A stretch of DNA of 36,324 nt from the NCBI GenBank assembly GCA_023544645.1, contig JAMJFO010000035.1, positions 1 through 36,324 of the forward strand, read 5' to 3'. Below the pieces are notes generated by a model, which worked only from the letters and a program-made list of their open reading frames with translations, had not been told where the DNA came from and made no database searches. This document shows positions 1 through 36,324 of this stretch, one piece after another (the stretch's first letter is position 1; every line of letters begins with the position of its first letter). This DNA is from Desulfobulbaceae bacterium (lineage in GTDB: Bacteria > Desulfobacterota > Desulfobulbia > Desulfobulbales > Desulfobulbaceae). Position numbers and translations under genes: made by a program.

Positions 1-1868
1 ATGGCAAAATATGGCTCCAGCCTGCCGGGCAGAGGTCGGCGAAGATCGGGCGCCTGCTGCAGGAAGGCGGTTATCTCACCATCCATCTCCCCGACATGTT
101 CCAACAGGCCCCGGTCGCAAAGGGACTGCAGAAACCACCTGCGCATTTCCGGTCCGGCAACCTTGACCCCCGGCTTATACCTGCGCAGCCACTTCAGGCA
201 GTAACCGTGCATGGTTGATACATCAATGGACGCGAGGCCGGACGAAAGTGACCGGAGGCGCATCTCAAGTTCTTTGGCCGCCTTGTTGGTAAAGGTTATA
301 ACCGTACAGTGACAATCGCCGCTTGCGGCAACTCTGACCAGTCTCTGCAGGAGGGTATGGGTCTTGCCCGTTCCCGGTCCGGCCTTGACGATGATATGAT
401 GAGCTTCGCTCTCGACTATCTGGAGCTGCTCCGGATTAAGTTCTTTTTTTTTCTCCTTTTTTTTCTTTTTCGACGCAAAAGGGATCTTGTTTACAGCACC
501 AGGCTTTTTCCTGGTTTTTTGGGGCTCTGTGGGGGCGAAGAGGTTCATCTGACCGCCAAAACTCTGCCGTTCGCTGTCGGTGAATACCCGGATAACCCCG
601 AATTCCCCGTCATACCCAGGCCGGCGAATAACGTTGCCGGACCGCATCCGTTGGATTGCCTCGGCCAGAACAGGGGATGAACCGCGTTCAAGATCACCGG
701 GATCAGCATGCAGCAGGATGGCGAACTCGGAGCCGAACTGCTCAATCAGCTTGACGTAGGCGGCCATAACCTTTTTGGAGGCAGGACCGACCTGCAGCAA
801 TTCGCCGAGCAGCTCCGGCAGCGGCACCAGGCTGTGCACAGCCGGGGAGCCGGCAGGATAAACCGGGGCCGTCCGATCAGCCAGCTCCATGACCCGGTAC
901 AGCACCCCCACCGTGAGCGGACGGCCGCATGAAGGACATATCCCGCCGTGGTCACGTGTTTCGCGGGGTTCCATGCATACCCGGCATTTGCGATGACCAT
1001 CGCAATGATATTTTCCTTCTTCCGGATAAAATTCAATGGTGGCGACAAATCGCTGTCTACCGCTGCTGTCTGCCGGGCTGCGCAATGCTTCACGCATGGA
1101 GAAAAAATCGAAGCCGGTGGAGAGGATATTGGCCTCACGGCCCAATTTGCCGGGGGAATGGCAGTCGGAATTGGATATCAGGGAATAGCTGTCCAGGGCT
1201 GATATTGTCCGGTTCATATCCGGATCAGAGGAAAGACCAGTTTCCAGGGCAAAAATATGTTCGGCCAGATCACCGAAACATTCTTCAATGGAGTCAAAAC
1301 CCGATTTGGAGCCGAACAGTGAAAACCAGGGGGTCCAGATATGGGCCGGCACCAGGAATCCCTCCGGCGCCTTTTCCAGCAGGATCTCCAGAAGGTTGCG
1401 GCTGTCAAGACCGAGAATGGGTCTGCCGTCAGATTCCAGGTTGCCGATGGCTGCCAGAGCGGTGTTCAGGCGCCTGACAGAGGCAAGATCCGGCGCAAAC
1501 AAAATATTGTGTATCTTGCGGACCCGGCCGCCGCGCTTGTAAATTGAACTTATTTCAGCAGTGAGCACAAACCGGATCCTGCTGATATCCGGTTCCAGTC
1601 CGGCCGGGACAACATCGCTGAATCGCGCGGGATCGGTGTCCTTGAGGCGGAAAAAACCCGGCTCGGCCGGGACAAGATTTTCCTGCAGGTGATTCAGCCA
1701 GACCGGATGGGTAAAATCCCCGGTGCCGACGACATCTATTCCTTTAATCGCCGCCCAGGCGGCAAGGCCGTGCAGATGGCTGGTTTTACTGGTGGCCCGT
1801 GAATAGGGTGAATGAATATGCAGATCAGCGATATATTGCAATTTCCCGGCCCTCTTTTCCTGCTGCAA
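1..1868 (-). CDS. Endonuclease Q-like PHP nuclease fused to UvrD/PcrA-type helicase (3' end missing)
   Basis: The protein opens with a PHP domain (DLHIHSPYSRATSK, GTGDFTHPVW, SNSDCHSPGKLGREAN) of the endonuclease Q type. A four-cysteine zinc-finger region follows (CRVCMEP then CPSCGRPLTVG) and leads into LYRVMELADR, again as in EndoQ. A lysine-rich linker (about residues 465-475) joins it to a superfamily 1 helicase: Q motif LNPEQLQIVE, Walker A AGPGTGKT, motif Ia TFTNKAAKEL. The reading frame leaves the window at base 1, so the rest of the helicase is not visible. EndoQ cuts DNA 5' of deaminated bases; UvrD helicases unwind nicked DNA, so a single-chain nick-and-unwind repair enzyme is the likely role (inference). 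No ATG or GTG fits upstream of the PHP motif. The TTG at 1868, 15 bases after the nadD stop and preceded by GAGGGAG, is the best start. It is the last visible gene of the nadD operon. Confidence 0.85.
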   Translation of the reverse strand, partial: MQQEKRAGKLQYIADLHIHSPYSRATSKTSHLHGLAAWAAIKGIDVVGTGDFTHPVWLNHLQENLVPAEPGFFRLKDTDPARFSDVVPAGLEPDISRIRFVLTAEISSIYKRGGRVRKIHNILFAPDLASVRRLNTALAAIGNLESDGRPILGLDSRNLLEILLEKAPEGFLVPAHIWTPWFSLFGSKSGFDSIEECFGDLAEHIFALETGLSSDPDMNRTISALDSYSLISNSDCHSPGKLGREANILSTGFDFFSMREALRSPADSSGRQRFVATIEFYPEEGKYHCDGHRKCRVCMEPRETRDHGGICPSCGRPLTVGVLYRVMELADRTAPVYPAGSPAVHSLVPLPELLGELLQVGPASKKVMAAYVKLIEQFGSEFAILLHADPGDLERGSSPVLAEAIQRMRSGNVIRRPGYDGEFGVIRVFTDSERQSFGGQMNLFAPTEPQKTRKKPGAVNKIPFASKKKKKEKKKELNPEQLQIVESEAHHIIVKAGPGTGKTHTLLQRLVRVAASGDCHCTVITFTNKAAKELEMRLRSLSSGLASIDVSTMHGYCLKWLRRYKPGVKVAGPEMRRWFLQSLCDRGLLEHVGEMDGEITAFLQQAPDLRRPLPGRLEPYFA

Positions 1869-1882
1869 ACTCCATCACTCCC

Positions 1883-2557
1883 TCAGAGAGCATTATCAGG
1901 GGAAGCATAAAGATTATGGTGTTGTATATATTCCCGCACCGGCAGCGGGACAAATTCCGCGACCGACATACCCTGCGCAAGGTGCTGCCTGATTTCCGAA
2001 GAGGAGACGGGCATTGAAACATCAGGGCAATAAAATATCCGAAATCCATCCTCCCGGCACCACATTTGTTTTTGGTGATCAAAACTGAAATGTCCGGGCA
2101 GCGAAGCAACCTGTTTTGCAACCTGCTGCCGGGAGATACCCGGGCGGGCGGCAACGATAATATCGGCAAGCTCGAACAGTTTCCTGTGCCGGTACCACAG
2201 CTCTATTTCCACAAACATGTCGGCGCCGACAATGAGAAAGAAACTGCTCGACTCAAGGCGACGGTGAAGCTCGGTCAGGGTTTCAACGGTATAGGAAGGA
2301 GCACTGCGCTCCGCCTCAATCATGGAGACAGACATCCGTTTATCTCCTTCAAGGGCGGCTTCCAGCATGGCGACGCGGTGGGAAAAGGGTGTCAGCGGGC
2401 GTTCTTTATGCGGCGGGGAAAAAGCGGGAATAAAAAGAATTTCATCAAGCTGAAAACGCTCCAGCACGGAGCGGGCAACGGCCAGATGCCCCTCATGAAC
2501 CGGATCAAAGGTGCCGCCCAGGATTCCAACAGTAGTGTTCGTTGCCGGCCTGCTCAA
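1883..2557 (-). CDS. nadD: Nicotinate-nucleotide adenylyltransferase
   Basis: This enzyme transfers AMP from ATP to nicotinate mononucleotide, giving deamido-NAD, in cytoplasmic NAD synthesis. The nucleotidyltransferase signature GGTFDPVHEGHL is near residues 14-25, and the second ATP-binding motif SSSEIRQHL is near the C terminus. At 224 residues it has normal family length. The frame starts with TTG at 2557; there is no ATG between the proA stop and the GGTFDP motif and no strong Shine-Dalgarno, so translation is probably coupled to proA, which ends 5 bases upstream. The order obgE-proB-proA-nadD is familiar in Desulfobacterota, where rsfS often follows. Here the EndoQ-helicase gene follows instead. 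Confidence 0.95.
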   Translation of the reverse strand: MSRPATNTTVGILGGTFDPVHEGHLAVARSVLERFQLDEILFIPAFSPPHKERPLTPFSHRVAMLEAALEGDKRMSVSMIEAERSAPSYTVETLTELHRRLESSSFFLIVGADMFVEIELWYRHRKLFELADIIVAARPGISRQQVAKQVASLPGHFSFDHQKQMWCREDGFRIFYCPDVSMPVSSSEIRQHLAQGMSVAEFVPLPVREYIQHHNLYASPDNAL

Positions 2558-2562
2558 TGGAA

Positions 2563-3845
2563 TTATGATCGGACTTCGCCTTCACCGTAGACGATGAATT
2601 TCCTGGTTGTCAATTCTTCCAGGCCCATGGGTCCATAGGCGTGGAGCTTGGTGGTCGAGATGCCTATTTCCGCGCCCAGACCGAACTGGCCGCCGTCATT
2701 GAAGCGCGACGATGCGTTGATCATCACTGCCGAGGCATCAACCTCGCGGAGGAAGCGCTGTCCGTTGCTGTAGGAATTGGTGACAATTACTTCGGTATGC
2801 TGTGAGCCGTACTGTGCGATATAGCGCATGGCCCCGTCCATATCATCGACAACCTTGACCACCATGGCCAGGCCGAGAAACTCTCTTCCCCAGTCGTCAT
2901 CCGCGGCCGGCCGTATCTCGGGAACTATCGCGCAGCTCCGTTCGCAGCCGCTCAGTTTGACACCGGCATTGATCAACTTCTCGGCCGCAGGCGGAAGAAA
3001 TCTTTCGGCGATATCCCGGTGCACCAGCATGCCTTCCAGGGCATTGCACACGCCGGGCCGCTGGGTCTTGCCGTTCATAACTATCCGGATGGCGGCGTTT
3101 ATATCCGCGTCACTGTCAATGAAGGCATGACAGACACCCTTATAATGTTTGAGCACCGGAATACGCGAAGTCTCGGCAACAAAGCGGATCAGGCTCTCTC
3201 CGCCGCGCGGAATAACCAGGTCAATATACTCTTCCTGGGCCAGCATGACATTGACCGCCTGCCGGTCAATGACCGGAATGACCTGGACGGAAGCCGAGTC
3301 CACGTTTTCCGACTCCAGCACATCCTGCAGCAGCTTTGCCAGCGCCAGGTTTGAGTGAATCGCCTCGGAGCCGCCCCGCAGCAGGACAGCGTTGCCTGCT
3401 TTCAGGCAGAGCGCTGCCGCATCGATGGTGACATTGGGCCGGGATTCATAGATCATGCCGACCACGCCCAGGGGCACCCGCATCCGGCCGACGAGAATGC
3501 CGCTGGGACGGCGCTTCATGTCATCGATCCCGCCAACGGGGTCCGGCAGGGCCGCCACCTCCTGCAGGCCTTCAACCATGGAAGCGATAACCCTGTCATT
3601 CAGGGAGAGGCGGTCCAGCATCGCTGCCGACAGCCCTTTCTTTCTGCCCGCCTCCAGGTCCAGTTCGTTCTGCTCAGCTATAAAATCCCGCTGTTCCATC
3701 AGCACATTGGCTGTTTTCAACAGCACGGTATTTTTCACCTCTGTGGGCAGGGCCACGAGTTTTCGTGATGCCAGACGGGCCTGCCGGGCCATTTCAGTCA
3801 CGATGGCGTTGATCTGCGAGTTGTCCATTGCGCTTTTTTCTCTGC

Positions 3846-3849
<4 letters not shown>
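2563..3849 (-). CDS. proA: Glutamate-5-semialdehyde dehydrogenase (gamma-glutamyl phosphate reductase)
   Basis: It reduces gamma-glutamyl phosphate to glutamate-5-semialdehyde with NADPH, the second step of proline synthesis. The 428-residue protein has the family length and the catalytic cysteine motif RPGVCNALE, plus the conserved PRGGESLI and YESRPNVT segments. Its ATG at 3849 overlaps the proB stop by four bases (ATGA), so the two enzymes of the pathway are translationally coupled. A second in-frame ATG seven codons later is an alternative start. It is followed after 5 bases by nadD. Confidence 0.96.
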
Positions 3850-6224
<2,375 letters not shown>

Positions 6225-6227
6225 AGT

Positions 6228-6267
6228 AAAAAAAAAACTCGACCATCAAGCATGCTTGAGGTCGAGT
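6228..6267 (-). terminator. Rho-independent terminator after rpmA
   Basis: Read on the minus strand, the outer stem ACTCGACC/GGTCGAGT (6260-6267 with 6237-6244) encloses a second palindrome CAAGCATGCTTG, and the hairpin is followed directly by a run of nine T residues (6236-6228). It lies about 60 bases after the rpmA stop and should end the rplU-rpmA transcript, leaving partial read-through or a separate promoter for obgE. Confidence 0.9.
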
Positions 6268-6328
6268 ATATGAAAACTGAGGAGGCCCTGAAAAACCTCG
6301 TCAATCGTTATCCCGGAGGGATTACGCG

Positions 6329-6583
6329 TCAATCCGGATAAACACTCACCCGTTTGCGATTCTGCCCGAAGGACTCGAATTTGACTACACCGTCCACCTT
6401 TGCGAACAGGGTATAATCGCGTCCGCAGCCGACATTGGTGCCCGGATGGATCTTGGTGCCAAGCTGACGGACCAGAATGTTGCCGGCCTTGACCACCTGG
6501 CCGCCGAACCGTTTTACTCCGCGCCGCTGCCCCTTACTGTCGCGGCCGTTCCTTGAACTACCGCCTGCCTTTTTATGTGCCAT
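6329..6583 (-). CDS. rpmA: Large ribosomal subunit protein bL27
   Basis: This 84-residue basic protein begins [20 protein letters not shown], the standard bL27 N terminus that reaches toward the peptidyl-transferase centre, and continues with [14 protein letters not shown] and [14 protein letters not shown]. There is no N-terminal extension of the kind cleaved in Firmicutes. It lies 27 bases downstream of rplU and is followed by a strong terminator. Confidence 0.98.
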
Positions 6584-6610
6584 GGTATTTCTCCGCTATC
6601 CTGTCCTGCC

Positions 6611-6922
6611 TCAGGCAGAAATTTCCTCAATGGTCAGGGCCGTGTACTGCTGACGATGGCCGCGCTTGACCCGATATCCCTTACGTTTTTTCTTTTTGAA
6701 AACGATGACCTTATCGGCCTTGCCATGCTCGGTTATCTTGGCGACAACCTTTGCCCCTTCAATGACCGGCTGGCCGATTTTGACTTCCTCACCGTCGACG
6801 ACCATCAGGATATCTGACAATTCAACGGTGTCCCCGACATTACCCTGCAGTTTTTCGACCCGCAGTCTGTCACCGGTCGCAACCTGATATTGCTTGCCGC
6901 CGGTGCGAATAATTGCGTACAT
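6611..6922 (-). CDS. rplU: Large ribosomal subunit protein bL21
   Basis: The protein begins [18 protein letters not shown] and is 103 residues long, the usual bL21 size, ending with the typical [16 protein letters not shown] region that contacts 23S rRNA. The frame is open a few codons upstream to 6943, but the ATG at 6922 is preceded by GGAGG six bases away and matches the family start. It is the first gene of the rplU-rpmA unit. Confidence 0.98.
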
Positions 6923-6977
6923 GAGGTTCCTCCATATATTCAAAACTCAATCAATCAAGACGTGATACAGAATATCG

Positions 6978-7008
6978 AATATAACTATAAAACATGGTCG
7001 AATGTCAA
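6978..7008 (-). promoter_or_regulatory. Probable sigma-70 promoter for rplU-rpmA
   Basis: On the minus strand a perfect -35 hexamer TTGACA (7008-7003) is followed 18-19 bases later by the AT-rich TTATATT (6984-6978), about 55 bases before the rplU start. The spacing is slightly long and the -10 is imperfect, so this is a sequence-based guess supported by its position between two transcription units. Confidence 0.45.
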
Positions 7009-7032
7009 GAATAAATATTGACGACGCCCGAA

Positions 7033-8289
7033 TTAAAAATAGTGCCGGTATTCCAGGCTGAACTGAACCGGCAGGGATCCCAGCTCGGAACGGATCGTAT
7101 CTTCTCCGGGCTTTGATCCTCCCGGAAAGACTGCCGTTACCGCCAGTTCGGATTCATCGGAGGTGGAATAGACCGCGTTGAAAGAAACAGAATAGGAATG
7201 ATCCGACCAGTTGCGCAGAAAGAGCATTTCCCCGACCAGGAGCGGGGAAAGCTGGTAGCTGACATCAAAGGCCGAATAATGGCGGCCGAGATATCCCGGA
7301 CCGGTAGCGCCCCGCGTTTTCTCTGCCAGCGCCTCGGCTATGGAATCCTCGCCATACCCGTTGTACATCTGCTCAAGGCGCAGGTTCAGGCTGCTTGGAA
7401 AACGGTGTTCGAAGCTGATGGTCGCCATCAGGCCGCTGTCCCGGTCATCCGCCCAGGTGTTGGCATAATGGCCTTCCGTCCGCACCCCCAGCCACTGAAA
7501 GAGCTCCCCCTGCAGGGAAAACCCGGTAACCATTGATTCCCGGACAATTCCGCTCAACAGTCCCCATTCAAACTCTCCGGCTGTGTGCGTAAAACGGGCC
7601 AGCAGCGAGCTGCGATGCCAGTCAGGGCTGTTGCTCCAGCCGCTGTCTGCATCCGCCTGCTCCTCATATCCGAGCACCCCGATGACCGACAGCTGGGACA
7701 GGGCGGCAATCCTTCTTTCATAGCGCAAAGCGTCGACACCGGGTTTATACACCCGGTAGAAGGTGTTCGGGGAAAATGGCGCGAAGAAATCATTGGGGGT
7801 GAAATAAAAGGTAACCGTGGTGGAAACCGGCTGCCTGCCGACGGCCAGTTCATTTTTCCCGTCGATGTACTTCAGGTAGCCGGAGTCAAGGACCATGGCG
7901 GCCTGGGTGTTCGTGCTGTCATGCTGCCGGCTGTAGAGGAGGCCGCTTCGCTGCACATCGGACTTCGCTCCATCTGTTTGAGTGGGCACAAAAACCGGCG
8001 TCGAACGCACATTCTCCAGCACATTAAGCCTGACACCAAATTGTTCGCCGAGGGAGGCCTCGGCCAGCAGCCGAAGATCTCCGTACCAGGACGCCTCGCT
8101 GCCCTCGTCATACAGAAAAGGAGCCTCGGGATATTTTGCCAGCCCTGCGCCGGCAGCAAACGAGCCGGTAACGTTGATATCGTGTCGACTGCCGGTATGC
8201 GCATAAAAACCCCAGACCGGAAACGGCCAGGTCAGCGCGGCCATAAAAATGATTTGCGGGAGAACGCGATGAAGCGGATTGCCTTTCAT
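7033..8289 (-). CDS. Outer-membrane beta-barrel protein of the Lol-like ABC cassette
   Basis: This 418-residue protein has a signal peptide (hydrophobic stretch about residues 10-27, ending near VWGFYA). The body alternates polar and aromatic residues (LNLRLEQMYNGYGED, FDVSYQLSPLLVGEM) and the last residues are RHYF. A C-terminal phenylalanine is the usual recognition signal for outer-membrane barrel assembly. I do not recognise a named family. Its ATG overlaps the stop of the ATPase gene by four bases, so it is made with the transporter and probably works with it, for example as an export channel or receptor for the transported lipid or lipoprotein (inference). A porin of another family or an alginate-export-like barrel is an alternative. 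Confidence 0.7.
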   Translation of the reverse strand: MKGNPLHRVLPQIIFMAALTWPFPVWGFYAHTGSRHDINVTGSFAAGAGLAKYPEAPFLYDEGSEASWYGDLRLLAEASLGEQFGVRLNVLENVRSTPVFVPTQTDGAKSDVQRSGLLYSRQHDSTNTQAAMVLDSGYLKYIDGKNELAVGRQPVSTTVTFYFTPNDFFAPFSPNTFYRVYKPGVDALRYERRIAALSQLSVIGVLGYEEQADADSGWSNSPDWHRSSLLARFTHTAGEFEWGLLSGIVRESMVTGFSLQGELFQWLGVRTEGHYANTWADDRDSGLMATISFEHRFPSSLNLRLEQMYNGYGEDSIAEALAEKTRGATGPGYLGRHYSAFDVSYQLSPLLVGEMLFLRNWSDHSYSVSFNAVYSTSDESELAVTAVFPGGSKPGEDTIRSELGSLPVQFSLEYRHYF

Positions 8290-8984
8290 GCTGCCTGATT
8301 ATCATCCTCAAGACGACCGTCGCGCAGTTTCACCAGCCTTCTTGCCCTGTCCATGACCAGCCGGTCATGGGTGGAGAACAGGAAGGTTACCCCTTTCCGG
8401 GCATTGAGGTCTTCCATCAGGTCCAGGATGGTGTTTGCCGCCTCCAGGTCGACGTTGGCCGTGGGCTCGTCGGCGAGGACGATGGCCGGATCAGACACCA
8501 CTGCCCGCGCAATGGCGATGCGCTGCTGCTGTCCGCCGGACAGCTCGTCCGGCCGGCGGTTGACATACCCGGCCATACCCACCTCTTCCAGGACAGCCAT
8601 GACCCGGTCCCGGCGCTCCTGCACCGGCACATTCTGCAAGGCAAGGACAAACTCGGCATTTTCGTATGCCGTCAGCACCGGCACCAGGTTGTAGGCCTGA
8701 AAGACAAAACCGACCCGGTCCCGGCGCAGGCGCGACAACTCTCCCCTGCCAAGCCTGGTCAGGTCCCGGCCTTCCAGATACACTGTGCCGGATGTAGGCA
8801 TATCCAGCGCCCCGATCATATTGAGAATGGTAGTCTTCCCGGAACCGGAAGGACCGCTGAGGGCGCTGAATTCACCTGGCCTGATCAGCAGATCAAGGTT
8901 GTCCACCGCCCTGACCTCCACCCTGCCTTGATAATACACGCGACTGACCCGGTCAAGCCGGGCAATATACTCTGCATCCATCAT
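8286..8984 (-). CDS. LolD/MacB-type ABC transporter ATP-binding protein
   Basis: The 232-residue ATPase has Walker A GPSGSGKTT, Q-loop FVFQAYNLVPVLTAYEN, signature LSGGQQQRIAIARA, Walker B IVLADEPTANVD and the switch histidine in FLFSTHDR. These are hallmarks of the LolD/MacB/FtsE group that powers FtsX-type permeases. Such systems move lipoproteins or other molecules out of or within the envelope by mechanotransmission rather than through a transmembrane pore. It lies downstream of two FtsX-type permeases, across a gap occupied by an inverted repeat, and overlaps the barrel gene. The substrate is unknown. Confidence 0.9.
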   Translation of the reverse strand: MMDAEYIARLDRVSRVYYQGRVEVRAVDNLDLLIRPGEFSALSGPSGSGKTTILNMIGALDMPTSGTVYLEGRDLTRLGRGELSRLRRDRVGFVFQAYNLVPVLTAYENAEFVLALQNVPVQERRDRVMAVLEEVGMAGYVNRRPDELSGGQQQRIAIARAVVSDPAIVLADEPTANVDLEAANTILDLMEDLNARKGVTFLFSTHDRLVMDRARRLVKLRDGRLEDDNQAA

Positions 8985-8997
8985 CTCATATCTCTTT

Positions 8998-9216
8998 GAC
9001 TCAACTTTCTGACTTATGTTAACTTACTGTAAAGAAAAAAAATGTATGAATATTCAACTCGTTTATTGATCAGGCTGTAGGCTGAAGGCTATTAGGCTAC
9101 TTGTGAAAACCGCCCCTAAAAGCCTATAGCCTTAACAGCTAATACCTATTCCAACATAATTAATATATAAATACTTCATGATTTCAGACAAATAGATCAA
9201 CTCAGAAAGTTGAGTC
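8998..9216. repeat. Perfect 15-bp inverted repeat bracketing the permease-ATPase gap
   Basis: GACTCAACTTTCTGA at 8998-9012 is the exact reverse complement of 9202-9216. The right arm encodes the last four residues (DSTF) and the TGA stop of the permease; the left arm lies just before the ATPase ribosome-binding region. Between them, 9071-9141 holds several AGGCT/AGCCT units that can pair with one another, and no gene is visible. The whole gap looks like a small inserted element or a large stem-loop inside the operon. Confidence 0.6.
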
Positions 9217-10449
9217 TTTGAGGGTATCCACCGGCAGCACTCTGCCGGCTCGTATTGCCGGATAAACACTGGCCGCCATGGTGAGCAGAAACACCGTGAT
9301 CAGGATAAAAAAAGCGCTCTCCCTGAACAGCCGGATCTTCACCACCGGATCGACCAGGACTCCGCCGGCGCTGTAATCTCGGCCCACATAACTGCTCATA
9401 TCAATGCCGGTTTCACTCATGTAGATGAACCAGGGGGCAGTCAGCACGATTCCCATGACAATGCCCAGACAGCCGAGCCAGAACGATTCGACAAGGACCA
9501 TCCGGACGACCTGGCCGGGAGCCATGCCCACAGCCATCATGATACCGAATTCCCTGGACCGTTCCAGAACACTCATCTGCATGGTATTCATTATGCCGGC
9601 GGCGATTACCAGCCCGACCAGCAGCTGCATCAAATAATTAAACAGCCGGTCAACGGCGATCAGTCCGGACAGGTCCGCCTGGGTCTGGCGCCAGGTCAGC
9701 ACTTCGACATTCCCGGCCCCGGTCAACGAGCCGTTGATCTCCCGGCGCACCCTGTTCACCGCCCGCAGATCATCGACATGCACGGCCACAAAAGAGACGC
9801 CGCCCGTTCCATATTTCAGGGTCTGCTGCATCCTGGCCAGGGGAAGCAGCACAATGGAGGAGTCAGCGTCATGGTCTCCTGTTTTGAACATGCCGGAAAT
9901 GCGGAGCAGCTCGCTGGTCAGTTCCCCGTCCTTATCGGTCACGGTGACGATGAGTTTTTTACCCAGGCGGAGATTGAGCTTCTCCGCCATCTCAACTCCG
10001 ATGACCGCGCCGCGGCCGTCGACAGTGTCGAACAGCTCCCCTTCAACGATAGAGCGCAGGAAAAAGTTATGGGCCGGTTTTTCCAGCACCGGATCAATCC
10101 CCATGAACATTCCGCCGACACTCTTGGCCCCGGCAGCAAACATGGCCTGGCCCATTATCCGCGGATAGGCCCCCTCCACACTGTCGATCATCAGGGCTTT
10201 TTTCCGAACCCGGTCCATATCTGGCAGCCAGCGGGAGAGGCTCGGTCGTTCATTATACCCTTCCGCGGCAACCGATATATGGCCAAGCCCCATGACGGCG
10301 CTGGTGTTGATCATGCTGGTATAGGAATAATCGCCGGTGCCGGTGAACGTCACTGCCAGAAAAATTCCAAAGGCGATGGAAAACGACGTGATAAGCGTGC
10401 GCCGTTTGTTACGGGACAGGGTCCTCAATGCCATGACATGTAGTTTCAT
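9202..10449 (-). CDS. FtsX/MacB-family ABC transporter permease (second of pair)
   Basis: The 415-residue protein has the FtsX/LolC-E layout. One membrane segment lies near residues 18-38 (LITSFSIAFGIFLAVTFTG), followed by a large periplasmic MacB-PCD-like domain and three C-terminal segments (about 270-290, 315-345, 375-395). The motif ERSREFGIMMAVGM before the third segment is the conserved cytoplasmic coupling region that contacts the ATPase. Start ATG 10449 has AAGGA five bases upstream. It is probably a heterodimer partner of the permease encoded just upstream. The stop codon lies inside a 15-bp inverted repeat. Confidence 0.88.
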   Translation of the reverse strand: MKLHVMALRTLSRNKRRTLITSFSIAFGIFLAVTFTGTGDYSYTSMINTSAVMGLGHISVAAEGYNERPSLSRWLPDMDRVRKKALMIDSVEGAYPRIMGQAMFAAGAKSVGGMFMGIDPVLEKPAHNFFLRSIVEGELFDTVDGRGAVIGVEMAEKLNLRLGKKLIVTVTDKDGELTSELLRISGMFKTGDHDADSSIVLLPLARMQQTLKYGTGGVSFVAVHVDDLRAVNRVRREINGSLTGAGNVEVLTWRQTQADLSGLIAVDRLFNYLMQLLVGLVIAAGIMNTMQMSVLERSREFGIMMAVGMAPGQVVRMVLVESFWLGCLGIVMGIVLTAPWFIYMSETGIDMSSYVGRDYSAGGVLVDPVVKIRLFRESAFFILITVFLLTMAASVYPAIRAGRVLPVDTLKDSTF

Positions 10450-10465
10450 CGCCGTCCTTCCTAGG

Positions 10466-10565
10466 TAGTGTCCGTCCAGAAACGGTCTTTTTGCCCGATC
10501 TCCCGGAGTCTCGTTCCTCGCTTACCTGACCTCGAACAAAAATCCTCGTTTCTGGATGGACACTA
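10466..10565. repeat. 100-bp inverted-repeat element between the two permease genes
   Basis: TAGTGTCCGTCCAGAAACG at 10466-10484 pairs with 10547-10565 with one mismatch, and the pairing continues imperfectly through a run of T/A. The element ends exactly at the TAG stop codon of the upstream permease, whose three bases are the element's last three. No coding content is seen. It is a different family from the elements near 6.1, 12.6 and 25.1 kb. Confidence 0.75.
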
Positions 10566-11786
10566 GATATGGTGAATAGCTTTTACCGGACTGATCACTG
10601 CCGCCTTCCAGGCTGGATACAGCACCGCCAGCAGGGCAACTATATAAAGAAACACCACCGGCATGACAACGCTGCCGGCGGTGACCCGGCAGTACCACTG
10701 GGGTTCAAAGGCAATGCCCGCAATGGTGGATGATTCAGGCAGCAGGAAAGAAAAGTCAATGGGATGGCGCTCAAAGTAATATGACAGCGGCACGCCCAGC
10801 GCCAGGGAAAGAACCGCAGCCATGGTGACCAGCAGCAGGGTCTCGGAAAATATCAGTCCGAACAGTCTGCAACCGGAAAAACCCACGGCCTTCATGACCC
10901 CGAAAACGGGTATTCGTTCAAAAACACCCATGAGCATGGCATTCATGGTGAGCATCCCGACAGCCGCATAGATGATCAGGAGCATGATAATCATCGAGAC
11001 GTCGGAGAGGTCCAGCAGCCTGGCCAGCGTTGGCTGCAGCTCGCGCCAGCTGTTTACCTCCAGATCGGGAACAAGCTCTGCTATTTTTTTTGTTGCCTGC
11101 TCAAGCAAGACACCATTATCCGCGCGTTTCATAACAATTTCATGGACGCCTTCCGGCAGGGCGAAAAACTCGCGGAAATCGCGGTCACCCATGATCAGTC
11201 CGCCACGGTCGATCCCCTGCCCGACTGACTTGAGCACCCCCTGCACGGTAAAAAGATCGTTGGCCATGGAGCCGTCGGCAGCCTGGGCCACCAGAACGAT
11301 TTCGCTGCCCGGCCGGACATCAAGAATCCGGGCCAGCTGATATCCCAGCACGACCTGCTTGGCATCGGTTGCCGATAACCAGCTGCCGGAAAAAACATGA
11401 TTCTGCAGCAGCACAACCTGCTCCTCGGCCCGGGGATCAATGCCGCGGATGGAGACACCGGTGGAATTTTCATGGGCGGCCGCCAGACCGCCGCCAAGAA
11501 GCCGCGGCGAGGCGATCAACCCACTGTTTTCCGCCTGCCTGATTACCCTGCGATAATCAGGGATGACCGTATACAGGTCAGGATCGTCCCGGTATCCTTG
11601 CGCGTGGATCTGCATCTCCCCCATTTCCATGGACACGGCATTGGTTTCCATGGCTCCCATCCAGCCCTCAAAAAGGCCGGCATAAAAAATCATGATGGCG
11701 CCGGCAAAAGCCATGGCCAACACGGTCACCCAGGTCCGATGGCGATAGCGGAGAACATTCTTCAAGGCAAGGCTCAGCAGCTGCAT
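10563..11786 (-). CDS. FtsX/MacB-family ABC transporter permease (first of pair)
   Basis: The 407-residue protein has an N-terminal membrane segment (about residues 20-40), a periplasmic domain, and three C-terminal segments (about 262-290, 310-335, 370-395). The coupling motif FERIPVFGVMKAVGF corresponds to ERSREFGIMMAVGM in its partner. LolC/LolE-type heterodimers have this arrangement. It follows the LolA-like gene by five bases and precedes the second permease across a repeat element that supplies its TAG stop codon. Substrate unknown; lipoprotein or lipid transport is inferred from the neighbours. Confidence 0.88.
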   Translation of the reverse strand: MQLLSLALKNVLRYRHRTWVTVLAMAFAGAIMIFYAGLFEGWMGAMETNAVSMEMGEMQIHAQGYRDDPDLYTVIPDYRRVIRQAENSGLIASPRLLGGGLAAAHENSTGVSIRGIDPRAEEQVVLLQNHVFSGSWLSATDAKQVVLGYQLARILDVRPGSEIVLVAQAADGSMANDLFTVQGVLKSVGQGIDRGGLIMGDRDFREFFALPEGVHEIVMKRADNGVLLEQATKKIAELVPDLEVNSWRELQPTLARLLDLSDVSMIIMLLIIYAAVGMLTMNAMLMGVFERIPVFGVMKAVGFSGCRLFGLIFSETLLLVTMAAVLSLALGVPLSYYFERHPIDFSFLLPESSTIAGIAFEPQWYCRVTAGSVVMPVVFLYIVALLAVLYPAWKAAVISPVKAIHHI

Positions 11787-11791
11787 GGTTT

Positions 11792-12574
11792 CTACATCCC
11801 GCGCAGCTGCATGATCGAAAACAGGGAATCGGGCAGGCCGATATCAAAATCGACCTGCAGGTAGATCAACTCGGTGTACTCGTCGGGCTTATCAGCCGGA
11901 ACCATATGGAGGACGACGGGAATCAACCGGCCGCCCATCTCCTTGACATCACTGAACGTCAGCGTCCTGGCAAGGATCATGTCCTCGTCATAGTACAGAG
12001 AATCGACCGGGAGATAATCATCGGCCCGGACGGTTATGACGATCTTGCCCCAGACCACCGGCGCATCGTGATGGGGCAGCAGGGCGAACTCTATGATGTC
12101 CTCCCCGTCCCGGATTCCTTCAAAGGTGATCTCCGGTTCATAATCATCGGACAGGCGTGATTCCTTGACCAGGTCGTCATTGGTGAAATGGCTGCCCATC
12201 CACGAGCCCATCATCATGCCCGAGGTCAAGCGGATGACCCGGTCCGTTTTGGGAAGATAGGTATACATGGTGTTTCCGTTTTTCAGACTGACGGTTCCTT
12301 TCTCTTTTAAGGGCAGTACAATGCGGACCAGCGACATGTCCCGCCCCTTGGACCAGCTGTCCATGATCATGGTCCTGGTGTAATGCTCGGTTTTCACCTC
12401 CATCTGCAGCCGGGCTTTGGAGGAGGAAGATCGCCAGAGATCATCTATTTTTTCCAGGACTTCCCTGGCACGGAGCCTGCCGTTGTCCTCACCGGCGGAA
12501 ACCGGGTCCATCACGGCGCAATGCAGCGCGATAAAAAAACAGACCGACAGCGCCATTGATCGCTTGGTCACCAT
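11792..12574 (-). CDS. LolA-like outer-membrane lipoprotein-sorting protein
   Basis: The 260-residue protein has a signal peptide (about residues 5-27, ending DPVSAG). Its beta-rich body resembles the LolA/LolB-like fold of the outer-membrane lipoprotein-sorting group, with characteristic stretches such as LKNGNTMYTYLPKTDRVIRL and MMGSWMGSHFTNDDLV. Proteins of this group bind lipid or acyl chains in the periplasm. It begins the cassette (ATG 12574, preceded by GGAGGGAGG) and is followed at five bases by an FtsX-type permease, so it is probably the carrier that accepts cargo from the inner-membrane complex. It is not the housekeeping LolA as judged by sequence features and by its paired permeases (inference). 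Confidence 0.85.
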   Translation of the reverse strand: MVTKRSMALSVCFFIALHCAVMDPVSAGEDNGRLRAREVLEKIDDLWRSSSSKARLQMEVKTEHYTRTMIMDSWSKGRDMSLVRIVLPLKEKGTVSLKNGNTMYTYLPKTDRVIRLTSGMMMGSWMGSHFTNDDLVKESRLSDDYEPEITFEGIRDGEDIIEFALLPHHDAPVVWGKIVITVRADDYLPVDSLYYDEDMILARTLTFSDVKEMGGRLIPVVLHMVPADKPDEYTELIYLQVDFDIGLPDSLFSIMQLRGM

Positions 12575-12611
12575 GTCCTCCCTCCGGCGGAAACATTCTT
12601 TAGCAAATCTT

Positions 12612-12772
12612 GATGGCGTCGTAACAAGTCCGGTCTACTGTATCATAGCAGGTACGGCCAATGCTCGACGTACCATATGTACGCCTCCGCTTGGCCGACA
12701 CCGCTATTCCTTGCATATCGAAATTTTTACTTAGCCATTTTTTAGTGTGTGATGGACTTTTTACGAGTCCAT
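12612..12772. repeat. 161-bp inverted-repeat element, copy 1 of family A
   Basis: The ends GATGGCGTCGTAACAAGTCC (12612-12631) and the complement of 12753-12772 match at 17 of 20 positions. The centre contains the palindrome-like CGTACCATATGTACG. A related copy lies at 25044-25234 with the same ends and centre. It sits between the LolA-like gene and the rubredoxin promoter region. Confidence 0.85.
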
Positions 12773-12959
12773 AAATCTTTATATATGATATCCCCTGAGC
12801 TCCAATAATTCAAATTTTGCCGCCTCACGGGAAAAAACAACTGTGCCCGTCGTCTTTCTCTTGCTTTTATAGTTGAGAATTATTACCATCTAAACACAAT
12901 TAAAAGGACATCGACTGCACTTAGAAATGGAAACCACCTCAAAATGAAAGGAGCAGCAC
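12773..12959 (+). promoter_or_regulatory. Leader and promoter region of the rubredoxin gene
   Basis: This AT-rich gap has no supported ORF. TTGCTT near 12871 followed 17 bases later by TACCAT is a weak promoter candidate, and GAGAATTATTA overlaps it and faintly resembles half of a Fur-type operator. The ribosome-binding site AAAGGAG lies six bases before the rubredoxin ATG. Only the ribosome-binding site is convincing. Confidence 0.35.
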
Positions 12960-13118
12960 ATGCAGAAATACGAATGCCCCTGCGGTTACGTGTATGACCC
13001 GGAAGAAGGAGATTATGAGAACGGCGTGGAGGCCGGGACAGCTTTCCAGGATCTCCCCGATGACTGGGTCTGCCCCAAATGCGGAGCGGAAAAAGAACAT
13101 TTCTACCCGGTGGACTGA
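12960..13118 (+). CDS. Rubredoxin with shortened first Cys knuckle
   Basis: The 52-residue protein reads [20 protein letters not shown] at its start and [14 protein letters not shown] near its end. This is the rubredoxin fold that holds one iron on four cysteines and carries single electrons, often to oxygen or peroxide detoxifying enzymes in anaerobes. The C-terminal knuckle is the normal CPKCG, but the N-terminal one is C-P-C-G rather than the usual C-X2-C-G, one residue shorter. The reading frame around it is clean. It is a monocistronic plus-strand gene between two minus-strand units, with a good ribosome-binding site (AAAGGAG) and a strong hairpin after it. No partner enzyme is adjacent. 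Confidence 0.93.
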
Positions 13119-13125
13119 AACGCTT

Positions 13126-13169
13126 CTCCCCTGAATTTACCCCCTGTCACGCAGGAAAATTCAGGGGAG
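13126..13169 (+). terminator. Perfect 13-bp hairpin after rubredoxin
   Basis: CTCCCCTGAATTT (13126-13138) pairs exactly with 13157-13169 around an 18-base loop, eight bases after the rubredoxin stop. No T run follows on either strand, so it may work as a transcript-end or stability structure rather than a classic intrinsic terminator. It also lies in the convergent gap after the kinase gene on the other strand. Confidence 0.6.
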
Positions 13170-13241
13170 CCTTCCCCCTCGTTCATCAACCAGGGACTAA
13201 AATAACAAAAAGAGGTTGAATAAATTTTACTTTTTCACTGA

Positions 13242-16200
13242 TCAGTGCTTTGTCATTTCCGGTCCGTCCAGAACTTCCCTTACCCTGACAGCCAGCTCTT
13301 TTTTGGAAAAAGGTTTCTGGATAAAATTTACGTTTTTTTCCAGCACCCCTCGATGGGCAATCACATTGGACGTATAGCCGGACATAAACAAAACTCTGAG
13401 GCCGGGATAAAAGGATGTGAGGCGTTCGGCCAACTCGCGGCCGTTCATTTCCGGCATCACGACATCGGTGACCAGCAGATCAATTTCGCCCTCATGCTTT
13501 TCGGCCAGTTCCACGGCTTCACCCGGCGAGGAGGTGGCAATTACCGTATAGCCCAGACTTTCGAGCATCCTTTTGCCAAGGGCTAATATGGCAACCTCGT
13601 CCTCAACCAGCAGTATGGTTTCGCCGCGGCTCAAGGGTATTTCTCCTGGAGCCTCCCTCTGTTCCTCCACAGCCGTTCCTTTATTCCTCGGCAGGTAGAT
13701 CTTGAAGGTCGTCCCTTTGTCCGGTTCACTGTAAATATTGATAAACCCCTGGTTCTGCTTGATGATTCCATAGACCGTGGCCAGTCCCAGTCCGGTTCCC
13801 TGTCCCGTGCCCTTGGTGGAGAAAAACGGCTCAAAAACACGCTCCTGCGTTTCCGGTTCCATACCGCGACCATCATCGCTAACTGCGAGCATGACATACT
13901 CCCCGGGTACAAATCCGGCGTGGTCGGCGCAGTAGGATTCGTCGAAGCGGGTATTTTTCGTTTCAATGGTGACTTTCCCCACCCCCTCGATGGCATCCCT
14001 GGCATTGACGCAGAGATTGGCCATAACCTGGTCGAGCTGGCTCGGATCGATCTTTACCAGCCACAAATGTTCATCGGGACGCCAGGCAAGATCAATATCT
14101 TCGCCGATCAGCCGCCGGAGCATCTTCAGCATATTCTCCACAGACGCATTCAAATCGAGAATCTTGGGCGCTACGGTCTGTTTCCTGGCAAACGCCAGCA
14201 GTTGCCGGGTAATATCGGCCGCACGTCTTGCGGCAAACATAACCTGTTTGATATCGGCATGCAGTTGGTCACCGGGCCCAACCTTGTCCATCATTATATC
14301 AGCATACCCGATTATGACGCTGAGCATGTTGTTAAAATCATGCGCCACTCCGCCCGCCAGCCGGCCGATGGACTCCATTTTCTGCGCCTGGGCAAACTGC
14401 GCCTGCAACAGCTGATGCGATTTTTCCTTTTCAATTCTCTCGGTGATATCCCGCGCAAAAACCAGGGCCCCGTCCCGGCCTTCATATACAAGGGGCACCG
14501 CGGAAACCTCGACATCGACAGGAGAGCCGTCCATTTTCACAAAAACTTCTTCGCTGGGCAAAACCGCGGTCTTGTCCCCGGTCAGCAGCCGCATCCTGTC
14601 GGAGATTTTTTCGTGGAAATCGGGATGGACCCGGTCAAGAACCGGTGTTCCCAATATCTCCCTGTCCCCTTGCGCCCCGAACAGATCCACCGTTGATTTA
14701 TTCAAATAGACAAAACAGCCGTCAATCACTACAAAGATGGCGTCCGGCGAGTTTTCCACCAGCATGCGGAACCGCTTTTCACTTTCCCGCAAAGCGGTCT
14801 CGGCGGCTTTCCGATCGCTTTCGTCCCGCACGGTCGATATCATCATGTTCTGTTCATAAAGCGGGATATTCTTCGCCGCCACAATTCTTTTGCGGCCATC
14901 CTTACCGGTGATCTCCACATCTTCCCAAATCATCCGTTCAGGATCACGGGACGCGACATCCCGGATTACCCGGGTTCGGATTTGCTCACGGTATGCGGGA
15001 TCGGGATAGACTTTTTCAAAGAATGTCGCCACATCGGTCAATTCACTTGCCGGCCATCCGTAAATTTCTTCAAAACGTTTGTTGACATACATTGTACGGC
15101 TATCATCAATGGAATTGACTGACAGACCGATGGGCAGATTATCAAGGATTATCTGGATAAACTGGTTTTGGCGGCGCAGATCCATGGTCTTCAGCACCAC
15201 CTGTTTGCGCAATGACCAGGACCAGAGAAAAAATGCCAGCAGGAGCAGGAGGAGGGGGAGAAAAATAATCGCCATGTAGCGGATAAAAGATACAAACCCG
15301 GCGGATGGCTCTTCATACACCCCCAGCCATTTTTCATAGATGCGCCGGTATTCGCCGGTTTCGTCGATCACCTTCAGGCCTTCGCCAAGCTGGGCCAGCA
15401 GAGCTTTGTGATTTTGCGGGACAGCATAGCAGTACTCCGGAGAAAGGAAAGGGCGCCGTCCGACACGCAGGTTTTCCCACCCATGTTTGCTTATCCAGTA
15501 CAAGGCGGTCAGCCGGGCGACAAAGGCGCAATCGTACTCGCCTGCCGCCAGCGCCCGCAGCGCCTCTTCCTGGGAATCGACAACGGAAACTGCATCGCCC
15601 AAGCCCTTTTCCACCAGAAACTCGTGCATGATGTCACCCTGCTGCACGACAATACGCATGCCCGTCAATTCATCGACTCCGGTCGGGAAGGCGGCTTCAC
15701 CTTTACGCATGACCGCAACGTAATGGGTCACCGTGTGGGATGGGGTGAAATCGAATTGCAAATCACGTTCTGCCGAGTAGAACATGCCCTGGACAGCGTC
15801 GATCCGCCCCTCGGCCAGGGCCTGGCGTATTTCCGTCCAGGGACCGAGACGGATCTCGACATCCAGGTCCATTTCATGGGCAATGGCCTTTGTGAGCTCG
15901 ACATTGAATCCGGCGGGGAGGCCATCCTCGTCCAGGTATTCAAAAGGAGGATAGTTGTGGTCGCCGCCGATGATAATGCGGCGATGGGAAGGCAGCTGCA
16001 GGGCCGCGAACCATTTGGCGTGAAGATAACGATAGGTTCCGTCAGCAATCACCAAGGCGAGGCCTTCATTTAACAGGGCCAGAGTTTCACGGTCCCCTTC
16101 CCTGACGGCAAAGCAGAAATCCTGACGAAATCCCTCCACGGGATTGTTGATAACCAGCAGGTTGGTAAGATTCGATTGCTGGATAAGGCGCAGGGCCACC

Positions 16201-16799
16201 AGCCGCTGGACAACCACGGCGTCGTGAAGGCCGTCGTTCAGTTCCCGCAGGGCGGCCTCGAAAGTGGCCGTAGTATGTATTTTGATGCCGCGTTCTTCCC
16301 GCCGGAGAAACTCTTCGGCGTTGTCCCCTTTCATAACCGCGACCTGCCGGCCCCGGAGATCATCAAGATTTTGAATATCGGTGGTGGTTTTCCGGACGAC
16401 GATGGCGCCGTGGAGCGACATGTAGGGAAAGGTGAAATCAAATAAAGGCTCCCGCTCCGGTGTGCGCCCCACCAGCGGCAGGGCCTGGACTTTGCCCCCT
16501 TGCAGCCATTTCTTGACCTCTGCCCAGGGACCGGTGCGAAAAGTGACGTCACGTCCCATGGCGGCGAGCGCCGCGCGCAGTAATTCGACTGAAAAACCTG
16601 TGACCCGCCCTTCCTCATCGACAATGCTAAATGGCGGATAATCAATCTCGGAAGCGGAGCTGATAACTGATCTTGATTGCAGTAGTTCTTTATCTTCGGC
16701 GTGAACGGAAACCCCGCAAAGACATAGCACGATCATGGCAAATAGCACAGCCGTGATCATGGCATGCCCACTGATCAGGCGTTTACCGTTGATAGACAT
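13242..16799 (-). CDS. BvgS-like hybrid sensor kinase with two periplasmic solute-binding domains
   Basis: The 1185-residue protein has a signal/anchor segment (about 13-34) and two bacterial solute-binding family 3 domains (about 45-270 with DYPPFSIVDEEGRVTGF, about 275-495 with NYPPFEYLDEDGLPAGF). A membrane segment (about 507-528) and two PAS domains (about 545-665, 675-790) follow. The kinase core has its phospho-histidine in GGVAHDFNN near residue 820, the ATP domain has DDGRGM and GTGLGL, and the C-terminal receiver carries Asp near 1112. This is the BvgS/EvgS arrangement but without the final HPt domain, so phosphate must leave through a separate protein. Ligands for such flytrap domains are often amino acids or small acids; none can be named. 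ATG 16799 is preferred over the open frame to 16859 because GGGAG lies five bases upstream. No response regulator gene adjoins it. Confidence 0.92.
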   Translation of the reverse strand: MSINGKRLISGHAMITAVLFAMIVLCLCGVSVHAEDKELLQSRSVISSASEIDYPPFSIVDEEGRVTGFSVELLRAALAAMGRDVTFRTGPWAEVKKWLQGGKVQALPLVGRTPEREPLFDFTFPYMSLHGAIVVRKTTTDIQNLDDLRGRQVAVMKGDNAEEFLRREERGIKIHTTATFEAALRELNDGLHDAVVVQRLVALRLIQQSNLTNLLVINNPVEGFRQDFCFAVREGDRETLALLNEGLALVIADGTYRYLHAKWFAALQLPSHRRIIIGGDHNYPPFEYLDEDGLPAGFNVELTKAIAHEMDLDVEIRLGPWTEIRQALAEGRIDAVQGMFYSAERDLQFDFTPSHTVTHYVAVMRKGEAAFPTGVDELTGMRIVVQQGDIMHEFLVEKGLGDAVSVVDSQEEALRALAAGEYDCAFVARLTALYWISKHGWENLRVGRRPFLSPEYCYAVPQNHKALLAQLGEGLKVIDETGEYRRIYEKWLGVYEEPSAGFVSFIRYMAIIFLPLLLLLLAFFLWSWSLRKQVVLKTMDLRRQNQFIQIILDNLPIGLSVNSIDDSRTMYVNKRFEEIYGWPASELTDVATFFEKVYPDPAYREQIRTRVIRDVASRDPERMIWEDVEITGKDGRKRIVAAKNIPLYEQNMMISTVRDESDRKAAETALRESEKRFRMLVENSPDAIFVVIDGCFVYLNKSTVDLFGAQGDREILGTPVLDRVHPDFHEKISDRMRLLTGDKTAVLPSEEVFVKMDGSPVDVEVSAVPLVYEGRDGALVFARDITERIEKEKSHQLLQAQFAQAQKMESIGRLAGGVAHDFNNMLSVIIGYADIMMDKVGPGDQLHADIKQVMFAARRAADITRQLLAFARKQTVAPKILDLNASVENMLKMLRRLIGEDIDLAWRPDEHLWLVKIDPSQLDQVMANLCVNARDAIEGVGKVTIETKNTRFDESYCADHAGFVPGEYVMLAVSDDGRGMEPETQERVFEPFFSTKGTGQGTGLGLATVYGIIKQNQGFINIYSEPDKGTTFKIYLPRNKGTAVEEQREAPGEIPLSRGETILLVEDEVAILALGKRMLESLGYTVIATSSPGEAVELAEKHEGEIDLLVTDVVMPEMNGRELAERLTSFYPGLRVLFMSGYTSNVIAHRGVLEKNVNFIQKPFSKKELAVRVREVLDGPEMTKH

Positions 16800-17132
16800 A
16801 TTTACTCCCTTGTCTCCGGCAGGCAAGATGTCGAGTTCCGGCATCAATGCCCGGTGCATACACTGAACCGCTTTCTATCTGCCTATGTCTGATCAACCTC
16901 TGTGCCTTGATCCTGGATCCGTGAGCATCCGCTCCAGGGGCGGCGGGGTGAGCCGCGCTAAAGCTTCAGGAAATCTGCAACAATAGTCAAGACAAGCACC
17001 CATGCAGGCAACCCCTGCATAACTTTCACGGCATCAGGTTGATGCATGTCATAAACCCTGTTTACAGGATATCCAACAATAAGCAGTAGATCAAATAATA
17101 ATTTTATATCATGCAGGTTGTTCGCACCCGGA
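16800..17132. other. Non-coding gap between the kinase and ABC exporter genes
   Basis: No convincing gene is seen in these roughly 330 bases. ATGCAGG at 17002-17008 can pair with 17014-17020 around a five-base loop, about 110 bases after the exporter stop, but no T run follows. The gap must hold the promoter of the kinase gene; no clear -35/-10 pair stands out. Confidence 0.5.
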
Positions 17133-18944
17133 TCAGGGACCGGCCGGACCGTTTCCATCCTGATACAGGTCGAGCTGCACCAGGTTGTAATAGAGCCCCT
17201 GCAGCGCCATCAGCTCCCCATGCGTGCCCTGCTCTTTGATCCTGCCGCCGTCCATCACAATAATCCGGTCCGCCCGGCGGATGGTGGAGAGACGATGGGC
17301 GATGACCAGCGAAGTTCTGTCTTTGAAGCTTGCGGCAACAGCATGTTCCAGAATATTTTCACTTGCCGTGTCAATGGATGAAGTCGCCTCGTCCAGGACC
17401 AGCACCGCGGGATCCCGGCACAGCACCCTGGCAAAACAGAGCAGCTGTTTTTCGCCGGCTGACAGCTCCAGGCTGCCTTCACCGATCACTGTGTCCAGGC
17501 CATCCGGCAGGCCATTGACAAAAGCCTCCATGCCCGTGTCCCTGATGATCTCCATCACCTTTTCCCGGCCAATGCCTGTTTCCAGGACAATGTTTGCCAG
17601 GAGGGTGTCCGGCAGAATAAATACATCCTGCATGACCACCCCGATATTGCTGCGCAGGTCCTGGAGAGTAAACTCCCGGACATCGATCCCGTCTAAAAGA
17701 ACCCGCCCCTGCAACGGGTCGTAAAAGCGGACCAGCAGGTTGATCAACGTGCTTTTGCCCGCCCCGGTCGACCCGACAACGGCAACGGTTTCCCCCGGGG
17801 CAATATCCAGGGAGATGTCCCGGAGAATGACTTCATCCTTATTGTATCCGAAACTCACATTGGCAAAGGTGATCGATCCTTTGATTTGCTTCGGCTGTGC
17901 AGGTTTTTCCGGCGAACGGATCTGCATGGTGGTGTCAAGCAGGTCAAAGATGCGCTCGGCCGAAGCCAGGGCCGACTGGACGATTGAATATTTCTGGGAC
18001 AGTTCCCGCAGCGGCTGGAAGAACAGGCGCATATACGACAGGAAAGCGACAAATTCCCCCAGGGTCAGCTCCTGCCTGATGATCTCGCCGCCGCCGTACC
18101 AGACGATCATGGCAATGGCCATGGAGCTCATGAGCTCGGTGAGGGGCATGAATGTGCCGAAAAGCCTTATCTGGGCAAGGGTGCGCTGCACAAATTCTTG
18201 GCTCAGCGATACATATCTGCCGTAGTTGTCCGCCTGCCGGCCAAAGAGCTGGATGACCCTGAGGCCGAAGATCGACTCCTGGAGAAAACTGTTCAACCTG
18301 ACCAGCTGCTGCCGGATGGCGCGGAATTTCTGCCGCGCCAGGCGCGAGAATACGACCGTAATGGCTATGGCGGCGGGAACAAAAAGGGAGAGCAGCAGGG
18401 CAAGCCGGAAATTCATCAGAAAAAGAAGGACCAGGATGCCGGCCAGTTTTAAAAAATCATTGAACACAGTGACCAGAACCGATGTGAACATTTCGTGCAT
18501 GTTCTGAATATCGTTGGTCAGCCTGGTGACCAGGCGGCCCACCGGCTGCTTGTTGAAAAAGGCCAGGTCGAGCTTGAGCAGATGAGAAAAAAGATCCTGG
18601 CGGATGGTGTGCATGATGGACTGGCCTATGCGCTCCAGGATGACAATTTGCAGAAAACCGGTGAGGAAGACCACCACGACCAGGATGCCGTAAATCAACG
18701 CGATGACGCCCAGCCCATGGACCCGCTCTCCGACGCCCAGAGTGGTGGCGGTGATATAGTCGTCAATGCCCATCTGCATGAGACGGGGAAGGGCAAGAGT
18801 CGCCCCGGTTACCAGCAGCGACAGGACAACGGCCAGCAGGAGGCCGGGGGAATGGCTGGCGCTGTAGCCTAGAATTCTCTGCCAGATGCGGTGTTCCTTC
18901 TGCGTCCCGGACCACCCTTCTTCATCATATCCGAAATTGCGCAT
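17133..18944 (-). CDS. ABC exporter half-transporter, catalytic-site subunit of a predicted heterodimer
   Basis: This is a type IV (MsbA-like) half-transporter of about 603 residues: six membrane segments in the first 320 residues, then a nucleotide-binding domain with Walker A GSTGAGKST, Walker B VLVLDEATSSID and switch histidine VIAHRLS. The signature is ELSAGEKQLL instead of LSGGQ. Together with a partner lacking the catalytic glutamate (next gene upstream), this predicts one active and one degenerate ATP site, as in BmrCD and TM287/288. Substrate is unknown; drugs, lipids or peptides are possible. ATG 18944 lies 19 bases after the partner's stop; an in-frame ATG at 18992 would overlap it. 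Confidence 0.88.
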   Translation of the reverse strand: MRNFGYDEEGWSGTQKEHRIWQRILGYSASHSPGLLLAVVLSLLVTGATLALPRLMQMGIDDYITATTLGVGERVHGLGVIALIYGILVVVVFLTGFLQIVILERIGQSIMHTIRQDLFSHLLKLDLAFFNKQPVGRLVTRLTNDIQNMHEMFTSVLVTVFNDFLKLAGILVLLFLMNFRLALLLSLFVPAAIAITVVFSRLARQKFRAIRQQLVRLNSFLQESIFGLRVIQLFGRQADNYGRYVSLSQEFVQRTLAQIRLFGTFMPLTELMSSMAIAMIVWYGGGEIIRQELTLGEFVAFLSYMRLFFQPLRELSQKYSIVQSALASAERIFDLLDTTMQIRSPEKPAQPKQIKGSITFANVSFGYNKDEVILRDISLDIAPGETVAVVGSTGAGKSTLINLLVRFYDPLQGRVLLDGIDVREFTLQDLRSNIGVVMQDVFILPDTLLANIVLETGIGREKVMEIIRDTGMEAFVNGLPDGLDTVIGEGSLELSAGEKQLLCFARVLCRDPAVLVLDEATSSIDTASENILEHAVAASFKDRTSLVIAHRLSTIRRADRIIVMDGGRIKEQGTHGELMALQGLYYNLVQLDLYQDGNGPAGP

Positions 18945-18963
18945 TACACTCTTGCCATCAGTT

Positions 18964-20781
18964 CTATACCGGGCGTTGCCCGACCGGGACATGCCGGCCG
19001 ACCGATTCCCTGGCCTGCTTTTCGTTCATGGTCCGGTACAGCGAATTTCGTGCCAGCAGCTCGCCGTGAATGCCGCTGTCCTGCAGCCGGCCCTTTTCCA
19101 AAATAAAGATCCGGTCGGTTTCCGACAGCAGTTTGACCCGCTGGGAAACGATCAGGATCAGGTTTCTGTCCTGCCGGCTGACAATGGAACGAAGCACCTG
19201 GTGTTCGGTTTCCACATCCAGGGCGGCCAGGGCATCGTCGATGATAAGCACCGAGCGGTCGGTTATCAGCGCCCTTGCCAGCGCCAGGCGCTGGCGCTGG
19301 CCGCCGGACAGGGTTACGCCGCGTTCGCCGACGGTTGTACCATACCCTTTGGGGAAATCGAGGATTTCATTATGGATGGCCGCCTTTTGCGCCGCTGCTT
19401 CGATCTCGCCGGCAGTGGCGCCGGGTTTGCCATAGGCAATATTTTCAGCAATGGTGTCGGAAAACAGAATGGCTTCCTGGCCGACATAAGCGACACGGCT
19501 GCGCACTGTGTCCAGGGAGAGGGTGTTGACATCGCGGCTGCCGAAGAAAAGGCATCCATCCGGGACAGGATACAACCGGGCCAGCAGTTGGCACAGCGTT
19601 GATTTGCCACTGCCGGTGCGGCCGGTGATCCCGTAGATTCCACCGCGCAGCTCCATGGTCAGATCCTGCAGCGCCGGACGGCTTGATGACTGATAGGAAA
19701 AGGTAAGATTCTGCAGGCGAAACCAGGGATCGATCACTTCGGGTGAAGAGCTGTCCGCAAGGTCCTTCAGCCGGGGAATTGATGTGGTAAGCTCGTGGAT
19801 CCTCTGCAGGGAGGTGAGGCCCCGCTGGGTCAAGTTGGCCACCCAGCCGATGGCCATCATCGGCCAGACAAGCATGTAGAGATAAGTGATAAAGGCGACA
19901 AAATCACCAAGGGAAATCCGGCCCTCGATGGCGAACCGGCCGCCGTAATAGAGGACCAGCAGCATTCCCAGGTTGCCGACCAGGGCCGCCACCGGGAAAA
20001 GCAGGCCGTGAATCATGGCCACCCGGATGTTGCTCCGCACATATTTTTTCCCCAGCCTGTCCGACACCTTCCGCTGCATATTTTCCATGGTATAGGCCTT
20101 GACCAGGCGGATGGAAACCAGGGTGCTCCTGACGAACTCGGTCAGCAGGGAAAACTGCTCCTGGACTATGTTGAAGCGGTGATGAAGCCGGCCGGTCAAA
20201 AACAAGGTGCTGACGGCCAGAAACGGCATGGGCAGCAGGGCCAGCAGGGTCAGCTGCGGATTGATATAGGCCATGAAGCTGATGGCGGCCACGGACATAA
20301 CCAAGGCGTCGACAGCGGAAACAAGACCTATACCGCAGGCCATCTGGACGGCCTGCAGGTCATTGCTGATATGGGCCATGATGTCGCCGGAGGTTCGCTT
20401 CTCGAAAAAGGAGCGGTCCATCTTGAGGACATGGGAATAGATCCTGTTGCGGATATCACGCTCGAGCAAACGGGAGAAACCGATGATCAGATACCGCCAG
20501 CAAAAACGCAGCAACGCCGCCCCCACTGCCGCGGCCAGGATAAGTCCGCTGATCCCGGCCAGGGATTTGCCGGTGGCGCTGCCCGCGGCCAGAGAATCGA
20601 CCGCTGTTTTCAGCAGCCTGGGTATGATAAGCTGGAGAAAATCGACGCCGACAAGGGTGGCAAACCCCAGGGCCAGCCTCAAGGCATAGCGGGCAAAAAT
20701 TGGCCGGATCATGGCCAGAACCGGCCCCAGCCGGCGACGGGCAGCAGGTGCGTCGTCCACGGTTTTATGCAGCGTCTTCAA
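18964..20781 (-). CDS. ABC exporter half-transporter, degenerate-site subunit
   Basis: The 605-residue half-transporter has six membrane segments, Walker A GRTGSGKST and the canonical signature LSGGQRQRLALARAL. Walker B is VLIIDDALAALD, so aspartate replaces the catalytic glutamate, and the switch histidine position reads VSQRVKLL, with glutamine in place of histidine. These losses mark the non-hydrolysing site of heterodimeric exporters. Its TTG start at 20781 overlaps the stop of the J-domain gene (TTGA), implying coupled translation; AGGA lies about ten bases upstream. A later ATG at codon 24 would remove part of the N-terminal cytoplasmic region. Confidence 0.88.
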   Translation of the reverse strand: MKTLHKTVDDAPAARRRLGPVLAMIRPIFARYALRLALGFATLVGVDFLQLIIPRLLKTAVDSLAAGSATGKSLAGISGLILAAAVGAALLRFCWRYLIIGFSRLLERDIRNRIYSHVLKMDRSFFEKRTSGDIMAHISNDLQAVQMACGIGLVSAVDALVMSVAAISFMAYINPQLTLLALLPMPFLAVSTLFLTGRLHHRFNIVQEQFSLLTEFVRSTLVSIRLVKAYTMENMQRKVSDRLGKKYVRSNIRVAMIHGLLFPVAALVGNLGMLLVLYYGGRFAIEGRISLGDFVAFITYLYMLVWPMMAIGWVANLTQRGLTSLQRIHELTTSIPRLKDLADSSSPEVIDPWFRLQNLTFSYQSSSRPALQDLTMELRGGIYGITGRTGSGKSTLCQLLARLYPVPDGCLFFGSRDVNTLSLDTVRSRVAYVGQEAILFSDTIAENIAYGKPGATAGEIEAAAQKAAIHNEILDFPKGYGTTVGERGVTLSGGQRQRLALARALITDRSVLIIDDALAALDVETEHQVLRSIVSRQDRNLILIVSQRVKLLSETDRIFILEKGRLQDSGIHGELLARNSLYRTMNEKQARESVGRHVPVGQRPV

Positions 20782-21791
20782 CGTTTGCCAATCCTGGTCC
20801 GGCAGAGTTCCTGGTAGGCGGTGGCGAGTTCAATGAATGCTTCGTGCTCACCACCCTTGTCCGGGTGCAGCTCACGCGCCTTTTTCCTGAACAGCCGCTT
20901 GATCTCCTTCATATCCATTGCCGCCAGCTCCGCCCGGCTGACGCCGAAAACCGTAGCGGCCTCGCCCATGGACATCCTCCTGGCTGATTTCGGGGGGGTA
21001 TAGCGCCGGCGGGAATCCATGAAATTGCGGATGTATTGTTCCCAGCCGCTGCCCGTGGCAAAAGAATAATCAAAATACATGATCACATAGCGGACCAGGT
21101 ATTCATGCAGGGTGTCGCTTTTCTCCAGCCCCCTCCAGAACTGCTCATCACTGTCGATGGCGCATATCCGGTCAAGAAAATGGCTGTCCATTTGTTCGGC
21201 GCTCAAGGCCTCGGGCATGGTATGAGCAAAGCTTTCGGTAAAAAAGGCCTGCAGATTGAAGATCGCATACATGTACATTTTATACTCATTGGGCCTGAGC
21301 GCCATTTCATGGTAGAGAAAATACTGCTCAATCTCATCCCGGGACTTGTCCAGCAGCATCCGGAACAGGGAAACGGACCGCATCAGGTTCCGCTGGTCGG
21401 TCTGGCCGAAACGGAGGAAATGGGCCCTCCTGCGGTCAAAGGGATGGGTCTCGTCCAGTATCCTCTGCCGTAATTCCCGGGAGGCGGGTTGCCACCGGCG
21501 ATGTTTGCCACGGTCGGCGAACGAGTCGATGCGTTCGCGTACAGCGGGATCGACAAACGGATACAACAGCTCCTCCAGTTCAAAAGGATCAACATTGATC
21601 CCCTTTTTTTTCAATCCTTCAGCCACCATGTCGTCAATAACAAACGTCATGCTGTCGCCATAGAGGATATATTGCTGCGGATTGCGGCCCAGTTCCAACA
21701 GGTCGCGGTGGCGCAGGACATCGCCGTCAGGATAGGATTCCCTTATGGTGTACAGAATATGGTTACGGACGAACCGGCGGGCAAGATACAT
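20778..21791 (-). CDS. Protein with C-terminal J domain
   Basis: The 337-residue protein ends in a J domain (about residues 275-335) with the helix and HPDKGG motif that stimulates DnaK ATPase. It lacks the G/F region and zinc fingers of DnaJ itself. The first 260 residues are mostly alpha-helical by composition, without signal peptide or membrane segment, and I do not recognise their family. As a specialised J protein it would recruit Hsp70 to a client or site. Its overlap with the ABC exporter genes suggests a role in assembling or serving the exporter (inference). Confidence 0.8.
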   Translation of the reverse strand: MYLARRFVRNHILYTIRESYPDGDVLRHRDLLELGRNPQQYILYGDSMTFVIDDMVAEGLKKKGINVDPFELEELLYPFVDPAVRERIDSFADRGKHRRWQPASRELRQRILDETHPFDRRRAHFLRFGQTDQRNLMRSVSLFRMLLDKSRDEIEQYFLYHEMALRPNEYKMYMYAIFNLQAFFTESFAHTMPEALSAEQMDSHFLDRICAIDSDEQFWRGLEKSDTLHEYLVRYVIMYFDYSFATGSGWEQYIRNFMDSRRRYTPPKSARRMSMGEAATVFGVSRAELAAMDMKEIKRLFRKKARELHPDKGGEHEAFIELATAYQELCRTRIGKR

Positions 21792-21969
21792 GAAATATAA
21801 CGTAGGGCCGACTTATGATTATACGAAAACAGAATGCCACGAAATGAACGTAAGCGGGCACAAGACGCCGCGGATCAGTTATCAACGCTGATGGAAACGC
21901 AATGTGTGGCTGCTCTCTGTCACGAGAGTTATGGCGAATGAACAGCACACCCGGATCGGCGTCACATTC

Positions 21970-22341
21970 TTACGATGCGCGGCCGAGCAGTTCCTTTACA
22001 GTGGCAACGACTTCCTGTACGTCAAAGGGCTTGCTGAAGACTTTGTCGGCGCCAAGCTCCAGCGCGGCCGGGAGGTAAGCCTCGGGACCGATTCGGCCTC
22101 CCCCGGAAATAGCGATTATTTTTATACCTGGATACTCTTTTTTCAGACGGGATATTGTTTCCAGGCCTTCCTGCTCGGGCATTATCAGATCGGTAATGAC
22201 CAGATCGGCCGGTTGCCGGGACTGCATCTGCATGGCGACTTTACCGTTTTCCGCCACCAGAACCTCAAATCCCGCCCATTGCATCATCTGCTGGAGGAGG
22301 ACCCGAATCTGCTCGTCATCATCGATTATCAGAACCCGCAT
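21970..22341 (-). CDS. Single-domain response regulator
   Basis: A CheY-like receiver of 123 residues and no output domain: acidic pocket IDDDEQ near residues 6-11, phospho-acceptor Asp in VITDLIMPEQEG near 51, the switch Ser in AISGGG and Lys in FSKPFD. It follows the hybrid kinase by 15 bases and may accept phosphate from it or from its receiver. ATG 22341 is chosen; a GTG three codons upstream is possible. The target is not visible. Confidence 0.9.
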   Translation of the reverse strand: MRVLIIDDDEQIRVLLQQMMQWAGFEVLVAENGKVAMQMQSRQPADLVITDLIMPEQEGLETISRLKKEYPGIKIIAISGGGRIGPEAYLPAALELGADKVFSKPFDVQEVVATVKELLGRAS

Positions 22342-22356
22342 AGGATACACTATCTT

Positions 22357-25014
22357 TCAGGATAAAACCTCACGTATGACCACTGCCAGTTTTTTCATAT
22401 CCAGCGGTTTGGACATGAACTTCCGTATCACTCTTTTTGTGTTTTCGTCAAGCACTACCGATTCACTGAAGCCGGAACAGAGAATCACCGGAAGATCCTG
22501 CCTGATATTTATGATTTCGGCGGCCAGATCGGTCCCTGAAATTCCGGGCATGGAATAATCGCAGATAAGCAGATCAACATCGGCTGCTTCACCCTGGAGC
22601 ATTTCCAGGGCTTTTTCGCCGCTGGTCGCCGACAAAACAGTATAACCGAGATACTGCAGCATGCTGGTAGTCATCTTTACAATATCAAATTCATCGTCAA
22701 CGAACAAGATTTTCTCTCTGCCCCGGGGAACGCCAAGCACAGGATCATCGGCGATTCCCCGCTCATCGTCGGTACATGGAAAAAAGACGGTGAATTCCGA
22801 CCCGACATCAACCTCGGACTTGACATCCAGCACCCCATCATGGGAGGTGATGATGCCATGGATGACCGAGAGGCCCATGCCGGTTCCCTCGCCAACGTCA
22901 CGGGTGGTGAAGAAGGGATCAAATATACGCTCCAGGATCTCGGGGGGCATGCCGTGTCCGGTATCCTTGACGGTAAGGACAAGATATTTCCCCGGCCCCA
23001 CATCAGGATATTTTTTCCGCGTGGAAGAATCCGCTTTGAAATTGCGCAGGGAAATTTCAAGAACCCCTCCCTTAGCCGCCATTGCCTGGGCGGCATTGGT
23101 GCAGAGATTCATGAACACCTGGTGGATCTGGCTGAGATCGGCATTGATATGGCACGGTTCCGGCTCAATGGACGAAATGATCTCTATGTTAGCCGCAAGA
23201 GAGGATCGCAGGAGTTTGACGCCCTCCTTGATGACCGGGGTGATGAGGACGTTCTGCCGCTGGGTTTTGCTCTGCCGGCTGAAGGCCAGGATCTGGCTGA
23301 CCAGTTCCTTGGCCCGGTTGCCGGCCTTTTTAATCGCTGCAATATGGGTGGCGATATCCTCCGGGGACAAAGCCTGGATTTTCTGGCCCTCCGCGGCAAC
23401 CGGCGAGGAAAGCCGGTAAAGCAGCAGATCGGCATTGCCGAGGATCGCCCCGAGAATATTATTGAAGTCATGGGCAATCCCGCCGGCAAGGGTGGCAATG
23501 GCTTCCATCTTCTGCGCCTGGGACAGCTGCTTCTTGAGAATTTTCTCCTGGGTTATGTCCTTGGCCGTATATATGTATCCCGTTACCTCGCCCCTGTCGA
23601 GGATCGGCGAACATGATACCAGGAGGCTCTTGCCCAGGAACTCATGCTCAACCTCGTATTCATTGTCAACCCCTGTGGCAAACACATCGCTTGCGGGACA
23701 TAACTTACACGGCTCCGAACGACCGGCAAAGAGCTCGTAGCAGGTGCGCCCGACAATCTCCCGGTCATCCCTGCTCAACATGTCATGGGCGGCCCTGTTG
23801 GCAATCACCACCTCAAGATCGGTATCCAGAATGGTAACGGGATCGGTAATGGCGTCAAAGGTGCTCTGCCATTCTTCAATGGACCTGACCAGGGAAAGAT
23901 TTGCCTCCTGGCGTTCCTCGATTTCCTGTATCAACCGGGCATTGGCTTCGCCAAGCTCGGCTGTGCGCTTCAGGACCTGCTCCTCCAGCTGCTGTCCGGC
24001 CTCGACCAGTTCCCGGTTTTTTTGCTCCAGTTTCCTGTTCAGGGCGACAAATTCACCCAGCAGTTTGCTGAAAGCGAGATAGAGAATGAGCGAGGCCAGC
24101 ACCAGAACCGATACGGTTATCAGGGACAACCTGGTTATATCTTCATTATATGATTTAACAATTGTGGTGAGGTCGATCCCCTGCAGGATCCGGCCGATCT
24201 CCCGCCCTTCCCTGTCCCGGATAAAATAGGAAGGGAAGACGAAATGAACAGCGCCGTCATGGACAAAGCTCTGCTCCTCTCCGGTCAATGTCATGTCAAT
24301 ACCGGCGGCTTTTTCCGCAAAAAAAGGATCATCAAAATATTGAATAAGGTAGGCGCCGGATACGACCCCATGATCATCGCGGCTCCCTTCATCAACCAGA
24401 TCCCTCCGGAGCGCCAGTGCGGTATGCATATCTAGATTGTCGCGAATATCATCGACAAATGAATCCATTCGGACACCGAACAGGACACTGCCGATGAATT
24501 GATCCCGGTGGAATATTGGCTGCACCACCCTGTACAGCAGGCCGCAATCTCCGTAGACAAAACCGTTTATCCCCTGTTCCGGCATGGAAGAAATATCCGA
24601 ATAAACACTGCAGGTAAATCGCTCTTCATCTCCGTACTGCTCCGGTTCATTCATCCTGAGAAAAACGGTGTTGTCAGGGAGAATGAAATTGATATGGTCA
24701 AAGTGGGGGTTTTCATTCTGGAGTAGTCTGTAGATCGGCAGGGTCGCCGCATACAGCTGCTCCCGCTCACCAGCGGCAAAATGCTCAATAATATTTTCAT
24801 ACCGCTGGGCAAAACTCCTGATCCGGGAGCTGTACTGTTCATTGAGTTCCCGGGTCATGGAAGCTATGAGTTCCGAGACCAGTTCTTTTTTGCACTGGAT
24901 AACCAGTTCGCGGTTCTGATCGCGCTGCTTGACAAAGAAAAAGAAATAGGATGCCGAAATGGTCAGAATGACCGCGACGATGGCAATAATGGTTTTTGAT
25001 CTGACTCCCAGCAT
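22357..25014 (-). CDS. Membrane hybrid sensor kinase with Cys-motif PAS domain
   Basis: The 885-residue protein has membrane segments at about 8-27 and 296-318 enclosing a periplasmic sensor of about 270 residues that resembles double-Cache-type sensors. A coiled coil (about 325-375) leads to a PAS domain (about 380-491), the kinase core with His near 515 (GGIAHDFNN), an ATP domain (DTGHGM, GTGMGL) and a receiver with Asp near 819. The PAS domain carries Cys425, Cys436 and Cys439 in the pattern C-X10-C-X2-C-P, repeated exactly in the five-PAS kinase at 29.5 kb. The frame is open to a TTG at 25056, but that lies inside a repeat element; ATG 25014 is the credible start although its ribosome-binding site is weak. 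It forms an operon with the lone receiver downstream. Confidence 0.9.
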   Translation of the reverse strand: MLGVRSKTIIAIVAVILTISASYFFFFVKQRDQNRELVIQCKKELVSELIASMTRELNEQYSSRIRSFAQRYENIIEHFAAGEREQLYAATLPIYRLLQNENPHFDHINFILPDNTVFLRMNEPEQYGDEERFTCSVYSDISSMPEQGINGFVYGDCGLLYRVVQPIFHRDQFIGSVLFGVRMDSFVDDIRDNLDMHTALALRRDLVDEGSRDDHGVVSGAYLIQYFDDPFFAEKAAGIDMTLTGEEQSFVHDGAVHFVFPSYFIRDREGREIGRILQGIDLTTIVKSYNEDITRLSLITVSVLVLASLILYLAFSKLLGEFVALNRKLEQKNRELVEAGQQLEEQVLKRTAELGEANARLIQEIEERQEANLSLVRSIEEWQSTFDAITDPVTILDTDLEVVIANRAAHDMLSRDDREIVGRTCYELFAGRSEPCKLCPASDVFATGVDNEYEVEHEFLGKSLLVSCSPILDRGEVTGYIYTAKDITQEKILKKQLSQAQKMEAIATLAGGIAHDFNNILGAILGNADLLLYRLSSPVAAEGQKIQALSPEDIATHIAAIKKAGNRAKELVSQILAFSRQSKTQRQNVLITPVIKEGVKLLRSSLAANIEIISSIEPEPCHINADLSQIHQVFMNLCTNAAQAMAAKGGVLEISLRNFKADSSTRKKYPDVGPGKYLVLTVKDTGHGMPPEILERIFDPFFTTRDVGEGTGMGLSVIHGIITSHDGVLDVKSEVDVGSEFTVFFPCTDDERGIADDPVLGVPRGREKILFVDDEFDIVKMTTSMLQYLGYTVLSATSGEKALEMLQGEAADVDLLICDYSMPGISGTDLAAEIINIRQDLPVILCSGFSESVVLDENTKRVIRKFMSKPLDMKKLAVVIREVLS

Positions 25015-25043
25015 AATTCTATATTGTCGACTGCTCCATGGTT

Positions 25044-25234
25044 GATGGCGTCGCAAAAAGTCGCCAACTGCTGTGTTGCTGCAAATTGTCTCGTCACTGC
25101 GGCGTACCTATGTACGCCTCATTCCTCGAAATTTGCGCGCCTTGCATTTGACGATTTTTGTTTATACTCATGTTCATATGAACATGGGTGCTTAGCCATC
25201 TTTTAGTGTGTGATGGACTTTTTACGAGTCCATC
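25044..25234. repeat. 191-bp inverted-repeat element, copy 2 of family A, with palindromic insertion
   Basis: It shares with the copy at 12612 the left end (GATGGCGTCG), the central GTACCTATGTACG and the right end with TTTTAGTGTGTGATGGAC followed by the inverted terminus. It is 30 bases longer, mainly because of a block that includes a perfect 18-base palindrome CATGTTCATATGAACATG (25169-25186). The right terminus overlaps the last four codons and the TAA stop of the YvcK-like gene. Confidence 0.85.
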
Positions 25235-27570
25235 ATGGTTAGCTTGTGCCGGAAAACAATTTCCCGGAAAAAATCGACCAAGCCTTCCCGACGGCTGACT
25301 ATCTTCACCTGCTCCGGAATCATATCCGACACGACATTACGCATGATCGACATCTTGTATTCTATATTGCCGGCAAACCTGTTATCAAGATACCAGGTAT
25401 AGAAAAGACCGAAAAGCAGACCAGGCGGGGTGAACCCCTCCTCGCTGTTTACCAGCCGGGTATACAGAACAGGGGTGAGACCGGATCTGCGCATTCTGGC
25501 CAGACGCAGATAGGCATCGATTTCGTCCTGGCTGAAAAAGCCATTGTACTCCTGTTGATCCCGAATAACAAGCCGATACAACCGGCCGACCGGCTCCTCC
25601 TGTTCATACACGTTGCTCATGGTTTTTTCCAGGGCGTAATTGCCCAGCAGCGACTGGCCCAACGCGACCAGAAAGGCCATGGCAAAGCGCTCCGGGGTCT
25701 CTGTCTGGTCTTCGCGGATAAAGATCAGACACTCCTGCGGATCATAAAAAGAAAAGATATTGTCCCACTCCTGGCAGCGGCGCCAGTGTTTTGCATCAAC
25801 AAGGACAATACCCCGGGAATATGCAAGGTGTTCGGGCAGAATATCCGAATGCTGCCACAGAATCCCGACAATGTCCGCCAGCAGCCGTGTTCGTTCAGGT
25901 TCATTCAGTTCAACCCGGACCCCGTTGCCGTTGTCCTCCCGCTGCACAATAAGGCCGGCCGTCCATTTGCCGATGGCTTCAAACCGCTGACAGGGATGGG
26001 ACAGACCGGAACCAACCGGGGCGCGGAATCGCGGGTTGGAAGGCAGATCCACCGGCGAAGGGTTGACGCTGAGATATTTTTCCCGGTGCAGGCACCACAG
26101 GGTACGGACAACATTGGCCAGCGCCGACGGATCATGCTGGATAACATGGCGGCGGCGCAGTTTGTCGGTGGAAAAAATACCCGCCTCCACCGGCTCAAAG
26201 CCTATCTCCCGCAACCGCTGCCGGTCAAGATAGATGGGCTCTTTCTCTTCCAGGGCATAATTCTGCAGTATTGATCCGGGGATTTCCCCCAGACCGATGG
26301 TCAGGATGTGACTGAACAGGTTGTCCACGCCCCCGGGAATATTCCGGTTATAGGCCCGGACCAGGTCGGATATATGGAATTTCCTCTCCGGGGCGTCCCG
26401 GGTGGCGTCGGTCTCACCCTTCTGGACCCAGATATTTGACACCAGGATCTTCAGGGCGCCGCTGTTCCGGCGGATCAGATCAGGGATCCCGGGAACCTGC
26501 AGGATGGGGATAATCGAGGTGTACAGGCTTCCCGGGGCATAAATGATGATATCCGCCTGGCGGATGACCTGTTCCACCTCCGGCGGCAGGTGCGGTTCCC
26601 GGTAGAATTCGACAATCGCCCGGTCCACGGGATAGCCCCGCCGGGCAAATCCGGATTTGTTCTCTCCGGTGACCAGCACCCCGTTGGCATAAAACATCTG
26701 CAGCTGCGCCGGTGTCGTTGTACAGGGCAGGACGCCGTTGTTTTGCACGCCGATGTGTTGCGAGACCTCCTGCAGCCCCCTGACTGTTGCCTGGTGAAGC
26801 AACGGCTGCTTGTTGAGCAGTTCATCAACGGACATGTGGCGGTCAACATGTCCCAGCATCGCGCTGGCCAGGAGAAGATTGCCCAGGCACTGCGGTTGGG
26901 CAAGGGTTCTCTGCAACCGGTAGTCGGCAAACAGACGGTCAATGAGCCGGCGGAAATAGTCACGCAATTCATCGGGCAGGCCATTGGCCATATCCGCTCC
27001 GGACAGCAGTTTCTCCGGAGAAATATCCGGCGCATGGAAACGGTAATTGAAAATCCGGTGCAGGGTGGCGGCGAGACTGCCTGCGCCGCGATCGTCAAGA
27101 CCGTAGAGATTCTGGAGATTTTCGCGGCGCACCGAGGAGACGAGGACGTGGCGCAGATCGCCCAGACCGACAAGGGGCAGGTACTTGAGCAGCTCCCCGG
27201 TGGATCCGCCGTCATCGGTTACACAGACGATGCTGGTAATACCGGAAAAAATTTCTTTCAGCCCGGTGAACGGGTTATCCTGCCAATCGGTCCGCCGGGA
27301 GTCGCCGCCGACAATATTTGACAGCCCGGTTCCGCCGCCAAGAGTCACGACCCGGAGCCCGTCGGTGTTCACGTTGGAAAGACGTTCCAGCGTTCCATGA
27401 AACAGGGCGGCAAGCGTGGGGGAAACTCTCGGCGGCGGTCCGTTCAACGCCAGGCCGATGATCTTTTCCTCGGCGCTGCCTTCGGCCAGAAAGTCAAGGG
27501 GCGACAGGCCGCTGCTGGTCAGCGCCTCCAGGTACTGGCGCAGGTTGCTGGTTTCCGGGCTATTGCTCAT
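25222..27570 (-). CDS. Long YvcK/CofD-family protein
   Basis: At 782 residues this is more than twice the size of classic YvcK (about 320). The core begins near residue 72 with VVTLGGGTGLSN, then TDDGGSTG (118-125) and GDLR (137-140), the nucleotide or UDP-sugar binding motifs of the YvcK/CofD fold, and continues to about 470. A 70-residue N-terminal segment and a C-terminal part of about 300 residues are extra and not recognised; no membrane segment is evident. YvcK proteins help balance carbon flow into cell-wall precursors on gluconeogenic substrates, while CofD transfers phospholactate in coenzyme F420 synthesis; the motifs favour YvcK. Its position after mdh and kdsB fits a link between central carbon and envelope synthesis (inference). 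The stop codon and last residues (MMDS) lie in a repeat element. Confidence 0.85.
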   Translation of the reverse strand: MSNSPETSNLRQYLEALTSSGLSPLDFLAEGSAEEKIIGLALNGPPPRVSPTLAALFHGTLERLSNVNTDGLRVVTLGGGTGLSNIVGGDSRRTDWQDNPFTGLKEIFSGITSIVCVTDDGGSTGELLKYLPLVGLGDLRHVLVSSVRRENLQNLYGLDDRGAGSLAATLHRIFNYRFHAPDISPEKLLSGADMANGLPDELRDYFRRLIDRLFADYRLQRTLAQPQCLGNLLLASAMLGHVDRHMSVDELLNKQPLLHQATVRGLQEVSQHIGVQNNGVLPCTTTPAQLQMFYANGVLVTGENKSGFARRGYPVDRAIVEFYREPHLPPEVEQVIRQADIIIYAPGSLYTSIIPILQVPGIPDLIRRNSGALKILVSNIWVQKGETDATRDAPERKFHISDLVRAYNRNIPGGVDNLFSHILTIGLGEIPGSILQNYALEEKEPIYLDRQRLREIGFEPVEAGIFSTDKLRRRHVIQHDPSALANVVRTLWCLHREKYLSVNPSPVDLPSNPRFRAPVGSGLSHPCQRFEAIGKWTAGLIVQREDNGNGVRVELNEPERTRLLADIVGILWQHSDILPEHLAYSRGIVLVDAKHWRRCQEWDNIFSFYDPQECLIFIREDQTETPERFAMAFLVALGQSLLGNYALEKTMSNVYEQEEPVGRLYRLVIRDQQEYNGFFSQDEIDAYLRLARMRRSGLTPVLYTRLVNSEEGFTPPGLLFGLFYTWYLDNRFAGNIEYKMSIMRNVVSDMIPEQVKIVSRREGLVDFFREIVFRHKLTMMDS

Positions 27571-27584
27571 CTGGTATATTTACC

Positions 27585-28511
27585 CTACAGGCCCGTGGCT
27601 TCCATCTGCCTGGCCACAACTTCCACTGATTGCTGAAGAGCCTGTCGTTCATCATCGGTGAGTTTGAATTCAATGATCCGCTCAATGCCGCCTTCCCCCA
27701 GCACCACCGGCACGCCCAGGAAGTAGCCGGAGATGGAAAATTCACCGTCGAGATAGGCGGCGCAGGCCATGACCCGTTTGGTGTCGTTGATGACGGCCTC
27801 GGCCATTTCAACCGCCGCCAGCCCGGGAGTATAAAAAGCGCTGCCGGTTTTCAGGTGATTGACGATTTCGATCCCGCCCATCTGGGTGCGTTTGACTATT
27901 TCCGCAATCTTGTCCGCGGAAAGCAGATCGGTTATCGGAACGCCGCCGACGTTGGCCAGCCGGACCAGGGGCAGCATGTTGTCGCCATGGATACCCATGA
28001 CCAGGGCGTTGACGTCCTGGGGCGACACTCCGACGGCATCGGCCAGAAACGTCCGGTAGCGGGCTGAATCAAGCACCCCGGCCATGCCGATGATCCTGTT
28101 CCTGGGCAGGCCGCTGACCTTGTAGGCCGTATGCACCATGGCATCGATGGGATTGGTGACAACAATCATCACGCAGTCCGGGGAGTACCTGGCTGCCGAC
28201 TCAGCGCATGACTTGACAATGGCAACGTTTTTGGCCAGCAGATCATCACGGGACATGCCGGGCTTGCGGGCCAGGCCGGCGGTGATGATGACCACATCCG
28301 AGCCGGCGGTATCAACATAGTCATTGGTTCCGGTCACCCTGCCGCCATAGGCATCCAGGGGACCGCACTGCCAGAGATCAAGGGCCTTTCCCTGGGGAAT
28401 ACCTTCCATGACGTCTACCAGGACGATATCACCCAGCCGCCTTGCCAGAGCCCAGTGAGCGGCGGTGGCGCCCACATTACCCGCGCCGATAATGGTAATT
28501 TTCTTTTTCAT
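27585..28511 (-). CDS. mdh: Malate dehydrogenase
   Basis: The 308-residue NAD-dependent enzyme interconverts malate and oxaloacetate. It shows the Rossmann motif GAGNVG (9-14), the acidic residue after beta-2 (VLVDVMEG) that favours NAD, the substrate loop GLARKPGMSRDDLL with the arginines typical of malate rather than lactate specificity, and the active-site GIHGDNM. It belongs to the lactate dehydrogenase-like tetrameric MDH group. ATG 28511 follows GAGGAGA and lies seven bases after the kdsB stop; the longer frame to 28553 would overlap kdsB and is not needed. Confidence 0.96.
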   Translation of the reverse strand: MKKKITIIGAGNVGATAAHWALARRLGDIVLVDVMEGIPQGKALDLWQCGPLDAYGGRVTGTNDYVDTAGSDVVIITAGLARKPGMSRDDLLAKNVAIVKSCAESAARYSPDCVMIVVTNPIDAMVHTAYKVSGLPRNRIIGMAGVLDSARYRTFLADAVGVSPQDVNALVMGIHGDNMLPLVRLANVGGVPITDLLSADKIAEIVKRTQMGGIEIVNHLKTGSAFYTPGLAAVEMAEAVINDTKRVMACAAYLDGEFSISGYFLGVPVVLGEGGIERIIEFKLTDDERQALQQSVEVVARQMEATGL

Positions 28512-28518
28512 CTTCTCC

Positions 28519-29286
28519 TCATTTGTTTTCAAGTGTGCGTAAGAGTTCTTCAACCCGTTCTATATCTTTGGGTGTATCCACCTCGATGGAATCATGGTCG
28601 GTGAGGACGACCCGGATGGTGTATCCGTATTCAAGCGCCCGGAGCTGCTCCAGTTTCTCAAACCGCTCCCATTCACCCTCGGGCAGGCCGACAAAGGTCA
28701 GCAGAAAGCCTTTGCGGTAGGCATAAAACCCGAGATGCTTGTAATATGTCGGCCTGGCCGGTTCCTCCGGATTTCGCTGAAAGGGTATGGACGCCCGCGA
28801 AAAATAAAGGGCATTGCCGTGCCGGTCAAACACTGTTTTGACATGGTTGGGATCATCAATTTCCTCGGGCCGGATGATCTTATAGATCAGGGTGGACATG
28901 GGCAGGGCCGGGTCATCAAGCATCGGCCTGGCCACCTGTTCAACAACCTCGGCCGGAAACAGCGGCTGGTCCCCCTGGATATTGACGATAATATCTTGTT
29001 CGCTGATATCGACCAGGCTTGCCGCCTCTGCCAGGCGGTCGGTTCCTGTGGCATGGTCCGCACGGGTCATTACAAATTCGCCGCCGAATGAACGGACCAC
29101 ATCGGCTATCCGCTGGTCATCGGTGGCGACCACGACCCTGGAGAGGAGATCGACCTGATCCGCCCGCTCCACCACATGCTGAATCATCGTTTTACCGTTG
29201 ATGAGCGCCAGCGGCTTGCCCTCGAAACGGTTGGAGTGATACCGGGCTGGGATTATGGCGACTACTTTTGCGCTGCTCTCCGACAT
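28519..29286 (-). CDS. kdsB: 3-deoxy-manno-octulosonate cytidylyltransferase
   Basis: It activates KDO as CMP-KDO for lipopolysaccharide inner-core synthesis, so the host has a Gram-negative outer membrane. The 255-residue protein has the CTP-binding IPARYHSNRFEGKPL motif, then ATDD, NIQGDQPLF and YYKHLGFYAYRKGFL, all typical of KdsB. ATG 29286 has AAGGA five bases upstream. It heads the kdsB-mdh-yvcK-like operon. Confidence 0.97.
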   Translation of the reverse strand: MSESSAKVVAIIPARYHSNRFEGKPLALINGKTMIQHVVERADQVDLLSRVVVATDDQRIADVVRSFGGEFVMTRADHATGTDRLAEAASLVDISEQDIIVNIQGDQPLFPAEVVEQVARPMLDDPALPMSTLIYKIIRPEEIDDPNHVKTVFDRHGNALYFSRASIPFQRNPEEPARPTYYKHLGFYAYRKGFLLTFVGLPEGEWERFEKLEQLRALEYGYTIRVVLTDHDSIEVDTPKDIERVEELLRTLENK

Positions 29287-29347
29287 TATAGTTCCTTTTC
29301 CCGGCGATCACCCATGAAAGATATTTCCATGGATAAACGCGGCGCTG

Positions 29348-29377
29348 ATGATATTTTACTAACCGCCTGGTGCTCAA
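29348..29377 (-). promoter_or_regulatory. Possible sigma-70 promoter for kdsB
   Basis: On the minus strand TTGAGC (29377-29372) and TATCAT (29353-29348) are 18 bases apart and lie about 60 bases upstream of the kdsB ATG, in the divergent gap to the five-PAS kinase. Each hexamer is imperfect. Confidence 0.35.
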
Positions 29378-29552
29378 GCCAGCCCTTGACGAATTCCAAC
29401 TGCTGTAATTGGGTGATTTTACCTTTACGGGGTTCAATTGGCAATAAACAATCCGTCATTTGTTATTCCGGGTTCTGATCGGTTGTTTTGCCGCAACTGT
29501 CATTTATATGGTATACTTATTCAACATATATCCATCTATCATAAAATTAACA

Positions 29553-32500
29553 ATGATACTTCCCGGAATTCTCCTTTATCGCTTTTTGTTCTATTCTGCG
29601 GCCCGGTTCATGGGCCTGCTCCTGCTGGTCAACCTGTGTATTGCTCCGGAAATACAGGCCGAAGACAGGATCACAGAGGACGGGCTCCACCGCAATAAAT
29701 CCGGCGATGTGCGCAAAATAACCGCTGATGTGTTGAAAAAGGGACCCCAAGAGATAAACCCGATCATTGGCTCGGTGCCCGGCGCTTTTTCCCGGGATCA
29801 GGCCGGCACACAAAACGGCCGAACCGGATCCTTTTTCCATGACTGCGGCGCCATATCGACGATCTACGCCTCGTTCTTCCTGGTCTTTCTTATTGCAATT
29901 GCCCTGTTTATTAAAAAAACCGCCAACAGGAAAAATATCGAACTGTTGGCGGAAATCCGGGAACGCAAAAAGCTTGAAAAATGCCTTATTGACAGCAGGC
30001 AGGCATATATAAAACTGGTTGACAACCTGCCCCAGCGCATTTTTCTCAAAGACCGCGATTCAGTTTATATACAGTGCAACAGGGCATATGCTGACGATCT
30101 CGGTATTCCGGTGAACAAAATAGCAGGCAAAACCGACTATGATTTTTTTCCCGTCTCCAGGAGCGACAAATATCTTCAGCATGACCGGGAAGTCATGGAG
30201 ACCGACACTCTGGTGGAATACGAAGATGAATATTTTGCCAATCATGCCTTTGCCATTGTCAAAATTGCCAAAGTCCCGATTCATGGCGACGACGGCGAGG
30301 TAACCGGCATCCTCGGCATCATATGGGACATCACCGGGGAAAAAATGGCGGAAAAAGCGTTGCTGGAAAGCGAAAAACAGTTCCGCAATCTTATCGATCA
30401 GGCTTCCGACGCCGTAACCATAGCCGATATGAAAGGAAAAATTGTCGACGCCAACATCAAGGCCTGTGAGAGCCTTGGCTATACTTATGAGGAGCTGCTT
30501 GCTCTGCACATGGACACTCTTGACCCGGTCACCTGGTCAAGTCACACGCCCCCGCTCATCTGGAAAGATCTGTCCGAGAGCAGGGCAGTGATAACCGAAA
30601 CCCATTATCACCGCAAGAACGGATCCACCTTTCCGGTTGAAGTCAGTATGAGCCTGCACAAGGAATCCGGCAGCAACCTCATACTCAATATCGCCAGGGA
30701 TATAACCCCCCGCCACCTGGCCCTCAAACAGCAGGCAAACATGGGGAGGATCATAGAGGACTCGCTCAGCGAAACGTATATTATTTCTTCCGACAATCTG
30801 CATTTTCTCGTAGCCAATCGCGGGGCCCGTGAAAACATCGGATACAATGCCGAAGAACTCAAGTTGAAAACAATTACAGATATCTGCCCCGGCCTGACAA
30901 GAGATGTATTTCACTACCTTGTCGCCCCTATTGATAAACAAGATAAAGAACGGGTGCGGCTGGAAACGACGTTTCACCGTCGCGACAAAACCACCTACCC
31001 CGTGGATATCTTCATCCAGTTTACCGAATACCTGTTCTATCCGGTCTATGTCCTGCAGGCCGTTGATCTCTCGGAAAGGAAAAAATATGAACAGGAGCTG
31101 CAAAACGCGGTGGACATCATCAACAAAAGCAGTTCCGTCGCCTTTATCTGGCAAAAAGCGGACGGGCTGCCGGTCATCTTTGTCACCCGGAATGTAGAGA
31201 TGATATTCGGACACTCAGCGGCCGACCTTTTATCCCAGAAGAAATCGTATGCCCAGCTCATTCATCCCGAGGATTACGATTCCTATATGGCGGAAATCGA
31301 ATCCGGCGCGGCAAATCCGCGCCAGGAAATTATCGATCATTGCGCCTACAGGATCATCACCCGCGACAATGAGATCAAGTGGGTATCTGACTATACATAC
31401 ATCAAGCGCGACCAGGCAGGCAATATTATCGGCTATCAGGGCATTGTGGACGACATCACGGTCCTCAAGGAAAACGAATTCGCCCTGCGCAGAAGCAGGG
31501 ATGAATGGGAAAGAACCTTCCATGCCATTCCCGACATCGTCACCCTGCTTGACCGCGATTGCCGGGTTGTCAAAATCAACCAGGCCGGCTGCGAGCAATT
31601 CGGCCTTTCCTCCAGCGAGATCATCGGCATCCCATGCCACAAGCTCTTTGGCGACACTGAGGCCCCCTGTGCCGAATGCCCGATCACGGACACCATCGCA
31701 ACGCTGACCTCTCAAACCCGCGAGATCTTTCACCAGAAGCTGGACAAAACGTTTCTGGTTACCACCTCGCCGATGCTGGACGACAACGGGGAAGTTATTT
31801 TCATCGTCCATGTCGCCAAGGATATCACCGCGCATAAAAAAATGGAGCAGCAGCTGTTCCTGAGTGAAAAGATGACCACCATCGCCGGACTTGCGGCCGG
31901 CGTGGCCCATGAGATCAACACGCCCTTGAGCGCCATCCTCCAGTCCATTGAGGTTGTCCGCAATTCCCTGGACAACACATATCCTGACAATCGACAGGCT
32001 GCCGGGAAATACGGACTGGATCTTACAAAGGTAAGTCAGTATTTCCAGGAAAAAGAGGTTGATTTCTATCTTAACGGCATCAGGCACTCCGCGCTCAACG
32101 CCTCCAGGATCATAGCCAACCTGCTCGATTTCAGCCGCCCCCAGAAGGGAGATCTCCAGGAGGTTGACATAAATCAGCTCATCGAGAATTCCCTTGATCT
32201 TGCCCGGGCCGATTATAATCTCAAGAAAAAGTATGATATCCTTAATATTGAAGTAAAAAAGGAGTACGGCGTTGACATGCCCATGGTTATGTGTGTGCCC
32301 ATGGAGATCGAACAGGTGATCCTCAACCTGATAAAGAACGCGGTTCACGCCATGGTGGACGGGCCCGGGGCGGAAAAACCCTGCTTAACCCTCCGGACAG
32401 ACCGGGAAGGAGAAGCGATACGGATTGAGGTCCGGGACAACGGTCCGGGAATTGAAGAATCGGTGCAAAAGCATATTTTCGATCCCTTTTTCACCACCAA

Positions 32501-32645
32501 GGAAACCGGCCTGGGCACGGGGCTGGGCCTTTCGGTCTCCTACGCCATTATCCATGACAAGCATCACGGCGTCATACGGGTTGAATCAAAACCAGGACAG
32601 GGCGCTGCATTTGTGGTATTGCTTCCTTTGCGGCAGCGGGTATAA
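29553..32645 (+). CDS. Membrane sensor histidine kinase with five PAS domains
   Basis: From ATG 29553 the protein has about 1030 residues: signal peptide or first membrane segment (ending near IQAED), a short periplasmic part of some 65 residues, a membrane segment at about 101-120, then five PAS domains (about 145-260, 272-385, 395-508, 515-635, 645-760). The kinase core has His near 786 (GVAHEINTPLS) and the ATP domain shows RDNGPG and GTGLGLS. The fifth PAS holds Cys695, Cys706 and Cys709 as C-X10-C-X2-C-P. There is no receiver; the next gene supplies two. The frame is open upstream to a TTG at 29460 and an ATG at 29508. No start has a good ribosome-binding site; 29553 is chosen because the preceding bases are AT-rich, promoter-like sequence. 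It heads a plus-strand signalling operon. Confidence 0.88.
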   Translation: MILPGILLYRFLFYSAARFMGLLLLVNLCIAPEIQAEDRITEDGLHRNKSGDVRKITADVLKKGPQEINPIIGSVPGAFSRDQAGTQNGRTGSFFHDCGAISTIYASFFLVFLIAIALFIKKTANRKNIELLAEIRERKKLEKCLIDSRQAYIKLVDNLPQRIFLKDRDSVYIQCNRAYADDLGIPVNKIAGKTDYDFFPVSRSDKYLQHDREVMETDTLVEYEDEYFANHAFAIVKIAKVPIHGDDGEVTGILGIIWDITGEKMAEKALLESEKQFRNLIDQASDAVTIADMKGKIVDANIKACESLGYTYEELLALHMDTLDPVTWSSHTPPLIWKDLSESRAVITETHYHRKNGSTFPVEVSMSLHKESGSNLILNIARDITPRHLALKQQANMGRIIEDSLSETYIISSDNLHFLVANRGARENIGYNAEELKLKTITDICPGLTRDVFHYLVAPIDKQDKERVRLETTFHRRDKTTYPVDIFIQFTEYLFYPVYVLQAVDLSERKKYEQELQNAVDIINKSSSVAFIWQKADGLPVIFVTRNVEMIFGHSAADLLSQKKSYAQLIHPEDYDSYMAEIESGAANPRQEIIDHCAYRIITRDNEIKWVSDYTYIKRDQAGNIIGYQGIVDDITVLKENEFALRRSRDEWERTFHAIPDIVTLLDRDCRVVKINQAGCEQFGLSSSEIIGIPCHKLFGDTEAPCAECPITDTIATLTSQTREIFHQKLDKTFLVTTSPMLDDNGEVIFIVHVAKDITAHKKMEQQLFLSEKMTTIAGLAAGVAHEINTPLSAILQSIEVVRNSLDNTYPDNRQAAGKYGLDLTKVSQYFQEKEVDFYLNGIRHSALNASRIIANLLDFSRPQKGDLQEVDINQLIENSLDLARADYNLKKKYDILNIEVKKEYGVDMPMVMCVPMEIEQVILNLIKNAVHAMVDGPGAEKPCLTLRTDREGEAIRIEVRDNGPGIEESVQKHIFDPFFTTKETGLGTGLGLSVSYAIIHDKHHGVIRVESKPGQGAAFVVLLPLRQRV

Positions 32646-32718
32646 TCCTAATGTATGCGGTATTTGTGAACGATTCACCCTGTAACCACTAACCTTTACT
32701 TTATTGTAGACAGGCATC

Positions 32719-34308
32719 ATGACCTCGGAGATAAAAAACAAATTAATACTGGTCGTTGACGACGATGTCTTGATGCAGAAAAGTCTTGCCATGCTGCTGC
32801 GAAATCTTGGCTACAGGGTCATCACGGCTGGAAACGGCAAGGAATGCCTGCAAATGTACCGTGAGAAAAATCCCGACCTCATGCTGCTCGACCTGCGCAT
32901 GCCGGAAATGGACGGCATTGACGTCCTGGAAGAGATCCGCGAGGATCTGGAAGAATTCCCGGTTATCATTATTTCCGGAGCAGGCACCCTTGCCGATGCA
33001 ATCAAGACCCTCAAGCTGGGCGCCTGGGACTATATGATTAAACCCATCAAGGATGTTTTCGTCCTTGATCTAGCCATGCAGAGAGCCTTTGAACGGACAT
33101 CGCTGATCGAAGAAAACAAACGCTACCAGAATTACCTTGAGGAGGAGATCAAAAAAAGGACCGCGGAACTGCACCACGCCCAGAAGATGGAGGCCATCGG
33201 CACCCTTGCCGGCGGCATAGCTCATGATTTCAATAATATTCTGGCGATCATAACCGGATACACTGAAATGGCCAGGGATGAAATTCCTCCGGAAAGCCAG
33301 GCCGGAAAAGATTTGAATCATGTGATCAAAGCCTGCGGCCGGGCATCCGACCTTATCAAGCAGATCCTCACCTTCAGCAGGCAGGGGGAACAGGAGATCC
33401 AGCCGGTTCGGATCCAGTACCTGCTCAAGGAGGCCATCAAATTGCTCAAAGCCTCCTTCCCCGCGACCATTGAAATACGTGAATCCATTGACACGAATTG
33501 CAGCCCGATCCTGGCGGATCCGTCCCAGATCCGTCAGATCATCATGAATCTTGCCACCAACGCCAAGCAGGCAATGGATGAAAAAGGCGGGACATTGACT
33601 ATCTCCCTGGCCGAAACCGATAAACCGCCGGAGGGCTTTCACCTCAAATCATACAAGGTGCTGCCTTCCCGTTTCCTCCTGCTCACTTTTGCCGATACCG
33701 GCCATGGAATTGCCAGACAGGACCTGCAAAGAATTTTCGAACCTTTTTTTACCACCAAATCCGTCAGCGAAGGAACCGGTCTCGGATTATCCGTGGTACA
33801 CGGTATCGTGAAAAATTTAAAAGGCGATATACGGGTAGAGAGCGCCGGAGAGGCCGGCGCCCGCTTTCAGTTGATTTTTCCCACGGTGAATGCCGAGGTA
33901 ACCAGCTTTAAATTCGATTCGGTTTCCGTTCCCAGGGGGAGCGAACGAATCATGGTTATTGACGATGAAGACGAATTGCGGCGGCTGCTGGAGAGAATGC
34001 TCTCAAATATGGGGTACCAGGTGCAGTCATACACCGACAGCGCCGAAGCCCTGAAGGAATTCCTGGCGGATCCGGCTGGCTGGGACCTGGTGTTGACGGA
34101 CATGAACATGCCGAAACTGACCGGAAAAGAACTGGTTCGTAAAATTCTTGCCGCGCGCGGGGACATCCCCATAATCATGTGTACCGGATTCAGTGAAATA
34201 ATGGACAGGAAGGAAGCGCTGTCGCTGGGCGTGCGGGAATATGTGATGAAGCCGGTGGTTAAGCATGAACTGGCGGAAATAGTGAGGAAGGTTCTCGATG
34301 GCGGCTGA
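32719..34308 (+). CDS. Soluble REC-histidine kinase-REC hybrid protein
   Basis: The 529-residue cytoplasmic protein has a receiver (Asp58 in LLDLRMPEMDG, Lys108 in MIKP), a coiled linker, a kinase core with His169 (GGIAHDFNN), an ATP domain (ADTGHG, GTGLGLSVVHG) and a second receiver (Asp461 in VLTDMNMPKLTG). It has no sensor or membrane domain, so it probably works as a relay between the membrane kinase upstream and the sigma-54 activator downstream, with which its coding sequence overlaps by 11 bases. Alternatively its first receiver gates its own kinase. Direction of phosphate flow cannot be read from sequence. Confidence 0.92.
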   Translation: MTSEIKNKLILVVDDDVLMQKSLAMLLRNLGYRVITAGNGKECLQMYREKNPDLMLLDLRMPEMDGIDVLEEIREDLEEFPVIIISGAGTLADAIKTLKLGAWDYMIKPIKDVFVLDLAMQRAFERTSLIEENKRYQNYLEEEIKKRTAELHHAQKMEAIGTLAGGIAHDFNNILAIITGYTEMARDEIPPESQAGKDLNHVIKACGRASDLIKQILTFSRQGEQEIQPVRIQYLLKEAIKLLKASFPATIEIRESIDTNCSPILADPSQIRQIIMNLATNAKQAMDEKGGTLTISLAETDKPPEGFHLKSYKVLPSRFLLLTFADTGHGIARQDLQRIFEPFFTTKSVSEGTGLGLSVVHGIVKNLKGDIRVESAGEAGARFQLIFPTVNAEVTSFKFDSVSVPRGSERIMVIDDEDELRRLLERMLSNMGYQVQSYTDSAEALKEFLADPAGWDLVLTDMNMPKLTGKELVRKILAARGDIPIIMCTGFSEIMDRKEALSLGVREYVMKPVVKHELAEIVRKVLDGG

Positions 34309-35692
34309 AATCCTGGTGGTTGATGATGACCAGGCCCTTTGCGGGATGCTGATCGAGCACCTGAGGAGATCGGGCCACCAGGCGGACGGCGCCAATACCC
34401 TGGGCGAGGGGATCAAACTTGCCAGGTCCCATGCCTATGATGTTGTTTTCCTGGATGTGCAGATGCCCGACGGCAACGGTCTAGACTATCTGCCGGGGTT
34501 CAAGGATGTTTCATCGTGCCCGGAAGTTATAATCATAACCGGCAAAGGCGATCCCAACGGCGCCCGCCAGGCAATCTCCAGCGGCGCATGGAGTTATATT
34601 GAAAAACCCCATGTTATCCGCGACCTGCTGCTTCATCTGACCAGAGCCCTCCAGTATCGGGAAGAAAAACAACGCATCAAAACAGTCCCGGTGGCGCTCA
34701 AGAGGGACAATATCATCGGCCATAGCCAGCAGATAAAAATCTGCCTGGACCAGGTAGCCAAGGCGGCCGCCTGTGATGCCAGCGTCCTGATCACCGGAGA
34801 GACCGGCACCGGCAAGGAAGTTTTCGCCCAGGCCGTCCATGAAAACAGCAACCGGGCCAACAATAATTTTGTGGTGGTCGATTGCGCGGCGCTCCCGGAA
34901 AACCTCATTGAAAGCACCCTGTTCGGCCATTCCCGGGGCGCCTTTACCGGAGCGGACCATGACAAGGACGGGCTGGTGAAACATGCCGACGGCGGTACTC
35001 TTTTTCTCGATGAGGTCGGAGAACTTCCGCCGGCCATGCAGAAATCATTCCTGCGGGTGCTGCAGGAGCACAGTTACCGGCCGGTGGGCGGAACCAGGGA
35101 AGCCAAAAGCAATTTCCGGGTAATCGCAGCCACCAACCGGGACCTGGCCGAAAGGGTCCACAACGGCAAGTTCCGCAGCGATCTACTTTTCCGTCTCCAG
35201 GGAATCTGGATCAAACTCCCGCCGTTGCGGGAACATATTGAAGACATTAAAGAACTGACAACCTATTATATCCACAAACTCTGTCACCGTTACGGATTGG
35301 ACAGCAAGGGAATCGCTCCTGATTTTATCAATGCCCTCTCAACGTACCACTGGCCGGGCAATGTCAGGGAGCTGTTTCAGACCCTGGAAAACGTCATGGC
35401 CGAAGCGCCCCATCATCCGACCCTCTTTGCCAGACACCTTCCCGACCATTTACGGGTTCTCCAGGCCCAGGCAGGGATCAAAACCCCCACGCCGGCGCTG
35501 CCTTCGGACCCGGAAATTACCGCCGCCGATTCGCTTCCCCCCTGGCGCGATTATAAAGAGCATTTTGAACTATCATATATCCGCAAGCTCCTGGAGCAAA
35601 CCGACGGCAACGTCTCCGCCGCCTGCCGGATATCGGGTCTTTCCCGCACCCGCCTCTACCAGCTCATGAAAAAATTCGACATCTCTTCCTGA
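34298..35692 (+). CDS. NtrC-family sigma-54-dependent response regulator
   Basis: The 464-residue protein has a receiver (Asp53 in VVFLDVQMPDGNG, Thr81, Lys103) and an AAA+ domain with Walker A GETGTGKE (167-174), the sigma-54 contact loop GAFTGA (214-219), Walker B TLFLDE and arginine-finger segment FRSDLLFRL. A C-terminal Fis-type helix-turn-helix follows (NVSAACRISGLSRTRLYQLM). All residues needed to activate sigma-54 polymerase are present. It ends the three-gene signalling operon. The first sequence downstream is a perfect inverted repeat and then a sigma-54 promoter, so that promoter is its most likely target. Confidence 0.95.
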   Translation: MAAEILVVDDDQALCGMLIEHLRRSGHQADGANTLGEGIKLARSHAYDVVFLDVQMPDGNGLDYLPGFKDVSSCPEVIIITGKGDPNGARQAISSGAWSYIEKPHVIRDLLLHLTRALQYREEKQRIKTVPVALKRDNIIGHSQQIKICLDQVAKAAACDASVLITGETGTGKEVFAQAVHENSNRANNNFVVVDCAALPENLIESTLFGHSRGAFTGADHDKDGLVKHADGGTLFLDEVGELPPAMQKSFLRVLQEHSYRPVGGTREAKSNFRVIAATNRDLAERVHNGKFRSDLLFRLQGIWIKLPPLREHIEDIKELTTYYIHKLCHRYGLDSKGIAPDFINALSTYHWPGNVRELFQTLENVMAEAPHHPTLFARHLPDHLRVLQAQAGIKTPTPALPSDPEITAADSLPPWRDYKEHFELSYIRKLLEQTDGNVSAACRISGLSRTRLYQLMKKFDISS

Positions 35693-35812
35693 CAAACAAA
35701 CAGCAACCACCTACCGCGAAGCTCACGGAGGCAGAGCAGCAACGCATTGCGCTTTGCCGACATTTATAGCGATAAAGCCTGCATACCACCGATACAATTC
35801 CCCCTGAAAACA

Positions 35813-35849
35813 TGTCAACAAAAGTTGTTCATGTACACTTTTGTTGACA
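35813..35849. promoter_or_regulatory. Perfect 13-bp inverted repeat, candidate enhancer site of the sigma-54 activator
   Basis: TGTCAACAAAAGT (35813-35825) is the exact reverse complement of 35837-35849, separated by 11 bases. Its centre lies about 118 bases upstream of the -24 element of the sigma-54 promoter, within the usual range of activator binding sites. No T run follows, so it is not a normal intrinsic terminator for the regulator gene, although a double role is possible. Assignment to the adjacent regulator is inference from position. Confidence 0.65.
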
Positions 35850-35947
35850 CACCAAGCTGTCCCCAGACACCACCTCTTTACCGCCTCATCAAAGCAACTA
35901 CCCGATTTTTCGTCTTTTACAATCCACACAATCGTTAACCAGAAGGT

Positions 35948-35963
35948 TGGCACGGTTCCTGCT
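35948..35963 (+). promoter_or_regulatory. Sigma-54 (-24/-12) promoter
   Basis: TGGCACGGTTCCTGCT matches the consensus TGGCACG-N4-TTGCT at all but one position, with the essential GG (35949-35950) and GC (35961-35962) exactly ten bases apart. The predicted transcript would start near 35974 and enter the gene at 36010. It is the only match of this quality I noticed in the gaps. Confidence 0.8.
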
Positions 35964-36009
35964 TTTACTAAGACAAAGGGGTCAAACTGTAAAAAAAATA
36001 TATGAGCAC

Positions 36010-36324
36010 ATGAAAATGACTATTTATTGCCACACACTAAAGCAATCAGAAACTGCTCAGGAATTTTTTGACAGTATTGTCAACAATAACTTCGGCAATG
36101 GATCGAAAAATTTATTTAAAATAAAAATTATAAATAATATCAGTTATTCTTCAATCCGGTCAGGTGACATTATAATACTTTACGCTGATGATACAATAGA
36201 CCTAAACTTCTATATTGATAATTTAGAAATATTAAACAACTACAGAATTATACTTATATTGTCAAAATATAATAAAGAAACTGTAGACAAAGCACACATA
36301 CTCCATCCAAGATACATTGAATTC
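36010..36324 (+). CDS. Unidentified AT-rich gene under a sigma-54 promoter (3' end missing)
   Basis: The frame from ATG 36010 (or ATG 36016) stays open for 105 codons to the window edge. The product starts MKMTIYCHTLKQSETAQEFF and continues with a pattern of hydrophobic strands and helices (DIIILYADD, then RIILILS, then HPRYIEF). That order resembles the second half of a receiver-like alpha/beta fold, but no phospho-acceptor motif is obvious; this is a guess and I do not recognise the family. There is no signal peptide. Base composition is clearly more AT-rich than the rest of the window and many codons are A/T-ending, suggesting a different origin. Ribosome binding is weak (GAG three bases upstream). 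Its expression probably depends on the NtrC-type regulator upstream. Confidence 0.65.
   Translation, partial: MKMTIYCHTLKQSETAQEFFDSIVNNNFGNGSKNLFKIKIINNISYSSIRSGDIIILYADDTIDLNFYIDNLEILNNYRIILILSKYNKETVDKAHILHPRYIEF

Follow-up and report, generated by a model that had tools for sequence, protein, structure and literature searches.

A five-gene set with a LolA-like carrier, an FtsX-type ABC transporter and a predicted barrel as a candidate envelope export line

No description of the five-gene set reported here was found in titles and abstract openings of the open-licence PMC literature, preprints excluded, among the matches listed. The nearest published system among these matches is Borrelia BBJ23-29, a computational proposal of 2026, in which a LolA-like carrier, a MacB/LolE-like ABC transporter and a barrel lie in one cluster and are proposed to carry a non-polar ligand (PMC13078400, in the portion of the text available). 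According to the same portion, BBJ23-29 has an Omp85-type barrel, one permease gene and two TPR proteins, whereas our cassette has two permeases and a barrel whose model is of the OprD/AlgE class. None of the five cassette proteins matches a TPR family in Pfam.

The AmeABCD system of Castellaniella defragrans combines an RND pump, a LolA-superfamily protein, a barrel and a further periplasmic protein; deletion mutants tolerate monoterpenes less well and take up more Nile Red, a phenotype that supports export of apolar compounds (PMC6394551, in the part available). As far as that part goes, AmeABCD and the cassette share an inner-membrane pump, a LolA-superfamily periplasmic protein and a dedicated barrel, but AmeABCD relies on an RND pump, a DUF1329 carrier, a DUF1302 barrel and the extra periplasmic protein, while the cassette has an ABC pump and a PF17131 carrier. 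Membership of the cassette barrel in DUF1302 was rejected: hhalign of its alignment against DUF1302, the AmeABCD barrel family, gives a probability of 3-6%, and DUF1302 has no match anywhere in the genome. For aryl-polyene transport by E. coli apeL/apeM/apeN, a LolA-like carrier has been proposed to serve one lipid product, with an RND pump and a LolB-like receptor in place of a barrel (PMC8253772).

The LolCDE-LolA(-LolB) pathway shares with the cassette the Type VII ABC permease fold, a LolD-like ATPase and a LolA-fold soluble carrier; the five-gene set differs by its PF17131 carrier, its own barrel and a shorter Hook segment. MacAB-TolC, with its fused MacB, works through the MacA adaptor and the TolC conduit. 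It shares the permease superfamily, whereas the cassette has a soluble carrier, a modelled 18-stranded channel and separate ATPase and permeases, and no adaptor or TolC family was detected by Pfam among its five proteins.

Layout and recurrence of the gene set

The window, that is, the whole 36,324-nucleotide stretch of Desulfobulbaceae DNA analyzed here, contains five uninterrupted open reading frames within 12574-7033, all on the minus strand, as an ORF check of the window confirmed. The carrier, two FtsX-type permeases, LolD-like ATPase and barrel named in the initial annotation are all present and co-directional; Pfam supports the first four, and the barrel is a prediction. The features are:

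11792..12574, minus strand: LolA-fold periplasmic carrier, 260 aa (PF17131 LolA_like, E 6e-45)
10563..11786, minus strand: PermA, FtsX/LolC-E type permease, 407 aa (Pfam FtsX)
10466..10565, strand not assigned: dispersed inverted-repeat element with 19-nt arms, between the permease genes
9202..10449, minus strand: PermB, second FtsX/LolC-E type permease, 415 aa (Pfam MacB_PCD and FtsX)
8286..8984, minus strand: LolD-like ABC ATPase, 232 aa (ABC_tran, E 9e-35)
7033..8289, minus strand: predicted outer-membrane barrel, 418 aa, C-terminal Phe (18 strands in the model)

The start of the barrel gene and the end of the ATPase gene share 4 nt. Gaps of 113 nt (PermA-PermB) and 217 nt (PermB-ATPase) exceed those of most relatives, where the medians are 8 and 10 nt (57 complete loci, longest-ORF starts). 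The former gap contains the inverted-repeat element, which has 57 matches genome-wide, counting itself and half-matches, and is probably not part of the system.

To analyze recurrence, the 80 best named relatives were kept out of 430, and 60 of these 80 had at least 5 kb downstream. All five genes were found in 54 of these 60 loci, which span several proteobacterial classes, Nitrospinota and Nitrospirota, and gene order was identical in 57/57 complete loci. Thus, the association is more than chance, and the adjacency of the barrel gene is not a peculiarity of one genome. In 55 of the 57 complete loci a start codon in the barrel frame lies between -30 and +40 nt relative to the ATPase stop, and 31 loci have the 4-nt overlap.

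In a sample of 96 genomes that contains our own, 13 have a close carrier (E<1e-80) and 12 a close barrel (E<1e-50), and every genome with a close barrel also has a close carrier; this holds even in G066, where two contigs divide the set. In a divergent branch with 35-41% carrier identity, the carrier, two permeases, ATPase and barrel are kept in 10/20 fetched loci, with barrels recognized by their match to the cassette-barrel alignment profile (A3). The barrel family is present in 50/395 sampled genomes of the phylum, our own counted. Cultivable bacteria that have the cassette include Mariprofundus ferrooxydans PV-1 (locus L082) and Persicobacter (L197).

Relation to the housekeeping Lol pathway

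The carrier belongs to Pfam PF17131 (LolA_like) and not to LolA PF03548. Read by eye, its N-terminus resembles a signal peptide and has no visible lipobox. Against PDB chains it matches 3buu (E 4e-12) and 9tp6 (E 9e-5), the latter a solved chain of its own family. The PermA model, with four long helices and a periplasmic domain, best matches LolE (Z 30.2, rmsd 4.9 over 370), followed by LolC (Z 26.9) and MacB (Z 18.8). A Type VII ABC permease fold is thus predicted for PermA from its model, and for PermB from its sequence. The best profile match of both permeases is LolF (E 1e-27 and 3e-30). However, they score 125.5 and 91.4 bits against the LolC/LolE/LolF equivalog TIGR02212, below its 362-bit cut-off, and the ATPase scores 207.8 bits against the LolD equivalog TIGR02211, below the 308-bit cut-off.

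In LolF of this genome the Hook segment is 22 residues long, compared with 19 in 70/70 PermA and 17 in 63/63 PermB; judged by sequence length only, none of these permeases has a LolF-length Hook. By alignment the shortening amounts to 5 residues in PermB and 3-5 in PermA, and a focused alignment of 10 PermA, 9 PermB and 6 second-tier permeases shows a 5-residue Hook gap in all. A shorter hairpin with a conserved tip persists at this position and could be a functional substitute for the Hook.

The same genome encodes a separate LolCE on contig C55 (389 bits) with an ATPase gene directly after it, and PF03548 LolA on contigs C22 and C60. We therefore reject the five-gene set as the organism's own Lol system, and the view that it is accessory to housekeeping Lol, and not the sole lol locus, is borne out. 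LolB PF03550 was not found in the genome, whose assembly is 99.9% complete. The contrast drawn earlier with a housekeeping pathway that uses LolB is therefore inapplicable to this organism; beyond some proteobacteria, many genuine Lol systems lack LolB as well. Since the carrier, permeases and ATPase all miss Lol cut-offs, the permeases have no LolF-length Hook and no LolB turned up in the genome, the set is not a Lol system proper: the label "Lol-like" fits its architecture but not its family membership.

The nearest relatives of the permeases and ATPase are nevertheless LolF, LolC, LolE and LolD, as would be expected if a special subset of lipoproteins were extracted and then inserted or displayed at the outer membrane by the barrel, as a LolB substitute or surface-display channel. 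Another receptor is conceivable, as the genome has no PF03550 LolB, and lipoproteins are listed as a possible BBJ23-29 ligand in the available part of the Borrelia report (PMC13078400). However, a separate LolCE with its ATPase and two PF03548 LolA loci already exist, the Hook-length segment is gone from every PermA (70/70) and PermB (63/63), and lipoprotein insertion should need no porin- or AlgE-like channel. We therefore regard such an accessory lipoprotein route as unlikely, though the strongest of the alternatives.

Predicted barrel, proposed export route and RND-linked counterpart

The nearest solved folds to the 18-stranded barrel model are OccK9 (Z 23.8) and AlgE (Z 22.9), and the closeness to OprD/Occ porins and AlgE lies in the predicted fold alone: no Pfam or NCBIfam family, OprD/Occ and AlgE included, matches at E<=0.1, and the barrel-alignment profile gives only chance matches to solved structures (best E 0.43). 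Omp85, LptD and FadL chains are absent among the 50 structural matches listed for the model, which does not by itself rule out the Omp85 class; an Omp85/Borrelia-type barrel was set aside as the likely class, as the 18 strands and the best matches to OprD/Occ and AlgE differ from it. Conservation of strand positions is higher on the more polar face (0.62 versus 0.50 on the other face), with Arg, Asp and Glu that are invariant or nearly so; because polarity was the criterion for choosing the inward face, it does not count as independent evidence. Counting alternating hydrophobic stretches, a crude measure, gives 17-21 for barrels and 10-16 for controls, with no clear separation.

We propose, at roughly even odds (about 0.5), that the five genes encode a self-contained envelope export line that takes an amphiphilic cargo through the carrier to its own barrel. 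The gene set with its order and families, the loss of a Hook-length segment and the related RND-linked version are observed and the folds predicted, whereas we infer the complex, direction, docking and cargo. The transporter would lift an amphiphilic cargo, probably not a lipoprotein, off the inner membrane and load the soluble LolA-fold carrier via the short conserved hairpin that may stand in place of the LolC/LolF Hook. The carrier would traverse the periplasm and dock on its cognate 18-stranded OprD/AlgE-class barrel, which would deliver the cargo to the outer membrane or let it through. This cargo would most likely be an amphiphilic small molecule or a lipid made elsewhere in the cell and not the general lipoprotein set. 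The porin-like barrel, the RND version described below and the published relatives favour such a cargo over a lipoprotein.

LolA-fold carriers cover acyl chains, as known for LolA, and the sequences leave direction unfixed, so phospholipids or other envelope lipids might instead be moved between membranes, possibly inward. Such lipid homeostasis or retrieval appears improbable, as the permeases fall in the Lol/MacB export branch, in which we know of no importer, and the nearest solved folds to the barrel model are solute channels and an exporter. Alternatively, the operon might merely include an ordinary specific porin as its barrel, with the other four genes functioning without it. This would suit the predicted fold near OprD/Occ porins, and gene proximity by itself does not prove a complex, but it is very unlikely given the close or overlapping ATPase-barrel junction in 55/57 loci, the carrier in 12/12 genomes with a close barrel, and the independent pairing of PF17131 carriers with a related barrel next to RND pumps.

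This last pairing is found in the same genome, whose other PF17131 protein is flanked by an MMPL/RND pump on one side and a barrel-like protein on the other. The RND-operon barrel is distantly homologous to the cassette barrel (hhalign 82%, E 1e-5; 0.1% for the reversed control and <=1.9% for 15 column shuffles), and a carrier adjoins the RND-linked barrel in 29/30 loci. Carrier and barrel thus look like a module powered by either ABC or RND pumps. It is tempting to speculate, with somewhat less confidence than for the export line itself, that a LolA-fold shuttle and a dedicated 18-stranded channel form a general export module with interchangeable engines, Lol-type ABC or RND, and a third Gram-negative envelope route beside adaptor-TolC conduits and Lpt-type bridges. 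Unlike these two, it would be a ferry ending at a channel. Such a route would account for many genes annotated as "outer membrane lipoprotein-sorting protein" that have no assigned role, would distinguish genuine lipoprotein sorting from export lines that resemble it, and would offer a strategy for finding cargo by isolating the carrier and identifying its ligand. With ABC- and RND-linked versions in one genome, the shared carrier-barrel step would be separable from the energy source.

A fatty-acid/polyketide-like cluster of Enterobacter/E. coli also holds a PF17131-type carrier, an FtsX permease and a LolD-like ATPase. The E. coli barrel candidate, in an alignment of three sequences only, showed no link to the cassette barrel (A3, 6%) or to the RND-linked barrel (A6, 0.5%).

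Incomplete loci and neighbouring genes

At least one cassette gene is missing in 6 of the 60 loci that have 5 kb or more of downstream sequence; two of these, L061 and L070, are split sets, and their genomes carry the remaining genes at other positions. In the group of 20 shorter loci, PermA is absent from the 3.7, 2.9 and 0.9 kb of downstream sequence at L064, L069 and L067, respectively, and L107 has PermA and no PermB within 2.4 kb downstream. Carriers stand alone at L140, L143, L144 and L150. G077 has a partial barrel (E 5e-19, 110 residues), with no close carrier or other cassette gene nearby.

A constant biosynthetic neighbourhood was rejected: the commonest non-cassette family beside the loci occurs at 11/80, so nothing else is fixed next to the five-gene set. 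A gene that looks TPR-like by eye lies between PermB and the ATPase in 3/80 named loci.

A conserved five-gene set with a predicted barrel

The five genes of the Lol-like set described in the initial annotation are all present, unbroken and in the same direction on the minus strand. In transcription order they are:

12574-11792, minus strand, first: LolA-fold carrier, 260 aa, PF17131 LolA_like (E 6e-45)
11786-10563, minus strand, second: permease PermA, Pfam FtsX
10449-9202, minus strand, third: permease PermB, Pfam MacB_PCD and FtsX
8984-8286, minus strand, fourth: ABC ATPase
8289-7033, minus strand, fifth and last: predicted barrel protein, 418 aa

The 418-aa protein matched zero Pfam or NCBIfam families at E<=0.1, and its gene shares 4 nt with the ATPase gene. 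The permease genes lie 113 nt apart, and the interval holds an element with 19-nt inverted arms. This element (100 nt, window 10466-10565) is matched at 57 places in the genome, a count that includes itself and half-matches; several of them are at contig ends, and the element looks like a dispersed miniature repeat. The window also encodes a hybrid histidine kinase of 1205 aa (13242-16859), in which an SBP_bac_3 sensor is combined with PAS and receiver domains.

Barrel matches at E<=0.001 were obtained in 17 of 96 sampled genomes, the cassette's own included, and 17 fetched stretches were searched by tblastn with all five proteins. The complete set, in unchanged order, is present in nine close loci (L021-L026 and L029-L031); the barrel frame carries one internal TGA in L030 and runs to the contig end in L031. 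The carrier gene is missing from L027, L028 has the ATPase and barrel only, L033 has a partial barrel only, and none of the five proteins matched L032 by tblastn. Of the 96 genomes, 13 encode a close carrier (E<1e-80) and 12 a close barrel (E<1e-50); each of the 12 is also among the 13. In the thirteenth close-carrier genome, G071, the carrier sits close to one end of a 6-kb contig. In G066 the carrier and the other cassette genes are on separate contigs; in G078 they share a contig but are about 13 kb apart. An exception to the pattern is G077, where part of a barrel was found but no close carrier.

Among named genomes, the carrier alignment retrieved 430 relatives. The 80 best were retained, and all five genes were found in 54 of the 60 retained loci with at least 5 kb downstream; these loci come partly from the same genomes as the 96-genome relatives, so the counts are not independent. 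The incomplete loci among the 60 are L061 and L070 (the split sets of G066 and G078), L102 (transposase-like genes, by eye, inside PermA), L065, L115 and L123. With short loci included, 57 of 80 have all five genes, in identical order in 57/57; among the 20 shorter loci, no PermA was seen within the 3.7, 0.9 and 2.9 kb downstream in L064, L067 and L069, and no PermB within 2.4 kb in L107. The barrel-frame start codon lies -30 to +40 nt from the ATPase stop in 55 of the 57 complete loci, and 31 of the 57 show the 4-nt overlap.

By their record names, the loci come from Deltaproteobacteria and desulfo- groups, Gammaproteobacteria, Mariprofundus, Ghiorsea, Zetaproteobacteria, Nitrospinota and Nitrospirae. 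The set is also present in a Vibrio campbellii record and, complete, on a plasmid of Persicobacter (Bacteroidota; L197 3089-8795), where a TetR gene overlaps the carrier gene. In a phylum sample, the barrel family occurs in 50 of 395 genomes. Three cassettes (L072, L083, L085) have three permease genes, not two. Directly upstream of the carrier in L061, L064 and L070 are a MerR-like gene and a CxxCH-ending gene (multihaem-cytochrome-like, by eye), each family being found in 6 of 80 loci.

A divergent second tier comprises 22 carriers (35-41% identity, E 1e-36 to 1e-52), for which 20 loci were fetched and read. Ten of these 20 contain the carrier, two permeases, the ATPase and a barrel matching the profile of the cassette barrel (A3): L035, L036, L037, L136 (barrel truncated at the contig end), L141, L142, L145 (set broken up by inserted genes), L146, L147 and L152. 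L135, L137, L138 and L149 stop at a contig edge; L139 has only the carrier and PermA; and L148 has the carrier and one permease, with a further permease, ATPase and barrel on another contig of the genome (L034). L140, L143, L144 and L150 are solitary carriers, and in L140, L143 and L150 (three genomes, one genus) the LolA_like gene adjoins apparent hslU/hslV genes (by eye). Comparison of six second-tier barrels with A3 by hhalign (99.4%, E 1e-21; reversed control 1.1%) indicates that these barrels are homologous to the cassette barrel.

Relation to the Lol system

The cassette is not the sole lol locus of its genome (3.85 Mb, 153 contigs, 99.9% complete). A separate LolCE is encoded on contig C55 (389 bits versus a cut-off of 362) with an ATPase gene immediately downstream, and PF03548 LolA is found on C22 and C60; the cassette is not the housekeeping Lol. 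The initial annotation had also contrasted the barrel with the LolB of the housekeeping pathway. This contrast does not hold in the organism itself, because PF03550 LolB was not found in a search of its 99.9% complete genome. The LolA gene on C22 (L053) adjoins an MMPL-sized protein and fatty-acid-synthesis-like genes, an arrangement resembling an aryl-polyene cluster (by eye).

The best solved match of the PermA and PermB profiles is LolF (E 1e-27 and 3e-30), followed by LolC, LolE and YtrF, with MacB weaker still. The PermA model (pLDDT 86, pTM 0.73) shows a periplasmic domain besides four long helices. Its best structural fit is LolE (Z 30.2, rmsd 4.9 over 370 residues), ahead of LolC (Z 26.9) and MacB (Z 18.8). 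LolC recruits LolA by its Hook, which is essential in E. coli (PMC10865981). Aligned to LolF of the same genome, the 22-residue Hook segment has 19 residues in 70/70 PermA and 17 in 63/63 PermB sequences. A focused alignment places a 5-residue gap in all of 10 PermA, 9 PermB and 6 second-tier permeases; the alignments disagree on the gap, and the PermA Hook length is therefore alignment-dependent. The hairpin left at this site in PermA has a conserved tip, Q-A-A-D-G-S-M-A-N, and its G172 and A175 are invariant across 70 sequences. The shortened Hook segment, together with scores below the Lol family cut-offs, speaks at the level of sequence against classing the cassette as a Lol system. These findings do not argue against a Lol-like mode of working up to the periplasm.

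The barrel and an RND-linked relative

The barrel model (pLDDT 86, pTM 0.82, 55 sequences) has 18 long strands, counted from the listed elements. In structural alignment it matched OccK9 (Z 23.8, rmsd 3.0) and AlgE (Z 22.9, rmsd 3.7), with numerous OprD/Occ porins tied. Strand conservation is 0.62 on the more polar face and 0.50 on the other; the inward face was picked by polarity, so that polarity itself is no independent result. Conserved residues on the polar, assumed inward, face include Arg, Asp and Glu. The linker between strands 5 and 6 (residues 154-184) has a mean conservation of 0.86, above both faces.

The only other PF17131 match in the genome lies on C86, flanked by an MMPL/RND protein and a 421-aa protein for which no Pfam family matched. 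The family of the latter occurs in 44 of 96 genomes and adjoins the same carrier in 29 of 30 fetched loci, with the pump partly visible in 18 of the 30 (1.5-kb flanks). Its profile matched A3 by hhalign (82%, E 1e-5; reversed control 0.1%, 15 column shuffles <=1.9%, permease control 0.15%), which points to distant homology with the cassette barrel. Alignment comparison of DUF1302 with A3 gave 3-6% and established no kinship.

Proposed export line and published relatives

Published reports describe several comparable systems. In Castellaniella, AmeABCD unites an RND pump and a DUF1302 barrel with two periplasmic proteins, one of them a DUF1329 member of the LolA superfamily; when AmeABCD is deleted, monoterpene tolerance falls and more Nile Red accumulates (PMC6394551). 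In P. putida, one DUF1302 and one DUF1329 protein are required on Tween 20, with a predicted interaction (PMC10866462). In E. coli, an aryl-polyene lipid is the proposed cargo of the products of apeL (LolA-like), apeM (RND transporter) and apeN (LolB-like); no scarred deletion of apeL or apeN was obtained (PMC8253772). The Borrelia BBJ23-29 cluster, with an Omp85-type barrel, is a proposal from computation (PMC13078400).

We propose a model in which a Lol-branch transporter would extract the cargo, driven by ATP, the LolA-fold carrier would take it onward as a shuttle, and the cargo would reach a dedicated channel, the barrel. The parts of the cassette, as predicted from sequence and models, are consistent with such an export line. 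We predict, with a probability of roughly one half, that the cargo is an amphiphilic small molecule or lipid. The initial annotation had also considered lipoproteins. These are a less likely cargo, at roughly one chance in four; the preference for a small molecule or lipid comes from the barrel's resemblance to porins, the version linked to an RND pump and the published systems.

A related carrier set lies inside a fatty-acid/polyketide-like cluster of Enterobacter bugandensis and E. coli, with a PF17131 protein (assigned by Pfam in the former, by profile and annotation in the latter), a single FtsX permease, an ATPase of LolD-like type and a protein of 462 aa:

L203 12088-16928 (E. coli), next to ycdU: carrier set of the polyketide-like cluster; also in L200 and L202 (Enterobacter bugandensis plasmid)

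Among 5426 complete E. coli genomes, 375 contain DNA matching the L203 carrier part, 369 of them across 80% or more of its length. Alignment comparison of the 462-aa protein with A3 gave 6%, and homology was not established.

A TPR-like gene (by eye) lies between PermB and the ATPase in L079, L094 and L126 (two Nitrospirota, one Nitrospinota); the Borrelia cluster also has TPR genes. On a Haliovirga abyssi plasmid (L199), TetR, MMPL transporter and outer membrane lipoprotein-sorting genes are consecutive by annotation, with a second MMPL/carrier pair nearby. Upstream of the cassette, the window holds two overlapping ABC half-exporter genes (17133-20781; ABC_membrane and ABC_tran), and L022, L023 and L024 have comparable pairs close to the cassette. 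These pairs recall the ABC genes of Bacteroidota operons encoding ABC ATP-binding, MMPL and lipoprotein-sorting proteins, which in P. gingivalis and P. intermedia are strongly upregulated when iron is scarce (PMC10434189).
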